Below are positions 1-64,000 of a DNA stretch of 64,000 bases, in pieces. How positions within the stretch are numbered: position 1 is the stretch's first letter; each line of letters starts with the position of its first letter. The notes beneath the pieces were generated by a model, which had not been told where the DNA came from, ran no database searches, and worked only from the letters and a program-made list of their open reading frames with translations. This DNA is from Hydrocarboniclastica marina. GTDB lineage: Bacteria > Pseudomonadota > Gammaproteobacteria > Pseudomonadales > Oleiphilaceae. The DNA lies in NCBI RefSeq assembly GCF_004851605.1, contig NZ_CP031093.1, forward strand, positions 3,410,692 to 3,474,691, given 5' to 3'. The position numbers were made by a program, and so were the translations under genes.

Positions 1-2
1 CC

Positions 3-836
3 GACATGCACCCGGAACTCAAACGGGTCATCCGCCGCGGGCACGATCTGTTCACCAACACCCAGCAATTGCGCGGCGAGAACGTCTTCAACAACATGAA
101 CTGCTCCAGCTGCCACCTGGGCGAAGGCCGCATGCCCTTCAGCGCGCCCGTGTGGCCCGCAGCCGTGACCCTGCCCGGGTTCCGCGGCAAGAACGGGCAC
201 GTCAACAGCCTCGAAGAGCGCATCGCCGGCTGTTTCACCTTTTCCATGAACGGCAAGCCACCGGCCTATGGCAGTGACACCATGCTGGCAATTGCGGCGT
301 ACCATCAATGGCTTGCGAAAGGCGTGCCCATGTATCCCGAGAAGCCCATTTATGGCCGCGGTTTTCCGGCACCGGAACGTCCGAAAGCGCTGAGCTATGC
401 CCGCGGCGAAAAGCTGTTCGCGGACAAGTGTTCGATCTGCCACGGCGACGATGGGCAGGGTCTTGCAGTCAGGGGCAAGACGGTCTTCCCTGCGCCCTGG
501 GGCGACCATTCCAATAACTGGGGCGCCGGTATTGTACGGCTGCAGACCGCCGCTGGCTTCATCAAGAACAACATGCCCCTGGGCCAGCCCCTGTCCCTGT
601 CTGACCAGGAAGCCTGGGACATTGCGTATTTCATGAACAGCCAGGAACGCCCCCAGGATCCCCGCTACACCGGTGACGTTAAGGAGACCCTGGAGAAATT
701 CGGCCCCACCTTCCATAAACACTCGATGTACGGCCAGAAGCGGGAAAGCGACGGCAAGTTATTGGGCGACCACGCCAATACCGGTGAGAAGGATTTCCTC
801 AAGCCCGACACCATCCGACCGCGGACCTTCGACTAG
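3..836 (+). CDS. Dihaem cytochrome c, TsdA-like (5' truncated by window edge)
   Basis: The reading frame is open from the first complete codon, so the true start and any signal peptide lie outside the window. Counting from the first Met (position 6), two CXXCH haem sites are visible: CSSCH at residues 33-37 and CSICH at 142-146. Cys76, in a GCFTFSMNG context, resembles the Cys axial ligand of TsdA thiosulfate dehydrogenases, and a Met in NNMPLGQP could be a distal ligand. TsdA interconverts thiosulfate and tetrathionate in the periplasm. The cytochrome assignment is firm. The TsdA function is inferred from the Cys motif and could instead be another SoxA-related dihaem cytochrome. Confidence 0.75.
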   Translation, partial: DMHPELKRVIRRGHDLFTNTQQLRGENVFNNMNCSSCHLGEGRMPFSAPVWPAAVTLPGFRGKNGHVNSLEERIAGCFTFSMNGKPPAYGSDTMLAIAAYHQWLAKGVPMYPEKPIYGRGFPAPERPKALSYARGEKLFADKCSICHGDDGQGLAVRGKTVFPAPWGDHSNNWGAGIVRLQTAAGFIKNNMPLGQPLSLSDQEAWDIAYFMNSQERPQDPRYTGDVKETLEKFGPTFHKHSMYGQKRESDGKLLGDHANTGEKDFLKPDTIRPRTFD

Positions 837-1111
837 GCCTGCTTTCATCGAGTTAACCGGCTTTCGTCGAGTACGCCTGCTCCGTAAAGGTCCCCGGCCC
901 CGGGGCCTTCCAGCGTCCTGTCCAGACCTGAGCCGAGCCATTTGCGACGGCCGGAGCCGACGTCCCGGCGCTGCCGCACGCGGCAGAAAACGTCGACCGC
1001 ACAGCCTCATACGTAGAAATAGCAGCGCTGAAAAGTAACGGAAAGGTAACCCGGCCCTCCCCAAAATGGCATACTGAAGTTCGTCCTTATGCGTAAATAG
1101 CGGATACATAT

Positions 1112-2176
1112 ATGTCAGCTAGAAAGTGGCTCCCCTGGATCGTAGTAGTCGCAGTTGCCGTCGCGGTATTTGCCGCCTGGAGTGCGTTCCGTCCCGGCGG
1201 GCTGCCGGAGCATATAGCCAGCGGCAACGGCCGCATCGAGGCAACGGAAATCGACATTGCCACACGGTCCGGTGGCCGCCTGCTGGAGGTCATGGTGCGC
1301 GAAGGCGAGTTCGTAAAAGCGGGCGAGGTGCTGGCCCGGGTGGACACGCAAAGCCTGCAGGCGTCGCTGCTGGAAGCCGAGGCCCAGGTTCAGCAGGCGC
1401 AACACGCAGAGCTGGCCGCCGAAGCGCTGGTGTCCCAGCGGGAAAGTGAAAAAGCCGCCGCCCAGGCCGTGGTGGCCCAGCGCCAGACCGAGCTCAAGTC
1501 TGCCCGCAACCGCTACCAGCGCTCCCAGACCCTGGCCCAGCGCGGCTCTGTCTCTACCCAGCAACTGGAAGACCATCAGGCATCAATGGAAGGCGCAGAG
1601 GCGGCGCTCAACGCGGCGCAAGCGCAGGTGGCGGCGATGGATTCCGCAATAGCAGCAGCCCGGGCGCAGGTGGTGCAGGCGCAGTCGCTGATCCGGGCGG
1701 CGCAGGCGACCGCCGCGCGGCTGCAGGTGGAAATCGACGACGCCGATCTCGAGGCCCCGCGGGACGGGCGCATCCAGTATCGCGTGGCGCAACCCGGTGA
1801 GGTGCTGGCGCCAGGCGGCCGCGTACTCAACATGATCGACATCAGCGAGGTCTACATGACCTTCTACCTGCCGACCACCGCCGCCGGCCGGGTGGCCCTG
1901 GGCACGGAGGTACGGCTGGTGCTGGACGCCGCGCCGGACATGGTCGTGCCCGCGAAAATTTCCTTTGTTGCCAGCCAGGCCCAGTTCACCCCCAAGACGG
2001 TGGAAACCGAAAGCGAGCGCCTGAAACTGATGTTCCGCGTGCGGGCCAGCATTGATCCGGACCTGCTGCGGAAATACGCCGAGCAGGTCAAGACCGGACT
2101 GCCGGGCATGGCCTACGTGCGCACCGACGATGATCAGGAGTGGCCGCCAGAGCTGCAGATGCAGTTAGTGCAGTAA
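1112..2176 (+). CDS. yhiI: HlyD-family membrane fusion protein of an ABC exporter (YhiI-like)
   Basis: This 354-residue periplasmic adaptor has one N-terminal membrane anchor (about residues 7-26). A biotinyl/lipoyl-like half with GRIEATEID and VREGEFVKAGEVLARVD follows. Next comes a long Ala/Gln-rich coiled-coil hairpin (about 85-215), the second lipoyl half (DLEAPRDGRIQYRVAQPGE) and a beta-barrel region. It stops three bases before the fused ABC protein and heads a three-gene operon arranged like E. coli yhiI-rbbA-yhhJ. It should link the inner-membrane transporter to an outer-membrane TolC-type channel. The substrate cannot be read from the sequence. Confidence 0.88.
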   Translation: MSARKWLPWIVVVAVAVAVFAAWSAFRPGGLPEHIASGNGRIEATEIDIATRSGGRLLEVMVREGEFVKAGEVLARVDTQSLQASLLEAEAQVQQAQHAELAAEALVSQRESEKAAAQAVVAQRQTELKSARNRYQRSQTLAQRGSVSTQQLEDHQASMEGAEAALNAAQAQVAAMDSAIAAARAQVVQAQSLIRAAQATAARLQVEIDDADLEAPRDGRIQYRVAQPGEVLAPGGRVLNMIDISEVYMTFYLPTTAAGRVALGTEVRLVLDAAPDMVVPAKISFVASQAQFTPKTVETESERLKLMFRVRASIDPDLLRKYAEQVKTGLPGMAYVRTDDDQEWPPELQMQLVQ

Positions 2177-2179
2177 CCG

Positions 2180-4960
2180 GTGCCGGGCATGAACGACAAC
2201 GAAAGCAGGGCCACATCGCCGGTCATCCGCCTTGATAGCGTCAGCCTGCGCTACGGCAAAAACCCGGCGCTGCGGGGCATCAGCCTGGCGTTTCCCGCCG
2301 ACCGCATGGTCGGACTGATCGGCCCCGATGGCGTCGGCAAATCCAGCCTGCTCTCTCTGATCAGCGGCGCCCGGGCAGTCCAGCAAGGCCGCATCGAGGT
2401 ATTGGGCGGAGACATGGCCGAGGCCCACCACCGCCGGGTGACCGGCCCGCGTATCGCCTACATGCCCCAGGGCCTGGGCAAAAACCTCTACGCCACCCTG
2501 TCCGTCTACGAGAACCTCGACTTCTTTGCCCGCCTGTTCGGCCACAGCCAGCAGGAGCGGACGACGCGTATGGAGGAGTTGCTGGCAGCCACCGACCTGC
2601 TCCGCTTTCGCGACCGGCCCGCCGGCAAGCTCTCCGGCGGCATGAAGCAAAAGCTGGGGCTTTGCTGCGCCCTGATCCACGACCCGGACCTGCTGATCCT
2701 GGATGAGCCCACCACCGGCGTCGACCCGCTCTCCCGCGCCCAGTTCTGGGCATTGATCGAAAGAGTACGCGCCCGCCGCCCCGGCATGAGCGTAGTCATC
2801 GCCACAGCCTATATGGAAGAAGCCGAGCGCTTCGACTGGCTGGTAGCCATGGACGAGGGCCAGGTGCTGGCCACGGGAACGGCCGCCGAGCTACGCACCC
2901 AGACCGGCACGGACACACTGGAAGCCGCCTTTATCCGCCTGCTACCGGAAGCAAAGAGCAGCCGCCACCAGGCCGTGACTATCCCGCCGCGCTCTGTCGG
3001 CACAAACGGCCACAACGGAAAAAACGGCGAAGACGCCCAGGCCGAGATCGCCATCGAAGCCCGGGGCCTGACCATGCGCTTCGGTGATTTTGTCGCCGTG
3101 AAGGACGTTAACCTCAAGGTCGAGCGTGGCGAAATCTTCGGTTTTCTCGGCTCCAACGGCTGTGGCAAGACCACCACCATGAAAATGCTCACCGGGCTGT
3201 TGCCTGCCAGCGAAGGCCAGGCCCGGCTGTTTGGCAATGAGGTCGACGCCAACGACATGGCTACCCGCCGCCGGGTCGGCTATATGTCCCAGGCCTTCTC
3301 CCTGTATGCCGAGCTCACCGTGCGCCAGAACCTGGAACTCCACGCCCGCCTGTTCCACCTGCCGGACGCGGATATTCCCGCGCGCGTCGCCGAAATGGTC
3401 GAGCGCTTCGGCCTGGGTGGCGTGGTGGACGCGCTGCCGTCTGCCCTGCCCCTGGGCGTGCGCCAGCGCCTGTCCCTAGCAGCGGCGGTCATTCACCGGC
3501 CAGAGCTGTTGATCCTCGACGAGCCAACATCCGGCGTTGATCCCATTGCCCGGGACCAGTTCTGGCAACTGCTGATCGACCTGTCCCGCAACGATCGGGT
3601 CACCATCTTCATCTCAACCCACTTCATGAATGAGGCCGAGCGCTGCGACCGCATCTCGCTGATGCACGCGGGGCTGATACTGGCCAGCGACACCCCGGAG
3701 GCGCTAAGGGAAGCCCGCGGCGCCGAGACCCTGGATGCCGCCTTTGTCGCCTACCTGGAGGAAGCCGCCGGCAAGGCCGACGAGTCCGTGGCACCTCCGG
3801 CCGCGCAAAGCTCTGCGGCTCGCGCACCCAAACGCTTCAGCCTGCTGCGCCTGTTCAGCTACGCCAGGCGCGAAAGCCTGGAGCTGCAGCGGGACCCCAT
3901 CCGCGCCACGCTCGCCCTGCTCGGTTCGGTCATCCTGATGGTAATCATGGGCTACGGTATCAGCATGGACGTGGAGGATATCCGCTTCGCCGTGCTGGAC
4001 CGGGACAACACCAGCACCAGTCGCCAATACGTGCTGAACCTGAGCGGGTCCATCTACTTCATCGAGCAGCCGCCGGTTACCGGCTACGACGACCTCGACC
4101 GTCGTATGCGCAGCGGCGAACTGAGCATGGCGCTGGAAATCCCGCCCGGCTTCGCCCGCGACCTCCAGCACGGCCGGCCCGTTGCCATCGGCGCCTGGGT
4201 GGACGGCGCCATGCCTGCCCGGGCGGAGACCATTGCCGGCTACCTGCAGGCCCTGCACGGCAGCTGGCTGCAGGAGCAGATGAGTCTGCAGTCAACGCCC
4301 ATCGGCAGCCCCCTGAGCGTCAACGTTGAGACCCGCTACCGCTATAACCCCGACGTCGCCAGCCTCGTCGCCATCGTGCCCGCGGTGATTCCCCTCCTGC
4401 TGATGATGATCCCGGCCATGCTTACCGCCCTAAGCGTCGTGCGGGAGAAAGAACTGGGGTCCATCATCAACTTCTACGTCACCCCGGTGACGCGGCTGGA
4501 GTTCCTGCTGGGCAAGCAGCTGCCCTACATCGCCCTCGCCATGGCGAACTTCTTCCTGCTCACCGCCCTGGCTGTGTTTTTCTTCGGGGTTCCGTTCAAG
4601 GGCAGCTACCTGGCCTACACAGTTGCCGCGCTGCTCTATGCCATAGCCGCCACCGGGCTGGGCCTGCTGGTATCGAGCTTCATGCGCAGCCAGATCGCGG
4701 CGATTTTCGGGACCACCATCATCACCCTGATCCCCGCCATGACCTTCTCCGGCATGATGACGCCGGTTTCCGCGCTGGAAGGCATCCCGCGCCTGATCGG
4801 CGAGATGTACCCCACCTCGCACTTTCTCACCATCAGCGGCGGTACTTTTTCCAAGGCGCTGGGCTTTGGCGACCTGACCGGCTCCTTCTGGCCCCTGGCC
4901 CTGGCCGGACCGGTCATCCTCGGGCTGAGCCTGCTGGCACTAAAGAAGCAGGAGCGCTGA
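2180..4960 (+). CDS. rbbA: Fused double-ATPase/permease ABC transporter, RbbA-type
   Basis: The 926-residue protein contains two ABC ATPase domains and an ABC-2 membrane domain. NBD1 has Walker A at about 48-55 (GPDGVGKS), signature LSGGMKQ at about 151-157 and Walker B LLILDEP. NBD2 has Walker [10 protein letters not shown] at about 324-332, a degenerate signature (PLGVRQRL) and [13 protein letters not shown]. The C-terminal half carries one membrane segment near 575-595, a periplasmic loop and a cluster of helices. In E. coli, RbbA was reported as ribosome-associated, but the neighbourhood here fits drug or xenobiotic export. The GTG at 2180 is three bases after the adaptor stop; an ATG at 2189 is an alternative start. 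Confidence 0.87.
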
Positions 4961-4962
4961 CC

Positions 4963-6081
4963 ATGGGACGACTGCGCAATATCATGCACCTGTGCGTCAA
5001 GGAATGGCGCAGCCTCGGGCGCGACAGAATCATGCTGGGGCTGATCCTGTTTTCCTTCAGCATCAACATCTACACCACCAGCGCCAGTATTCCGGAAACC
5101 CTGCACATGGCTCCGATCGCGATAGTGGACGAGGACAACTCGCCCCTCTCGTCGCGCATGACCGGCGCCTTCTACGCGCCCTTCTTCCTGCCGCCCGCGC
5201 AAATCGACCAGCGCCAGATCGACCCCCACATGGACGCCGGCGACTACACCTTCGTGCTGGATATTCCCCCGGGCATGCAACGGGACCTGCTCGCGGGCCG
5301 CGAGCCCACCATCCAGCTCAACGTCGACGCCACCCGCCTGGGCCAGGCCTTCCTCGGCGCCGGCTACATCCAGGCCATAATCGCCGCCGAAACACGGGCC
5401 TTTGTGCAGGGTGACCGCACAAGCACAGCCCCGGTGGAACTGGAAATACGCAACCGCTTCAACCCGGCCCTGAGCCCCAGCTGGTTCGGCGCCGTGATCG
5501 AACTGATCGACAACATCACCATGCTCTCCATCATCCTCACCGGCGCCGCCCTCATCCGCGAGCGGGAACACGGCACCATCGAACACCTGCTGGTCATGCC
5601 CGTCACGCCCCTGGAAATCATGCTCGCCAAAGTCCTGGCCATGGGTCTGGTGGTACTGACCGCATCCACTGCCTCCCTGATGCTGGTGGTGCAGGTGTGG
5701 CTGCGCGTACCCATCGAAGGCTCCGTCCCCCTGTTCATCACAGGCGCCGCCCTGCACCTGTTCGCCACCACCTCCCTCGGCATCTTCATGGCCACCGTCG
5801 CCCGCTCCATGCCCCAGCTCGGCATGCTCATCATCCTCGTCCTCATCCCCCTGCAAATGCTCTCGGGCGGCTCCACGCCCTTCGAGAACATGCCCGGCTT
5901 TATCCAGGTCATCATGCAGGCCGCGCCGACCACGCACTTCATTTCTCTGGCCCAGGCAATCCTGTTCCGTGGGGCCGGACTGGAGATTGTCTGGCCGAAG
6001 TTGCTGGCTTTGCTGGGGATTGGTGGGGTGTTGTTTGTGGTTTCGTTGCGGCGGTTTCGGAGGAGTGTTGCTGGGGTTTGA
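4963..6081 (+). CDS. yhhJ: ABC-2 type permease, YhhJ-like
   Basis: This 372-residue inner-membrane permease has an N-terminal anchor (about 20-40), a large periplasmic domain and five or six C-terminal helices. It includes the family-typical stretch LIREREHGTIEHLLVMPV. It begins two bases after the fused ABC protein and is the last gene of the export operon. It presumably pairs with the membrane domain of the upstream protein to form the transport path. Codon use becomes noticeably more G/T-rich in the final 80 bases, close to the start of the AT-richer accessory region. Confidence 0.87.
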   Translation: MGRLRNIMHLCVKEWRSLGRDRIMLGLILFSFSINIYTTSASIPETLHMAPIAIVDEDNSPLSSRMTGAFYAPFFLPPAQIDQRQIDPHMDAGDYTFVLDIPPGMQRDLLAGREPTIQLNVDATRLGQAFLGAGYIQAIIAAETRAFVQGDRTSTAPVELEIRNRFNPALSPSWFGAVIELIDNITMLSIILTGAALIREREHGTIEHLLVMPVTPLEIMLAKVLAMGLVVLTASTASLMLVVQVWLRVPIEGSVPLFITGAALHLFATTSLGIFMATVARSMPQLGMLIILVLIPLQMLSGGSTPFENMPGFIQVIMQAAPTTHFISLAQAILFRGAGLEIVWPKLLALLGIGGVLFVVSLRRFRRSVAGV

Positions 6082-6337
6082 GGGGGCGGTTATCTCTGCC
6101 TTTAAGCCATCTAGAAGCCGCGCTCAATTTCCGGAGTTCGCATAGGTTTTTGCGGCTTTATTCAGTGCGTGGATCACAGCGGTTGCATCATTACATGGAT
6201 TTCACAAATGGCAGAGACTAACCTGATGTTTTGGTGAGTGAAGCGGTCGCGTTTACACAATCATTCTGCGGCCTATCTAACCTCTGTCATTCACCTGCTG
6301 ACGCGCTGGCATCGGTCGAGAGAATAAGAGGTACGGA

Positions 6338-6526
6338 GTGCCTATCAAGAAGATTGAGATAAAAAATATCAAAGGAATTGAGGAAAAACCCTTTGAACTA
6401 GGTATTCTCGCTAACCCGCCTAGCCTCCTCGTCGCACCGAATGGATTTGGGAAAAGCTCATTTGCTGCTGCGTTCCTGAGCCTCTTGCAAAATCGGCTTT
6501 CAGTCCACGAAGATCATCATCGGTAA
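6338..6526 (+). pseudogene. Truncated N-terminus of an AAA/SMC-like ATPase
   Basis: A GTG-started frame encodes 62 residues. It opens with a beta strand (KKIEIKNIKGI) and a P-loop (APNGFGKSS, about residues 33-41), as at the start of RecF/SMC-like or OLD-like ATPases. The frame then stops, and no Walker B or signature region follows in any frame before ietA at 6763. About 235 AT-rich bases after it hold only short broken frames. It is best read as the remnant of a defence-type ATPase next to the ietAS pair. A very short functional protein is unlikely. Confidence 0.6.
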
Positions 6527-6762
6527 CCACCCGCTATTTTTCTAAGGATTACCAGAAAAGGATCGCGGCGCCTCCTGGGATCAAGTTGATAGCTTTCGCG
6601 CTGAGGATTTGGAGAATGTTGATCTTTAGCAAAAGCGGGAGGTCCGGTTATCAGAATATGCTAACCTTGCCATAGATTACGGAGCTCAAATTTCTAACTA
6701 CTTGTCGATGTCGAGTTCCTGTAGGATGTCGCACTGTTTTTTGAGCCGACTCGGATAAAACC

Positions 6763-7731
6763 ATGGCCACTGCGGATCAGATTAAATCGCTCATTCGCTC
6801 GTATTCGGAAGAGGATCGCGAGCGGTTCTGCTCGATAGCCCTTCAGGTGGCCGCCCATGAAGCGAAACAAGGGCATGTAACACTCGCGCATGAGATTCGA
6901 GCGCTTGTAGACAACCATAGAAGTAGGGCGCATCAAGGACTGAAAGTTGTCCCTTTTCCGCAAGAATTGAAAGGTCTGGTTTTATCTGAAACTCCAGATA
7001 TTCCTTTCAAATCCCTAGTTGCCCCTCAGACGACTCTAAAACGCTTTGATCAAGTGATTAAAGAGTTCTACCAACGTGGAAAGCTGCAGAAACACGGTTT
7101 ATCTAATCGTCGGCGCATCCTACTTGCTGGTCCTCCTGGCACAGGGAAAACCATGTCGGCGCGAATCTTGGCTCATGAATTGAAGTTGCCGTTGTATACC
7201 GTGCAAGTGGATCGGCTCGTGACGAAGTTTATGGGAGAGACCAGCGCTAAGTTACGGCAGATCTTCGATGTCATGGAACAAAGACAGGGCGTTTATTTCT
7301 TTGATGAATTCGATGCCATTGGCGGTGATCGCTCGATGGACAATGATGTTGGAGAAATGCGTAGAGTACTCAACGCATTATTGCAATTTATTGAGCAGGA
7401 TAAGTCTGATAGCGTTATTGTTGCGGCTACCAACAATCCAAAACTCTTGGATCCGGCGTTGTTTCGCCGATTTGATGACGTGCTCTACTACGCATTGCCA
7501 GGCGAGGCCGAGAAAAAACAGCTGATTGAGCTCGTCATGGGAACTTTCCTTAGCAATCGCTTTGCGTGGAAAAAGGTACTTTCTAGTTGTGACGGGTTGA
7601 GTCAGGCTGAAATCGGATCAGCATGCCGCGACGCTATAAAAGAAGCGGTTTTACGTGATCTACCTAAGGTAACCGCTAGCGAATTAGTTAGTACATTAGA
7701 TCAACGGAGACAAGTCTATTCAGGACTCTGA
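6763..7731 (+). CDS. ietA: AAA+ ATPase of an IetAS module
   Basis: This 322-residue protein has a single AAA+ domain. Walker A is GPPGTGKT (about 123-130), Walker B is YFFDEFDAIG (about 178-187), sensor 1 Asn lies in AATNNP (about 221-226), and an arginine finger pair sits in LFRRFDD. The N-terminal 100 residues are a helical adaptor. It is followed after 35 bases by a subtilase gene. That pair matches IetA-IetS, first described as a plasmid toxin-antitoxin (ATPase antitoxin, protease toxin) and later shown to protect against phage. The low GC content relative to flanking genes suggests horizontal acquisition. Confidence 0.87.
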   Translation: MATADQIKSLIRSYSEEDRERFCSIALQVAAHEAKQGHVTLAHEIRALVDNHRSRAHQGLKVVPFPQELKGLVLSETPDIPFKSLVAPQTTLKRFDQVIKEFYQRGKLQKHGLSNRRRILLAGPPGTGKTMSARILAHELKLPLYTVQVDRLVTKFMGETSAKLRQIFDVMEQRQGVYFFDEFDAIGGDRSMDNDVGEMRRVLNALLQFIEQDKSDSVIVAATNNPKLLDPALFRRFDDVLYYALPGEAEKKQLIELVMGTFLSNRFAWKKVLSSCDGLSQAEIGSACRDAIKEAVLRDLPKVTASELVSTLDQRRQVYSGL

Positions 7732-7766
7732 AACTCTCTTCGATAACAAGAAAAAATTAGTAGTCT

Positions 7767-10250
7767 ATGGATAAGCTTTCTCATATCGTTCTCCCAGTTC
7801 CGCCTGAAACACAGCTCTATACCAGTACATCTTCTGCTGTCATTCAGAAAACTGTTGTGCCTAGAAATCGAGATCAGCATGGCAATTTTTTGCAGAGCCA
7901 ATTTTTAAAAGCTTGGGGCGAATCAAAAGATAGTCAGCTCGCCATAGTCGGTGGGCGCGACGGGGTTTACCTCGAATTTGTCAGTGACCCTGATGCAGAG
8001 CTATTGACCAAAAGCCTAGAAGATATGCGGTCTAAGAAAGTTAGACTGTTGAACGTGCGCAAAATAAAGAACGCATCCGACCAATGGGTCACATTTGCGA
8101 CAGTGTATGTGTCCAATCAGAAACGGAATTATTTTGTTAAGAAGTTGGAGGAGTACCTAAGCCAAAACACTGACAAAGGGTATCCAAAACATCAAGACCT
8201 TGTTGCGAGCATTTCTGATATTAAAAGTGCCCTGCTGGTTGAATCGTTTTGGACAGACATGGGCGCTCCGAAACCTGGATCTAATAAGGAATGGGTCGAG
8301 GTGTGGCTGCGAGGCGGTACCGATGAAGATGCTCGGGTATTTGATAATTTGCTTGCTCAGCTAGAACTGAAGGTCCGCAAAGGAGCCATAAAATTTCCGG
8401 AGCGAACTGTAAAGGTTGTCTTTGCCGACTCCGCTGATCTGGAAAAGCTTACCCAGGCAAGTGACGTAATCGCTGAATACCGTCTGGCGAAAACTACTAC
8501 TGCACTCTTCATGGACATGGTCTCTAAAGAGCAAGTCGGATGGGTCGATGACCTGTTAGATCGAATTGATCAACCTCAGACTCCGGTGTCGTCAGTCTGC
8601 ATCCTTGATACGGGTGTCAATAACGGCCATCCCTTACTTCAGCCATTTTTGTCTGACGAAGATTGCCAATCCGTGGACCCAGCGTGGGGTTCTCATGATC
8701 ATTGTCACCATGGAACTCTCATGGCAGGTACGGCACTGTACGGTGATTTAACGCCTGTGCTAGAGAGTGGCGACGCTGTTTACGTTTCACATATTTTAGA
8801 ATCTGTAAAAATATTGCCGCGCGATGGGAAAAATGAGCCTGATCTCTGGGGATACATTACGGCTCAAGGCGTCAGTAGGGCTGAAATACAGGCGCCAGAA
8901 CGGAAACGATCTTACTGCATGGCGGTTACTGCAACGGACACTCGTGACAGAGGCCGTCCTAGCTCTTGGTCAGCACAAGTCGATCAACTGGCCGCCATGT
9001 GGGATGAACAAAGGTTATTTATAATCAGCGGTGGCAATTCGCTGCAGACCATGAGCGTCACCGAAGCGGCACAGCATTACCCAGAACTTCAGATCACCGA
9101 GTCCATTCATGATCCTGCGCAGTCGTGGAATGCACTGACAGTTGGAGCGATAACCAATCTGGTAGATATCGTCGACCCGAACTTGTCATCTTATCAGCCT
9201 GTTGCAAAGGCAAACACATTGTCGCCCTTTTCTACAACCTCAAGCACATGGGAAGAGAATAAATGGCCTATAAAGCCGGAGCTGGTGTTGGAGGGAGGTA
9301 ATTTAGCGATAGACAGCTCGGGATTCGCCAGTGAATGCGATGACCTTTCGATTCTCTCAACTTCTTATCGGCCTGATTCTCAGGGCTTTTTCTACCCCTT
9401 CAATATGACGAGCGCCGCGACTGCTGAGCTGGCAAGAATGGCTGCAACCGTTAGGGCTGCATACCCCAGCTACTGGGAAGAAACCGTTCGGGCGCTGCTT
9501 GTGCACTCAGCAAGTTGGCCGGAACAGCTTAAGAAGCAGTTTATGTCAGCGGACAAAAAGAGCGAATATAAGAACCTCTTGAAAGTCTGCGGCTATGGCG
9601 TACCCAGCCTTGATCGCGCACTTTACAGCGCAAGAAACTCTCTAACGCTGATTGCACAAGCAGAACTTCAGCCATACGACAAAAAGCCAGGCGGTGGTAT
9701 GCATACACGCGATATGCATCTTTACGATCTGCCTTGGCCTGTCGAAGTCTTACAGTCGCTTCCTGACGAGGTGCAAGTAAAAATGAAAGTTACGCTTTCA
9801 TACTTTATTGAGCCTGGGCCGGGAGAAATTGGCTGGAAAGATCGATATCGTTACGCTTCCCATACACTGCGATTTGATATCAATAACCCGGGTGAGTCCA
9901 AAGGGGAGTTCGTGAAGCGAATAAATAAGGCTGCCAGAGAGCAGGATGAGCTGCTGCCTAGCACTCAATCTGCTTCTGAGCACTGGGTGCTTGGGTCAAC
10001 GGCTAGAGATCGTGGATCCATCCATTCGGATACTTGGGTCGGCACATCCGCTCAGCTAGCGGCATCTAACTTGATCTCGGTCATGCCGAAAATCGGCTGG
10101 TGGAGGGAGCGATCGCAGCTTGGATGCTGGAATCGTAAAACTCGCTATAGCTTGGTAGTCTCCATTGAAACTGAAGATACCCGTGTAGACGTTTATACAC
10201 CTATTGTTACTAAGCTAAAGCTGCCCGTTGAGGTCGAAATTCAAACTTGA
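7767..10250 (+). CDS. ietS: Subtilisin-like (S8) serine protease of an IetAS module
   Basis: The 827-residue protein has no signal peptide, so it probably acts in the cytoplasm. About 270 N-terminal residues of unassigned sequence precede the S8 domain. Catalytic Asp281 lies in CILDTGV, His315 in HHGTLMAG, the oxyanion Asn424 in SGGNS, and Ser549 in NMTSAAT, so the triad is complete and the enzyme is probably active. About 200 C-terminal residues look like a beta-rich accessory domain. In the described IetAS system the protease is the toxic component restrained by the ATPase. It lies 35 bases after ietA in the same AT-rich block. Confidence 0.87.
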   Translation: MDKLSHIVLPVPPETQLYTSTSSAVIQKTVVPRNRDQHGNFLQSQFLKAWGESKDSQLAIVGGRDGVYLEFVSDPDAELLTKSLEDMRSKKVRLLNVRKIKNASDQWVTFATVYVSNQKRNYFVKKLEEYLSQNTDKGYPKHQDLVASISDIKSALLVESFWTDMGAPKPGSNKEWVEVWLRGGTDEDARVFDNLLAQLELKVRKGAIKFPERTVKVVFADSADLEKLTQASDVIAEYRLAKTTTALFMDMVSKEQVGWVDDLLDRIDQPQTPVSSVCILDTGVNNGHPLLQPFLSDEDCQSVDPAWGSHDHCHHGTLMAGTALYGDLTPVLESGDAVYVSHILESVKILPRDGKNEPDLWGYITAQGVSRAEIQAPERKRSYCMAVTATDTRDRGRPSSWSAQVDQLAAMWDEQRLFIISGGNSLQTMSVTEAAQHYPELQITESIHDPAQSWNALTVGAITNLVDIVDPNLSSYQPVAKANTLSPFSTTSSTWEENKWPIKPELVLEGGNLAIDSSGFASECDDLSILSTSYRPDSQGFFYPFNMTSAATAELARMAATVRAAYPSYWEETVRALLVHSASWPEQLKKQFMSADKKSEYKNLLKVCGYGVPSLDRALYSARNSLTLIAQAELQPYDKKPGGGMHTRDMHLYDLPWPVEVLQSLPDEVQVKMKVTLSYFIEPGPGEIGWKDRYRYASHTLRFDINNPGESKGEFVKRINKAAREQDELLPSTQSASEHWVLGSTARDRGSIHSDTWVGTSAQLAASNLISVMPKIGWWRERSQLGCWNRKTRYSLVVSIETEDTRVDVYTPIVTKLKLPVEVEIQT

Positions 10251-10520
10251 TTTGGGCTGTTGCGCACCGGATAAGCTACTCTATACGCAGCATGTAATGC
10301 TCATAATTCGCATTGTGCTAAATGATGGAAAACCGGGATAGATTTATTTTCCACTTGCCACGAGCGATATCCGATCCGATCAGCCCGGCACTTCCAAAAG
10401 CACGATGAAGTTTTTTGCTCGAGGGAAAGCTTGAGAAGCGTGCGGGCCTCACATTTGGTGGCAGTGCGCTGGGCGGCTCGATTCATTCTGTCGCTGTAGC
10501 AGTAGTGGCGGAGGAATAAC
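10251..10520. other. Non-coding spacer after ietS
   Basis: I see no convincing gene here. The stretch contains one copy of the AACCGGGA(C/T)AGATTTATTTTC repeat (near 10329) and marks the return from the AT-rich ietAS block to more typical composition. Confidence 0.5.
10329..10352. repeat. Dispersed GGGATAGATTTATTTTC-type repeat, copy 1
   Basis: This AT-rich tag matches copies at 11965 and 12681 almost base for base (GGGATAGATT here, GGGACAGATT there). Similar tags commonly flank REP-associated transposase genes in proteobacteria, but no transposase is present here. Confidence 0.6.
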
Positions 10521-11009
10521 GTGCGAACCGGATCCCAGCGCGAAGAGTTACCCGAGTACCAGATGTTCCCGAAAGGCATGTGGCACATGATTGGCGCCGC
10601 AGTGTGCATGGCGCCGGCCCTGGGTCTACTGCTGGTTTTCCTGGCGCTGGTAAGCTCTCAATGGCTCAGCGACGGAACCGTTCTGGTTGGCTCTCTGGTA
10701 CTTTTCTTCCTGTCTGTGTTTGTTCTGGTCACCCCCACCTTCCTGCTTTCACGCGGCAGATCGAAATGGCATGGCTTCCTGCTGCGGTTCAACCTCCTGC
10801 TGATCGGAGCACTTGCTACAGCCTCCCTGGTGTCCCCCCTGCGGGAAAACACCAACCTGTTCCTTACTACATTCGCAGGCCTCGGCTTTGCCACTGTTGC
10901 CCGCTTTTTCTATAAGTCGAACGCGTATACAGGTTGCGTCGAGTACTACCGAGCAATCTGGGCTCATCAGCGAAGATCCTCGCCGTCCAGCACCAGCCCG
11001 AAACCCTAA
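10521..11009 (+). CDS. Hypothetical four-helix membrane protein
   Basis: A GTG-started 162-residue protein with a short polar N-terminus and about four hydrophobic segments (near 25-47, 52-75, 87-107 and 112-130), ending in a Ser/Pro-rich cytoplasmic tail. I do not recognise the family. A second small membrane protein starts 13 bases downstream, so the two are likely co-transcribed. They sit between the ietAS pair and the first higBA locus. Their position suggests accessory genes, but nothing in the sequence assigns a role. Confidence 0.55.
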   Translation: MRTGSQREELPEYQMFPKGMWHMIGAAVCMAPALGLLLVFLALVSSQWLSDGTVLVGSLVLFFLSVFVLVTPTFLLSRGRSKWHGFLLRFNLLLIGALATASLVSPLRENTNLFLTTFAGLGFATVARFFYKSNAYTGCVEYYRAIWAHQRRSSPSSTSPKP

Positions 11010-11022
11010 GGAAAAAAACCTA

Positions 11023-11313
11023 ATGGATGAGATGGTCTACCTGATTCTGGACGCGTTGATCGGCGGTCTCGTTCTCTGGCTTGCTGCGAAGCTGACTGCC
11101 GTTGATCTGGGTCTGGGAGAAACAGTAATAGCCGCCAGCGGGGCCACGGCGGTGTCACTGGTGCCGACCGCAGGCTGGATACTGTCCATGATCGTGCTGT
11201 TTGTGCTGCTGAAGAAGTTCAGCCGGGCCGACATCTGGCCGGATATCATCCTGATGGTTATTGTCAGCAGGCTGGTGGCGTTTGTGGCGCTCATGGCTGC
11301 GGGTGGGTTGTGA
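11023..11313 (+). CDS. Small hypothetical membrane protein
   Basis: This 96-residue protein is mostly hydrophobic, with three predicted helices (about 5-20, 30-66 and 75-95). The open frame reaches back to 10813 inside the upstream gene. I chose ATG 11023 because it follows a purine-rich TAAGGAAAAAAA stretch directly after the upstream stop. The family is not recognised. Tight spacing to the preceding membrane-protein gene argues for one operon. Confidence 0.6.
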   Translation: MDEMVYLILDALIGGLVLWLAAKLTAVDLGLGETVIAASGATAVSLVPTAGWILSMIVLFVLLKKFSRADIWPDIILMVIVSRLVAFVALMAAGGL

Positions 11314-11344
11314 GCCACCATAACTTCGTCTCGCGATCTTGTTG

Positions 11345-11360
11345 CGCGATGCGCATCGCG
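11345..11360. promoter_or_regulatory. 16-bp perfect palindrome upstream of higBA (candidate operator)
   Basis: CGCGATGCGCATCGCG reads identically on both strands and ends 14 bases before the first higB start codon. HigA proteins repress their own operons by binding palindromes at this position, so it is a plausible autoregulatory operator. Binding itself is inferred. Confidence 0.55.
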
Positions 11361-11374
11361 ATATATTGGTTCCG

Positions 11375-11653
11375 ATGATTAAATCATTCCGTCATAAAGG
11401 GCTAAAGCGCTTTTACGCGACTGGCAATACCGCTGGCATACAATCAGATCACGCCAAGAAACTGCGCTTGCAGCTTGCGGCCCTCGATACAGCCGCTTCA
11501 GTGACGGATATGGACATCCCCGGTTTCCGGCTTCATCCGATGAAGGGGAGCGACAAAGGACGATGGTCAATCTGGGTTAACGGAAACTGGCGCATGACGT
11601 TCGAGTTTGAGGACGGCAACGCTTACGTTCTTGATTATGAGGATTACCACTGA
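11375..11653 (+). CDS. higB: HigB-type (RelE superfamily) mRNA interferase toxin, locus 1
   Basis: This 92-residue protein begins MIKSFRHKGLKRFY and ends YVLDYEDYH, both typical of HigB/RelE-like ribosome-dependent endoribonucleases. The central GFRLHPMKGSDKGRWSIWV segment includes the usual basic/Gly loop. The frame extends upstream to 11339, but ATG 11375 gives the canonical N-terminus. Its stop overlaps the antitoxin start by one base, giving the toxin-first order characteristic of higBA. A perfect palindrome lies just upstream. Confidence 0.85.
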   Translation: MIKSFRHKGLKRFYATGNTAGIQSDHAKKLRLQLAALDTAASVTDMDIPGFRLHPMKGSDKGRWSIWVNGNWRMTFEFEDGNAYVLDYEDYH

Positions 11654-11946
11654 TGACCTTGCATAATCCGCCGCATCCCGGTGAATTCATTCGGGAGGTG
11701 TACCTGGAACCTTTCGGCATCAGTTCCCGCCAGCTTGCTTCCAGCCTTGGCGTCTCGCCCTCCACATTGTCACGACTACTCAAAGGAGACAGTGGCATCA
11801 GCCCGGAGATGTCCCTGCGGCTGTCCAAGGTATTGGGTCGTACTCCGGAAAGTTGGCTGGCAATGCAGGATATGTATGATCTCTGGTTGGCGCGAAGAAC
11901 GGTCGATGTGGACAGTCTCCGGCCTCTTGATTTCGAAGCAGCCTAG
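11653..11946 (+). CDS. higA: HigA-type antitoxin, locus 1
   Basis: This 97-residue XRE-family protein starts with the HigA hallmark PPHPGEFIRE and contains a helix-turn-helix (about residues 25-60; SRQLASSLGVSPSTLSRLL) followed by a C-terminal helix. It neutralises the co-encoded HigB and represses the operon. The start codon overlaps the higB stop. Of the two higBA loci in this window, this one has the tighter toxin-antitoxin coupling. Confidence 0.87.
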   Translation: MTLHNPPHPGEFIREVYLEPFGISSRQLASSLGVSPSTLSRLLKGDSGISPEMSLRLSKVLGRTPESWLAMQDMYDLWLARRTVDVDSLRPLDFEAA

Positions 11947-12259
11947 CCTGGCCAGTTCCCTCCGAAAAACCGGGACAGATTTATTTTCTAGATGAAGATG
12001 GGGCCGCCGGGTCGACCTCGAGAACGTTTAAATAGATCTGTTCCGATTTTGCTGATGTGACCGCAGTTGGGGGACGACGGGGAGCGCATGGTTGCGGTTG
12101 CCCAAGGCACCATAAACAAAGTCGATGCGAAAAAATGACGACTCGAGAATGTATGTAGTCTTGGGCTGGCGGGATTTTGTCATTGCGATCTCAAGGAATG
12201 GTCGGTGACGAAGTGCATGACCCACTGTGAGAACTTAAGACGGAACCTGCAGGCAGAGC
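11947..12259. other. Spacer with repeat tag, no gene seen
   Basis: About 310 bases between higA and a small lipoprotein gene. It holds the second GGGACAGATTTATTTTC tag at 11965-11988. I see no credible coding frame and no strong terminator. Confidence 0.5.
11965..11988. repeat. Dispersed GGGACAGATTTATTTTC repeat, copy 2
   Basis: Nearly identical to the copies at 10329 and 12681, differing from the first at one base within the shared core. It lies immediately after the higBA locus. Confidence 0.6.
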
Positions 12260-12496
12260 ATGAGAATAATAACGATCCTGATAGCAGCGATGCTTTCCGC
12301 CTGTGGAGCCTCTCATAACATTTCCTTCGCCCCGCGGCTCGACACACCAGGTGATCAGCTATACATCGAAAGTCGCTGCGAAGAAGATACCGAGAATGCC
12401 GTTGCACAAATGGATTACTGCAACGATGCACTTAGCCTCGACACGTATCGTAGAGAATATGAAATCTACCAGCGCGAGTATAAAACCAGTCGTTAG
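12260..12496 (+). CDS. Small putative lipoprotein
   Basis: A 78-residue frame with a short hydrophobic N-terminus and a lipobox (LSAC, Cys at about residue 15), followed by a charged Glu/Tyr/Arg-rich tail. It would be an outer- or inner-membrane lipoprotein of unknown role. The ribosome-binding site is weak. Part of the tail overlaps a frame on the other strand, so coding status is moderate. It lies between two toxin-antitoxin loci and directly precedes a hairpin repeat. Confidence 0.45.
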   Translation: MRIITILIAAMLSACGASHNISFAPRLDTPGDQLYIESRCEEDTENAVAQMDYCNDALSLDTYRREYEIYQREYKTSR

Positions 12497-12603
12497 AGCG
12501 CCGCTGCACAATTGTTGGCGATGCAGGAAATATGCGGCCGTCGCGCTGGCTACATGCCGTTTAACCTGAACCGTCTTGAGCTGCTGGGTTCTGGCGTCTC
12601 CAA

Positions 12604-12678
12604 TCTCTAGCCGGGCACCCACCCCAGTCCGAGAGGCTGTGTTTAAGCGGCTCAGGTTTTCCGGTGCCCGTTTAGGGA
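12604..12678. repeat. Hairpin element A (75 bp imperfect palindrome)
   Basis: The outer arms 12604-12619 and 12663-12678 are inverted repeats matching at 13 of 16 positions, including CGGGCACC against GGTGCCCG. An inner pair around 12631-12638 and 12646-12653 frames a short GTGTTTA loop. The two-part stem resembles an integron attC or MITE fold, but the terminal heptamers do not fit the attC consensus cleanly. Parts recur at 13441 and 13670. Confidence 0.65.
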
Positions 12679-12680
12679 TC

Positions 12681-12706
12681 AAAAACCCGGGACAGATTCA
12701 TTTTTC
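12681..12706. repeat. Dispersed GGGACAGATTCATTTTTC repeat, copy 3
   Basis: Third copy of the tag seen at 10329 and 11965, with one C in the T-rich half. It abuts hairpin element A. Confidence 0.55.
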
Positions 12707-12844
12707 AGTTGAGGCACTGCCAATGTTGCAACAGCGTTAGCGGGCCGCCCATGTGATCCCCATCGCTCGCAGCATTAGGCCAACGTCAACCCTCCTGAAC
12801 CTGCCGCCTTTGACGTTTAACGGTAAGCGTTATACCCTGCCAGG

Positions 12845-13123
12845 ATGATTAAGAGCTTCCGATGTAAAGACACTCAAGCGCTGTTTGAGTCTGGGAAAAC
12901 GAAGCGGTTTTCGGCGGTAAAAGCCTCAGCTGAGCGTAAGCTGATTATGCTTCAGACGCCGGCAGAACTGGATGACCTGGAATCCCCGCCTGGTAACAGA
13001 CTTGAGCCCTTGAGGGGTGATCGGGAAGGTCAGCACAGTATTCGCATCAATAAGCAATTGCGGGTGTGCTTTCGATGGACGGCTGACGGCCCAGAAGATG
13101 TTGAGATTATTGATTACCACTGA
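12845..13123 (+). CDS. higB: HigB-type (RelE superfamily) toxin, locus 2
   Basis: This 92-residue protein starts MIKSFRCKDTQALFESG and ends VEIIDYH. It matches the plasmid-maintenance killer family, with the conserved LEPLRGDREGQHSIRIN segment and FRW near the C-terminus. It is a paralogue of the toxin at 11375 but diverged, so the two loci are not a recent duplication. Antitoxin translation begins 12 bases after its stop. An inverted repeat at 12818-12832 precedes it. Confidence 0.88.
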   Translation: MIKSFRCKDTQALFESGKTKRFSAVKASAERKLIMLQTPAELDDLESPPGNRLEPLRGDREGQHSIRINKQLRVCFRWTADGPEDVEIIDYH

Positions 13124-13135
13124 GGAGGTCGCACG

Positions 13136-13435
13136 ATGGTTCATAACGGTATGCGCCCAATCCATCCCGGAGAGATTCTGCGGGAAGAATATCTGAAGCC
13201 GATGGGTATGAGCGTGAATGCGCTGTCCATAGCATTGCATGTTCCGGCTACGCGGATGAACGAAATCGTTCGTGAGAACCGGGGCGTTTCTGCAGATACT
13301 GCGCTGCGATTGGCCCGTTACTTTGGCACCAGTGCGCGATTCTGGCTGAACTTGCAGGTTGAGTTTGAGCTGGGTCAGGCGCAGATTACCGAAGCTGCAA
13401 AGATTGCTAAAGCAATAGAACCCTACGCTGCCTGA
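13136..13435 (+). CDS. higA: HigA-type antitoxin, locus 2
   Basis: This 99-residue XRE-family antitoxin has the RPIHPGEILREEYL signature and a helix-turn-helix near residues 28-62 (VNALSIALHVPATRMNEIV). A GAGGAGG ribosome-binding site lies in the 12-base gap after higB. The ATG at 13136 fits this site; ATG 13151 is an alternative. It forms a complete toxin-antitoxin pair with the preceding gene. Hairpin element B begins six bases after its stop. Confidence 0.88.
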   Translation: MVHNGMRPIHPGEILREEYLKPMGMSVNALSIALHVPATRMNEIVRENRGVSADTALRLARYFGTSARFWLNLQVEFELGQAQITEAAKIAKAIEPYAA

Positions 13436-13440
13436 GGAAC

Positions 13441-13507
13441 TCTCTAGCCGGACACCCACCCCAGCAGAAATATTCTAGAGCCTGAGTTTAGCTGGATGTG
13501 CAGCTAG
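13441..13507. repeat. Hairpin element B
   Basis: The first 24 bases match the left arm of element A with one change. The right half differs, but 13494-13507 is still complementary to 13444-13457 at 11 of 14 positions, so the fold is kept while the sequence has drifted. It lies directly after the second higA. Confidence 0.6.
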
Positions 13508-13566
13508 GAGCTCGCTTCTGCTGCAGCAGCATCATGGCTGGAATAAGCGCTAATCGAATGTCTGTC

Positions 13567-13671
13567 AGGACTGATCGTAGCGCCCGCCGATGGCGAAAAC
13601 ATAAACGGAATTATCGTCGAATCGGTAGATGAGCCTGTCTTTCTGTGAAAGGCGTCTTGACCATAAACCCG
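13567..13671 (-). pseudogene. C-terminal remnant of a YoeB/Txe-type toxin
   Basis: The minus strand encodes about 34 residues reading GLWSRRLSQKDRLIYRF and ending GGRYDQS. This corresponds to the conserved C-terminus of YoeB toxins (usually WSRRI..EHRLVY...CRYHY). The N-terminal 50 or so residues are missing. In their place, right up to the yefM stop, sits a copy of the right half of hairpin element A. The final catalytic His-Tyr region reads RYDQS, so the fragment is unlikely to be active. Confidence 0.6.
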
Positions 13672-13712
13672 AGAGGCTGTGTTTAAGCGGCTCAGGTTTT
13701 CCGGTGCCCGTT
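13670..13712. repeat. Half copy of hairpin element A
   Basis: These 43 bases are identical to 12630-12672, the right half of element A. The copy is wedged between the yefM antitoxin and the yoeB remnant, so it marks the junction of a deletion or recombination. Confidence 0.8.
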
Positions 13713-13721
13713 GAGGGACCA

Positions 13722-13958
13722 TCAGTAGGTGGAGTATCCCGGACCGCGACCGTGAGTGTCTAGAGAGGCTGCGATCTGCTGGTCGTTGTTTTGAAGAACA
13801 TGCAGGGTTTCCTGCTCCCTTGCCCAGTCTTCAGCACTAATGATAATGAAAGCCTCTCCGGCCCGACGCGTCACCTTTGGTGGTTCGTGCCTGCTGAAAA
13901 CCTGTTCTACAAAACTTTCCATATTTTCTGTGAATTTTTTGACGCTGATTATCTCCAT
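13722..13958 (-). CDS. YefM/Phd-family antitoxin
   Basis: This 78-residue protein starts MEIISVKKFTENMESFVEQV and contains the family-typical VTRRAGEAFIIISAEDW core, the N-terminal DNA-binding fold of Phd/YefM. The C-terminal toxin-binding tail follows. Upstream on its strand, a perfect 6-bp inverted repeat (13973-13989) is a likely operator. Its toxin partner is truncated, so this is now probably an orphan antitoxin that could still buffer related toxins. Confidence 0.8.
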   Translation of the reverse strand: MEIISVKKFTENMESFVEQVFSRHEPPKVTRRAGEAFIIISAEDWAREQETLHVLQNNDQQIAASLDTHGRGPGYSTY

Positions 13959-13972
13959 GGTTTCGCCCTTAC

Positions 13973-13989
13973 ATACGGAAGCACCGTAT
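13973..13989. promoter_or_regulatory. Inverted repeat upstream of yefM (candidate operator)
   Basis: ATACGG-AAGCA-CCGTAT has perfect 6-bp arms and ends about 15 bases before the antitoxin start codon, where YefM-type autoregulators bind. Confidence 0.5.
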
Positions 13990-14102
13990 AACTATGAGGC
14001 AGTATCCCTGATGAGGCCACCCATGGCAGTGGCAAAACCTCGAACCCTACGCTTCCACTCACCCAGCGTTTACAGCCTGAATGCACAATCATTGCATCGG
14101 TT

Positions 14103-14121
14103 AATAAGAATCGTTAGCATT
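14103..14121. promoter_or_regulatory. Candidate Fur box upstream of the TonB receptor
   Basis: AATAAGAATCGTTAGCATT matches the 19-bp Fur consensus (AATGATAATAATTATCATT register) at about 14 of 19 positions. It lies about 70 bases before the receptor start, as expected for iron repression. Confidence 0.5.
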
Positions 14122-14191
14122 CTCGTCCGTTAACATGACGTAAGGTCTGCTGCCGGTTGCCGCGCAGACGCACTGATCTGAACTGCGAGAG

Positions 14192-16327
14192 ATGCTAATG
14201 AAGTTTTCAGAATCCCGGTTTGTACGTTTGAGTTCAGCACTGGCGCTGGCTTTGCCGGCTGCAGGTCTGGCCCAGCCTTCTACCGACGCAGGCGCGGAGG
14301 GCGTAACTGCCCTGCCCGGTCTGGTGATTACCGCGACCCGCAACAAGAGCCTCGAAGGCAAAACGCCACAGAAGACCACGATTATCACCCGCGAGCAGAT
14401 TGAGCAGCAGCAGGCGATTTCGAGCGACCCCGGCCAGGTGCTCAGCAACCTGATCCCGTCCTATTCGCCGAGCCGTCATAAGCTGTCAAATGCCGGCGAG
14501 ACGTTCCGGGGCCGGTCGCCCCTGTTTCTGGTCGACGGTGTACCCCAGAGTAATCCGTTGCGGGACAGCGCCCGGGACAGTTACACCATCGACCTGGATA
14601 TGGTCGAGCGAATCGAGGTGATCCACGGGGCCAGTGCCGAGCACGGGCTTGGGGCTACCGGCGGTATCATCAATTTTGTCACGCGCAAGCCGGAACACGG
14701 CCGCATCAATCAATCCGTATCGGCGAGCGTGACCACGGACGATGACGTCAGCTCCGACGGCCAGGGCTATAAAGTCGGCTACCGCCTCAGCGGCCAGCAG
14801 GACCAGTGGGAGTACCTCCTCGGCGGGAGCTTTGAAGAGCGCGGCGTGTTCTATGACGGCGAGGACCGGCTGGTCGGGGTGGCTTATCCGGGGGAGATCC
14901 AGAACTCCGAAAGCTATGACCTGCTGGCCAAGGTCGGGTACTGGCTGGATGACAATCAGAACGTCGAGTTTTTCATCAACCGCTTTGACCTGGAAGGCAA
15001 CGGCGATTACGAGCCCGTGCCCGGCGATCGCGACAACGGTATCCCGACCACGGCCCGCAAAGGCGACCCGGCCGGTGAACCGGGCTACAACGAGGTGACC
15101 ACCGCACGCCTCTCCTACGCTCACGGCGACTGGCTGGGCAATGAAGTTGACGCCCAGCTGTACAGCCAGACTTTCCGGGCCCGCTTTGCGACGACGCCGT
15201 TCTTTCCCTACCTGGACGCTGACGGCAACCCGCAGTTCGACCAGACCCGCAACGAGTCCGACAAGCTCGGGGGCAAATTTTCGATCACCCGCGCAGGCCT
15301 GTTTGATAATCGGCTGAGCCTCACCGCCGGGCTTGATGTTCTTCAGGATGAGACCCGGCAGATGCTGGTGCACACCGGTCGCACCTATGTACCGGAATCG
15401 CGCTTCCGTAACTATGCGGTGTTTCTGCAGGGTGACGTCGCGGTGACCGAACGCCTCACCCTGCACAGCGGCGTTCGCCACGAGCAGGCGGAACTCGATG
15501 TCGGCACCTACAACACTATCGACCGCAGCAATGTCACCCAGGACAACGTGACGGTTGAGGGCGGTAACCCGGACTTCGACGAGACCCTGTTCAACGCCGG
15601 GCTGGTGTACCAGGTGACCGGCTGGGCGCAGGTGTTCGCCAACTATTCAGAAGGTTTCGGCATGCCGGATGTGGGCCGTGTACTGCGGGGTATCAGTGAT
15701 CCCGGGCAGGACGTGGATAACCTGTTGCAGCTTCAGCCCATCGTCACCGATAACCGGGAAATCGGCACCCGCTTCAACTGGGACCGCTACAAGTTTGAGG
15801 TGAGCTACTACGAGTCGGACTCGGATTACGGCGAACGCCTGACCGAACGCAACGGCGTCTGGGTTGGCAATCGCGAAAAAACCGAGATCAAGGGCGTGGA
15901 GGTGACGGCAGGGGCGGACCTGTACGAGATCCACAATCTTCAGTTCTCCTACGCCTACGCGTCGGGCGAATCGGATACCGACGGCGACGGCCGCGTTGAT
16001 ACGGAGCTGAGCGGTATCAATATCTCGCCGGAAACCCTACGCTTGAGCTGGGCGGCTGCCTGGACCCAGGTGCTGTCGACCCATCTGCAATACAGCCATT
16101 ACCTGGACCGCAACGTCGACAACAACGAGCTGGATTTTGACGGCTATGGACTTCTGGACGGCTCGGTCGCCTACCAGACCGGCCTCGGGAAAGTCTCCCT
16201 CGGGGTCGCCAACCTGCTCGACGAGGACTACTTTACGTACTACTCCCAGGCGGCGCGGGTCAGCGACGAGTATTACTTCCAGGGGCGTGGCCGCACCATC
16301 ACTCTGGGCTACAACGCCCGGTTCTAG
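14192..16327 (+). CDS. TonB-dependent siderophore/iron receptor
   Basis: The 711-residue outer-membrane receptor has a signal peptide (cleavage near ALALPAAGLA-QP). A plug domain follows (VITATRNKSLEGKTPQKTTIITREQI, then FLVDGVPQSNPLRDSARDSYTIDLDMVERIEVIHG). It then has a 22-strand barrel ending in GRTITLGYNARF with the terminal Phe. It imports an iron chelate using TonB energy. The adjacent periplasmic and ABC genes, and the Fur-like sites here and at 19471, support an iron-starvation role. ATG 14198 is an alternative start. The stop is followed by five more in-frame TAG codons. Confidence 0.92.
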   Translation: MLMKFSESRFVRLSSALALALPAAGLAQPSTDAGAEGVTALPGLVITATRNKSLEGKTPQKTTIITREQIEQQQAISSDPGQVLSNLIPSYSPSRHKLSNAGETFRGRSPLFLVDGVPQSNPLRDSARDSYTIDLDMVERIEVIHGASAEHGLGATGGIINFVTRKPEHGRINQSVSASVTTDDDVSSDGQGYKVGYRLSGQQDQWEYLLGGSFEERGVFYDGEDRLVGVAYPGEIQNSESYDLLAKVGYWLDDNQNVEFFINRFDLEGNGDYEPVPGDRDNGIPTTARKGDPAGEPGYNEVTTARLSYAHGDWLGNEVDAQLYSQTFRARFATTPFFPYLDADGNPQFDQTRNESDKLGGKFSITRAGLFDNRLSLTAGLDVLQDETRQMLVHTGRTYVPESRFRNYAVFLQGDVAVTERLTLHSGVRHEQAELDVGTYNTIDRSNVTQDNVTVEGGNPDFDETLFNAGLVYQVTGWAQVFANYSEGFGMPDVGRVLRGISDPGQDVDNLLQLQPIVTDNREIGTRFNWDRYKFEVSYYESDSDYGERLTERNGVWVGNREKTEIKGVEVTAGADLYEIHNLQFSYAYASGESDTDGDGRVDTELSGINISPETLRLSWAAAWTQVLSTHLQYSHYLDRNVDNNELDFDGYGLLDGSVAYQTGLGKVSLGVANLLDEDYFTYYSQAARVSDEYYFQGRGRTITLGYNARF

Positions 16328-16359
16328 CACTAGTCCTAGCTCTAGCTCTAGCTCTAGCA
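16324..16359. repeat. CTAGCT-type hexamer array with in-frame TAG stops
   Basis: Hexamers of the form NNCTAG follow the receptor stop codon. They put six TAG triplets in the receptor frame at six-base spacing (16325 to 16357), then decay into CAACAG/CACCAG. Confidence 0.8.
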
Positions 16360-16373
16360 ACAGCACCAGCACA

Positions 16374-16398
16374 GCCGGGCCCACGGGTCCGGCTTTTT
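16374..16398 (+). terminator. Rho-independent terminator after the TonB receptor
   Basis: GCCGGGCCC pairs with GGGTCCGGC across a short loop and is followed by TTTTT. It lies between the convergent receptor and permease genes. Confidence 0.75.
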
Positions 16399-17437
16399 AG
16401 TTGCTGCGCCTGAGCCTGTAGAGCAAATAGACAAAGAATGGCGCGCCTATCGCCGCCACAAAAATCCCTGCCGGCAAGTCCCGCGGTGCAAAAGCCACCC
16501 GCCCGACCCAGTCCCCATACACCAGAATCAGCGCGCCTATCAGGGCGGTGACCGGTAGCAGTCCCGCATGGCTGCTCGTGACCAGTCGACGCGCGATGTG
16601 GGGCGCGACCAGGCCGATAAACCCGATGGCGCCCGCATAGGCAACCGCTGATCCGGCCATGGCCACGGCCAGGACAAGAAACAGCAGGCGATACCCCTGC
16701 AGGGCGCTGCCCAGGCCCTGTGCCATTTCGTCACCCAGGGACTGGGCATCAAGATGCCGTAGTTTGACCAGGGCAATAGGCCAGCACAGCACCAGCCAGG
16801 GCGCGAGCGCGGTCACGTCGTGCCATTGCGAAGCGTAGAGGCTGCCCGTCATCCAGATGTAGGCATTCATGGCGGTGGCATCCGGGCTGAGCACCAGCAG
16901 CAGCGTGGTCAGCGCGCTCAGGGCGGCGGCGAGCCCGACCCCCACGAGCACCAGCCGCGACGGGCTGATACCGCGCTGCCAGGTGAGCATCATGATCACC
17001 AGCGCGACCAGAAAAGCCCCGGCCATGGCGACGGGCGCCAGCAGGATGGAGGCCCCGGAGGCGCTCCCCAGCCAGAGGAACAGAACGGCCGCAGCGGAGG
17101 CGCCGCTGGTTATACCGATGACGTCGGGAGACGCCAGCGGATTGCGCACAAGCCCCTGCAGTATCAGCCCGGCGGAACCGAGCGCCGCCCCCACCAGCAC
17201 CGCCATAATAATGCGCGGCAAGCGGATTTCGCGGACGATCAGCGCCAGCTCCGAGGCCGGGTTTAACAGGGCTTCGAGTACCTCGCTTACCGAGGTGGAA
17301 TGGCTCCCCGAGCTCAATGACAACAGGCAACTGCCAAGCAGCAGAAGGACCAGTCCCAGCGTGACGGCGCCGGTACGAACGTCGAGTTTCAGGGACCAGC
17401 GGTCCCCCGGTGTGCGCAGCACAATGACGTTCTTCAA
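16397..17437 (-). CDS. FecCD-family iron-siderophore ABC permease (FepG-like)
   Basis: This 346-residue polytopic inner-membrane protein carries the FecCD signatures RLPRIIMAVLVGAALGSAGLILQGL..NPLASPD and GAIGFIGLVAPHIARRLV. It should form a heterodimer with the permease encoded just upstream, with which it overlaps by four bases. It is the last gene of a three-gene minus-strand operon (binding protein, permease, permease). The substrate is probably a ferric siderophore, inferred from the adjacent TonB receptor. Confidence 0.9.
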   Translation of the reverse strand: MKNVIVLRTPGDRWSLKLDVRTGAVTLGLVLLLLGSCLLSLSSGSHSTSVSEVLEALLNPASELALIVREIRLPRIIMAVLVGAALGSAGLILQGLVRNPLASPDVIGITSGASAAAVLFLWLGSASGASILLAPVAMAGAFLVALVIMMLTWQRGISPSRLVLVGVGLAAALSALTTLLLVLSPDATAMNAYIWMTGSLYASQWHDVTALAPWLVLCWPIALVKLRHLDAQSLGDEMAQGLGSALQGYRLLFLVLAVAMAGSAVAYAGAIGFIGLVAPHIARRLVTSSHAGLLPVTALIGALILVYGDWVGRVAFAPRDLPAGIFVAAIGAPFFVYLLYRLRRSN

Positions 17438-18438
17438 AGGGTTCTCCTGGCCTGCCGGGCAAGATGCAGGAACAGGGGCGTGCCCAGTAGCGCCGTCATC
17501 ACGCCCACGGGGATTTCCTGGGGCGGGATAACCAGCCGCGCAACGGTATCGGCCGCAAGCAGCAGCGTTGCGCCTATGAGCGCACAGGTGGGCAGCAGCC
17601 AGCGGTGATCCGTGCCGAAAATGCCCCGGGCCAGGTGCGGCACGATCAGCCCCACGAACCCGATCAAACCGGCCATGGCCACGGACGTACCCGCCAGCAC
17701 AATGACCAGTGCGCCGGCCAGAAGCCGGACCTGCCCGACTTTCAGGCCCAACCCGCGCATGACGTCATCGTCGAGGCCCATCAGGTTCAACTGGGGCGCA
17801 ATAAAAAGGGCCAGCAACAGCGCAATTGCAAAGATCGGTAGCAACGGAACAACGGCGGCCAGATCGCGTCCGGAAACCGATCCGGCCAGCCAGAACAGAA
17901 GGCTCTCGAAGCGGTCCTGATTCAGGATCAGTAAGCCCTGGGCAAAGGCCACAAACAGGGCAGTGACCGCCACCCCCGCCAGCACCGTGCGAACCGGAGA
18001 GATGCCCCGCCCCGCGGTCTGCCCCAGAAAGTACACCAGCACCCCGGCGGTGGCGGCGCCAGAAAAGGCGGCCCAGACCAGATCGGCCGGTGTGTTAAGA
18101 GAGAGGAAGGTGGCACCCATGACGACGAAGAACATGGCGCCGGCGTTGATGCCGAGAATCCCTGGCGAGGCCAGCGGATTGCGGGTGAGGGTCTGCATCA
18201 GTGCGCCCGCAATCGCCAACCCGGCACCGACCGCCAGGGCCGTGGTGGTGCGGGCGAAGCGTTCGGAGCGGACAACCAGATGCTCCAGCGAGCCCGGGTC
18301 GTAGGCCACAAAACTGCCGACCAGGGACTCGAACGGGATCTGGATATGGCCGAACTTCAGGCTCGCGAGTAGCGCCAGTAAAAGCAGCATGACGCAACCT
18401 ATCAGCCCCAGAAAGCGCTGCACGGATGTCTTCAACAT
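17434..18438 (-). CDS. FecCD-family iron-siderophore ABC permease (FepD-like)
   Basis: This 334-residue polytopic permease has the matching family motifs (GAGLAIAGALMQTLTRNPLASPGILGINAG and GLIGFVGLIVPHLARGIFG). It overlaps the binding-protein gene by seven bases and the second permease by four, so the three are translationally coupled. With its partner it forms the inner-membrane channel energised by the ATPase encoded divergently at 19525. Confidence 0.9.
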   Translation of the reverse strand: MLKTSVQRFLGLIGCVMLLLLALLASLKFGHIQIPFESLVGSFVAYDPGSLEHLVVRSERFARTTTALAVGAGLAIAGALMQTLTRNPLASPGILGINAGAMFFVVMGATFLSLNTPADLVWAAFSGAATAGVLVYFLGQTAGRGISPVRTVLAGVAVTALFVAFAQGLLILNQDRFESLLFWLAGSVSGRDLAAVVPLLPIFAIALLLALFIAPQLNLMGLDDDVMRGLGLKVGQVRLLAGALVIVLAGTSVAMAGLIGFVGLIVPHLARGIFGTDHRWLLPTCALIGATLLLAADTVARLVIPPQEIPVGVMTALLGTPLFLHLARQARRTL

Positions 18439-19418
18439 GGTGGGCAGGCCCCTGGGTCGCTTGGCTCCAGACCATAATGTTCGTAGAGATCGTCCAGCAT
18501 TCGGTTGGCCGCGATGATGCCCCCGCCCATATTCCAGATCACAGGGTCAACCTGATACACCTCTTTTTTACGGACTGCCTGCAGGTTCTGCCAGAGCGGG
18601 TGCTGGGTCCAGCTGTCGTAGGTGTGCTGCACGGCCGCGTCGTCTTCCATGAATACGAATACGGCCTGGGCATCCATGGCCGGAATGCTTTCCTGGCTGG
18701 TGAGCTTGATACCCCAACTGTCCTTGCGATGGGCCTCCGGCGCCTCAAACCCCAGTTCGCGAAGCACCGTGCGGGCAAAGCCGTCGTAATAGATGCGGGC
18801 ATGGTCCGCCCGAAAGCTGAGGATGGCGACTTCCTGGGGCCAGCGCTCGCCGAGTTTTTGCTGTATCTGCGTACGAAAATCGTTTACCCGCGCCTGCCAT
18901 TGAGCCAGCAATCGCTCGCCTCGGTCCTGCCGTCCGCTCGCCTTCGCCATCAGCTTCAGCAGCGCTTTGAAATCGAACACTTCGCCCGGTATCACCGTCG
19001 GCGCGATGCGGGTCAGCAAAGGGTATATGGTGCGGTGCCGGTACTGGGCGCCGACGATCAGGTCGGGGGCCAGCCAGGCGATGCGCTCCAGGTCAGGCTG
19101 GGTCTCAAGGCCAAGGTAATCCGGGTCGCCCACGTGATCGCGCAGGTAGCGGTACATGGGTTGCTCCGTCCAGGACTCCACCACGCCGACCGGCTCGATG
19201 CCCAGCGCTACCGCCGTATCCGTGGCCCCCTGATAGAGCGAGATAACCCGCGCGGGTTTGCCCCTGATAGTGGTCTCGCCCAACGCGTGCTGCACGGTAG
19301 TTAGCGATCGGGTGGCGTCTGAATCACTGGCAAGAACCGTCCCGACGGAAAGCGTCCAGATAATAACCGCCTGCCAAAAGCACAAGGCGACGAGAAGCAG
19401 TCGGGGAAGACGCAGCAT
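18432..19418 (-). CDS. Periplasmic iron-siderophore binding protein (FepB-like)
   Basis: This 328-residue class III solute-binding protein has an N-terminal signal sequence (hydrophobic to about residue 29, then VLASDSD). The body has the usual features: RVISLYQGATDTAVALGIEPVGV, then RIAWLAPDLIVGAQYRHRTIYPLLTRIAPTV, and a C-terminal lobe with NLQAVRKKEVYQVDPVIW. It delivers the chelate to the FecCD permeases. Its promoter region is shared with the divergent ATPase gene and contains a Fur-like site. Confidence 0.88.
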   Translation of the reverse strand: MLRLPRLLLVALCFWQAVIIWTLSVGTVLASDSDATRSLTTVQHALGETTIRGKPARVISLYQGATDTAVALGIEPVGVVESWTEQPMYRYLRDHVGDPDYLGLETQPDLERIAWLAPDLIVGAQYRHRTIYPLLTRIAPTVIPGEVFDFKALLKLMAKASGRQDRGERLLAQWQARVNDFRTQIQQKLGERWPQEVAILSFRADHARIYYDGFARTVLRELGFEAPEAHRKDSWGIKLTSQESIPAMDAQAVFVFMEDDAAVQHTYDSWTQHPLWQNLQAVRKKEVYQVDPVIWNMGGGIIAANRMLDDLYEHYGLEPSDPGACPPC

Positions 19419-19470
19419 GAGAGGGTCCGGAATCCTGTCGCTGACCCGGCAGTGCGTGCCGGGCAGATTT

Positions 19471-19495
19471 GATAATGAGAATGAGAGAGAATATC
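19471..19495. promoter_or_regulatory. Candidate Fur box between divergent siderophore transport genes
   Basis: GATAATGAGAATGAGAGAG and the bases after it consist of GATAAT/GAGAAT-type hexamers as in Fur sites. The site lies about 55 bases from the binding-protein start and 30 bases from the ATPase start, so it could control both directions. Confidence 0.6.
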
Positions 19496-19524
19496 ATCCA
19501 GGCATCCTGAAAAGCGACGCCGAT

Positions 19525-20445
19525 ATGTCCCCTGACGCCAAGATGCCCTCCAAATCCGCCTCCTCCACACGCCTCCGGGGAGATGCCCTGTCGGTCGGTT
19601 ACGAAGATCGTGTCGTGCTCGCGGAGGTCGATTTCAGCCTGCCGGACGGCAGCATGACGGTACTACTCGGCCCCAACGGCAGCGGTAAGTCGACCCTGCT
19701 GAAAACCCTGGCACGGACACTTGCGCCGCGCTCCGGCAAGGTCTTGCTGGATGGCAGCGACATTCACCGCCAGCCCACCAAAACAGTAGCTCAACACCTC
19801 GGTATATTGCCGCAGAGCCCATCGGCGCCGGATGGGCTTACCGTGAGAGAGCTGGTGGGGCTGGGGCGCTTTCCCTATCAGAGCCTGATGCGGCAATGGT
19901 CCCGGCGCGACGAAGCGGCGGTTGACGAGGCCATGGCGGTGGCCGATGTGACTCAGTTCGCCGACCGTCCGGTGGATGCTTTAAGCGGTGGCCAGCGACA
20001 ACGCTGCTGGATCGCCATGGTACTGGCCCAGGAAACCGACCTGCTCCTGCTCGATGAGCCGACCACGTTCCTGGACCTCAAAGTTCAGGTAGATCTCCTG
20101 GAATTACTGGTTTCCCTGGCCCACGAGCGTGGACGTACTTTGCTCGTGGTGTTGCATGACCTGAACCTGGCCGCCGCCTATGCGGACCGGCTGGTGATGA
20201 TGAAGGACGGCAAGATCGTGCACAACGGCAGCCCTGATGAAGTCTTCACGGCGGCCAACCTGAAACAGGTATTCGACCTGGACGCCCACGTCATGCGCGA
20301 ACCGTCATCGGCTCGCCCCGTGTGTGTGCCACTGCGCCGGCCGGCCAGGCTGTCGCCTCATCCCGCAGCGCCGTCCTCAGCCCAATCCTCAGCCCAGTCC
20401 TCGGCAGAGCCGTTAGAAAAGCCCTCAGCGATGAGCACGCCATGA
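19525..20445 (+). CDS. Iron-siderophore ABC transporter ATPase (FepC-like)
   Basis: This 306-residue ATPase has Walker A GPNGSGKST, signature LSGGQRQRCW, Walker B LLLLDEPTTFLDL and the switch His in VVLHDLNLAAAYADR, as in FepC/FhuC. The frame runs back to 19258, but ATG 19525 is chosen because it follows the Fur-like site and gives a normal N-terminus. An Ala/Ser/Pro-rich C-terminal tail is unusual. Its stop overlaps the next gene by four bases (ATGA). It is transcribed away from the permease operon it serves. Confidence 0.9.
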   Translation: MSPDAKMPSKSASSTRLRGDALSVGYEDRVVLAEVDFSLPDGSMTVLLGPNGSGKSTLLKTLARTLAPRSGKVLLDGSDIHRQPTKTVAQHLGILPQSPSAPDGLTVRELVGLGRFPYQSLMRQWSRRDEAAVDEAMAVADVTQFADRPVDALSGGQRQRCWIAMVLAQETDLLLLDEPTTFLDLKVQVDLLELLVSLAHERGRTLLVVLHDLNLAAAYADRLVMMKDGKIVHNGSPDEVFTAANLKQVFDLDAHVMREPSSARPVCVPLRRPARLSPHPAAPSSAQSSAQSSAEPLEKPSAMSTP

Positions 20446-21377
20446 ACGCCATGACCCACCAGTTCTGCGCGGTCGAAAGCGTTCGCGCCGGTGACCCCCT
20501 GGCAGGAACCGCGACCCACGCGGCCCGTAATCTGCTGATCAGCTGGCCGCGCTCAAAGTGGTCCCGCAGCCTGCGCAAGGCCAAGGACATGGACCCAGCC
20601 CTGGCTCAACAGCTCGACCAGCTGGCCGCAGACGGGCGACGGGTCAACCTGATCACACGCAGACGCTGGCCTGCCGATCTCCACCGTATATACCTGTTCC
20701 CCGAAGCCCGGTCGTTTGACATCCCCCGCCATCAGCTCGGGGAGTTTCTGACGGCGGTTGCAGCCGATGGCGATCTCTCGGGCTGGAACAGCAGCGCGGT
20801 AACGACGCCCCTCATGCTCTGCTGTACCCATGGCAAGAAGGACAAATGCTGCGCCAAGTTCGGCTACGCCGCCTACCGGGAACTGGCGAGGACCGCGCGG
20901 CAAGAAGCCCTGCCGGTCGAAATCTGGGAAAGCTCTCACCTCGGCGGCTGCCGGCTCGCGGCCAGCGTCATGGTGTTCCCGGCCATGCGCAAGTACGGGC
21001 GGGTGGCGCCGGAGCAGGTTCTGCCTTTTCTCCGGCACGAGGTTGCGGATATCCCGTACCTGCCCTGCTACCGCGGCCACAGTCTGTTGAGCCCGGCACA
21101 ACAATGTGCCGAAACAGCGGCCCTGCGATGGCTGACTGAGCACAACATCAACGCCGGCGTTTCCGTTATGCCCGAACAGCCCACCGAAGGAGACGACGTA
21201 ACCGTCACCGTGCAATGGCGAAACCGCTCAGACGCCAACGATAACGAGCCGGTTTCCGGTTCCCTGCAGGTGCGCTGCGGCACCCTCGAAGTCGTCAGAC
21301 TCGACACCTGCGCCGACCTGGACGAAGGCCCCTCGCCTTCCCGCTGCTGGGTGGCCAAAGACATTCAGCCCCGGTAG
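20442..21377 (+). CDS. Sucrase/ferredoxin-like (thioredoxin-fold [2Fe-2S]) protein
   Basis: This 311-residue Suc/Fer-like protein carries the Cys-rich motif CCTHGKKDKCCAKFG and a second conserved segment ESSHLGGCRLAASVMVFP. Both are typical of the thioredoxin-like ferredoxin fold that binds a [2Fe-2S] centre. It overlaps the ATPase stop by four bases, so the two are co-translated. In such a locus it may help release iron from the imported chelate by reduction. That role is inferred from context rather than shown by the sequence. Confidence 0.8.
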   Translation: MNAMTHQFCAVESVRAGDPLAGTATHAARNLLISWPRSKWSRSLRKAKDMDPALAQQLDQLAADGRRVNLITRRRWPADLHRIYLFPEARSFDIPRHQLGEFLTAVAADGDLSGWNSSAVTTPLMLCCTHGKKDKCCAKFGYAAYRELARTARQEALPVEIWESSHLGGCRLAASVMVFPAMRKYGRVAPEQVLPFLRHEVADIPYLPCYRGHSLLSPAQQCAETAALRWLTEHNINAGVSVMPEQPTEGDDVTVTVQWRNRSDANDNEPVSGSLQVRCGTLEVVRLDTCADLDEGPSPSRCWVAKDIQPR

Positions 21378-21533
21378 GCCAGCGGTCCAGCCCTCAAGCG
21401 GCATGCTCGACCTGCGATGGCCTCGGGCCTGTGAAACTAGCACCTGGCTGGCCCAAGTCGATTCAGCTTCCCTCTGCGTGATCTCCTTTACCCAAGGGAG
21501 ACGTTATTAAATGGACGCGATTAGTCGCCGTCA

Positions 21534-22685
21534 TCAAAAATCGTAATTCAACAATTCCCGCGCAATCAGCAGTCGCTGGACTTCGCTCGTGCCCTCGTAG
21601 ATCTGCGTTATCCGGGCGTCCCGGTAGTAACGCTCGACCGGATAGTCCTGCAGGTAGCCGTAGCCCCCGTGTATCTGCAGCGCCTTGGAACAGACACGTT
21701 CGGCCATTTCAGAGGCGAACAGTTTGGCCTGGGAGGCTTCGGACAGGCAGGGGTTTCCAGCGGTGCGCAGCCGGGCGGCGTGCAGGGTCAGCAGGCGGGC
21801 CGCGTTGATGCGCGTGTGCATGTCCGCGAGCATGTTGGCCACGCTCTGGTGCTGGATGATGGGCTTGTCGAACTGGACGCGCTCCCGGGCGTACCGCAGC
21901 GCTTCCTCGAAGGCCGCGCGGGCGATACCGATGGCCTGCGCGGCGATGCCGATACGGCCACCCTCCAGGTTGGATAATGCAATGGCAAGACCCCTGCCGC
22001 GTTCGCCCAGCAGGTTGGCTTCCGGCACGGTGCAATCCTGCAGGGTTACCGCGCAGGTATCGGATGCGCGGATGCCCATCTTGTGTTCGGTGCGGGCGAT
22101 CTCGAAACCCGCTGTGGCCGTCGGCACGAGGAAGGCTGAAAGCCCCTTTTTGCCAAGCTCAGGATCGGTAACGGCAAACACGATCGCAAGGTCGGCGCGG
22201 CGGGCATTGGTCACGAACTGCTTGGCGCCGTTGATGACCCATGTGCCGTCCTTGAGCACCGCCCGGGTGCGCAGATTATGGGCTTCAGAGCCGGCGTGGG
22301 GTTCGGTCAGGCAGAAGCAGCCAATCGCTTTGCCCTGGGCCAGGTCAGGCAGCCAGGCGCTTTTCTGCGTTTCCGTGCCGTACCGGAGCACCGGGCCGCA
22401 GCCGACTGAGTTATGCACGCTCATCAGGGTTCCGGTCGCGCCGTCGCCCGCCGAGATCTCCTCTACCGCCAGCGCATAGGCCACATAGTCCGTGTACGAC
22501 CCACCCCACTCCGATGGCACGACCATGCCCAGCAGGCCAAGCTCGCCCATCTGGGCGACGGCCGCATCGCTGATCCAGCCGGCCTTCTCCCATGCCTCGG
22601 CATGGGGCGCAATTTCGCCTTTGGCAAAGTTCCTCGCCATGTCGCGGACCATGCGTTGGTCTTCAGTCAGTTCAATATCGTGCAT
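21534..22685 (-). CDS. Acyl-CoA dehydrogenase (probable isobutyryl-CoA dehydrogenase)
   Basis: This 383-residue flavoenzyme has the family motifs [32 protein letters not shown] and [32 protein letters not shown]. The last holds the catalytic Glu of short- and branched-chain dehydrogenases. It is the last gene of a five-gene valine/isobutyrate catabolic cluster, where it would oxidise isobutyryl-CoA to methacrylyl-CoA. The chain-length assignment rests on the neighbours. It lies 59 bases from the preceding hydrolase gene. Confidence 0.88.
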
Positions 22686-22744
22686 GCGAATCGGCCTTAT
22701 GGATGAAGCACTTAACAGTTAACCTCACGGCGGCCAGCACTGCC

Positions 22745-23791
22745 TCAGGCTGGCGCAAAAAAACGCTGCACCTGTTCAGCGGTAACGGCGGCCAGCGTCG
22801 GCGGGTACCAGTGGGGGGCATTGTCCTTATCGACCAGCAGCGCACGCACCCCTTCGATGAAGTCGCCGCCATCCATCCACTGATGCACCAGGTGGCTCTC
22901 CTGTGCGAAACATTCCCCCAGGGACAGCGCCCGTCCGCGGCGCAGGTTCTCCAGGGTTACCGCCACCGCGATCGGAGAGCGGCTGTCGATCACCTCGACA
23001 GTCTGCTGTGCCCATTCGTGGTAGTCAGGCCGGTCTTCGTCCAGCAGCGCCTGACGAATCGCGGACACACTGGCGTGGGCGAAATGCGCGTCTATCGCAG
23101 GCTTGAGGGCTTCCAGTGGCGCATCCGGCAGCGAACGGCAGGTTAACGCGTCGATAACCCCCGCCAGATCCCCGGCGATGTCAGATCCCCAGCGCAGCGC
23201 GGCCAGGCGGCTGTCGAGTTCGGGTATCCTGTCGCTCGACAGGTACGCGTCCGCCAGACCGCAGAACAGCGCGTCCGCGGCTTTAATGTGGTTGCCGGTG
23301 ATGCCGAGATAAATGCCGAGCTTGCCCGGCAGCCTCGGCAGGAAGTAGCTCGCGCCGACGTCGGGGAAAAAGCCAATGCCCACCTCGGGCATACCCATTC
23401 GCGTGCGCTCGGTAACAAGGCGAAAATCAGCGCCCTGCCCGATCCCCATGCCGCCGCCCAGCACGATGCCGTGCAGCAGCGCGACGACCGGCTTGGGGTA
23501 GTTATGCAGATACTGGTCGAGCGCATACTCTTCATCAAAAAAGCGGCTGTGCAGGTCATCCCCGCTCATGTAACTGTCGTAAAGCGCCCGGATATCGCCG
23601 CCCGCGCAGAAAGCCTTTTCGCCGGCAGCGCGGATCACAATAGCGACTATCTGGTCGTCTTCGGCCCAGGCTCGCAATTGCCGATGCAGTGCCTGCACCA
23701 TGTCCAGCGTGAGCGTGTTAAGCGCCTCGGGCCGGTTAAGTGTCAGGTGACCGACGTGGTTGGCTACCTCAATACTGACCGCCTCGCTCAT
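22745..23791 (-). CDS. 3-Hydroxyisobutyryl-CoA hydrolase
   Basis: This 348-residue crotonase-fold protein is longer than a hydratase, as expected for HIBYL-CoA hydrolase. It contains KAFCAGGDIRALYD, PKPVVALLHGIVLGGGMGIGQGADFRLVTERTRMGMPEVGIGFFPDVGASYFLPRL and a C-terminal extension typical of the family. It hydrolyses 3-hydroxyisobutyryl-CoA to free 3-hydroxyisobutyrate, the substrate of the MmsB enzyme encoded just upstream. Its start overlaps the mmsB stop by four bases, so the two are coupled. Confidence 0.88.
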   Translation of the reverse strand: MSEAVSIEVANHVGHLTLNRPEALNTLTLDMVQALHRQLRAWAEDDQIVAIVIRAAGEKAFCAGGDIRALYDSYMSGDDLHSRFFDEEYALDQYLHNYPKPVVALLHGIVLGGGMGIGQGADFRLVTERTRMGMPEVGIGFFPDVGASYFLPRLPGKLGIYLGITGNHIKAADALFCGLADAYLSSDRIPELDSRLAALRWGSDIAGDLAGVIDALTCRSLPDAPLEALKPAIDAHFAHASVSAIRQALLDEDRPDYHEWAQQTVEVIDSRSPIAVAVTLENLRRGRALSLGECFAQESHLVHQWMDGGDFIEGVRALLVDKDNAPHWYPPTLAAVTAEQVQRFFAPA

Positions 23792-24681
23792 TCCTGCTCC
23801 TTACGGTAGTTCCTGATGATTGCGGAGAAATCCAGGGCGCCGTTTCCCTGGGCACTGAAGCCCTGGTAAAGCTGCTGTGCCAGGGCCCCGAGCACCACCG
23901 GCTGCCTGATATGTCTGGCGGCCTCTGTGGCCAGACCGAGGTCCTTCACCATGAGATCCGTCCCGAATCCGCCGGTATAACCCCGTGAGGCAGGCACGTT
24001 CTCCTGAACACCGGGAAAAGGGTTATAGGTGTCCGAACTCCAGCAGCGGCCGGTGGAGGTATTGAGCACTTCCGCCAGCACCTTGGGGTCCATGCCCAGC
24101 CCGACGCCCAGGGACATGGCCTCGGCGACACCGATCATGGAGATGGCCAGCAGCATGTTGTTGGACACCTTCGCGACCTGGCCGTTACCGGACGGGCCGC
24201 AATGGATGGCCTTCTTGCCCATGGCTTCCAGCACCGGCCTGGCCCGCTCAAAATCCTCTCCTTCGCCACCGACCATGAAGGTCAGCGTGCCGGCGACGGC
24301 GCCGCCTGTTCCGCCTGAAACCGGCGCATCAAGCATGGCATTGCCCTGCGCCCCGGCAGCGCCGGCGACTTCGCGGGCGGTTATCGGGTCGATGGTAGAG
24401 GCATCAATCAGCAGTACCCGAGGCCTCACCCGTGCAAGCAGGCCGTCCCTGTCCAGGTAAACCGCTTTGACATGGGACGAAGCGGGCAGCATGGTGATAA
24501 TGATCGCCGGGTCGGCCGCCGCAACCTCTGCCACGGAGTTAACCGCGGTGGCCCCGGCGTCAGTCACCGGAGCCACTGCATTGGCTGACAGATCGTAGAC
24601 CGTCAGGTTGTGTCCCGCTTTCAGCAGGTTCAGGGCCATGGGACCGCCCATGTTGCCGAGGCCGATAAAGCCGATATCCAT
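23788..24681 (-). CDS. mmsB: 3-Hydroxyisobutyrate dehydrogenase
   Basis: This 297-residue NAD-dependent dehydrogenase has the N-terminal Rossmann signature IGFIGLGNMGGPMALNLLKAGH. The substrate site contains DAPVSGGTGGAVAGTL and the catalytic Lys lies in GNGQVAKVSNNMLL. It oxidises 3-hydroxyisobutyrate to methylmalonate semialdehyde. Genes for the preceding and following steps (hydrolase, MmsA) are in the same operon, so this assignment is stronger than motif alone would give. Confidence 0.92.
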   Translation of the reverse strand: MDIGFIGLGNMGGPMALNLLKAGHNLTVYDLSANAVAPVTDAGATAVNSVAEVAAADPAIIITMLPASSHVKAVYLDRDGLLARVRPRVLLIDASTIDPITAREVAGAAGAQGNAMLDAPVSGGTGGAVAGTLTFMVGGEGEDFERARPVLEAMGKKAIHCGPSGNGQVAKVSNNMLLAISMIGVAEAMSLGVGLGMDPKVLAEVLNTSTGRCWSSDTYNPFPGVQENVPASRGYTGGFGTDLMVKDLGLATEAARHIRQPVVLGALAQQLYQGFSAQGNGALDFSAIIRNYRKEQE

Positions 24682-24716
24682 TGCAGCATCCTCGAAGAGA
24701 TTATTTGCGCGGGCGA

Positions 24717-25493
24717 TCAGTCGTTGTTGAATTGCGGTTTGCGCTTCTCGCTGAAGGCGCTCATGCCTTCCTTCTGGTCGCGCGTAGCAAATGTTGAATG
24801 GAAGAGCCTGCGCTCAAACCGGATGCCTTCCGACAAGGTGGTTTCGAAGGCACGGTCGACTGCTTCCTTGGCCATCATCGCGATGGGGCTGGAGAGGCGG
24901 GCGATCTGCTCCGCGACCTTTAGCGTACCCTCGACCAACTCTGCGCTGGGCAATACCCGGCTGACCAGCCCGCTGCGCTCGGCCTCCTGGGCATCCATCA
25001 TGCGACCGGTCAGGATCATGTCCATGGCCTTGGCCTTGCCAATAAACCGGGCCAGCCGCTGGGTGCCGCCGGCGCCGGGAATGGTGCCGATGGTAATCTC
25101 CGGCTGGCCGAACCGGGCGGTCTCCGAGGCAATAATGAAATCGCACATCATCGCCAGCTCGCAGCCACCGCCCAGGGCGTAGCCATTGACCGCGGCGATA
25201 GTGGGTTTGCGAAAACGGCTGATCCGCTCCCAGGTGGCCGTAATAAAGTCGGCCTTGTAGACGTCCATGTAGGACCAGTCCTTCATCGCCTTTATATCGG
25301 CCCCCGCGGCGAATGCTTTTTCGCTGCCGGTCAGAACCACAACCGCCACATTGTCATCGGTTTCGAGCTGATCCAGGAGGTCGGTTAGCTCTGCAGTCAG
25401 CTCAGGTGACAGCGCATTAAGCGCTTCTGGCCGATTCAAAGTGATAAGCGCCACCTTGCCGCGCATTTCAAACAGCAGCGTGTTGTAGTCCAT
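24717..25493 (-). CDS. Enoyl-CoA hydratase
   Basis: This 258-residue crotonase has both catalytic glutamates: Glu112 in [11 protein letters not shown] and Glu132 in [20 protein letters not shown]. It also has the oxyanion-hole [10 protein letters not shown] motif. It is a standard short-chain hydratase that would hydrate methacrylyl-CoA to 3-hydroxyisobutyryl-CoA in this operon. It lies between mmsB and mmsA with short gaps of 35 and 66 bases. Confidence 0.92.
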
Positions 25494-25559
25494 TTCTGTT
25501 TTTCCTTTTAGCTATACGATCGAGCACATGAGGCGCGTTTGCCCGGCGACGGGCCCACC

Positions 25560-27074
25560 CTACTTGAGAGTTATGGTGGTGTTCACGCCACCCACATCAT
25601 CTTCGCCGAACCATCGCGACGTTACCGTCTTGGTCTGGGTATAGAACTGTATGACCTGCTTGCCATAGGGCCCCAGGTCACCGAGTTTTGAGCCACGGGA
25701 GCCTGTAAAGGAGAATAACGGTACGGGCACCGGGATGGGTACGTTAATGCCCACCTGGCCGACATCGATCTCCTCCTGAAAATGCCGCGCGGCGGCTCCG
25801 GATCGCGTGAATATTGCCGTTCCGTTGCCGTTGGGGTTGGCATTGACCAGCTCGATCGCCTCGTCCAGGGTCGCCGCGTGAAGAACGCATAGCACCGGGC
25901 CAAAGATTTCTTCCCGGTAGATGCTCATCTCCGTGTTCACTTGCGAAAACACCGTCGGGCCGAAGAAGTTGCCGTCTTCATAGCCCGGAACCGCCGGCTT
26001 GCGCCCGTCCAGCTCCAGCCGGGCGCCTTCGCTCTCGCCGCTCTCGACAAGGCGGTGCACCCGGTCCAGCGCCGCCCGGGAAATCAGCGGGCCAATGTCG
26101 GTGCCCGGCTCGTGCCCGGCGTTCACTTTCAAGGTTTTTGCGCGCTCGACCAGCTCCCCGAGCCAGGTCTGGGACTCGCCCACCAGAACCACGACCGGAA
26201 TGGCCATGCACCGCTGCCCGGCCGCGCCGAACGCGGAGCCTGCCAGGGCGTTGAGTGTCTGCTCCTTGTCGGCATCCGGCAGGACCACCATGTGGTTCTT
26301 GGCGCCCATCATGCATTGCGCGCGCTTGCCGGTGCCGGTCGCCCGGTTATAGACATGCGTGCCGACAGCAGTCGAGCCGACAAAGGACACCGCCTTGATA
26401 TCCGGGTGGTCGCAGATGCCGTTGACCACGTCTTTACCGCCGTGTACGACGTTCAGAACGCCAGGCGGAATACCCGCTTCCATCGCCAGCTCGACCAGGC
26501 GCATGGTCACCATCGGGTCCTGCTCGGAAGGCTTGAGCACGAACGTGTTCCCCGTAGCGATAGCCATCGGGAACATCCACAGGGGAATCATGGCCGGGAA
26601 GTTGAACGGGGTGATGCCGGCGCAGACCCCCAGCGGTTGCATCAGCGTGTAGGTGTCTACGCCCGCGGCGACGTTGTTGGCGAATTCGCCGAGTTGCAGG
26701 TTACCGATCGAGGCCGCGTGTTCCACCACTTCCAGCCCGCGGAACACATCACCCTCGGCATCCGGCAGCGTCTTGCCTTGTTCGGCGGTCAGTATCGCCG
26801 CCAGCTCTGCCATATTGTCCCGGATCAGTTGCTGGTACCGCAGGAAGATCCGCGCCCGCGTACCGATGGACGTTTTGCGCCAGGTTTTGAAAGCGGCCCG
26901 GGCGCTGCTGACAGCCGCGCTGAGTTCGTATGCGGTCGCCATGGGTACGCGGGCCAGCACCTCCTGAGTGGCCGGGTTGGTGACATCCATCCACTCTGAC
27001 GTTGTCGATTCAACGAACTTGCCGTCAATCAGAAGCTTTACGGTTGGAACGGAGGTGGCCGAAGGCGTGGTCAT
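25560..27074 (-). CDS. mmsA: Methylmalonate-semialdehyde dehydrogenase (CoA-acylating)
   Basis: This 504-residue aldehyde dehydrogenase carries [31 protein letters not shown] and the active-site [16 protein letters not shown] (catalytic Cys in QRCM), both characteristic of MmsA. It converts methylmalonate semialdehyde to propionyl-CoA, the final step of the cluster. The frame extends to 27113, but ATG 27074 is preferred because AGGA lies just before it. It is the first gene of the operon and faces the divergent LysR regulator. Confidence 0.92.
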
Positions 27075-27291
27075 GGATTTTTTCCTGCTGTGGCAGCGAA
27101 GCGTTGGCCTCATGGCGGGCTGGGAAGCTTCAAACTTGTCGGGGCCTCCCGTGGATTGCCCAAGAGTAGCAGTGCAGTTTTACCTGATACAATGCCGTCA
27201 TCTGCAGCCTTAGTCTGCATTTTTGCACTACCTCACCAGGCCCGCGCAACTCGCGTACAGGTAAACGGGCAAACAGGCGACGAGTAAAACT

Positions 27292-28203
27292 ATGGACTGG
27301 GATAACCTGCGCTTCTTCCTCGAGCTCAGCCGGGCCGGTCGGGTGACCACCGCGGCGCGGCGACTCGGGGTGGATCACACCACGGTATCCCGCCGCGTGC
27401 AGGCACTGGAAAAAAGTATTGGCACGCCGCTGTTTTTGCGGGAAACGTCCGGCTACCGCCTGACTGAAGCGGGGCGAAGCCTGCTGCCCCATGCCGAGCT
27501 GATGGAAAGCGCCAGCGTCAGGATCGAGCAGAGCCTGCCCAACCCGGAAGGCCGGTTGTCCGGGCAGGTACGCATCGGTGCCACCGAAGGCTACGGCACG
27601 ATAGTGCTGGCGCCGCAGCTGGCCGACCTCAGCCAACGCTACCCGGACCTTCATCTTGATCTGCTTGCCCTGCCCCGCGCCCTGCGCCTGGCCCGCCACG
27701 AAGCCGACATCGTCATAACGCTGGAGCGGCCGGAGCGGGGGCCGTACATGTTCACCCGGCTGACGGACTACGTCCTGCAGCTTTACGCGAGCAGAGAATA
27801 CCTGCAGGAACACAAGCCTATCACCAGACGCAGCGACCTGAAGCGCCACCGCTTCGTCAGCTATGTCGACGATCTGGTGTTCAGCAGGGACCTGCTGTTT
27901 CTTGATGAGATCACCGGCTCGGACGACGTCAGCCTGCGCAGCACCAGCGTGCTGGCCCAGCAGGAAGCGGTGGCCGCCGGTGCCGGACTCGCCATCCTTC
28001 CCGCCTTTTCGGCCGATCGTGACAGCCGGCTTTCAGTCGTGCTTCCCGGACAAGTGAGTTTTACCCGAACGTTCTGGATGCTGATGCGCACGGAGCTGAA
28101 GGACATCGCCCGGATGAAGGTGACCTGGGATTACCTGCGGGAGATGGCGGAGGCTTCGCAGGGGGTGGTGCTGTCGGACGGTCAGCAGGGCCTGCGGGCA
28201 TGA
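27292..28203 (+). CDS. LysR-family transcriptional regulator
   Basis: This 303-residue protein has an N-terminal winged helix (residues 2-60; VTTAARRLGVDHTTVSRRVQALEKSIGTPLF) and a periplasmic-binding-like effector domain. It is divergent from the mmsA operon with about 215 bases between starts, the usual arrangement for a LysR activator of the neighbouring genes. Its ligand is probably a valine-pathway intermediate, which is inferred from position only. AraC-type MmsR is the regulator described in Pseudomonas, so a LysR here is a variation. Confidence 0.88.
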   Translation: MDWDNLRFFLELSRAGRVTTAARRLGVDHTTVSRRVQALEKSIGTPLFLRETSGYRLTEAGRSLLPHAELMESASVRIEQSLPNPEGRLSGQVRIGATEGYGTIVLAPQLADLSQRYPDLHLDLLALPRALRLARHEADIVITLERPERGPYMFTRLTDYVLQLYASREYLQEHKPITRRSDLKRHRFVSYVDDLVFSRDLLFLDEITGSDDVSLRSTSVLAQQEAVAAGAGLAILPAFSADRDSRLSVVLPGQVSFTRTFWMLMRTELKDIARMKVTWDYLREMAEASQGVVLSDGQQGLRA

Positions 28204-28237
28204 CTCTCAGGCTTGTGGGGGCAAGGTCAACTCGGGT

Positions 28238-28984
28238 TTACATTACCCTGGCGAACAGCCCGAAGGGCATGGCCTTCAATACATAACTCAGCGGCGTCCA
28301 GGGCCACCAGGGCACATAGGCTCGGCGGCGTTCGGACTCGATCGCTTTTACCAGCGCTTTGACCCCGGTGTCCAGATCCACCCGGAAGGGTGCGTTTTTG
28401 GTGTCGCGGTTGATATCCGTGAGGATAAACCCGGGCATGATGTTGCTGACCTTTATTGGCGTACCCCGGGTATCCAGCTGCAGGCCCTCCGCCAGAGTGG
28501 CGACGGCGGCCTTGGTTGCGGCGTATATGTTCATCGGACCCCGGAAGCCACGAACCGCGCTGACCGACGACATCAGCACCAGATGGCCGCTGTTCTGCTC
28601 CCGGAAGATCGCCATAGCCGCCTCGCTCTGGGCAATGGCAGCCACAAAGTTGGTCTCCGCCGTTTGACGATTGGCCTCGAATCGCCCATATCCGACCGGC
28701 TGCGAAATGCCGATGCCTGCATTCACCACTACGCGGTCAAGACTGCCCAGCTCGTGCCGGAAGCCCTCGAACACCTCAAACACCTGATCGTATTCGCACA
28801 CGTCCAGCCCACGAACCAGCACCCGAATGTCCGGGTAGGCCTGCTGTAACTCCCGCTGCAACGCCTCGAGTTTGCCCGCACTACGTGCGCAGAGCGCCAG
28901 ATTGCAGCCCTTGGCCGCCCACTCGCGGGCCATACCCTCGCCAAGCCCGGTACTGGCGCCCGTGATCAGAATGTTCTTTCGCAT
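28238..28984 (-). CDS. Short-chain dehydrogenase/reductase
   Basis: This 248-residue classical SDR has an N-terminal cofactor motif (TGASTGLGEG, residues 8-17), an NAG motif near 88-90, a catalytic Ser near 139-140 and Tyr154-xxx-Lys158 (YAATK). The frame reaches 29128. ATG 28984 is chosen because family members begin directly at the first beta strand; 29017 is an alternative. The C-terminus (ALVKAIESERRRAYVPWWPW..LKAMPFGLFARVM) resembles membrane-associated SDRs of lipid or ketone metabolism. The substrate is unknown. Confidence 0.82.
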   Translation of the reverse strand: MRKNILITGASTGLGEGMAREWAAKGCNLALCARSAGKLEALQRELQQAYPDIRVLVRGLDVCEYDQVFEVFEGFRHELGSLDRVVVNAGIGISQPVGYGRFEANRQTAETNFVAAIAQSEAAMAIFREQNSGHLVLMSSVSAVRGFRGPMNIYAATKAAVATLAEGLQLDTRGTPIKVSNIMPGFILTDINRDTKNAPFRVDLDTGVKALVKAIESERRRAYVPWWPWTPLSYVLKAMPFGLFARVM

Positions 28985-29429
28985 CGGTCTTGCCCTGGTC
29001 GTTTGGTTGATGCTCATCGCGTTATTCTGTTGAGATCCGCTTGAGTGCGTGTCCGTCCGGTTCGCTGTTAAATCTTTGCAGTAGTGGATCTGCTGATAGC
29101 AAGGCCTCACGGACCCGCTACAATTCATCCTGACCTCCTGTGCAGGCTCCAGTCTGCCTGAGCCGGCAAGCTGCTATTCGTTCTCCCTCGCCGGGCTGTT
29201 CAGAACGAAGCTTGAGCGGCCTTAAGTTGCCGCTCACCAGGACAACCAGAATTCAACATATCGGTGCGAGCAGTCAACTTGCGCAACCTGGCGTCGTTCG
29301 ATCCGCAGGTCTGTCTGCTGGCAAAGTCTAGCCGAGCCAGAAGTCATGACGGCCCAACCTGCCATGCTTCCCCAGCCAGCTAGCGAAATACACACTAACC
29401 CCCTTTATCGAGACCGAGTGGAGCGCAAA

Positions 29430-30830
29430 ATGAAGCACCTATTGGCGTTGTTCGGCGGACTGCTGGTGTCCATGCCAGGTATGGCGCAGGAAGCCCATAG
29501 CGAAACCCTCGATCTGACCCACAGCCCGTTCGGCTATGCGGCCCTCGCTATTTTTGCGGTCGCGTATCTGCTGGTCATGCTTGAAGAGAAAATTCATCTT
29601 CGGAAATCCAAACCCATGCTCATTGCAGCGGGTCTCATCTGGATACTGCTGGCAATCGCTTACCGTTCAGGCGGCTACCCGGACACCGTAGAAGAAGTAA
29701 TCCGCCACAACTTCCTTGAGTATGCCGAGCTGTTTTTCTTCCTGCTGGTGGCCATGACCTACATCAACGCCATGCTGGAACGCGGTGTCTTCGACCAGCT
29801 TCGCAACTGGCTGCTGGGTAAGGGCCTGGGCTATCGCGGATTGTTCTGGGTCACCGGTGTACTCGCCTTCAGCATCTCGCCGGTGGCGGATAACCTGACC
29901 ACGGCACTGATCATGTGCGCCGTGGTTTTGGCCGTAGGCAAGGACAGCCCCACGTTTATCTCTTTGGCCTGTATCAATATTGTCGTCGGTGCCAACGCCG
30001 GCGGCGCTTTCAGCCCGTTCGGGGACATCACCACACTGATGGTCTGGCAAAAAGGCGTGCTGCCTTTTCAGGACTTCTTCCTCCTGTTTATCCCCGCCGT
30101 GGTCAACTTTCTGGTGCCGGCCGTCTGCATGCATTTTGCGTTACCCAAAGGAAGACCTGCGGCGCCGAGCGAGACCGGTAACCTGATAAAAACCGGCGGC
30201 CTGGTGATTTGCGGGCTGTTTCTGCTGACCATTATCACAGCCGTCTGCTTCCACCAGTTCCTCCACATCCCGCCGGTGTTCGGCATGATGTTCGGCCTGG
30301 GCTACCTGAAACTGACCGGGTACTACCTCAAACAGCAGGAATCTTCCCGCTGGAGCGAGAGCGTGGAGTCACCGCCGGGTGATTCGGGCGCGGGCAGACC
30401 CTTTGACGTCTTCGACCATATCGCCCGCTCCGAATGGGACACCCTGTTCTTCTTTTTTGGCGTGATCATGGCAGTCGGCGGCCTGGGCTTTATTGGTTAC
30501 CTGGGCATGATGTCCGCTACGCTCTATGGTGAGCTCGGCCCTACGATCGCCAATGTGCTGATCGGCGTGATGTCTGCCCTGGTGGACAACATTCCCGTGA
30601 TGTTCGCCGTCCTGACCATGAACCCGGAAATGTCGGATGTACAGTGGCTGCTGGTCACCCTCACCGCTGGCGTCGGCGGCAGCATGTTGTCCATTGGCTC
30701 CGCAGCCGGCGTCGCGCTGATGGGTCAGGCCCGTGGCCACTATACCTTCCTGAGCCATTTGAAATGGACCCCGGTTATAGCTTTGGGGTACGGCGCCAGC
30801 ATCTGGACGCATCTTTTGATAAATGGGTAG
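29430..30830 (+). CDS. nhaD: Na+/H+ antiporter, NhaD family
   Basis: This 466-residue polytopic protein begins with a signal-like segment (MKHLLALFGG...MPGMAQ). Conserved NhaD stretches follow: SPVADNLTTALIMCAVVLAVG, VVGANAGGAFSPFGDITTLMVWQKG, and ALVDNIPVMFAVLTMNPEM near the C-terminus. It expels Na+ or Li+ in exchange for protons, in line with a marine or saline habitat. The frame extends to 29346, but ATG 29430 has GGAG seven bases upstream and gives the usual N-terminus. Confidence 0.92.
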   Translation: MKHLLALFGGLLVSMPGMAQEAHSETLDLTHSPFGYAALAIFAVAYLLVMLEEKIHLRKSKPMLIAAGLIWILLAIAYRSGGYPDTVEEVIRHNFLEYAELFFFLLVAMTYINAMLERGVFDQLRNWLLGKGLGYRGLFWVTGVLAFSISPVADNLTTALIMCAVVLAVGKDSPTFISLACINIVVGANAGGAFSPFGDITTLMVWQKGVLPFQDFFLLFIPAVVNFLVPAVCMHFALPKGRPAAPSETGNLIKTGGLVICGLFLLTIITAVCFHQFLHIPPVFGMMFGLGYLKLTGYYLKQQESSRWSESVESPPGDSGAGRPFDVFDHIARSEWDTLFFFFGVIMAVGGLGFIGYLGMMSATLYGELGPTIANVLIGVMSALVDNIPVMFAVLTMNPEMSDVQWLLVTLTAGVGGSMLSIGSAAGVALMGQARGHYTFLSHLKWTPVIALGYGASIWTHLLING

Positions 30831-30980
30831 GGACGAACTTTGGGGACAGTAAATTCGAGGCCAGGTCGTAGTCTTAGCCTTTACTGGGGTGGAAGGAGTA
30901 CGGGCAGGACCTGGCCCCGAGTTCAGCATTTTCACCAGGGGTGGCACATAGCCAGCATTGCTTTTCCCGTTGATGTTCTT

Positions 30981-31012
30981 AAAAGGGAAACCCTCGCTCC
31001 AAGGTGAGGGTT
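30981..31012 (-). terminator. Likely terminator of the lipase gene
   Basis: AACCCTCGC pairs with GTGAGGGTT over a 6-base loop and, read on the minus strand, is followed by a T-rich TTTCCCTTTT stretch. It lies 25 bases past the lipase stop codon. Confidence 0.6.
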
Positions 31013-31036
31013 CGTCTATTTAGCCGGTTCAGGTCG

Positions 31037-31999
31037 TCACAGTCCTTTCAGCTTGAGCCTGTTTGCATGCTGGCGGAATACCGAGACCGGACTCGTCCCG
31101 AAGCGGCTCACCAGGCCCAGCACCTGGTTAACCTCATCCAAGTGGTTCATGCGATAGTCGTCCCGGATTACCTTGCCCAAATGGCTAGAGCATGTCCCAA
31201 CCATGCCGTCGCTCTCCAGCCCCTCCCTTGTGTACAGCATAGAGGACGCGACAAGACCGAGATCGCCGATGTCCAGAATGTTGGTTGCGGGGTTGGCACC
31301 AGACCAGGAGTAGTAACGAACGCCGTTGTCCTCAAGCTCATTGCCCTCGCCACAAAACCTGGCCGGCATCCCCTGAGGATGGCTGGCGTTGAACTCGGCC
31401 ATGACCCTTGTTGACAGCGCATTCATCGCCGCCAGCGAGTCCTGCTCGTAGCCACCTCCGGAAATGAAATCCAGGAATCCAGCGAACCCGTCGACCACGC
31501 TGGCCAATACATCTCCGGTGAGCGGTGCCTTTTCAGCGACCCCCTGTAGCAGATCTGCCGCCAGCGCTCCGGTATTCGGCCCCGCGACGCTCGTCGCGGA
31601 CGAGACGTACTGCGGATAAACCGAGGCCACGTAGCGGACCGTGGGCCCGCCATGACTGTGACCGATCAGGTTAACTTTCTCAGCGCCGGTTGCCGCCAGA
31701 ATGGTCTCGACCTGACGCGCCAGTTGTTCGCCCCGCAGTTCGGTGCTGTTAGCGGAGGCGACCTGGCTGACGTAGACCTCAGCACCGCTGCGGCGCAACT
31801 CTTCCGGAATGCGATACCAGTAGCCATAGCCGGCTATGTCGTCAAAGCCGAACAGGCCGTGGGCCAAGACGATGGGATAACGGGTTTCGGTGTAGGTGTC
31901 GTTGCTATTGAGCCAGTCGAACCAACCGGCCTGGGCTGGCGCTACACCGGCGCCCAACAGCAGGGCGAACACGGGGCCTAGATAAGTTGTTGTTTTCAT
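31037..31999 (-). CDS. Secreted triacylglycerol lipase (family I.1/I.2, foldase-dependent)
   Basis: This 320-residue lipase has a signal peptide ending near APAQA-GW and YPIVLAHGLFGF. Nucleophile Ser115 lies in GHSHGG, catalytic Asp264 in ESDGMVG, and His286 in NHLDEVNQ with Ca2+ ligand Asp288. Cys216 and Cys270 are placed for the conserved disulfide. ATG 31999 has AGGAG before it, while the open frame extends to 32098. Lipases of this type fold in the periplasm with a LifO chaperone and leave by type II secretion. A LifO gene is nearby at 33151 but beyond a divergent TetR gene. Confidence 0.92.
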   Translation of the reverse strand: MKTTTYLGPVFALLLGAGVAPAQAGWFDWLNSNDTYTETRYPIVLAHGLFGFDDIAGYGYWYRIPEELRRSGAEVYVSQVASANSTELRGEQLARQVETILAATGAEKVNLIGHSHGGPTVRYVASVYPQYVSSATSVAGPNTGALAADLLQGVAEKAPLTGDVLASVVDGFAGFLDFISGGGYEQDSLAAMNALSTRVMAEFNASHPQGMPARFCGEGNELEDNGVRYYSWSGANPATNILDIGDLGLVASSMLYTREGLESDGMVGTCSSHLGKVIRDDYRMNHLDEVNQVLGLVSRFGTSPVSVFRQHANRLKLKGL

Positions 32000-32271
32000 C
32001 TGTTTCTCCTTGATCTTGTTTTTGTTCGATTGCCTTGGGCGTAGATGGAGCTGCTCAAAACATGACCATACTAACTGAGGAACAATTAAAATTAACACTG
32101 ATATTAATATTAACTTTCTATAAAGCCTGCCGATCCGTGGTCGTGAAAACGTTGTGCACTAAGCCTCAGCCCTACGCATACGCTGCCGTGCAGACGCCCG
32201 TTTGGTATGATTGCCAACGCACTGGGGTTGCGAAAAAATTAACATGCGTGTTAAATAATCATGGAGGCAAA
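32000..32271. promoter_or_regulatory. Divergent lipase/TetR promoter region
   Basis: AT-rich 270-base interval between two divergent starts. It contains TTAAC..TATTAATATTAA repeats near 32092-32113 and the palindrome TTAACATGCGTGTTAA at 32239-32254 (14 of 16 symmetric), 17 bases before the TetR start. These are likely regulator sites. Confidence 0.55.
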
Positions 32272-32967
32272 ATGGCGCCCAAGCAGTCTGGCGGCAAGGG
32301 AAGAGGACGTCCGCCCGGAAGCACGGGCCCAAAAATGCACATGCGTATGCGCATTCTCAATGCCACGCGGGAGGTCTACAGCGAGCGCGGGCTGCATAAC
32401 ACCACCGTTGAGCTCATTCTGGAATCCGCCGGAGTCTCACGGCCAACGTTCTACAAGTACTTCTCTTCTGTCTGGGAGGCGATAGAGGCAGTGGTAATGC
32501 GCTGCAACGAGGAGCTTGAAGTGCTATTTACGGAGGTTTTTTCCATACAGCGGGAGAGCGCCATTCACTACCTGCCTACGGTGCTGGTGGGCTACCTGAA
32601 CTGGGGACGATCACAGGGCAAACTGATGGAAGCCCGGTTTCGGGAACTGCACGACCTCACGTCCCCTGTTGGAGTTCATCGAACCGAGCACAACGAACGG
32701 ATTTCAAATTTGCTAAGCGACATGCTGGTCGCCGACGGTCGCACCGCGCCCGATCGAGTGGCACTGAACGCCCTGGTCAATTGTGTCGAATACCTCGGGT
32801 ACCAGTTCTGCAATGGCGCCCGGCAGGAGGAAATGCCGGTCTATCTTAGGGCCATGGGGCGGGTAAGCCTTGCACTGCTCGGGAGCGAGGCCGACTGGCA
32901 AAACATCAAGTCCGACCCGGTTCTGTCCAGTGCGTTGGGATTTGGCGCGCCGGGAGACACTGATTGA
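32272..32967 (+). CDS. TetR-family transcriptional regulator
   Basis: This 231-residue protein has a basic N-terminal tail (PKQSGGKGRGRPPGSTGPK) and a TetR helix-turn-helix (TTVELILESAGVSRPTFYKYF, about residues 43-63). A helical ligand domain follows. ATG 32272 has GGAGG five bases upstream; the frame is open further upstream. It is divergent from the lipase gene and precedes the lipase foldase gene, so it probably controls the lipase system and itself through the palindromes between them. Confidence 0.88.
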   Translation: MAPKQSGGKGRGRPPGSTGPKMHMRMRILNATREVYSERGLHNTTVELILESAGVSRPTFYKYFSSVWEAIEAVVMRCNEELEVLFTEVFSIQRESAIHYLPTVLVGYLNWGRSQGKLMEARFRELHDLTSPVGVHRTEHNERISNLLSDMLVADGRTAPDRVALNALVNCVEYLGYQFCNGARQEEMPVYLRAMGRVSLALLGSEADWQNIKSDPVLSSALGFGAPGDTD

Positions 32968-33150
32968 GGCAGCGGGCGCAGGGATAACTGACCATGGCCT
33001 CAGGTCGAGGCCTCGGGCCAACGAGGCAGTGTTAAGGCAACGGATTCCCACGATTCGGAACATTGCCTCGGTGCAAGGGCCGAGTTACGCAGACAGTCAG
33101 TCTGCCATAGTCCTTGAGTCCTATTTACTGAGACAAAATCGAGAACGCAG

Positions 33151-34194
33151 ATGCATGCCAGAATAATAAAAACGGGTTTTGTCCTGCTTGCCCTTCTGGC
33201 TATCGTCGTTGGGGTACAGCTTTACCTGACGGAGCCCACGCCACCACGGGAAACAATATCCACCACTTCTGCCCTGTCCACCCCGCCCTCCGCTTCTCCT
33301 GTCAATGCCCCAGCTCCTGTAGCGCCCAAGCACGAAGAAAATCCACTGGCCTATTACGCCGCCATGGGGAGCAGCCTCGGGGAGCGCCCTGAGTCCCTAG
33401 ACGGCACCGCGGTGGACGGCGAACTCAAAGCCGATGCCAACGGCCAGCTCATTGTCTCCCCTGGCGTGCGCCAGGTATTCGACTATTTCCTGACCACGAT
33501 CGGCGAAGAGGACTTCGAAACGGTGAAGGCCAGGCTGGCGCACCATATCAACCGTCACCTCCCGCCGGAAGCGGCGCAGCAGGCTTGGAGGCTGTTCGGG
33601 CAATACATGGGGGCCAAGGAAGCCATATCCAACTTGCCGTCCCACGACGGGACTTCGGCGAGCATGCGTAACGTCGTCGCACAGCGCCGGGCATTGCGCC
33701 AGAGCTGGTTCGACGCCGAGGCCAACGACGCCTTTTTCGGGCTGGAGAACGCCTACGACGAATTCCAGCTGTCCCGTCGGGAAATCATGGAGAGCACTAA
33801 CCTGCCCGAAGCGGAACAACAGGCGCGGCTGACTTCCCTGACAAACGCCCTACCCCATACCCTGCAGAAGATGGTAACCGCCACCCAGGCGCCGGTGGCG
33901 GTGCAGCACAAGGTGGAGCAGCTACGCGAGCAGGGCACCAGCGAGTCGGAGATCCGTGCCTTACGGGAACAGCAATTTGGCCCCGAGGCAGCCGATCGGC
34001 TGGCGCAGTTGGACCAGCGAAAGGCCCAGTGGGAACAGCAATACACCGCTTACCAGCAACAACGCCAGACCATCATCGACAGTGGCATGGCCACGCAGGA
34101 TCGAGAAGCGGAAATCCAGCGCTTGCGGGAGCGACTATTTGACGATTCGGAGATCCGGCGCGTGGAGGCACTGGACCGAATCGGTCAAAACTAA
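33151..34194 (+). CDS. lifO: Lipase-specific foldase (LifO)
   Basis: This 347-residue inner-membrane-anchored steric chaperone has one TM helix (about 8-26) and an Ala/Pro-rich linker. Mini-domain 1 carries both family signatures: PESLDGTAVDG near 80-90 and RQVFDYFLTTIGEED near 107-121. A long helical, Glu/Gln-rich lipase-binding region ends ...IRRVEALDRIGQN. It should fold the lipase encoded at 31037-31999. Normally the foldase directly follows the lipase in one operon. Here it is on the opposite strand, past a TetR gene. Confidence 0.92.
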   Translation: MHARIIKTGFVLLALLAIVVGVQLYLTEPTPPRETISTTSALSTPPSASPVNAPAPVAPKHEENPLAYYAAMGSSLGERPESLDGTAVDGELKADANGQLIVSPGVRQVFDYFLTTIGEEDFETVKARLAHHINRHLPPEAAQQAWRLFGQYMGAKEAISNLPSHDGTSASMRNVVAQRRALRQSWFDAEANDAFFGLENAYDEFQLSRREIMESTNLPEAEQQARLTSLTNALPHTLQKMVTATQAPVAVQHKVEQLREQGTSESEIRALREQQFGPEAADRLAQLDQRKAQWEQQYTAYQQQRQTIIDSGMATQDREAEIQRLRERLFDDSEIRRVEALDRIGQN

Positions 34195-34633
34195 AGGCAC
34201 GTTGGACGTCAGGCGGAATCCAAACTATACCCTGACTCCTTCCCAGTGGTTCCTCGCGGACCATCCCCCGCCAATTATCCTTCGCGGCCAGGGCGCGCCC
34301 ATTAAACGAGGGAACAGGTTTCGCCTTCGGCTACAGCAGCCAGGCGCGCCTGATTCCGGCGGCCGCGTCCTCTAAGTGATGACCGCCCGGCCCCCAAAGT
34401 CTTCAACACTTTGGAAAAGATTCAGCCTGGTCAGTTCTATGGCCGAGGGAGTGTTCAGGATGAAATCACCACCATCGATACTCCCGCCGTGGCCAAGTTG
34501 TCCTTCCGGCTGAAAGCTCTGGTGCTGGTATCGGTCATGACTACGAAGATCTGTCGGCGCGAAGGCGCCGCTGTTGAGTGTGCGTCCAGCCTGTTTTGCA
34601 GCTTCTTTGCCGCTCAGCTTTTTCGGGCCAAAC
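34195..34633. other. Region without a clear gene
   Basis: About 440 bases between the foldase and a convergent crotonase gene. A minus-strand frame of about 93 codons (34372-34653, starting MASSRTKFGPKK) overlaps the crotonase stop and could be a small gene. It lacks a recognisable domain and ribosome-binding site. I see no terminator of convincing strength. Confidence 0.35.
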
Positions 34634-35443
34634 TTAGTTCTCGAACTGGCCATGCCGCCCCGCGCCTTTCGCAAATCGGTCAGCTCCGGTCAGCGCCTCC
34701 TCATGGATAACGGGATAGCCCTGCCGGCCCTCGTTCTGGAGGGCATCCTCCAGTGAAAGGTCCCACTGGCGGTACGTCGACGCCCTATCGGCTTTCATGC
34801 ACTGTTGGGGAAACTCAGCAATCTGCGCGGCCAGTGCTTCGGCGGCTTGCCGGGCGGTTCCGTCTGGGACTATACGGTTGGCCAGCCCGATCTGAAAGGC
34901 CTCATCCGCGTCGACGGGGCGGCCAGTCAGGATCATGTCCAGGGCGCGGGACTGGCCGACAATACGGGGCAGACGTACGGTGCCGCCATCCACCAGTGGC
35001 ACGCCCCACCGCCGACAGAACACACCGAATACCGCGGACTGCTCCGCGACGCGAAGGTCGCACAGCAGAGCCAGTTCCAGGCCGCCGGCGACGGCATAGC
35101 CGGAAACCGCTGCGATCACCGGTTTGCTCAGCATCATCCGGCTGGGCCCCATCGGGCCATGCCCTTTGCCCTCGGGGTCGACGACATTGCGGGTCTGGGG
35201 GTCGCCCATGGCAGTGAGGTCGGCGCCCGCACAAAAAGTGCCGTTGCCACCCCAGAGCACCGCGACTCTAAGCGTATCGCTGGCTTCAAAGTGCTCAAAA
35301 GCTTCCCGCAAGAGTTCAGCGGTTTGCCGGTCCACAGCGTTTTTCTTTTCGGGCCGGTCCAGAATGATTGTGCAGACGTGTCCGTTTTCTTCAGTGCGTA
35401 CGGGTGAGTTAGCCACGGGCGGAGCCTCCGGTTTGCGAGCCAT
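34634..35443 (-). CDS. Crotonase/enoyl-CoA hydratase family protein
   Basis: This 269-residue crotonase-fold protein has TFCAGADLTAM (oxyanion hole) and GYAVAGGLELALLCD with the first catalytic-position Glu. The second Glu of true hydratases is absent: the FGQPE position reads FGVFCRRWGVPLVDGGTVRLP, a distinct subfamily. It may act as an isomerase, hydrolase or hydratase on an unknown acyl-CoA. It stands alone between the foldase and a lipoprotein gene. Confidence 0.82.
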   Translation of the reverse strand: MARKPEAPPVANSPVRTEENGHVCTIILDRPEKKNAVDRQTAELLREAFEHFEASDTLRVAVLWGGNGTFCAGADLTAMGDPQTRNVVDPEGKGHGPMGPSRMMLSKPVIAAVSGYAVAGGLELALLCDLRVAEQSAVFGVFCRRWGVPLVDGGTVRLPRIVGQSRALDMILTGRPVDADEAFQIGLANRIVPDGTARQAAEALAAQIAEFPQQCMKADRASTYRQWDLSLEDALQNEGRQGYPVIHEEALTGADRFAKGAGRHGQFEN

Positions 35444-35738
35444 GTCTTCCCGTACACTTTACAACAGGAACCGGCCCAGAGCGGCGATCCCGTACAAGCT
35501 GATTTGCGGGTTCTGTTGGGTTCTTTTGGGTTGGGATGGGTTGGGTGACTAGCTTGAATTCTGGATTATTTTGGACTGGGAATTCCCTCAAGAGTCCCAC
35601 CAGATTCTTTCCGGGATCCATTTGCGGTGAGGTGAGTGCGGCAGCTTACGGAGGTCATCGGCGAACCCGTTGGGCGGGGAGAGCCTGCAGAGGCCTGGCC
35701 AGCTACAAAGATCGGGTAGCCGGCCAGGGTTAACTGAG

Positions 35739-35760
35739 CGTGCGGGCGACATCCCGCACG
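35739..35760 (-). terminator. Hairpin past the lipoprotein gene, possible terminator
   Basis: CGTGCGGG pairs perfectly with CCCGCACG over a 6-base loop, 13 bases past the stop codon of the minus-strand lipoprotein gene. No T tract follows on that strand, so its terminator role is uncertain. Confidence 0.4.
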
Positions 35761-35772
35761 AGAAGGTTTCGC

Positions 35773-37341
35773 TTACTGGTCGCCCTGCTGCCCACTGTTG
35801 CGGGCCTCGACCTGCGCGGCGAGCTCTTTGATCAGCATTTCACTCTCGGATTGCAGGAACAGACTCTCACCGCTAGTACTCGGCTTATAGTCCATCATCA
35901 GGGCGAGCTTGCCCGCTTTGCGGTACTCGAAGAACCAGTGTTCATAGTCTTCGTCCGTGCTCGCCTCTTCAACTGTGATGAGGATGTCGTTATCACTCGT
36001 TTCCCAACCTTCCATCGTGTAGAGCGGCACGGACCTGAACGAGGTTGCTCCAGAGAAGCTGCCGTCCAGGTCGCCGAACTCCAGGTTGCCCAGATTGAGG
36101 GACTGTTCCTCGCCACCTACGGTGAAGGGCTCCGCTCCGGCTACGGTGTACGACATCTTGCCCACGATGTACTCAACTTCGTCACGGGTGGCGCTGTCGT
36201 CACTTAACATGTAGTAGGTCACGTCTTCAGCAATGGCGAAGTCGCCTGCGTCTTCGAGCACATTGACGCTGTCCATCCACAGCAGCTCGCCGAGGTCACT
36301 GATCATGACGTATGTTGCAATACCGTCGCCGGTGTGCCGGTAGAGCATGGTGAATTCATCACGCCAGGCGCCGTCGCTGTCTTCCCCGGCCAGGATGAGC
36401 TTGCCATTTGCTGAGACTTCAAAGGTCGAGCCTGCCGCGCAGGTATCATCCGGTTTGGCGACAGTCTCGTCACCCTTCAGGAAAACAAATGTCTCGTTGT
36501 TGATACATACCGTGTTTGCCTGGTTAGCGGTGCCAAACCGGACATAGAACTGCTCGTTGTCGCCGTTGTCATCAAACCGGAACATGGACCAGTTGGTGTC
36601 CTGCAGCGCCGCTTTGGAGAAGGCAAGGCGGGTTGGTTCTACGGTTTTGATAGCCCCGCTGTCTTCCAGGTCCAGCTCGATATCATCCGCATTCTTCCCG
36701 CTTTTAACCTGGGCCACTATTTCGCTTTTGGCGGCGCCCAGATTACTGGCGACTGTGCTGATGTCGGTAGCCTGCTTGGCCTCCGCGACCACAAAACGGG
36801 CGAGCGCGTGGACCACCCCGGCTTCTTCTGCCTGCGCCGCGTCGCTTTTCGCCTTAATGTAATCCCCGGCCAGAATGGCGGCATCTACGCCCAACTCCTG
36901 AGCCAGTTCAGAGATTGACTTGCCTGTCTTCTTGGCCAGGTCGGTAAACGGTGTCACATAGTCCGAACCGGCTTCTGCACTGAGTGAAAAGGGCGTATCG
37001 ACCAGGCCACTGTCAGAATCCCAGGTCACGTTTTCTACCGCGACAACAACCAGCGGCTGACTGAACTGTTCGGCAGAGATCTCCAGCGTTCCGTTCTCGC
37101 CTGTTGTGCCGACTTTAACTTCGCCTTCGTCAAACTGCCCGTTGTCGTTGGCGTCGATATACACATCAGCGCGTTCGAGATAGCCATCGATGGCCGTAAT
37201 GGTCTGGGACTCAGTTGTTGTACCGCCGCCGGAAGAGTTCGGCGACTCAGAGGAATCTGAACTGGATCCTCCACCACAACCTGCCAGGGAAAGACTCGAT
37301 GCTACCGCCAGAACCAGAACTGAACGTTTGAACTCTTTCAT
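35773..37341 (-). CDS. Large hypothetical lipoprotein with a calcium-binding-like loop
   Basis: This 522-residue protein has a lipoprotein signal (LSLAGC, Cys at about residue 22), then a Gly/Ser-rich linker (GGGSSSDSSE). A segment YIDANDNGQFDEGEV resembles an EF-hand or dockerin-like Ca2+ loop, followed by a beta-sandwich-like region. The remainder is an acidic beta-rich domain without a family I recognise. It is presumably exposed on the cell surface. It stands alone in transcription, and a strong hairpin follows its stop. Confidence 0.75.
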   Translation of the reverse strand: MKEFKRSVLVLAVASSLSLAGCGGGSSSDSSESPNSSGGGTTTESQTITAIDGYLERADVYIDANDNGQFDEGEVKVGTTGENGTLEISAEQFSQPLVVVAVENVTWDSDSGLVDTPFSLSAEAGSDYVTPFTDLAKKTGKSISELAQELGVDAAILAGDYIKAKSDAAQAEEAGVVHALARFVVAEAKQATDISTVASNLGAAKSEIVAQVKSGKNADDIELDLEDSGAIKTVEPTRLAFSKAALQDTNWSMFRFDDNGDNEQFYVRFGTANQANTVCINNETFVFLKGDETVAKPDDTCAAGSTFEVSANGKLILAGEDSDGAWRDEFTMLYRHTGDGIATYVMISDLGELLWMDSVNVLEDAGDFAIAEDVTYYMLSDDSATRDEVEYIVGKMSYTVAGAEPFTVGGEEQSLNLGNLEFGDLDGSFSGATSFRSVPLYTMEGWETSDNDILITVEEASTDEDYEHWFFEYRKAGKLALMMDYKPSTSGESLFLQSESEMLIKELAAQVEARNSGQQGDQ

Positions 37342-37526
37342 GCCTTCTCCAGATTAGAAAGTTTCTCTTTCTTGCTAACTGACTCGGATACCCTTACTCA
37401 GAGCCAGCTGGAGTATAGACAGGCGACAGATCCCGCATTGTAAATTACTGTAACTGATGTACACATATCGACCGAGAGGACGCGCCTACCTCGCCGGCCC
37501 TGTTTTTCAGCCACTCACGTTTCTGG

Positions 37527-39227
37527 CTATTGCCAGGGCGGTAAGCCGGACCGCCGGGAAAGCTCATGGTCCGGTGGCGGCACCGGTCGGGTCGCCCTGT
37601 CGTAGTTGCGATCCGCAGCAGCTTTGGGCAGCTCTGCGGCCAGCTGGGCAAAACGGGTTTGGAACGCGGCCAGGCTCCACTGGCCATAGAGCGTGTGTCC
37701 GCCCTCGTAGGCCTGCTCCTGGTACTCCTCATAGGTGGTGACGTAGCCCATGTACTCGTTGCAGTAGGTGCAGATCAACGTCTGGCTGATACCGGAGCCC
37801 TTCAGGCAGGTGTTTACGGTCTCGATGAGGCGTCTGCCGGACGTCGTTGTGAACTCGCCGGGACAGCAGACCAGTGCCAGGCTTCCCAGCCGGACAATTT
37901 GCAGCGGCAACACTGACGGGACCATTTCGCTTTCCTTGATGGCCCCTGCCTTCTCCTGACGGTTCAGTTCCGCCACCAGCGGGTCAATAAAGCCGGGGAT
38001 GCGGGGGCGCTTGCCATTCTGTCGCCGACCCAACTCCATGAAGATGTCCTTGGGGCCCTGTGAGCGGTAGAGCCGGCGGAAGTATGCACGCTCCTCAGCG
38101 TCACGCTGCGACAGAGCACCCTGCTTAAGGGCGCGGCGCGCTCGGCTCGCCAGCCGCAACAGCGGCAGCAGCGCCGGCGCGACACCGGGCCCATCCACCG
38201 GCGTCCCCGCTGCGAACGAAACGCCGTGGCAGGGGTCGCTGGTCCGGGCTTCGGGTTCGCCGTTGGCGAATCCGGGGTCAGCATGGACATTGCTGAAATC
38301 GACGTAGGTCAGCACACCGTCCAATGGTCCGTTGATTCTGTCCTGCGCTGGGGATGCCGCGATCACCAGCGCGAGCTCACTCTGTTTGCGGCCGTTGGAC
38401 TCGGCGTACGCGTATTCCGCCTCACCCTTTATCGCCTTGCGGCGGTCGGCCTGGCCTGGGCCGTGGTAGTGCGGTGAGACATCTCCCGCCTTAGCCTGGG
38501 CAAAGATCGCAACCGCACCGTCGCCGAGCCGGGCTTCGGTTTCGGCCGCGGCGTAGCCTTTATTGTCACCATTGTGCTGGTTGAGCGAACTGCCCAGGCA
38601 GGTGGCGTGTACGCCGAACAGAGACAACAGCGCCTTCACCTGCCCGTCCCGGCGCAGACTCAGCACCTGCATTCGCCGGTCCAGGGCTTTGTGGTTTTCG
38701 CCCTCGCGGTAAGGACTGACGTCGGGGTTGCGATTCCAGGCTCTGAGCGAGCGATTCCAGGCCACGGGCACGTGCTCATCAAAGCAACCGGAGCCCAACC
38801 AGAGTTCAGTCTCTTCCGCGGTCATCCATGCCTGAACCACCGACTCTACAATTGCACTGACCACGGCCTGCAGGTGCTCGGGCTGGAATCCGGGGGTGAC
38901 CAGATTGTAGAGCACCTCATGGGCACAACCGCCGGGGCCGGAATGGGTATGGGTGCAGGTGAGCACAAACGACTCTGCGTTAAAGCCCGAGCCCATCCGG
39001 GAAGCCAATTGCTCGACAGCGCCAGCGCGCATGGCGTGGGTGACGTAGCCAAGGTCCAGGCAGCAGAAGATCAGGGTCTTGCCGTCTTTATCGCGAAAGA
39101 ACAGGCTGCGAGCGAACAGCGGACCACCTTCGCTCGTCGCCCGATGAGTGATCTGCCCGTAGCCGTGCATCGCGTAGCCGGACGGCCTGATCGCAATCTC
39201 GTACTTCCCCCACCCCGCGTCACCCAT
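37527..39227 (-). CDS. Neutral/alkaline ceramidase family hydrolase
   Basis: This 566-residue protein matches neutral ceramidases. Zinc ligands lie in CTHTHSGPGG (His93, His95) and GVHAT (His207), and the nucleophile is Ser251 in GDVSP. CNEYMGYVTTYEEYQEQAYEGG is the conserved C-terminal metal/substrate motif. It hydrolyses the amide bond of ceramide-like lipids. No signal peptide is visible, unlike the secreted P. aeruginosa enzyme, and the C-terminal Ig-like domain appears shortened. It may therefore be cytoplasmic or use a non-standard export route. Confidence 0.87.
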   Translation of the reverse strand: MGDAGWGKYEIAIRPSGYAMHGYGQITHRATSEGGPLFARSLFFRDKDGKTLIFCCLDLGYVTHAMRAGAVEQLASRMGSGFNAESFVLTCTHTHSGPGGCAHEVLYNLVTPGFQPEHLQAVVSAIVESVVQAWMTAEETELWLGSGCFDEHVPVAWNRSLRAWNRNPDVSPYREGENHKALDRRMQVLSLRRDGQVKALLSLFGVHATCLGSSLNQHNGDNKGYAAAETEARLGDGAVAIFAQAKAGDVSPHYHGPGQADRRKAIKGEAEYAYAESNGRKQSELALVIAASPAQDRINGPLDGVLTYVDFSNVHADPGFANGEPEARTSDPCHGVSFAAGTPVDGPGVAPALLPLLRLASRARRALKQGALSQRDAEERAYFRRLYRSQGPKDIFMELGRRQNGKRPRIPGFIDPLVAELNRQEKAGAIKESEMVPSVLPLQIVRLGSLALVCCPGEFTTTSGRRLIETVNTCLKGSGISQTLICTYCNEYMGYVTTYEEYQEQAYEGGHTLYGQWSLAAFQTRFAQLAAELPKAAADRNYDRATRPVPPPDHELSRRSGLPPWQ

Positions 39228-39434
39228 GCTCTGCGCCCTGCGTGTAAATGTTTCGGTAACCCTCGCCAGGCTTTTTATCTATGCAAAAGCCAGTAAGTGC
39301 TGAAACGAACTTTACTTCCTGGCAGATGATTCTTAAACTTCCGTCCATGAGCGCATTACCTACCTGAAAGGTTGGGCGGGGGCAACGGCCTCAGCGAGGC
39401 GCAAATCACGGACGACATACCCTCAAGGAAGACC

Positions 39435-40382
39435 ATGGCCTCATCGATTTTCTACCCCCGGACCGTCAGTACACCCCGCAAGATCGCCCAGAACGCTTGT
39501 CCCCAAAACATGGCGCCGGACGAGTTCGAACGACGCTTTCTGGCGGCCAATTGGCAGACCGCCAGCGCCAACAGCAATTGTCCTCCCAACCGTCCCGTTA
39601 TTGTGCCTTCCGCTGATCAGGCGGCTGACATAAGTATCAGTCCGCTCCTGACCTGTACCTCAGAAGAGCAGAAGAACCTGTTCAGCCTCAGCCAGTACGC
39701 TGGCGGAGCAGCCGTGATGGGGCTGGCAAATCTGCTATGGGAGACGCGCATCCCAAACGTGGTCGGCGACCTGAATACCTTCGGCGGGAACGGTATGGGT
39801 GCCGCCGTGGCGAAATCCAGCAAGGTGCTTGAAGCCATCGACAAATACGACTTCGCCAACAAACAGTACCAGGACCTCAAGAACCATCGCGCTGCGCCGC
39901 GTATGGTTAATGCGGCAAAGTTGCGTGCGGGCGCGGCATTCAAAGAGATGAACCAGGTTCTGTACAGTAAGTCGTTAAACTACCTGAACAAGAACACCTT
40001 CGGCATGCGCCAGACCACAAACGCCACCGGTCGCACGGTATGGGAGTCTATTCCTGTTCGCGACACGGCAGACGTCCAGAAACTCGCGAAGTTTGCGAAG
40101 GTAGGGCGGGTACTGGGACCGGGCGTGATTCTGCTCGACGGCTATATCCGCGCCAATGGCGTTTATCATACCTGGCAGAGCGGCGGTAATTGGGAGCGGG
40201 AAGCGGTTGTTCAGGGTGGATCTTTTTTTGCTGGGCTTGGTGCCGGCGCAGTTATCGGTACGGTTATAGCCTTAACGCCAGTCGGCCTTGTTATTGGAGT
40301 AGTCGCCGGGGGGGCAATAGCAGTCGGCGCAGACTATCTCGTTAAAGACCTGATAAATCTAGCCTACGATATGGCGAAATGA
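39435..40382 (+). CDS. Candidate membrane-active (pore-forming) antibacterial effector
   Basis: This 315-residue protein has no classical signal peptide. It has a soluble N-terminal 250 residues (start MASSIFYPRTVSTPRKIAQN, Cys/Pro-rich early part) and a C-terminal hydrophobic block of about 50 residues. That block is rich in spaced Gly/Ala (FFAGLGAGAVIG, VVAGGAIAVGAD), like a glycine zipper. ATG 39435 has AAGGA before it. Two small paralogous membrane proteins follow directly, the first overlapping by four bases. That layout fits toxin plus membrane immunity genes of contact-dependent competition. Toxicity and delivery route are inferred; no secretion genes are nearby. Confidence 0.6.
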   Translation: MASSIFYPRTVSTPRKIAQNACPQNMAPDEFERRFLAANWQTASANSNCPPNRPVIVPSADQAADISISPLLTCTSEEQKNLFSLSQYAGGAAVMGLANLLWETRIPNVVGDLNTFGGNGMGAAVAKSSKVLEAIDKYDFANKQYQDLKNHRAAPRMVNAAKLRAGAAFKEMNQVLYSKSLNYLNKNTFGMRQTTNATGRTVWESIPVRDTADVQKLAKFAKVGRVLGPGVILLDGYIRANGVYHTWQSGGNWEREAVVQGGSFFAGLGAGAVIGTVIALTPVGLVIGVVAGGAIAVGADYLVKDLINLAYDMAK

Positions 40383-40741
40383 TGCCTGAGATATCACTTC
40401 AAACTTTTTTCGGTTTGGTGGGTTTGGCCGGTGCAGCATCCATGCTGCTGGGCCTGCTGGTGCTTAGGCTAACTTTAACGCACCGCTTGAAGAAAAAACT
40501 CAAACCAAACGGCGAATACTGGGATAGCGGTACGTTAGATTTCGGGTTTATCAACACAGCCCTTTTTGCGTGGGCTTGTACCCTCCCCTACGTACAACGA
40601 TCTGAAAGGTTCCGCCTGATCTACAGAGATCTGGATGTAAAATCATTCGCAAACTGGTTCGAGACAGCGGCTGCTTACGCAACAATAGGGGGTGTGGCAA
40701 TTTTTTTCTTGTTCGGGCCCTTGATCTACCTTTTTGATTAA
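40379..40741 (+). CDS. Putative immunity protein 1 (two-helix membrane protein)
   Basis: This 120-residue protein has two membrane segments (about 8-30 and 96-118). Between them is a conserved cytoplasmic or periplasmic block: RLTLTHRLKKKLKP, then YWDSGTLDFGF, ACTLPYVQRSE and YRDLDVKSFA. The ATG overlaps the TGA of the effector gene, so translation is coupled. It is a close paralogue of the next gene. Coupling, small size and duplication suggest immunity against the upstream membrane-active protein. I do not know a named family for it. Confidence 0.6.
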   Translation: MMPEISLQTFFGLVGLAGAASMLLGLLVLRLTLTHRLKKKLKPNGEYWDSGTLDFGFINTALFAWACTLPYVQRSERFRLIYRDLDVKSFANWFETAAAYATIGGVAIFFLFGPLIYLFD

Positions 40742-40771
40742 TAGATTTGTCGAGTTTGACCAAGCATACGA

Positions 40772-41134
40772 ATGAACACAATACCCCTGGAAATTGTGTT
40801 TGCTTTCGCTGCAGTAGCAGGAATGGGCACAGCTATACTCAGCCTTTTTACACTTCGTTTAACCCTCACCCGGCGCCTGAAAAAGAAGCTGAAACCCTCT
40901 GGTGACTACTGGGAAACCGGCACGCTCGACTTCGGGTTCTTTAATACATTCATATTTGCCTATGCATGCACGCTGCCCTTCGTGCCTCGCTCCGAATACT
41001 ACCGGATCCTCTATAAAGACCTGGACGTAAAGCGGTTTGCGACTCTGTTTGAGAAGGGTGCAGCTTACGCGATGGTTACAGGGTTCCTTGTCTTCTTCAT
41101 CAGCATTCCTTTCTTCTACTGGTTTAAACCTTAA
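40772..41134 (+). CDS. Putative immunity protein 2 (paralogue of the preceding gene)
   Basis: Also 120 residues with the same two-helix plan. By eye more than half of the aligned core positions are identical to the preceding protein, including RLKKKLKP, GTLDFGF, ACTLP and DLDVK. The flanking membrane helices have diverged most. It starts 30 bases after its paralogue. Duplicated, diverging immunity genes are common behind antibacterial effectors and may protect against effector variants from other strains. Confidence 0.6.
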   Translation: MNTIPLEIVFAFAAVAGMGTAILSLFTLRLTLTRRLKKKLKPSGDYWETGTLDFGFFNTFIFAYACTLPFVPRSEYYRILYKDLDVKRFATLFEKGAAYAMVTGFLVFFISIPFFYWFKP

Positions 41135-41177
41135 CGGTGCCAGGGCGCTCAGAGCCGTTTATGCCTGACGTTTCGAC

Positions 41178-42431
41178 TCACTGATCAAACACAGGCCACG
41201 TATCGACCGCCTCCCCGGACCGCACGATCACCAGATCGCCGAACTGCAGCAGCACGGCCTCGCTCTGCCGGGGTCGCAGGAAAACCAGATCGTCAGCTTT
41301 CAGCCCCACTGATGCACTCACGGTTGCGATCTCCTGATTTGAGCTTCTGCCGTAGAGACGGTTCGGCTTTAGGCCAGGGGGCCAGACATAATCCGCCAGC
41401 CAGTTCCCGCCGTAGATGAAAATTGTGTCGCGCCGACCGCGGCCCAGCCCTGGAAGCAGACGCGCTGGATCACCGAGACCGGGCAGGCGCAACGGGCCGG
41501 TGTTTTTCAGTACCGGTGTGGCGATAAACACAGCGGGCTGATGGCCGCTCAGGGACGGCAGGTCGAAGTCAGCGGGTTTGAGCAGGCCGCTGCCGACGGA
41601 GATTTCGTTACTGACCGTCTCTGTTTCGTGTAGCCGATAGGTAGGGCTTCCCGCCGTGTTGAGTGTCAGGCCCGGCTGATCTTTAATCTCCGTAGCCTGC
41701 GCCCAGAGCGCCGGAAAGTCCTGCTGTACCTGGTCCACCCGCTCCCGGTATACCGCCATCGCGTGCGCGAGCAGCTTTGCCGGCGTGCCGAGCAGCCGGG
41801 GCAGCATGACGACGTGAGGGTCGTAACCCATAAAACCGGTAAAGGCGAAGTGCTCAGGCTGTTGCTCGATGGTGCTCAGGATATGGCGAAGTGCTTCAGT
41901 GCCGGCCCGCCCTTCCGCAATGCCGCCCCGGCACAGGCCAACGTCCAGCTCCAGATTGATATTCAGGCGGGTACCCAGTTTTCGGGCCAGCGCCAGGTAT
42001 TGCTGTAGCCGCTCCGGTGTATCGATCAGCCATTGCAGCTGGCGGCGTGGATCAAACGCGCCCCTGTGTTTCTGGTAAAAGCGCTCTGCCATTGCGACCG
42101 GCATCGGTTTGCCCAGCAGGATGTCAGCGTCCGGCCAGAGGCCCGCGTCCTGGTTCAGGAAGGGCTGATGGAAGGACATGAGCCGTCGGGCAGCCGTTTT
42201 GTTGGCGATGTAGCCCAGAAGTCCCGGGCACGGCAGAGACTTTTCCACCACACGGAGCTGCTTGCCGGCACGCTGGACCGAGGACATCACCTCCTGAATG
42301 TTGTGATCCAGACGGTCGAGATCGATCACCAGGCTGGGGCGCAAGAAACCCTGAGCTTTGAGCGTAGCCTGCAGTTGCTGGAAGTATTTGGCCTCCGCTT
42401 GTGTCCAGATATTGCGGGCGCGGTTGCTCAT
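41178..42431 (-). CDS. Alanine racemase-like (D-threonine aldolase-type) PLP enzyme
   Basis: This 417-residue fold-type III PLP protein has VIDLDRLDHNIQEVM, a PLP-Lys candidate at residue 64 in VVEKSLPCP, and strands with NINLELDVGLCRGG and FTGFMGYDPHV. A C-terminal domain begins near SAIV/SVGLKADD. Family members act as D-threonine aldolases or amino acid racemases, but the precise substrate is unclear. ATG 42431 overlaps the stop of the upstream oxidase gene by four bases, so the two enzymes probably work together. Confidence 0.8.
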   Translation of the reverse strand: MSNRARNIWTQAEAKYFQQLQATLKAQGFLRPSLVIDLDRLDHNIQEVMSSVQRAGKQLRVVEKSLPCPGLLGYIANKTAARRLMSFHQPFLNQDAGLWPDADILLGKPMPVAMAERFYQKHRGAFDPRRQLQWLIDTPERLQQYLALARKLGTRLNINLELDVGLCRGGIAEGRAGTEALRHILSTIEQQPEHFAFTGFMGYDPHVVMLPRLLGTPAKLLAHAMAVYRERVDQVQQDFPALWAQATEIKDQPGLTLNTAGSPTYRLHETETVSNEISVGSGLLKPADFDLPSLSGHQPAVFIATPVLKNTGPLRLPGLGDPARLLPGLGRGRRDTIFIYGGNWLADYVWPPGLKPNRLYGRSSNQEIATVSASVGLKADDLVFLRPRQSEAVLLQFGDLVIVRSGEAVDTWPVFDQ

Positions 42432-43786
42432 GGCTGCACCAGGATACGGCGCAGGTGGTCGTTCAGCATGCGCCCGTCCGGATCGAGCTGTTTGCGGACT
42501 CGGGCGAAATCCTCCCAATGGGGATAGAGCTCCGCCAGCCGGGTTGCGTCCAGTGAGTGCAATTTGCCCCAGTGCGGCCGCCCGCCGTACTTCCAGAAGA
42601 TCGGTTCAACCAGGTCGAACAGCGGCCGATAATCGGTACAGATGTGCTGATGCAGCGAGATCGAGGCACTGTCGCGGCCGAAGAAGGGTGAAAGCCATAC
42701 ATCGTCGGCTGCAACCCGCCGATACTCCAGCGGAAACAGGGTACGAATGCCCGAGCGGCGCACGGTTGAAAAGATCTCCTGCACGCACTCGAGGCCCCGC
42801 TCGACAGGGACCTCATACTCCATTTCGTTGAAACGTGCGTCCCGGGGCGAAGGAAAGATTTGATAGGCACGACCGCTGCGGCGCATTTCGCTGTGTAGCC
42901 CGGTGAGCAGCTTCTGCATAGCGCCATCAGCGCCGGGAATACCATGGGCAACGCGCGAGGTCAGGTTCAGTACCATGCTCACGGGGAGCTGGAAGCGCGG
43001 CGCGGGGGTAGGTGCGGCTTCTGTTTCGTTGAGCAGTTTGACGATGGCCTGGTCAGACCGGAAAAAAGCCCAGAACTCGGCGTGCCGATTGTCCCGGGCA
43101 AGTTGATCGAAACGGCGCAGAACTTCGTTCAGCGGCAGCAGGAACTCGTGTTCAGCCAGGTGGTAACGAGCGCGGTTTTGCAGAGTGATTTGCGTAACCA
43201 CGCCAAGGGCGCCCAGCGAGGTGGCGCCCGCCTGCCAGATTTCCGCGTTGTGCTCGGCGTCTGCTTCGACCACCTCACCGTCAGGCGTTACCAGACGCAA
43301 GCCCCGTACCTGGGCCGACAGCGAACCCAGTTCCCGCCCAGTGCCGTGCGTGCTGGTGCCACACGCACCGCCGAGGGACTGAACGTCCACATCGCCCTGA
43401 TTTATAAGACCCTGCCCCAGCTCCCACAGCGGTTCCCCCAGATCCTGCAGGCGTGAGCCGGCCCGGATAGTGGCCTGTTGGGTCTGGCTGTCGTGGCTAA
43501 CCAGACCGCGGAGCCGGTCGAGCGATACCAGGGTATCGGGCGTCGTGCACAGTGCACTGAACGAGTGACCGGCTCCGGTTACCCGAATCTGGCCCCGGGC
43601 GTTGCGAAGTTGCCTGACCAGCTCAGCCTCTGATTCTGGCCGCAACCAGGCCGCCGGTGTTGCCGTTTGCGAGCCGGACCAGTTGCGCCATATGCGGTTG
43701 CCTGGCTTTTGACGAGATGGGGCCTGGTCAGGGATATCTGGCTGTGCTGCAGGAGAAGTCGGCATAGGCGCTCTCGGTGTCGTCAT
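42428..43786 (-). CDS. FAD-linked sugar-lactone oxidase family protein (ALO/GULO-like)
   Basis: This 452-residue VAO-type flavoenzyme has an FAD-binding GAGHSFSAL loop, QGDVDVQSLGGACGTSTHGTG, and a C-terminal ALO domain with the PHWGKLH motif. Family members oxidise aldono-lactones or related alditols. It is coupled to the PLP enzyme downstream (four-base overlap), a pairing that hints at a shared pathway I cannot name. A start at 43765 is also possible; neither has a strong ribosome-binding site. Confidence 0.82.
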   Translation of the reverse strand: MTTPRAPMPTSPAAQPDIPDQAPSRQKPGNRIWRNWSGSQTATPAAWLRPESEAELVRQLRNARGQIRVTGAGHSFSALCTTPDTLVSLDRLRGLVSHDSQTQQATIRAGSRLQDLGEPLWELGQGLINQGDVDVQSLGGACGTSTHGTGRELGSLSAQVRGLRLVTPDGEVVEADAEHNAEIWQAGATSLGALGVVTQITLQNRARYHLAEHEFLLPLNEVLRRFDQLARDNRHAEFWAFFRSDQAIVKLLNETEAAPTPAPRFQLPVSMVLNLTSRVAHGIPGADGAMQKLLTGLHSEMRRSGRAYQIFPSPRDARFNEMEYEVPVERGLECVQEIFSTVRRSGIRTLFPLEYRRVAADDVWLSPFFGRDSASISLHQHICTDYRPLFDLVEPIFWKYGGRPHWGKLHSLDATRLAELYPHWEDFARVRKQLDPDGRMLNDHLRRILVQP

Positions 43787-44015
43787 TTTGCAGAAGTGGC
43801 TTTTGCTGGACGGGCGACAGAAGCCATGGCCGTGCGGTAGTCAGCTGCGTGTTTCAATCATGCCCGTCCGCGACCTTTGATGCGCGAACCAGTATCACAG
43901 GCTCTGGTGTCGATCTCACTCTGGTTCGGTGCACATGGCATATAGCTGATCAGGCACACTTTGTTACACTGGGCCGAACGGATCATCACTCTTGCTGGCG
44001 ATAGGGTTGGAGATT

Positions 44016-45476
44016 ATGCAGGACGCAAAGCAACCTCCAGAGCGAGGCTTACCCAGGACCCAGGTCATCGGCCTTATTGTCGGTCCTTTGCTCCTCCTGG
44101 CGACGTTACTACTGCCCGCACCGGAGGGCATGAGCACCGAAGCCTGGGCCGCGCTGGGGCTGATGCTGTTAATGGCAACCTGGTGGTCCACCGAGGCCAT
44201 TCCGATCCCCGCTACGGCGCTTCTGCCTATTGTGCTAATACCAGCCCTGGATCTGGGCAGTATTCGTGACGCCACGACGCCTTACGCCAACCCGATCATT
44301 TTCCTCTTCCTCGGCGGTTTCACCCTGGGGCTGGCGATGCAGCGCTGGAACCTGCACCGGCGTATCGCGCTGCTGACACTGCGCGCCGTCGGCAGTAAGC
44401 CCAAGCGGCAGATCGGCGGCTTTATGCTGGCCACCGCCTTCCTGAGCATGTGGGTCAGTAACACAGCTACATCTATCATGATGCTGCCCATCGGCCTTTC
44501 GGTTATTGCCATGACGGAGCAAGGTGATTCCGAGGGCTCCCGGCGTTACGCCACGGCCTTGCTGCTGGCTATTGCCTACGCCGCCAGCATCGGCGGTATA
44601 GCCACGCTGATCGGGACGCCGCCCAACGCACTACTGGCGGCTTATCTTGTAGAGAACCAGGGCATTGAGGTTGGGTTCGCCCAGTGGATGCTGCTGGGTG
44701 TTCCGGTTTCTCTGGTGATGCTCGGCCTGACCTGGTGGTGGCTGACCCGCAGCGATTTTGGCCTATCTGGCCAGTCCGGTGGCGGCGAGATGATACGGGA
44801 CGAGCTTGCGAAACTCGGGCCATTACAGAAGGCTGAAAAGCTGGTCGCGGTGGTGTTTGTGCTGGCGGCGGTGGGCTGGGTATTCAGGCCGCTGCTATCC
44901 GCCGGACTGATGCCCTGGCTGACCGATACGGGCATAGCCATCGGTGCAGCGATTTTGTTGTTTCTGCTGCCTGTGGACTTTCAGAAACGGGTATTTGTAC
45001 TCGACTGGACGACGGCGGAAAAGCTGCCGTGGGGTGTGCTATTGCTCTTCGGCGGCGGTCTGGCGCTGGCTGGTGTGATAAGCAGTTCGGGACTGGCCGA
45101 GTGGATCGCCGAGAGTCTGTCTGGCTCAGATGCATTGCCCACACTGGTGATGATCGCACTGGTGACGGCGGTTATCATTTTTCTGACGGAAGTAACCAGC
45201 AATACGGCTACGGCAGCGGCTTTTCTGCCCTTGCTGGGGGCCCTTGCGATGTCCCAGGGGGTGCCGGTTCTGTTGTTCACCGTACCCGCCGCCATAGCCG
45301 CGAGCTGTGCGTTCATGATGCCGGTCGCAACACCGCCCAACGCCATTGTCTTCTCCAGCGGACATATGAGCATCAAAGACATGATCCGCGCCGGATTCGC
45401 GCTCAACCTGCTCGGGATCGTCGTGGTAACGGGGTTCAGTTATTTGCTGATCGGTGCCGTTTTCTCGATGGGCTGA
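44016..45476 (+). CDS. DASS/SLC13-family Na+-coupled dicarboxylate transporter
   Basis: This 486-residue polytopic transporter has both SNT motifs of the family: VSNTATSIMMLP and TSNTATAAAFLPLL. It also has LIGTPPNALLAAYL and a C-terminal ATPPNAIVFSSGHM. It imports dicarboxylates such as succinate or malate with Na+. ATG 44016 has GGAG nine bases upstream, and the frame extends to 43992. It stands alone, divergent from the oxidase pair. Confidence 0.9.
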   Translation: MQDAKQPPERGLPRTQVIGLIVGPLLLLATLLLPAPEGMSTEAWAALGLMLLMATWWSTEAIPIPATALLPIVLIPALDLGSIRDATTPYANPIIFLFLGGFTLGLAMQRWNLHRRIALLTLRAVGSKPKRQIGGFMLATAFLSMWVSNTATSIMMLPIGLSVIAMTEQGDSEGSRRYATALLLAIAYAASIGGIATLIGTPPNALLAAYLVENQGIEVGFAQWMLLGVPVSLVMLGLTWWWLTRSDFGLSGQSGGGEMIRDELAKLGPLQKAEKLVAVVFVLAAVGWVFRPLLSAGLMPWLTDTGIAIGAAILLFLLPVDFQKRVFVLDWTTAEKLPWGVLLLFGGGLALAGVISSSGLAEWIAESLSGSDALPTLVMIALVTAVIIFLTEVTSNTATAAAFLPLLGALAMSQGVPVLLFTVPAAIAASCAFMMPVATPPNAIVFSSGHMSIKDMIRAGFALNLLGIVVVTGFSYLLIGAVFSMG

Positions 45477-45541
45477 ATCCCTGTCGAAGCCTGGGCGAAC
45501 CTGGCCCTGGTTCTTTGACTACCTGAGACGAGAATACACGG

Positions 45542-46312
45542 CTAGCTTGCGAGCGCACTGGCAAGCTCCGACTTGGTCATTTTGGAGCGACCATGAATCC
45601 TGCGCTCGCTGGCGAGCCGGTAAAGATCGTCCTTTGACTGGGACTCGAGCTCGCGACCGGCGGCATCGTTCCGTTCACGGGACCCGTCTTCACCATCACC
45701 TTCGTGTTCAGCCCGGGCCTGGTAGACCCGTTTCTTTACGGCTGCCAGCAGCTCGTCGCGCTTCATCTTCGAGGTGCCTTCGATTGAATATGCCTGCGCC
45801 ATCTCAAGCAGCTCGGCTTTTGTTCTCAGATTGAGACCATATACATGGTTGTGTTCGCCGACGCTGTAAGGCAGTACTTCGGTCTCGTCAGCTTCCTTCA
45901 GTTCGGCGATCACCTGCTCAAGGTATTGAATAACCTGTTTGCGCTGTGCCCGTTCACTCGCGCTCCACTTGGCGTTACTGGCCCGTTTGTGAGCGATCTT
46001 GAATTTTTTCCCTTCCATGCAAGTCATGTAGCTGTTCGCATCGAGCTTGTCGACGCGCTGGTGCGATACGATGAGCCAGTTGTATTCCGTGCCAACCGGC
46101 GCACCCGACTTTTCCGGTGCCTGCGCCGCGCGTCGCTTTGTCGTCTGGTAGGAGATTTCCCATTCATCCGGGGTTAGCTTGCGCTCTCGCCATTCGCCCT
46201 GGTCGTAGTACCATTTATGGGCCCGCCCAACCGGCATGCCTGAGTACTGTTTGCCGTTATGTTTTTTGAAGCGGTTATAGCTCTGTGACTTTTGCTCTTC
46301 GTCGGCGCTCAT
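45542..46312 (-). CDS. Hypothetical protein with two SAP/Rho-N-like repeats
   Basis: This 256-residue, highly charged protein has a Lys/Arg-rich N-terminal half (SYNRFKKHNGKQYSGMPVGRAHKWYYD) not matched to a known domain. It ends in two helical repeats of about 35 residues. The first is LRTKAELLEMAQAYSIEGTSKMKRDELLAAV; the second is SQSKDDLYRLASERRIHGRSKMTKSELASAL. Such L..L...A....I.G.SKM.K.EL repeats occur in SAP and Rho N-terminal domains that bind nucleic acid. A DNA- or RNA-binding role is a reasonable inference. Confidence 0.7.
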   Translation of the reverse strand: MSADEEQKSQSYNRFKKHNGKQYSGMPVGRAHKWYYDQGEWRERKLTPDEWEISYQTTKRRAAQAPEKSGAPVGTEYNWLIVSHQRVDKLDANSYMTCMEGKKFKIAHKRASNAKWSASERAQRKQVIQYLEQVIAELKEADETEVLPYSVGEHNHVYGLNLRTKAELLEMAQAYSIEGTSKMKRDELLAAVKKRVYQARAEHEGDGEDGSRERNDAAGRELESQSKDDLYRLASERRIHGRSKMTKSELASALAS

Positions 46313-46461
46313 GACTATCCCTCCCTGGCCTGCCTGTGTTGCAGCGTTCTGTTGTCGTCTGATTGATCCAAGTTGTTACCTGTTCAATCTAAAACGTGGC
46401 TGGTCCGGGGTCTAGCCAACAGGCGTTTCACAGCGGTAATCTCACTTATCAAAGCCGAGAT

Positions 46462-46487
46462 GAGCCTGGGCGCTCGCGCCCAGGCTC
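46462..46487. repeat. Perfect 11-bp hairpin
   Basis: GAGCCTGGGCG and CGCCCAGGCTC are perfectly complementary across a CTCG loop. No T tract follows on either strand. It lies in the 296-base gap between the SAP-like gene and a DUF2834 gene. Confidence 0.7.
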
Positions 46488-46608
46488 CAGCATTCTCTGG
46501 CTACGAGGTGAACCCGCCTACTAGACGGGGAGTTTCGATGCCGCCATCGGGATTTGGGTTAACGTCAAACAAGGCCATCGATATCATGTGGCCGCTACTG
46601 GACTCCTT

Positions 46609-46941
46609 ATGAACTCGCGACTTTTCACTGCTTTGCTCGTTGTACTGGGTGCCGGCTTCGCAGCTGTCTTTGTAATATTGGTCCTGCCGCCCCTTTTACA
46701 AAACGCCGACGTTCTCGGCGCATTTGCCGGCGGCTTTGTTAATCCTTTCGCCGCGGGCTACTCACTCGATGTTATCTTCTGTTGGCTGATTCTCGCCGTA
46801 TGGGTTATTTATGAGGCAAAGCTCAAAGGCATCCGGCATGGCTGGGTAACACTGGTGTTAGGGGTAGTACCAGGCGTAGCCACGGGTTTTGCTGCTTATC
46901 TTTTACTGCGCACCCGGCATGAACAGCGGTCGGGCTCCTGA
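46609..46941 (+). CDS. DUF2834-type small membrane protein
   Basis: This 110-residue protein has three predicted membrane helices (about 5-28, 45-65 and 75-97) with NPFAAGYSLDVIFCWLILAVWVIYEA, matching the DUF2834 family. The function is unknown. The frame extends to a GTG at 46588, but ATG 46609 leaves a normal hydrophobic start. It is followed by a VOC protein 77 bases downstream. Confidence 0.7.
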   Translation: MNSRLFTALLVVLGAGFAAVFVILVLPPLLQNADVLGAFAGGFVNPFAAGYSLDVIFCWLILAVWVIYEAKLKGIRHGWVTLVLGVVPGVATGFAAYLLLRTRHEQRSGS

Positions 46942-47018
46942 TCGTTGAAAACGGGCCGGAATGCGGCTGACTGCCCGTCCCCTTGCAGACGACGCTACTG
47001 CGTCTGAGGAGAGTACCT

Positions 47019-47381
47019 TTGTCGTTCCAGGCAATCCCGATAATTCGCATCTTCGATGAGGACAAGGCCAGAGCGTTCTATCTCGGATTTCTGGGGATGG
47101 CGGTGGACTGGGAGCACCGCTTCGGAGCGGACTTTCCGATTTACATGCAGGTGTCCAAAGGCGACCTGGTTTTCCACCTCAGCGAGCACTCCGGTGACTG
47201 CACGCCGGGCTCGAAAGTGTTCGTCAACACCGACGACCTTGACGGACTGTTCGCAGAAGTCACAGCGCACGGGTACCGATTCTGCCGGCCTCAGATCGAC
47301 ACGGCACCCTGGGGCGACCGGATGTTCGAGGTAGTGGACCCTTTTTCCAACAAAATTCTGTTTAATGAGCGCTCTACTTAA
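47019..47381 (+). CDS. Glyoxalase/bleomycin-resistance (VOC) superfamily protein
   Basis: This 120-residue VOC-fold protein (AIPIIRIFDEDKARAFYLGFLGMAVDWEH, VFVNTDDLDGLFAEV, WGDRMFEVVDPFSNKILF) resembles bleomycin-resistance/glyoxalase-like proteins. A GAGGAG ribosome-binding site precedes TTG 47019, which gives the canonical N-terminus. No ATG is suitably placed, so this TTG is my chosen start. The substrate is unknown. An alpha/beta hydrolase follows 42 bases later. Confidence 0.8.
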   Translation: MSFQAIPIIRIFDEDKARAFYLGFLGMAVDWEHRFGADFPIYMQVSKGDLVFHLSEHSGDCTPGSKVFVNTDDLDGLFAEVTAHGYRFCRPQIDTAPWGDRMFEVVDPFSNKILFNERST

Positions 47382-47423
47382 TGCGTCAGATCGGCGAATA
47401 ACTATAAATCTGGAAGCCCAAAA

Positions 47424-48218
47424 ATGTTGAGAGAAGGAAACGGCGAACCGGTCGTGCTATTTCACGGCGTGACCTGTAGCGAAAGAGTCTGGTCTCCCTT
47501 GGTCCCTCTTCTTTCACCGCACTGCGAGGTCTTCGCCCATACGTCTCTGGGCCACCGAGGTGGCAAAGCCGCTGGGCCCGGCATCGGCATCAGTGACCTG
47601 GTCGATGACGCAGAGGCGGCGCTGGACCAACTGAAGCTTGACCGTCCTCACCTCGTGGGCAACTCACTGGGCGGCTGGATCGCACTGGAACTGGCGCGCC
47701 GGGGCAGAGCGAGCAGTGTATGCGCACTCTCGCCTGCCGGTTGCTGGGATGTTGCCAAAAGCGGCCAGCGCCAGGCCACAGATAAGCTGAAAGGCGTGGT
47801 TCGGCTGACGCGTGCCACGCGCTGGGCCCTGCCTTTGGCCTCCCGGCTGGGGATCATCCGCAAGTTCGCCATGCGGGAAAACGCGGTGAACGGTGCCCGC
47901 GTGAGCAGCCAGGAACTGATCAGCATGGCCGACGATCTGCTCGGCTGTACGGCCAAGTATGACTTGCTGAACACGACTGAAGCGATGGCACCCCTTACGC
48001 CCGCGCCCTGCCCTGTTTTGCTGGCATGGGCCGAATTTGACCGCATCTTTCCGCCGGAAGTGAATGGGCCGATTGCCCGCGAACTCATCCCCGAGGCGGA
48101 GTGGCGTGTGCTGCCCAAGGTGGGGCATCTGCCGATGCTGGATGATCCTGAGTTGGTCGCGAAAACCATCATTGATTGGGTAAACGCCCATTCCCTTACC
48201 CAGCAAGCTGCTGGCTAG
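47424..48218 (+). CDS. Alpha/beta hydrolase
   Basis: This 264-residue protein has an oxyanion-type VLFHGVTCSERVW motif, nucleophile Ser81 in GNSLGG, a likely acid in LLAWAEFDRIFPPE and the catalytic His in KVGHLPMLDDPELV. There is no signal peptide, so it is cytoplasmic. It could be an esterase, lactonase or related hydrolase; the substrate is not apparent. Confidence 0.87.
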   Translation: MLREGNGEPVVLFHGVTCSERVWSPLVPLLSPHCEVFAHTSLGHRGGKAAGPGIGISDLVDDAEAALDQLKLDRPHLVGNSLGGWIALELARRGRASSVCALSPAGCWDVAKSGQRQATDKLKGVVRLTRATRWALPLASRLGIIRKFAMRENAVNGARVSSQELISMADDLLGCTAKYDLLNTTEAMAPLTPAPCPVLLAWAEFDRIFPPEVNGPIARELIPEAEWRVLPKVGHLPMLDDPELVAKTIIDWVNAHSLTQQAAG

Positions 48219-48398
48219 CGGGGTCGCTCACGAAGGCTTTGCCGTGCTTCAACCAGGGAGCGGCGCTCCTGGTCGATTGGTCAGGCTCTACTGAACCGGG
48301 CCGCTACGGGCCACCCGCCCATCGGCGGTCGGGAACAGCTACAGCTGCGCGCCCGGACCCGACATGGGGCTCTTTTTTAGTTGAGGATCGGCACCGCC

Positions 48399-49358
48399 AT
48401 GATCGCTCTTGTCATCGCCGTCCAGATCGCACTGCCGCTTGTGTTGCTCTTATGGCTGGCATTGTTCCCGGCCGCAAACCGCCTCGGCCTTTTTCTGCAG
48501 GCCGCTGGTATTGGGGCGACGGTCTTGGCGCTGGCTTTAGTTTCCCAGTGGGCGCTGACCGCCTGGTGGTTGCCCTGGCTTTATGGAACGCTCTGGCTGA
48601 GCTCCACGCTGACCCTTCCGGCGCGCCGGCAATGGTCGAGTATGCCCACGACCCCGCAAAGCGTCGTACGCTGGCTTCCCGTCTTTGTGTCACTGTTTCT
48701 TCTTGGGGCGGGTGGTTGGTACGGCACCAAAGCAGTATCTGGGCGTTTTATGCCGAACACCGCCACCGTCGACATTGTGAATCCGTTTGGCCCGGGGACT
48801 TACATGGTGGGCCACGGCGGTTCCAATACCCTGGTAAACGGCCACCTGAAAACGCTCGACCTCAATACTGAGCGCTTCCGGCCGTGGCGCGGGCAGTCTT
48901 ATGCCGTGGACTTCTTCGGCGTCGGGCCCTGGGGCTTCAGGGCAGCCGGCTTTCAGCCAGGGGACCCTGCCGACTACGCAATCTTCGGCGCACGGCTTCA
49001 CGCTCCTTGCACCGGCGAAGTGATCGCGGCGGAGGGCCGCATGCCTGATTTTCGGGTTCCGGACCAGGATATGGTCAACCGCCTGGGCAATCATGTCATC
49101 CTGCGCTGCGATGACGCTGACATCGTGCTTGCCCACATGCGCCAGAATCGGGTTACCGTGTCACCGGGGGATACTGTCACGGTGGGTTCACTCCTGGGCG
49201 AAGTCGGCAATTCTGGCGCCAGTACCGAGCCGCACTTGCATATCCATGCTCAAAGGCCGCCGCCCGAGGGCGCTCCGCCAATAGCCGGTGAACCACTGGC
49301 AGTGCGGATAGACGGGCGCTTTCTGGTCCGTAACGACCGGCTTTCCGGGCGGGAGTGA
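48399..49358 (+). CDS. Membrane-anchored M23-family peptidase
   Basis: This 319-residue protein has four N-terminal membrane helices (to about residue 105) and a C-terminal LytM-like domain. QSYAVDFFG carries the metal-ligand Asp171, with Ser where many M23 enzymes have the first His, and the C-terminal EPHLHIHAQRP provides the HxH ligands. LHAPCTGEV and LGEVGNSGASTEPH are typical. It may be a peptidoglycan hydrolase or a degenerate regulator. TTG 48381 is an alternative start; ATG 48399 follows GAGGA. Confidence 0.78.
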   Translation: MIALVIAVQIALPLVLLLWLALFPAANRLGLFLQAAGIGATVLALALVSQWALTAWWLPWLYGTLWLSSTLTLPARRQWSSMPTTPQSVVRWLPVFVSLFLLGAGGWYGTKAVSGRFMPNTATVDIVNPFGPGTYMVGHGGSNTLVNGHLKTLDLNTERFRPWRGQSYAVDFFGVGPWGFRAAGFQPGDPADYAIFGARLHAPCTGEVIAAEGRMPDFRVPDQDMVNRLGNHVILRCDDADIVLAHMRQNRVTVSPGDTVTVGSLLGEVGNSGASTEPHLHIHAQRPPPEGAPPIAGEPLAVRIDGRFLVRNDRLSGRE

Positions 49359-49422
49359 CAAGGTACTGGTTTAAAGAGTACCTGTTCAGGGAGCGGTATA
49401 AGAAGCCTAGCCAAGGAAAAGC

Positions 49423-49839
49423 ATGAGCATCGAATACAGAATCAACACGGGAATTACCGCCGATCAGTTTATCGACCTCCTGAAGAGGTCGACGCTGGGT
49501 GAGCGCAGGCCGATTCATGACCACGAGTGCATGGAGGGCATGATCGCGAACAGCAACCTGGTCGTCACTGCCTGGGACGCGGACACTCTGGTGGGCCTTG
49601 CCAGATCCATGACCGACTTCCACTACGCCTGCTACCTGTCAGATCTCGCGGTATGCCAGGCCTACCAGAAATGTGGCATTGGCAAACAGTTGCAAAGCGT
49701 CACTCAAAACCAGCTTGGGCCGCACTGTAAACTTATCCTTATCGCGGCCCCAGCGGCCAGCGCCTATTACGAACGCCTGGGTTTCACTAACAATACCCGT
49801 TGCTGGGTGCTGGAACGCGCTTCGCAAATCCCCGGCTAG
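49423..49839 (+). CDS. GNAT-family N-acetyltransferase
   Basis: This 138-residue GNAT has acetyl-CoA-binding motif A in DLAVCQAYQKCGIGKQL (Q/R-x-x-G-x-G/A variant) and AYYERLGF near the C-terminus. The substrate is unknown. It is followed 19 bases later by a GFA-family gene, so the two may be co-transcribed. Confidence 0.85.
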   Translation: MSIEYRINTGITADQFIDLLKRSTLGERRPIHDHECMEGMIANSNLVVTAWDADTLVGLARSMTDFHYACYLSDLAVCQAYQKCGIGKQLQSVTQNQLGPHCKLILIAAPAASAYYERLGFTNNTRCWVLERASQIPG

Positions 49840-49858
49840 TGCGTCAAAAGGAGGATAG

Positions 49859-50269
49859 ATGCTTCAGGGATGCTGTCTGTGCGAGCGCATACAATACGAA
49901 TACAGCGGCGAACTGGGGCCAATCGCCATGTGCCACTGCTCCCAGTGTCGTCGCGCCCAAGGTTCTGCGTTTGCCACCAACAGCCCCATCCTGGCGTCCC
50001 AATTCCGGTTCACAGCAGGCCAGGAATCTGTCAAGGAGTACGAGTCCCGGCCCGGCAAGAAGCGGGCCTTTTGCCGGGAATGCGGCAGCCCGCTTTATAG
50101 CCGGCTCGACTCAAAGCCCGATGTTCTGCGCCTTCGCATAGGTACACTGACGACGCCAATAGACGCCCGACCCAGCCATCACATCTACGCGAATTCAGCG
50201 GCAGAATGGTTTGAGTTCACTGATGGATTGCCGCGATTTGCGGAGCTTGAGGATGGGCCGTTGGTTTAA
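49859..50269 (+). CDS. GFA-family (CENP-V/formaldehyde-activating-like) zinc protein
   Basis: This 136-residue protein has the GFA cysteine pattern: GCCLCERIQY, CHCSQCRRAQG and FCRECGSPLY, the zinc ligands of this family. Members are annotated as glutathione-dependent formaldehyde-activating enzymes, but most have no proven activity. It follows a GNAT gene closely. Confidence 0.88.
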   Translation: MLQGCCLCERIQYEYSGELGPIAMCHCSQCRRAQGSAFATNSPILASQFRFTAGQESVKEYESRPGKKRAFCRECGSPLYSRLDSKPDVLRLRIGTLTTPIDARPSHHIYANSAAEWFEFTDGLPRFAELEDGPLV

Positions 50270-50361
50270 CTGGATGGCGTCGTCATACTCAGAGAAATCG
50301 AACTGAAGCTAGACGGTCAAGCAGAGCCTGCGTCGGCGACAACGCAGACCGCTTTTCCTTA

Positions 50362-50654
50362 ATGGCGCCGAGCTTGCTCAACGTTGAGTTGAGCTGACAC
50401 CCGAAACCAGGCAACTGGTTCAGGAAAAAGGCGACCCAGTGGCGTTCGTTGACGTTCCCGATCCGATTGAAATCATGCTCGCCGGGTTTACCGATGCAGT
50501 CGACACCAACATTCCGTTAAAGCTTGCTGATCATCACCTCTTCATCGACGAGAAGAAGCACTTTGCGATGGCGGATGGTCCGAACTCTGCGGATCATATT
50601 CAAAAAGCGTTGTTCCAGAAAAGCCCGGGCAAGGTCCTGATCAGCGGAAGGTGA
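50362..50654 (+). pseudogene. Frameshifted hypothetical gene (5-bp duplication)
   Basis: ATG 50362 opens MAPSLLNVE and then hits a stop after a tandem TTGAG duplication (50384-50393). Removing one TTGAG joins it in frame to ELTPETRQLVQEKGDPVAF and the remaining open frame, which runs to 50654 and includes DHHLFIDEKKHFAMADGP. The intact product would be about 95 residues. I do not recognise the family. Use of an internal GTG at 50439 could still give a 71-residue product. Confidence 0.45.
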
Positions 50655-50722
50655 GTCACTGGCTAGTCAACGCAATCAGCAACAACTTGTAGGTCAATCT
50701 GGGCATGTTATCCACTCCCCAA

Positions 50723-50920
50723 TTATCGGGTAGATCTGGTTTTACAGCTCTTTATGCCGAGCAACGAGTAGGCCGGGCAAATGCCGACCAATGCCGTCAA
50801 CAGAGGCACCAGGCCGATCCAGCCCCAGGCGGTCTGCGGGCCGACAAATACCAATGCGATGAGGATTACTCCCACCAAGGCGCGGATAATTCTGTCTGTC
50901 GTTCCCATGTTTGTGGTCAT
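50723..50920 (-). CDS. DUF2892-type small membrane protein (YgaP C-terminal-like)
   Basis: This 65-residue protein reads MTTNMGTTDRIIRALVGVIL, then two hydrophobic segments and GICPAYSLLGIKSC. That is the pattern of the DUF2892 domain found at the membrane end of YgaP rhodanese-type sulfur transferases. ATG 50920 has AGGAGA upstream; the open frame begins at 51040. It is divergent from a Crp/Fnr regulator, and such pairs often respond to sulfide or thiol stress. Confidence 0.82.
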   Translation of the reverse strand: MTTNMGTTDRIIRALVGVILIALVFVGPQTAWGWIGLVPLLTALVGICPAYSLLGIKSCKTRSTR

Positions 50921-50984
50921 ATCGTCTCTCCTGTCTGCATCCAGTTGCGGGATTTCATTGTGCAACCGGGCAACAGGGAACTCA

Positions 50985-50997
50985 GTGACTAAGTCAC
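50985..50997. promoter_or_regulatory. Palindrome between DUF2892 and Crp/Fnr genes
   Basis: GTGAC-TAA-GTCAC has perfect 5-bp arms and sits 35 bases before the Crp/Fnr-type regulator gene. A divergently placed DUF2892 gene lies on the other side, so the regulator may bind here. Confidence 0.5.
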
Positions 50998-51031
50998 ACA
51001 GCGGGCAGGTAAATAACGGGGTATATTCCTG

Positions 51032-51664
51032 ATGAAACATCCGATACTTGAGGGCTTGCCGCCGCTCCTTCAGAGGGAGGCGGAAAATACGTTGCAGATC
51101 GCGTCGTTGCCGTCCGGCCAGACTGTTTTTAGCCCGGGCGATCCCTGTAAAGGGCTGCCATTGATCCTCAGCGGGTCAGTGCGGGTACAGATGACCGGCG
51201 CGTCGGGCAGCCGAATCGTTCTGTATCGTATGGGTGCCTATGAAGTCTGCACGCTGTCGATCGGCTGCCTCATGTGCGGACAGCGTTACCGGGCCGAGGC
51301 CATTGTCGAGGAAGCTACCCAGGCCATCTCGCTGCCACGCGAACTGTTCGACCGGATGATGGCCGCGTCGGCCGCGTTTCGCACGAGTATCATGGCTTCC
51401 TATGGTCGCCGCCTGGATGACCTGATGCTGTTGGTGGAAGAGGTTGCATTCCGTCGGATGGACCAACGCCTGGAGGACTGGTTGAGCGCCCGCGCCAGTC
51501 AGGGTGTCATCAACATGACTCACCAGGCGATCGCCGAAGAACTGGGCACGGCGCGGGAGGTGATCAGCAGGCTCCTCAAGGAACTCGAACGAGAAGGGCG
51601 TGTAATTCTGTTCAGGGGCCGGATCCAATGCGTGGCGAAGGAAATGCCTGTAGCCAAAACCTGA
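51032..51664 (+). CDS. Crp/Fnr-family transcriptional regulator
   Basis: This 210-residue regulator has an N-terminal cyclic-nucleotide-binding-like barrel (about residues 20-110) and a C-terminal winged helix (MTHQAIAEELGTAREVISRLLKEL). A Cys-rich stretch in the barrel (CTLSIGCLMCG, about residues 74-84) could sense thiol, sulfide or redox state. There is no Fnr-type N-terminal iron-sulfur Cys cluster. It is divergent from the DUF2892 gene with a palindrome between them, suggesting local control of sulfur-related functions. Confidence 0.86.
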   Translation: MKHPILEGLPPLLQREAENTLQIASLPSGQTVFSPGDPCKGLPLILSGSVRVQMTGASGSRIVLYRMGAYEVCTLSIGCLMCGQRYRAEAIVEEATQAISLPRELFDRMMAASAAFRTSIMASYGRRLDDLMLLVEEVAFRRMDQRLEDWLSARASQGVINMTHQAIAEELGTAREVISRLLKELEREGRVILFRGRIQCVAKEMPVAKT

Positions 51665-51711
51665 ACCATCAGAAGCGCATAGTCGCCTTCGCTCTACGGC
51701 AAGCAACAACC

Positions 51712-52341
51712 ATGCAGATTCTCGAACCTGAAACTGATCGACTCGTACTGAGACAGTGGCGCCAGAGCGACAAAGCGCCATTTTCTGAACTCAATGCCGA
51801 CCCAAGCGTCATGGCGTATTTTCCCGACCTGTTGAGCGCTCAGCAGAGCGATGCCATGGCCGACCGCTGTGCCAGCCTTATTGCCGAGCGCGGGTGGGGT
51901 TTCTGGGCTGTTGAGTTGAAAACGTCGGGGAGTTTCTTGGGCTTCGTCGGTCTGCACGTGCCCACTGATAGGCTGCCGTTCTCCCCATGCGTTGAGATCG
52001 GATGGCGACTTGCCTATGAGCACTGGGGTAACGGCTATGCGACCGAGGCGGCGCGGGAAGTCTTGCGCGTCGGTTTTGAAGTGATTGGCCTGCAGGAGAT
52101 CGTGTCGTTCACGGCGGTGACAAATCAACGATCCCAGGCAGTCATGCCCCGCCTGGAAATGGAAGAGGATGGCACATTTGAGCATCCCGCAGTGCCTGCG
52201 GCGAGCGAACTAAAGCGCCACTGCCTCTACCGCATCAGAGAGTGCCCACTCCCGATGGCTTCCAACAGGCCGGATTCAGTTGGCGTCGCGGAGCTTTGCC
52301 TGCCGTTTCAGAACCCGCCGACAACCGAGGGTAAACCCTAG
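51712..52341 (+). CDS. GNAT-family N-acetyltransferase (RimJ/RimL type)
   Basis: This 209-residue protein has LETDRLVLRQW-type N-terminus (here ETDRLVLRQWRQSD), WAVELKTSGSFLGFVGL, EIGWRLAYEHWGNGYATEAAREVL (acetyl-CoA site) and FTAVTNQRS, matching the RimJ/RimL-type GNATs. ATG 51712 gives the canonical start, although the frame extends to 51628 inside the Crp gene end. Its 3' end overlaps a convergent membrane-protein gene by 66 bases. Confidence 0.86.
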   Translation: MQILEPETDRLVLRQWRQSDKAPFSELNADPSVMAYFPDLLSAQQSDAMADRCASLIAERGWGFWAVELKTSGSFLGFVGLHVPTDRLPFSPCVEIGWRLAYEHWGNGYATEAAREVLRVGFEVIGLQEIVSFTAVTNQRSQAVMPRLEMEEDGTFEHPAVPAASELKRHCLYRIRECPLPMASNRPDSVGVAELCLPFQNPPTTEGKP

Positions 52342-52710
52342 CCAGGTGAGACCGTAGTGCAGCACTAAGCCGATCACAACGAAAACCAGCATGATCCCTG
52401 GACTGATGTCCTCGAGCAAAAAGTCACGATCGAGCGGCGCCATTGTCCATAGCAGGATCATCACCTGTAAAAAGGACACAGCTGTAGCTACGCAGGTAAA
52501 AGTCGCCAACATCAGATGCAGTTCCTTGCGGGAGGCTCTGCGCTGCTGCTCCTTGGCGAAGGTCTGCCCTATGAACACTGCGGTCAGGATAGCCATGGTT
52601 GCGGCAACGCTCGTGCCACCTTCCAGGTCCAGAACGGTTTGGATGATAAACAAGACGACTGTGATAGCTGCATACAGCGCAGCGTAGAAAAGCGTGTAAC
52701 GGCGAATCAT
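52276..52710 (-). CDS. Four-helix membrane protein (ABZJ_00895-like)
   Basis: This 144-residue protein has four predicted membrane segments (about 5-27, 33-52, 66-90 and 105-128) and a basic C-terminus. The length and layout resemble the ABZJ_00895-type family of unknown function. Its final 66 bases overlap the convergent GNAT gene, so the two transcripts are mutually antisense there. Confidence 0.6.
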   Translation of the reverse strand: MIRRYTLFYAALYAAITVVLFIIQTVLDLEGGTSVAATMAILTAVFIGQTFAKEQQRRASRKELHLMLATFTCVATAVSFLQVMILLWTMAPLDRDFLLEDISPGIMLVFVVIGLVLHYGLTWLGFTLGCRRVLKRQAKLRDAN

Positions 52711-52932
52711 TTAACTCTCTCCCTGAGTGATGAACTTCCTGTCATGTTTTGTGCTGCGGAAAAATATCAGCACTCATGGGTGTCGTCCAGCGTTTTGAGC
52801 TTTGGAGGGATTGCGTTCTATCAGTAACGCGTAGTCGATCACAGCACTGAGCAGGGCCTTCAGAAATGCCGGCCACGCCCTGCTGCAAGAGAGCCTTTAG
52901 CGCGCAATGGATTCGAGTGAGTGCCTGATGCT

Positions 52933-53622
52933 TTACGCCAGGGCGACCTCAACCGCCTGTTCAGCATGTATCTCAGTCGTGTCGTAGAGCCGGACCTCTG
53001 TGTCAGAGCTCTGGATCAACAGGCCGATCTCCGTACACCCAAGGATGACCCCCTGAGCACCGCGCTCAGCCAATGATGCAACGACTTCCAGATAGGCAGC
53101 TCTGGACTCGGGCTTGACCACACCCCGGCATAGTTCGTCGTAGATTACCGCGTGAACCAACGCTCGCTGACTTTCATCCGGCACCACAACCTGGACGCCG
53201 TGTTGCTGCAGGCGCTCGACGTAGAATGCCTGTTCCATCGTAAAGCGCGTCCCCAGCAATCCCACCGTCGTTATCCCGTCTTTTAGCAGCGCCCGGGCCG
53301 TGGCGTCGGCTATGTGCAGGAAGGGGAGGCTAACAGCCTGCTCGATCTGGGCCGCAACCTTGTGCATCGTGTTCGTGCAGAGCACCAGTAAGTCCGCCCC
53401 GGCCGCCTCAACCGATTGGCCCGCCGATATCAGTATCTCTGCCAGTGCGGCCCAGTCGCCCTGGTGCTGTAAGGCTTCGATCTCTGCAAAATCCACGCTA
53501 TGGAGCACGAGCTTTGCCGAGTGGAGACCGCCCAGTTCGGCTCGTACTTTCTGGTTGATGAGCCGGTAATACGTCTGGGTTGACTCCCAGCTCATACCGC
53601 CAATAAGCCCTATCGTTTTCAT
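52933..53622 (-). CDS. Aspartate/glutamate racemase family protein
   Basis: This 229-residue protein has the two conserved Cys regions of the family: LVLCTNTMHKVA and QGVILGCTEIGLL, plus GLIGGMSWESTQTYY at the N-terminus. Members racemise Asp or Glu, or act on related amino acids. ATG 53622 has AGGAG eight bases upstream; the open frame reaches 53787. Confidence 0.9.
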   Translation of the reverse strand: MKTIGLIGGMSWESTQTYYRLINQKVRAELGGLHSAKLVLHSVDFAEIEALQHQGDWAALAEILISAGQSVEAAGADLLVLCTNTMHKVAAQIEQAVSLPFLHIADATARALLKDGITTVGLLGTRFTMEQAFYVERLQQHGVQVVVPDESQRALVHAVIYDELCRGVVKPESRAAYLEVVASLAERGAQGVILGCTEIGLLIQSSDTEVRLYDTTEIHAEQAVEVALA

Positions 53623-53681
53623 TGGCAAGCTCCTCAAATAACGGGTTCCCCAAGTAACTGTGTCCTCAAGTAACCGCTTCC

Positions 53682-54998
53682 TCAAATAAACAGATAGCCT
53701 GCGACCGCCAGCGACACGCCAAGGAAAACAAACAGGCTCACGGTGTAGCGGGACAGAATAAAGAAAGCAGCGATAGACCCTATGCAAAGCGCCGTGCCCG
53801 CCCAGAAAACCTCCTGGCTAAAGGAGAGTACCGAAACACCATCGCTGAGTGCGCCGAAGATAGCCAGAACCTGAAAAACGGCGATTAACGCCAGCGCGTA
53901 ATTCTGCTTCTCGTTCTGGCGTTCCAGGTTGGTGTTATGCAACCGCTCCTTGGCCTGGAAGTTCAGATCGATGTACTTCTCGATATTCTCAAGATCGTCA
54001 TAACAGTGCCACCGCTGCAGCAGCCGCACGGCTTCGTCGTGATACTTGGGGAACAGTTTATTCTGGAACGCAAAATATCTTGCACTCAGATCGTGGAACG
54101 CCAGCCTGACCCGATCAGCCTCCTCCACCTCGCGATGCCCCATGATATGTCTGCGATCACTGGCGATCCGGAACTCGTCCTGGAAGTATGTTTTGAAATA
54201 GCCCAGGCAAAAGAACAGGCATTGGCAACGGATCATGATCTGTAAAAGATTCAGGCACACCTGCGGAGGCAAATTCAACGCGACTGTATAGTTCCAGCCG
54301 GGGTGGAAAAACGCCTCGGGATACTCTGAGTCTATGCCCTCGCGGCAGGAGATCGACTTCAGGGACTCTTCATTCCTGAATCGTTCCAGAACACCGTTGC
54401 TCATCTCAGCCTCTGACACGAGCAGAGGGAGCGTACACTCCTGGGAAAACCGAACACCGTCCTTCGGGAACTTCTTCTCCCTGGCAGACACAACTTCGTG
54501 AACAGCCGCTTCCGCTTGCCGGAAAATGCCCTCCATGTAGTCCACAAGCCCAAGGTTCGCGAAGACCTCCCTGCGGGCCAGAACATACTTGCAGATCGAC
54601 TCGGAATCACTATCCGGGGCAAACGCCATGTCCACTTCTGTGACCACGAGGAAGCACCCGTCTTCGTCATAGAAGAGGTTGCTCTCCACCCGCTGTACCG
54701 GCCCGTTGTCGCCTTGACCGAAGCTGACCTCCTTCCGGAAGCCGGGAATTACGAACATTGAGTAATGGCGGGCCATGTCTATGGCGGTAGCGGCGTTGAG
54801 CGTTGAAAGCGTCACCGAACCGCTTGTTTCGTCGTACAACACCCGATCGCCATCGAGGCGCACATGCTCGGCGTTCTGATCGGATCTGTTGATCAGCGAG
54901 AACAATGCCGTGATGAAATTCTTCTTGGTGGTGTACTGACCACACGATAGAAGAAAAACTTTTGTGCCTATAGCGTCACCGTCACTCATCATCGTCAC
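53682..54998 (-). CDS. Hypothetical membrane protein with CorA-like topology
   Basis: This 438-residue protein has a large soluble N-terminal part (about 1-370). A charged helix follows (YIDLNFQAKERLHNTNLERQNEKQ), then two or three C-terminal membrane segments from about 375 to 438. A long soluble domain, a coiled-coil stalk and a terminal hairpin of helices recall CorA-type channels, but no GMN motif is present. It begins at the stop codon of the SET-domain gene (GTG 54998 or ATG 54992), so the two are co-translated. No family is recognised. Confidence 0.65.
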   Translation of the reverse strand: MTMMSDGDAIGTKVFLLSCGQYTTKKNFITALFSLINRSDQNAEHVRLDGDRVLYDETSGSVTLSTLNAATAIDMARHYSMFVIPGFRKEVSFGQGDNGPVQRVESNLFYDEDGCFLVVTEVDMAFAPDSDSESICKYVLARREVFANLGLVDYMEGIFRQAEAAVHEVVSAREKKFPKDGVRFSQECTLPLLVSEAEMSNGVLERFRNEESLKSISCREGIDSEYPEAFFHPGWNYTVALNLPPQVCLNLLQIMIRCQCLFFCLGYFKTYFQDEFRIASDRRHIMGHREVEEADRVRLAFHDLSARYFAFQNKLFPKYHDEAVRLLQRWHCYDDLENIEKYIDLNFQAKERLHNTNLERQNEKQNYALALIAVFQVLAIFGALSDGVSVLSFSQEVFWAGTALCIGSIAAFFILSRYTVSLFVFLGVSLAVAGYLFI

Positions 54999-55484
54999 TC
55001 ATAGATAGGTATGCCCATGCGCCGCAATATAGTCATCGGATAGTGGCTCTTCGCGATAATCCAGCGTCATCTCTTCGTCTTTGGCTATGCTTCGCGCGAC
55101 GACAACGATTGGCGCGTCACCGCGGTGTTTGATAACGAGATTCGGCTGGCGCGAGTGGTTGATGTAGAAGTACTTCGTCCTGTAGGGGCGGACGAGAAAC
55201 TGACTGCCGGACAGCGCGTTCCACTCACTGGTTAACTGCTCGCTCTGGTGCAACGCCCACGGGACTACTTGCCCATCAAGTGTGCAGAGTTGTTTTCCCG
55301 CCGGAAGGTCGCTTTCGGCAAAGAGCCCGAAGCCGTGTATTTTGCTTCGGGAAATATACCCGGCTTCTATGTTGTCTATGACTGTTGATAGATCGTCCAA
55401 ACTGAAAGTCTGCCATTTGCTTCTGGATGAATGGTTCGCCCGGTGCTCCCGCCGCCTGTCTCCCGGATGGGAACCCACTGTCAC
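54999..55484 (-). CDS. SET-domain protein (putative lysine methyltransferase)
   Basis: This 161-residue protein has the SET motifs HGFGLFAESDLPAG (about 49-62), the pseudoknot FYINHSRQPNL (Asn108-His109) and the EEMTLDYREEPL segment (Tyr142), in the usual order. Cysteines of a post-SET domain are absent, as in bacterial members. It would transfer a methyl group to a lysine of an unknown protein. The partner gene for a membrane protein starts at its stop codon, making a two-gene unit. Confidence 0.85.
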   Translation of the reverse strand: MTVGSHPGDRRREHRANHSSRSKWQTFSLDDLSTVIDNIEAGYISRSKIHGFGLFAESDLPAGKQLCTLDGQVVPWALHQSEQLTSEWNALSGSQFLVRPYRTKYFYINHSRQPNLVIKHRGDAPIVVVARSIAKDEEMTLDYREEPLSDDYIAAHGHTYL

Positions 55485-55542
55485 GATTTACCCCGCAGAG
55501 ATCACTCAGGGTGCATAGCGCGCCCGGATGGGCTTCCCGCCC

Positions 55543-55587
55543 GGAAGTACTTAGAGCGAAAGTACTTAGAGCGGAAGTACCCAGAAT
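55543..55587. repeat. 15-bp tandem repeat, three copies
   Basis: GGAAGTACTTAGAGC repeats three times (second copy GAAAGTACTTAGAGC, third degenerate GGAAGTACCCAGAAT). It lies upstream of the SET-domain gene in the gap before the AEC transporter gene. Confidence 0.8.
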
Positions 55588-55777
55588 AGTCGAGTCACCC
55601 GGACACGACCGAAAACTTCGATGCGAACAGGGACTTCAGGCGAAAATACAGAGAAGTCACAGGCTGCAGCATATCCCAACACTGGCCTTACTCCATTAAA
55701 ACCCCTAGTCTCCTACCGAACCGCCACACACTGCTGAATTGTCACATCCTGCTAAACTAGCTGATCCATGAGGCCCC

Positions 55778-56692
55778 ATGGGATTTATCCAAGCCCTGCT
55801 CCCCGTCTTCCTGCTGATCCTTCTAGGCCACCTCCTCCGGCGGGCCAGCTTCCCCGATGCCAACTTCTGGGCAGGTGCCGAGCGTTTCACCTACTACGTT
55901 CTGTTTCCCGCCATGCTGGTATTCAAGCTTGGGAGCGCCGATGTGCCCCACTCGATCTATGCACAGACCGGTGTCCTGATTCTTGCGATGGTGCTGGTGA
56001 TGGCGGCGCTGCTGGTCATGATGCAGTGGCTGATTCGCTGGCCGGGTGCGGTCTTCACGTCGGTTTTTCAGGGCGGGATCCGCTTCAATTCCTACGTCGG
56101 GCTAGCGGCTGCGGCGTCTCTTTATGGTGAAGGTGCGCTCTCGGTAACGGCGGTCGCGGTGGCGATCATGGTGCCGATTCTGAACGTGATCTGCATTCTG
56201 GTGTTTTCGATTTACGCCAGCGAGTCGCAGATCAATGCCCGCGCTGTGGCCTCTTCCATAGTCAGCAACCCCCTGATTCTGGGGTCTTTGGGCGGGGTGT
56301 TTATCAGCTATTTTTCTATCGGGTTCCACCCCTTGGTCGCGGGTGTGATTCAACCGCTCAGCAACCTGGCGTTGCCGCTGGGGCTGATGACCGTGGGTGC
56401 CGGCCTGCAGCTCAAGGCATTGCGCCGAGCCTCGACGAGCTTTCTGGCCGCGTCAGCGGTCAAGCTCGTACTCTTCCCGTTGATAACTGCGGGACTGTGT
56501 ATGGCCCTGGGTATTGGCGGGACAATGGCTCAGGTGGCCGTGCTGCTGGCGTCGCTGCCGACGGCGTCATCAGCATTTATCCTGGCCCGGCAACTCGGCG
56601 GAGACGCACCGCTAATGGCGGCAATCATCAGTGGCCAGACGCTACTGGCCATGCTGACCATGCCGCTGATGCTCGGGCTTCTGGCCCAGTGA
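55778..56692 (+). CDS. AEC (auxin efflux carrier) family transporter
   Basis: This 304-residue protein has about ten membrane helices, including GFIQALLPVFLLILLGHLLRR and two conserved blocks, GGIRFNSYVGLAAAASLYG and VAVLLASLPTASSAFILARQLGGD. Family members export or import organic acids, amino acids or auxin-like compounds. The substrate is unknown. Confidence 0.9.
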   Translation: MGFIQALLPVFLLILLGHLLRRASFPDANFWAGAERFTYYVLFPAMLVFKLGSADVPHSIYAQTGVLILAMVLVMAALLVMMQWLIRWPGAVFTSVFQGGIRFNSYVGLAAAASLYGEGALSVTAVAVAIMVPILNVICILVFSIYASESQINARAVASSIVSNPLILGSLGGVFISYFSIGFHPLVAGVIQPLSNLALPLGLMTVGAGLQLKALRRASTSFLAASAVKLVLFPLITAGLCMALGIGGTMAQVAVLLASLPTASSAFILARQLGGDAPLMAAIISGQTLLAMLTMPLMLGLLAQ

Positions 56693-56751
56693 AAGGCACC
56701 GTTACAGCAGCCTGATCCGGCAGGAGATCGCTGTTCGGGTGCCTCTGGGGA

Positions 56752-57318
56752 TCAGGCCCGACCTACAAACTTACGCTCGTCGACATTCACCTTGATGCGG
56801 TCGCCTGTAGAAATGTGCTCAGGCACCTGCACAACCAGGCCGGTACTCAGGGTGGCGGGTTTGGTGCGAGCTGTTGCCGAGCCGCCCTTGATCGATGGAT
56901 CTGTTTCTGCAATGTCCAGATCGACCGTCGGTGGAAGTCCCAGAGCCACCGGCGCATCCTTGACCAGAATGACGGTCACGCCCGGGGTGTCTTCGCTGAT
57001 GAACAGGAGTTCGTCGGCAATGGCTTCACGGTTAAGGCTGTACTGGGTGAAGTCCTCGCTGTCCATGAACACGCATTCCTCGCCGTCGGCATAGGAAAAC
57101 ATGGCTGGGCGCCGGGTCAGGTCAGCCAGATTCAGCATGTCTGAATCCTTGAAGGTTTCATCTTTCTTGTTGTTGGTCACCACATCGTACAGGCGCATCC
57201 GGTAGAGGCTGCCGCCGGCGCGGCCCTGAGGCACGGAGCGCTCGATGTCGCGCACGAAGTAAACCCTGCCATCGTACTCAATGGCCGAATTCTTTTTGAT
57301 TTCACTGGCTTTGGGCAT
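56752..57318 (-). CDS. yeiP: Elongation factor P-like protein YeiP/EfpL
   Basis: This 188-residue protein has the three-domain EF-P fold: [23 protein letters not shown] in the KOW-like N-domain, [38 protein letters not shown] in the OB domain and a C-terminal [27 protein letters not shown]. The loop tip where EF-P has its modified Lys here reads [10 protein letters not shown], as in the EfpL/YeiP branch. It helps ribosomes at stalling sequences. It is an independent gene. Confidence 0.92.
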
Positions 57319-57542
57319 TTTTCCTGATTCCGAGATAGTAGGTCGAAAAATAGATCAAAGAAGGTGGGGCTAACAAAGTGCTCATATAGCATAGATGGCG
57401 CGCCACAGGCGATAGGGCTCTCCCGCAAGTCGGCCCTTAGCCACAGAATAATAGGTTCTTTTCGGCAAATCGCCACGGGCCGCATCGACCGGAAAGCGCC
57501 ACCCTGACGGTCAGTACCGTTCTGTCATCAGCGTTGAGCTTC

Positions 57543-57854
57543 TCAGACGAGGTAGCGTGTCAGTGCGGCTACGGCGATACCTGCGCTGATCGCGGGCAGC
57601 GGCTTGCGGAAGAGCAGCATCAGTAGGGCGGTGGACGCCAACGCCAGGCGTGCGCCGAGGTCACCTTCAACCGCCAGTGGCGTGAGAATGGCGATGAGTA
57701 CTGAACTTGCCATTGCATTGATGAAGCCCTCGACCCGCGGGCTGATGGGTACGAAGGACATCAGCAAAGCGCCACCGAGTCGCGTGGCAAGCGTGACGAG
57801 CGCCATCACCACGACGATCAGGGTAATACCGAATGCCGTCGTCTCGACCGTCAT
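57543..57854 (-). CDS. azlD: AzlD-family branched-chain amino acid exporter small subunit
   Basis: This 103-residue protein has three to four short membrane helices (GITLIVVVMALVTLATRLGGALLMSF, INAMASSVLIAILTPLAVEG and LLMLLFRKPLPAISAGIAVAALTRYL). It matches AzlD, the partner of AzlC. ATG 57854 overlaps the azlC stop by four bases. The longer open frame upstream of this start overlaps azlC. Confidence 0.88.
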   Translation of the reverse strand: MTVETTAFGITLIVVVMALVTLATRLGGALLMSFVPISPRVEGFINAMASSVLIAILTPLAVEGDLGARLALASTALLMLLFRKPLPAISAGIAVAALTRYLV

Positions 57855-58561
57855 GAGGGCGCTTTCTCCAGCCAGAAAAAGCCGACGGCCCCGCCAGCCA
57901 GGGCGCCGACGACGACATGGGTATGGGCGGGAAGCCAGCGATAGGCCAACAGCGCCGTAGCGCCGGCGACGCACCAGGCGACGAGAACGCGGGGCGATTT
58001 CTTGCCGCCCAGGGCCATTGCCAGTAGAAAACAGCCGAGCACCATATCCAGGCCAAGGCTCTGCGGGTCCTGTAGCAGCCCCCCAAAGTAGACGCCCAAC
58101 AGGGTGCCGCCCACCCAGGAAAGCCACAGCGCGATACCGCCGCCGAGAATGACCTCAAGGTTGTGACGGCCGCTCTGATAATCCTGAGCCGCAACGGCCC
58201 AGTTGGCGTCCGAGAGCACCAGCAGGATACTGTAGCGCCGGGCCGGCGACAGCTCGCGGAGCATGGGATACAGGGACGCTCCCATGAGCAGATGACGTGA
58301 GTTTATGGCAAAGACCACGGCGATCAGCGGCAGCAGGGCGACCTCCTGCCCCCACATCCCAAGCGCTGCAAACTGGGACGCGCCAGCGAACACCAGCGTA
58401 CTCATCAGGGTCGCTTCCAGGGGCGCCAGACCCGTCTGTACCGCCGCAAGGCCGTAGGCCGCGCCAAACGCCATGACAAACAGCGAGATGGGCAGCAGCC
58501 TGAAGAATTCCGCGCGCACTTTGGCCGGCTCAAGATGGTAGGGGTAGAGTGATCCGCTCAT
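57851..58561 (-). CDS. azlC: AzlC-family branched-chain amino acid exporter large subunit
   Basis: This 236-residue protein has FGAAYGLAAVQTGLAPLEATLMSTLVFAGASQFAALGMW, FAINSRHLLMGASLYPML and further helices, all typical of AzlC. With AzlD it exports leucine, valine or related amino acids. In this genome it may relate to the valine-catabolic operon, although it lies about 30 kb away. Confidence 0.9.
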   Translation of the reverse strand: MSGSLYPYHLEPAKVRAEFFRLLPISLFVMAFGAAYGLAAVQTGLAPLEATLMSTLVFAGASQFAALGMWGQEVALLPLIAVVFAINSRHLLMGASLYPMLRELSPARRYSILLVLSDANWAVAAQDYQSGRHNLEVILGGGIALWLSWVGGTLLGVYFGGLLQDPQSLGLDMVLGCFLLAMALGGKKSPRVLVAWCVAGATALLAYRWLPAHTHVVVGALAGGAVGFFWLEKAPS

Positions 58562-58819
58562 GTTAGCAAGCTATCAGAAGCCACCCGGTTCTGAACATAG
58601 GCAAAAACCGCCTCATGGCCAAGCCGGGACGCAAAAAGGCGTGACGAGAGATGTTGTCGCGGGAAATTTCGCTGGGCAGCACCGCGCAGAGAATTGGGTT
58701 GCGAACGATTAAATCAACGCCACCTGAGCAGAAGATTGAAAACCAAGGCTATTCAAGCCAGCGTCGCTGGTTATACTACGCTTTCACAGCACCTGTCCGC
58801 CTTTTGGTGAGGTCCAGCA

Positions 58820-59077
58820 TTGTCGCAGCCCGTCTCACAGTCCTCTTCGCAACTACGCCGCCTTATTGAGCAAGCGCGGAAGACCCGTACGGTGAATGAT
58901 ATCTTCAAGTTTCACGCGTCCGGCCTGCCCCTGCAACAGGGCCAACTGACCGTCGACCCACTGATAACGCAGCTGGCTGAGCTGGAAACGGATCTGTTTG
59001 AAACCCCACCGGACCCGTTGCCGGTGGCCGAGCTCGTGACTGAGCTTGAGCAGATCGCGGAAGAGCTCCTATCTTAG
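58820..59077 (+). CDS. Small hypothetical acidic protein
   Basis: This 85-residue protein starts at TTG 58820, preceded by GGTGAGG. It has a helical N-terminal part (QLRRLIEQARKTRTVNDIFKF) and an acidic Leu/Glu-rich C-terminal half (ELETDLFETPPDPLPVAELVTELEQIAEELL). There are no cysteines and no signal peptide. I do not recognise it. Confidence 0.5.
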   Translation: MSQPVSQSSSQLRRLIEQARKTRTVNDIFKFHASGLPLQQGQLTVDPLITQLAELETDLFETPPDPLPVAELVTELEQIAEELLS

Positions 59078-59121
59078 ACAGGCCCCAGCGTCGGGCATTA
59101 ATACTGTCTGGGCGTTAGCGT

Positions 59122-60216
59122 TCAGGCACGTGAATGACCCAACGCGCCCGTGGCGGGAGAAAAAGCTCGGACCCGTTCGCCGTAATTCTGGCAAAACTGG
59201 GCGGGGGAGAGCCCGGTCCATCGCTTGAAGGCGTGGGAGAAACTCGACGCTTCTGTATACCCGAGCTCATCGGCAACCTGGGGTATGCCTTCGCCTGAAA
59301 GCAGGCGTTCGCGTGCATACTCGATCAGCACAGTTTCCCGTACCTGCCGCCAGCCAGTTCCCTCTTCGCGCAGTCGCCGTCGGGCGCTGCGTTCCGACAG
59401 GTTGAGGGCCACGGCCGCTTGGCGGAAAGAGCAGCGCCAGTTTCCGTTTTGCTGCAGGAAGCTTCTGATCTCGTCTGTCAGGCTGCCGGGAAGGCGTCTC
59501 CGGTCGATCGTTTCCTGGCAGCGGCGTTCACATTGGGCCTGGGTGAAAGCATTGGCCTGGGAGAAGCCGAGTTGCAGGATATCGGGCCGCAGGAAAAGAC
59601 GGGTCGTGCTTTTTCCTACTTGGAGCTCACAACCGTACAAAGATTCAGCCCGCTCCATCCCGGAGTGCCAGGGCAAAGCCAGCTCAATAGCGCTTACCCC
59701 AATCGGATGGCCCGAGAGCAGATCCTGATGGATGTTATAGACCATTGCCAGGTCACGCCCGATCAGAAAAGCTGTAACAGCCGGAGGCAGGTGATCATGG
59801 AGCATCTCCACGACGGGACTGACACCATTCATCTTCAGTTGGTAGCGCACCAGAGGAAAGCCGACTTGCGTGAATCGGGCGCTCCACTCAGCGGCCTGGC
59901 GGCCATTGGCCGCGCTCATTATTCCCAGGCCGAGGATTCCTAAAGATGAAAGGTGCTGCTCCAGTCCTACATCAAAGCCCCGAGTGAAGTCCTGCCCCAG
60001 CGTTTCGCAGATTTTCTGGATCAGTTTGAGTTCCTGCCAGGCTTCGATCTCTGCGTCCGGGTCGGCGAGCTGCATAGCGGTTACAGCCGCCTCCCGCAAA
60101 CAGACGTCTTTTTCCAGCCCGTGCGCGACGGCGTAGGCGATCAGTTGCCGCAAACCGGCTATCCCTAACCGATAGCGGTCCGCCACTGAGTGTGATGAGT
60201 GTGCCTGCGGTTTCAT
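59122..60216 (-). CDS. AraC-family regulator (Arabinose-bd N-domain type)
   Basis: This 364-residue protein has an N-terminal ligand domain typical of OruR/ArgR-like AraC proteins (GLEKDVCLREAAV..., LGLGIMSAANGRQAAEWSARF) and a C-terminal double helix-turn-helix (VALNLSERSARRRLREEGTGW and VADELGYTEASSFSHAFKRWTGLSPAQF). It is divergent from the SGNH hydrolase and LifO-like gene pair and lies about 210 bases from it, so it is a plausible regulator of that pair. Confidence 0.88.
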   Translation of the reverse strand: MKPQAHSSHSVADRYRLGIAGLRQLIAYAVAHGLEKDVCLREAAVTAMQLADPDAEIEAWQELKLIQKICETLGQDFTRGFDVGLEQHLSSLGILGLGIMSAANGRQAAEWSARFTQVGFPLVRYQLKMNGVSPVVEMLHDHLPPAVTAFLIGRDLAMVYNIHQDLLSGHPIGVSAIELALPWHSGMERAESLYGCELQVGKSTTRLFLRPDILQLGFSQANAFTQAQCERRCQETIDRRRLPGSLTDEIRSFLQQNGNWRCSFRQAAVALNLSERSARRRLREEGTGWRQVRETVLIEYARERLLSGEGIPQVADELGYTEASSFSHAFKRWTGLSPAQFCQNYGERVRAFSPATGALGHSRA

Positions 60217-60424
60217 GATTTACGTCAGCCCGGGAAACGTTCTGACATGGATGATTGCCGAAAATCACACACACCCCTGAGATACGGTTCACATTAACAT
60301 CTGTTTGTCCGCTTTTCGCAAAGAAAGTGTCATTCCTCGCATGGGCTTCTGCCTGCGGCTCAGGCATCTTGAAGCTGCTCGTACTCAAATGAATTACGGA
60401 TTTATCACATAAGGAAAAACAACA

Positions 60425-61195
60425 ATGATACTCAAGCATGGATCTTTCGCTGAAAATATCTCCGCGAAATGGCGCAGCGCCGTACTGGTCTGCCTCGCAA
60501 TAACACTGACCGGCTGTGGTCAGCTCGGCCCGCTCTTAAGCAACGACAAGGTGACTGACGCTGATAACGACGAGGTCGTGTTTATCGGCGACTCTATCTT
60601 CGCGTTATCGGGCAAGATCCAGGACGAACTTGAAGAAAAGGCGGGGCAAACCTTCCGCCGTTATACAGTCTCAGGCGCAGAGTTAAGTGGCACCGGCGCC
60701 ATTGCGCCTTCGATCCCAGAGCAATTCCGGGAAGCCTACGGTGACAACCCGAACATCAAAACCATGGTGGGCGATGCTGGCGGCAATGACATCCTGCTGC
60801 CAGCTATTGCTTTTGACCCCAACAAGTGCAAAACCCGCTGGTACCAATTCGGCGGCCTTAGCCAGAGCTGCAAGGATATGATTGACGACCTGTACGTCGA
60901 GGGTGTCGATTTTCTCAACGAGGTTTCCGATTCCGGTGTCGAGAACGGGGTTCTGCTAGGGTACTACTACACCAAAAATGGCCTTTTCCGCCTGGCGTCT
61001 TTGAAAGAGGCTGTGGACTATGGCAATCAGGTACTCGCCAGGGCCTGCCGTAATTCAACCCTGGACTGTACCTTTGTCGACCCTCGTAACGTGATCGTCA
61101 ACAGCGATATCATTTTCGACGGCATCCACCCAGCCGATAGCGGATCCGAGAAGCTTGCGGAGCTGATTTGGCCAGAACTGGAACCTTTGCTCTAA
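60425..61195 (+). CDS. SGNH/GDSL-family lipoprotein hydrolase
   Basis: This 256-residue protein has a lipoprotein signal (TLTGCGQL, Cys31). The hydrolase blocks are in order: block I VVFIGDSIFA with nucleophile Ser57, block II Gly in YTVSGAELSG, block III GGNDILLP with Asn121, and block V FDGIHPADS with Asp232 and His235. The catalytic set is complete. It would be a membrane-bound esterase or lipase facing the periplasm or cell surface. A LifO-like gene starts 63 bases downstream, unusual for this fold. A divergent AraC regulator precedes it. Confidence 0.88.
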   Translation: MILKHGSFAENISAKWRSAVLVCLAITLTGCGQLGPLLSNDKVTDADNDEVVFIGDSIFALSGKIQDELEEKAGQTFRRYTVSGAELSGTGAIAPSIPEQFREAYGDNPNIKTMVGDAGGNDILLPAIAFDPNKCKTRWYQFGGLSQSCKDMIDDLYVEGVDFLNEVSDSGVENGVLLGYYYTKNGLFRLASLKEAVDYGNQVLARACRNSTLDCTFVDPRNVIVNSDIIFDGIHPADSGSEKLAELIWPELEPLL

Positions 61196-61258
61196 CCCAT
61201 ATGGGCGCCGGCGGCCTTATTACAGGCGCCGGCCGCCACGCACTAATCGGTACAGTAA

Positions 61259-62290
61259 ATGTCAAAACGCCGTTATGTTGGCCTCTCAGTATTTCTCCTC
61301 ATCACCGTCTCTCTGGCCTTTTTTTTTGCTATCCCGCCCGAGCAAGAGACTACCCCTTCCCCAGCCGCCAAGGATTACCCCGATTCCGTCGTTGCCGAGA
61401 CGACTGGCGCCGACAAGGTTAACGTGGTCGACGCTGCCCAACTGGTAGAGCGTATTGCGGTTCGCTTCCTTGAGACATACGGCGACACCATTGATCAGCC
61501 AGCCACTCAGGCACAGCTTTTCGAAGAGCGGCGACTTTTACTCTCAAAATACCCGAGCCGAGGCGCGGCCCTGTTTGAAGATGCGTTGGCGCTGGCGTTT
61601 CCGGAACTCAAGGACCAGATTCTCGCCCTGCTCGCGAAGCTGAGCCTGTACTACGAATGGCTTGATGAGCAGGAACTTCGGCTACAAGGGCTGGAAACTC
61701 TGCAACGCCAGGCGGCGGTTTGGCAGAAACGCGAAGAAATCTTTGGGCAGTTGGCCAGCCAGCTATGGGCTGATGAGGAAAACGCCATTGAGAAAAAATC
61801 GGAAGCCTTCCAGCAGGAACTTACGCGCCTCAATGAGGCTGAGCACCTGTCTCTTCAGGAGCTTGCCTATCAGCTCCAGGCCACCGTTGACAATCTTTAT
61901 GACGATGACCTTGCGACCCGGATGACTGGCGCCGGTACCATGGGACGAACGCTTTTCAGTATGAACAGCGTGCAGAATCAGTTGAAATCGCTGCCTAATG
62001 AGGAGCGGCAGGCCAAAATAAACGAACTACGCCGTCAACTGGGCTATCCCGAAGATGCGGTGGAACGTCTGGCCAAGCTGGACCAGGAACGGGAGCAAAA
62101 ATGGCAGAACGGCGAAGCGTACATGGCCCAACGCCAGCAACTCCAACAGAGCCTTTCCGGACGCGAATTGGATAACGCTATGCAACGGCTACGACAGGAA
62201 TATTTCGGCTCGTCCGCGCCGACGATTGCCCGGGAAGAGGAAGAAGACTTCTTTCGCTTTGAGCGGGGTCGTCGTTACGGCGTCAACTGA
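61259..62290 (+). CDS. Divergent lipase-foldase (LifO)-like protein
   Basis: This 343-residue protein has an N-terminal TM anchor (about 8-25), a Pro/Thr-rich linker and a long helical Glu/Gln-rich body. Its C-terminal half (LGYPEDAVERLAKLDQERE and DNAMQRLRQEYF) closely resembles the lipase-binding part of LifO at 33151. The mini-domain 1 signatures are lost: no PxSLxGT, and the RxxFDYFL position reads ERIAVRFLETYGD. It follows the SGNH lipoprotein gene and probably assists its folding, which would extend foldase function to a new client fold. This is inference. Confidence 0.75.
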   Translation: MSKRRYVGLSVFLLITVSLAFFFAIPPEQETTPSPAAKDYPDSVVAETTGADKVNVVDAAQLVERIAVRFLETYGDTIDQPATQAQLFEERRLLLSKYPSRGAALFEDALALAFPELKDQILALLAKLSLYYEWLDEQELRLQGLETLQRQAAVWQKREEIFGQLASQLWADEENAIEKKSEAFQQELTRLNEAEHLSLQELAYQLQATVDNLYDDDLATRMTGAGTMGRTLFSMNSVQNQLKSLPNEERQAKINELRRQLGYPEDAVERLAKLDQEREQKWQNGEAYMAQRQQLQQSLSGRELDNAMQRLRQEYFGSSAPTIAREEEEDFFRFERGRRYGVN

Positions 62291-62311
62291 GGGTCAGCCG
62301 AGCGCCCATGA

Positions 62312-62337
62312 AAAAAGGCAGCCGAAGCTGCCTTTTT
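62312..62337. terminator. Bidirectional rho-independent terminator
   Basis: AAAAAGGCAGC-CGAA-GCTGCCTTTTT is a perfect 11-bp hairpin with A and T tracts, so it can end transcripts from both the LifO-like gene and the convergent cold-shock gene. Confidence 0.92.
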
Positions 62338-62355
62338 CACGCTTGTGCTAGCTAT

Positions 62356-62562
62356 TTAGCTGGCAACTACGTTTTCCGCCTGAGGGCCTTTCTGGCCTTC
62401 GGTCACGGTGAATTCTACCTGTTGGCCTTCTGCCAGGGTCTTGAATCCGCCGCCTTGAATAGCGCTGTAGTGAACAAAAACGTCAGGGCCGCTCTCACGA
62501 GTAATAAAGCCAAAGCCTTTTGCTTCGTTGAAGAACTTAACCGTACCGGTAGTAGTAGACAT
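62356..62562 (-). CDS. Cold-shock protein (CspA family)
   Basis: This 68-residue single cold-shock domain has RNP1 (KGFGFIT) and RNP2 (VFVHYSAI), and starts [19 protein letters not shown] 62562 follows AGGA; the open frame extends to 62586. It binds single-stranded RNA/DNA and melts secondary structure, especially at low temperature. A terminator shared with the convergent foldase-like gene lies past its stop. Confidence 0.93.
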
Positions 62563-63013
62563 ATGAGTCATCCTGTAATCAATCAATTGTGCTGCCTTTC
62601 ATCGTAATGATGAGGGTCAGCGATATGCGGAAAAAACACGAGGGAATCAAAGACAGGACTGTGCACTACCAGTAACAACCGAATAACGTCTTAGTCTGAA
62701 TTTTATTGCCAGATCTTTTCTACCCGCACACCTTAACCCAGCGAACCGGGCAGGCATAGCTTTTTCGTATACGTAATTGCCCCGGAAGGGTTGGAGCCTC
62801 GGCGGGTTCCATGGGCCTGTGCCGCGCAACCACGAGGACGCAGAGGCTACCGCCTACGCCCTGCTCGTCCAGACGGTTGATTACAAAGCTGAAGGCCCGC
62901 AGTCCCGCTGGTTAACAATTAAACACCTGCCGTTTGACAGGTAATGTCAGCGCCTCGTAGCGTGAGGTAGAGATCGCCGGGTTCAATAGCCGGTCCAGGT
63001 AAAAGGAGCGACC
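62563..63013. other. Region between cspA and PRC-barrel gene
   Basis: About 450 bases without a convincing gene. It must contain the cold-shock gene promoter and a likely structured 5' leader, as is usual for cspA genes. I see no clear motif beyond that. A weak minus-strand frame (62647-62829) is not supported. Confidence 0.4.
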
Positions 63014-63787
63014 ATGACTGCTAAACAGTTTCTGACCGGGTCCTGTACGCTGGCCCTCATCGTTGCCTTGGCCGGCTGCGCCCAATCCCCCTTGGAACAA
63101 GAAGACACCGACGCGATGATCAGCGCCGGGGCTGATGTCGAATTCATAAAGCTGGACAACTGGAGCTACGACAAACTCTACGAGCTTGGTGGTATGCGGG
63201 CGGACAGACTGATGAAGTCCGGCGTCTACTCCACTGGAGGCAAAGAGATTGGCAGCGTTGCCAACATCATCATTGACGAAGACAATCGCGCGGTTGCTCT
63301 TATCGCCCAGGTTGGTGGCTTATGGGGGATCGGTGACACCCCTGTGGCCGTCCCGTGGGAAGATGTCGAGGTGGCCGGAGACAGGATTACCGTGCCCGTG
63401 ACTGAAGATAACGTGGAGAGCTATCGTCTTTTTGACAACAAACACATAACAGGGCGCAACCTGCGGCAGACCGTCAAAGTCGAAGAAGATGTTGAGACCG
63501 GGCCCCGAACCTGGAAGCTCACCAGCCTGCTGAATGACTACGCAACGCTCAACGGCGGCGTGGGCTACGGCTACGTTAACGACGTCGTATTGTCCCACGA
63601 CGGCGCGATTCAGGCCGTAATCATCGAGTCTGCCTCGCGCTACGGTATCGGGCCTTATGCTTATCCGTTCTACGGTTACGATCAGCAGTGGAACCCCGCT
63701 TTCGAAACCTATGAACTTCCTTACGGCGAAACAGAAGTGCGTGGACTGGAACCCTTTGACTCCGAGCGCCTGGACAAACGCCCGTAG
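63014..63787 (+). CDS. PRC-barrel domain lipoprotein
   Basis: This 257-residue protein has a lipobox (LAGCAQ, Cys at about residue 22). It has two PRC-barrel-like stretches: GKEIGSVANIIIDEDNRAVALIAQVGGLWGIGDTPVAVPWEDVEV and GYGYVNDVVLSHDGAIQAVIIES. ATG 63014 is preceded by AGGAG. The role is unclear; PRC barrels in photosynthetic and environmental bacteria act as scaffolds. It is followed by another secreted-protein gene 138 bases later, partly outside the window. Confidence 0.82.
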   Translation: MTAKQFLTGSCTLALIVALAGCAQSPLEQEDTDAMISAGADVEFIKLDNWSYDKLYELGGMRADRLMKSGVYSTGGKEIGSVANIIIDEDNRAVALIAQVGGLWGIGDTPVAVPWEDVEVAGDRITVPVTEDNVESYRLFDNKHITGRNLRQTVKVEEDVETGPRTWKLTSLLNDYATLNGGVGYGYVNDVVLSHDGAIQAVIIESASRYGIGPYAYPFYGYDQQWNPAFETYELPYGETEVRGLEPFDSERLDKRP

Positions 63788-63925
63788 CACGAGCCAGGCG
63801 GCACGGGTAACTCAGCACCGCACACTGTACCTGAGGCTTTATGCGGCGCCGGGAGCCGTCTGCAAGATGCTACCTGGACAGACAAACGCGAGAAGTTTTC
63901 TGGACAACCAAAAGGAGATTGGTTT

Positions 63926-64000
63926 ATGAACAAACGGATACTTTCTGCCATCGTTATTGGCAATCTGTTGCTGTGCCCGCTGGCGTTGGCGCAGGATGAA
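63926..64000 (+). CDS. Secreted protein, N-terminus only (window edge)
   Basis: ATG 63926 follows AAGGAG. The 25 visible residues (MNKRILSAIVIGNLLL..LALAQDE) form a clear signal peptide with an Ala-Leu-Ala cleavage site. The mature protein lies outside the window, so no function can be given. Confidence 0.75.
   Translation, partial: MNKRILSAIVIGNLLLCPLALAQDE

Follow-up and report, generated by a model that had tools for sequence, protein, structure and literature searches.

A Lif-like protein subfamily linked to SGNH-fold lipoprotein hydrolases, a probable steric foldase with a new kind of client

Lif foldases are a standard case of a dedicated steric chaperone. PMC13304423 assigns them to lipases of the alpha/beta-hydrolase fold in subfamilies I.1 and I.2; it treats an ordinary lipase of subfamily I.1 together with its chaperone and, as a separate matter, a GDSL autotransporter. 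In the portion of PMC13381987 used for comparison, the foldase LipH is described as a flexible crescent, in which stable contacts with the client come from MD2 and transient ones from MD1, and the Lif signature is given as RXXFDY(F/C)L(S/T)A. In PMC titles and abstracts, a scope that leaves most subscription journals outside, no pair of a Lif-like foldase and an SGNH protein was found described.

A pair of this kind is encoded in the window, the whole 64,000-nucleotide stretch of Hydrocarboniclastica marina DNA that was analysed. The gene of an SGNH-fold lipoprotein hydrolase is followed by that of a Lif-like, membrane-anchored helical protein, here named LIFX. With Lif/LifO proteins (Lif of B. 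glumae, 2ES4; LipB of A. baumannii, 9G8U; LipH of P. aeruginosa) LIFX shares a membrane anchor, a linker predicted with low confidence and helical mini-domains; they are its nearest solved fold, it matches PF03280, and its gene lies beside a hydrolase gene. Unlike these proteins, LIFX lacks the RxxFD(Y/F) signature, carries a conserved C-terminal tail that the five aligned canonical proteins do not show, has an SGNH lipoprotein instead of a secreted alpha/beta lipase as its partner, and appears to differ in overall arrangement in the predicted model. As both RxxFDY and the alpha/beta lipase partner are missing, LIFX is not a classical Lif. It probably represents a new subfamily of Lif and acts as a steric foldase, with the SGNH lipoprotein encoded just upstream as its client.

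The gene pair and its products

Both genes were found where the preliminary description had placed them (Table 1). They are co-directional, share one reading frame and stand 63 bp apart at the end of the window. An AraC-type regulator gene (window 59122-60216, minus strand) is divergent from the pair.

Table 1. Coordinates of the gene pair, of its conserved parts and of the canonical lipase/Lif set in the window
Feature	Position	Strand	Evidence or conservation
SGNH-fold lipoprotein hydrolase (proposed client)	60425..61195	+	256 aa; sequence, model, alignment
Cys31, predicted lipidation site of the lipobox (LTGC)	60515..60517	+	C in 125/127 aligned rows
Catalytic Ser57 (GDSIF)	60593..60595	+	S in 125/127 aligned rows
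Asn121 (GGND)	60785..60787	+	N in 127/127 aligned rows
Asp232 to His235 (DGIH)	61118..61129	+	D and H each in 127/127 rows
LIFX, Lif-like foldase subfamily protein	61259..62290	+	343 aa; PF03280, fold, neighbourhood
Predicted N-terminal membrane helix of LIFX, residues 3-24	61265..61330	+	helix 251-272 of the joined model; hydrophobic stretch
All-helical, presumably periplasmic Lif-like part, LIFX residues 56-343	61424..62287	+	predicted models, fold searches
Conserved LIFX C-terminal tail (EE...FFRF.R.RRYGVN), last residue Asn	62234..62287	+	alignment
Canonical lipase/Lif set, another ORF between	31037-32098 and 33151-34194	- and +

The SGNH protein scores 22.8 bits against Pfam Lipase_GDSL_2, under the cut-off of 32.9, and despite this score its model clearly has the SGNH fold, being aligned with two GDSL esterases, EstL5 8IK1 and 7E16, at Z 19.1 and an rmsd of 2.9-3.1 over 190 residues, with TesA at Z 17.5 and with PatB at Z 17.1. 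The preliminary description had called its Ser57/Asn121/Asp232/His235 set intact, and the 127 rows of the alignment (96 distinct by their last 140 residues) agree: the two gaps at Ser57, like those at Cys31, belong to short C-terminal fragments (L022, L107). The block glycine, G89, is conserved in 113 of the 127 rows, the remainder being 12 gaps, one S and one E. Strict text patterns gave lower counts over 97 rows (GDS 93, GND 96, D-x-x-HP 90, lipobox 92) because they were too strict. By its lipobox with Cys31 the SGNH protein is a predicted lipoprotein; N-terminal stretches were inspected for the lipobox in 36 loci. The residue after Cys31 is Gly, which fits outer-membrane sorting by the +2 rule. 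Fold and catalytic set are common to the window protein and the SGNH/GDSL esterases EstL5, TesA and PatB. Unlike these, it is a predicted lipoprotein with two invariant cysteines, Cys135 and Cys149, is linked to a foldase-like gene, and scores under the Pfam cut-offs.

LIFX of the window passes the cut-off of Pfam Lipase_chap (PF03280) with 39.7 bits against 25.7, while one relative (L023) scores 21.4 bits, under the cut-off, and another (L038) has no match; judged by such scores, the SGNH-linked subfamily is at the edge of the PF03280 model. The match to a canonical Lif profile spans 92 columns (E 2.9e-6) and is confined to the C-terminal part, where all 16 invariant LIFX positions are also found. 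The sequence xGxN forms the last four residues in 89 of 93 distinct SGNH-linked LIFX proteins and in 20 of 25 distinct proteins of a second, lipase-linked branch treated below. Two signatures, RxxFDY and PxSLxGT, had been described beforehand as lost. The loss of the first stands: searched as R-x-x-F/Y-D-Y/F, it is present in 9/9 canonical Lif ORFs (five distinct proteins, two with FDY and three with FDF) and absent from SGNH-linked (0/121) and lipase-linked (0/25) LIFX ORFs alike. It is also absent from the PF03280 proteins of two further loci, L154 and L155. The loss of the second does not hold as a marker, and SLxGT was rejected as a mark of the subfamily since only one of the nine canonical ORFs, the window's own, has it; it occurs in 1/121 SGNH-linked LIFX ORFs.

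Folded alone with 75 rows, LIFX was predicted to be all helical (pLDDT 89.4, pTM 0.60). Among 350,542 PDB chains, the top two in Foldseek were the Lif chains of 2ES4 (probability 1.00 and 0.99; E 0.013 and 0.019), and the other 48 rows listed had a probability of at most 0.23. In VIA-align the leading structures were likewise LipB 9G8U (Z 7.7 over 233 residues) and 2ES4 (Z 7.6 over 218 residues), although the tool itself notes that a Z such as 7.7 counts as low among helical proteins. Both structures aligned with LIFX over most of their length at an rmsd of 16-19 Å, and the overall arrangement in the predicted model either differs from that of Lif or is uncertain. A flexible crescent, as in LipH, would fit the high pLDDT with low pTM and the large rmsd. 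Lif likeness in the PDB was seen by fold search only: phmmer of LIFX against PDB sequences returned no foldase, and neither did a 28-row LIFX profile. The membrane anchor and the helical client-binding-like part that the protein had been said to keep are borne out by the predicted N-terminal helix and by the Lif-like fold matches, with a low-confidence linker after the helix (pLDDT <50 at 273-303 of the joined model). In M. algicola DG893 (L157:5821-6672, also L079), about 60 residues at the start of the LIFX helical domain are missing, although the SGNH gene next to it is whole.

The SGNH-LIFX stretch was also folded as one chain, with an alignment of 36 in-frame relatives. This single prediction of tethered proteins reached a pLDDT of 83.8 and a pTM of 0.73. 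With assumed domain terms, a free-floating SGNH domain would be expected to give a pTM of about 0.53, and a value of 0.73 would need a mean SGNH-LIFX error of about 8 Å or less. Judged from pTM alone, the two proteins appear to dock, in line with the complex envisaged beforehand, in a chain whose tether could itself favour docking. When the joined model was used for a fold search, SGNH chains took up the results, which are therefore uninformative on LIFX.

Conservation of the pair across genomes

Baited with nothing but the SGNH profile, public genomes yielded 123 confirmed relatives, and the best 80 of these 123 were kept. LIFX was encoded within 500 bp of the SGNH gene at 79 of the 80, on the same strand and with SGNH first in 77 of the 79. 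The exception among these best 80, L113, is a MAG contig on which SGNH is present without LIFX in the stretch seen; the following gene looks by eye like DnaK. By NCBI rank the kept loci belong to Pseudomonadota (45), Thermodesulfobacteriota (19) and Myxococcota (16), and they include Marinobacter, Hahella, Vibrio, Desulfobacterota and myxobacteria. Thirteen of the 16 Myxococcota loci are from MAGs merely titled Deltaproteobacteria, so that this label is unsure; the other three are from one Myxococcota MAG, Pyxidicoccus and Myxococcus. When the non-overlapping ORFs of the 80 loci were clustered, SGNH and LIFX each turned up in 78 loci as well as in the window; two SGNH genes and one LIFX gene had been lost to the overlap filter, L113 is without LIFX, and the next commonest gene family beside the pair reached 14/80 loci. 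A conserved neighbourhood, proposed in the preliminary description as a check on the pairing, is therefore kept in Pseudomonadota, Thermodesulfobacteriota and named myxobacteria.

In the family of the window's genome, LIFX as bait found a match in 63 of 163 genomes. The 66 loci examined from this side comprise 41 of the SGNH-linked and 25 of the lipase-linked branch, a count that leaves out two fragments in G092 (L071) and a weak second match in G089. An SGNH gene lies within 500 bp at 40 of the 41 SGNH-linked loci, in 38 cases on the same strand and first. The samples of 41 and 79 loci overlap in genomes. Taken together, they place SGNH within 500 bp at 119/120 SGNH-linked LIFX loci. A search by similarity to the window's lipase gave a hydrolase within the same distance at none of the 120; at five of them (three genomes) a canonical lipase/Lif set lies further downstream. 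A search of the 163 family genomes with SGNH matched 72 (38 strong, 3 weak, 31 short). All 38 with a strong match (at least 289 bits) have a LIFX match, the three with a weaker one (G146, G086, G087; 77-103 bits) have none, and in the remaining 31 the match is a short C-terminal stretch of about 20 bits. Outside the family the pair is patchy, as in 369 genomes drawn evenly from the class (at most five candidates scored in each) LIFX was found in the window's own genome only. Public genome contigs scanned with the LIFX sequence alone yielded no match, where the SGNH profile succeeded.

The distance matrices of SGNH and LIFX correlate with an r of 0.66 over 76 pairs, the largest value among 500 shuffles being 0.11, and this shows co-inheritance, not binding. 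Several loci depart from the simple pair. At L042:5998-7077 (minus strand) LIFX has no SGNH gene in the 10.5 kb seen and lies beside an Lnt-like gene, in a genome that carries two other SGNH/LIFX sets. Four loci (L038, L039, L043, L044) have two adjoining SGNH lipoprotein genes and a single LIFX. In M. salarius R9SW1 (L107, L022) the SGNH gene is spread over two frames beside a shortened LIFX, which looks like joint decay of the pair.

A second LIFX branch and a proposed change of client

The lipase-linked branch of LIFX (L046-L070) has an alpha/beta hydrolase like the window's lipase within 500 bp at 25/25 loci, on the opposite strand in 20 of them, and an SGNH gene within that distance at none of the 25. 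These hydrolases carry signal peptides. The branch resembles SGNH-linked LIFX over 282 aligned columns (E 2e-66) and in having the same kind of C-terminal tail, whereas its partner is an alpha/beta hydrolase and not SGNH; three members searched against Pfam had no Lipase_chap match. Because this branch adjoins alpha/beta hydrolases instead of SGNH, a single family of foldases appears to have clients of two enzyme folds.

In a quick tree of 78 rows, thinned from 119, a branch with an SH-aLRT of 92 sets all 59 SGNH-linked rows apart. The 12 lipase-linked rows are their neighbours, but the tree does not establish them as a single group. Canonical Lif is joined by a very long branch (8.66), and the position of the root is uncertain. 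The distinct foldase subfamily supposed in the preliminary description is backed by this tree, by the absence of RxxFDY and by the conserved C-terminal tail. The simplest story suggested by the tree, its root being unsure, would be a single client change from alpha/beta lipase to SGNH. We lean towards the view that a steric foldase family switched client fold, so that the same helical scaffold would fold alpha/beta-hydrolase lipases or SGNH lipoproteins according to branch, and that steric folding of the Lif type would not be tied to the lipase fold and would act on a membrane-bound lipoprotein before it is sorted. If this is true, a comparison of the two branches, whose clients differ in fold, would make it possible to ask what a steric chaperone reads in its client. 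It might also be the reason why expression of such SGNH hydrolases alone could fail, and LIFX could serve as a helper for co-expression.

The role of LIFX and the other Lif genes

As the SGNH protein keeps the lipid cysteine and LIFX has a predicted membrane helix, both proteins would be found on the inner membrane. The SGNH client would be exported and lipidated at Cys31, and would therefore stand first in the inner membrane, in which LIFX would be anchored by its N-terminal helix and flexible linker. The crescent of LIFX helices may then wrap the SGNH domain and help it to reach the active fold, possibly with a disulphide between the invariant Cys135 and Cys149, and LIFX would afterwards release the protein to the outer membrane or for secretion. 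The folding activity, the order of these events, the route after release and the disulphide are what we infer. That LIFX could be a folding partner of the SGNH hydrolase, extending the LifO role to a new enzyme fold, had been suggested beforehand and is supported by the conserved neighbourhood and the apparent docking, and a single LIFX for two SGNH genes fits a reusable helper. Points against the foldase reading are the missing RxxFDY, the LIFX of L042 without SGNH, the SGNH of L113 and the weaker SGNH matches of G146, G086 and G087 without LIFX, the shortened LIFX beside a whole SGNH in M. algicola, the modest fold scores (Z 7.7, E 0.013, rmsd 16-19 Å) and the outcome of the 369-genome draw.

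Pairing and docking would look alike for any tight partner, and the missing RxxFDY leaves room for a changed role. LIFX might then be a lasting partner, a tether that retains the finished SGNH protein at the inner membrane or an inhibitor that blocks its activity until release. This is rather unlikely in view of the Lif-like fold and C-terminal sequence match, of the four loci in which a single LIFX accompanies two SGNH genes, and of the other LIFX branch, whose position beside signal-peptide alpha/beta hydrolases is the ordinary Lif arrangement. More doubtful still is that LIFX guides the sorting or secretion of the SGNH lipoprotein and is not needed for its fold. The lipid cysteine, kept in every aligned row but two fragments (125 of 127), the predicted membrane helix of LIFX and the Lnt-like gene found both near the L154 foldase/SGNH set and near the LIFX of L042 that lacks an SGNH neighbour would suit such a role; the nearest fold, however, is that of steric foldases, and with no third family in more than 14/80 loci a sorting gene is not a general companion of the pair. 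Canonical lipase/Lif sets in the genome and the clear co-inheritance of the pair could also be read as two neighbours joined by shared inheritance only, with LIFX serving the ordinary lipases, which is very improbable given that adjacency persists over distant groups (79/80 and 40/41) while other neighbours change, that the canonical lipases found have their own Lif nearby, and that no window-like lipase lies within 500 bp of the 120 SGNH-linked LIFX loci.

The window genome has four PF03280 matches, so LIFX is one Lif-like protein among several. The normal lipase/LifO set that had been noticed at 31-34 kb of the window is present (Table 1), and a second canonical Lif is encoded beside a lipase at 2.97 Mb. 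A third Lif-like ORF of 270 aa (L072:5959-6771, minus strand; about 2.88 Mb in the same genome) matches PF03280 at positions 3-89 only, with neither a lipase nor an SGNH gene in the 12 kb seen and, by eye, no continuation in the other two frames. In addition, a PF03280 foldase, a gene with an FGE-sulfatase domain, a distant SGNH gene without a lipobox and an Lnt-like gene occur together at L154:2970-7471 and L155:2082-6505; at a third locus like these, L156, the contig ends before the corresponding place. The L154 foldase scores 84.2 bits against PF03280 (Pfam was run on L154 only). At both L154 and L155 the PF03280 protein is encoded two genes from the distant SGNH protein, and this is a second, separate and looser link between a foldase and an SGNH protein.
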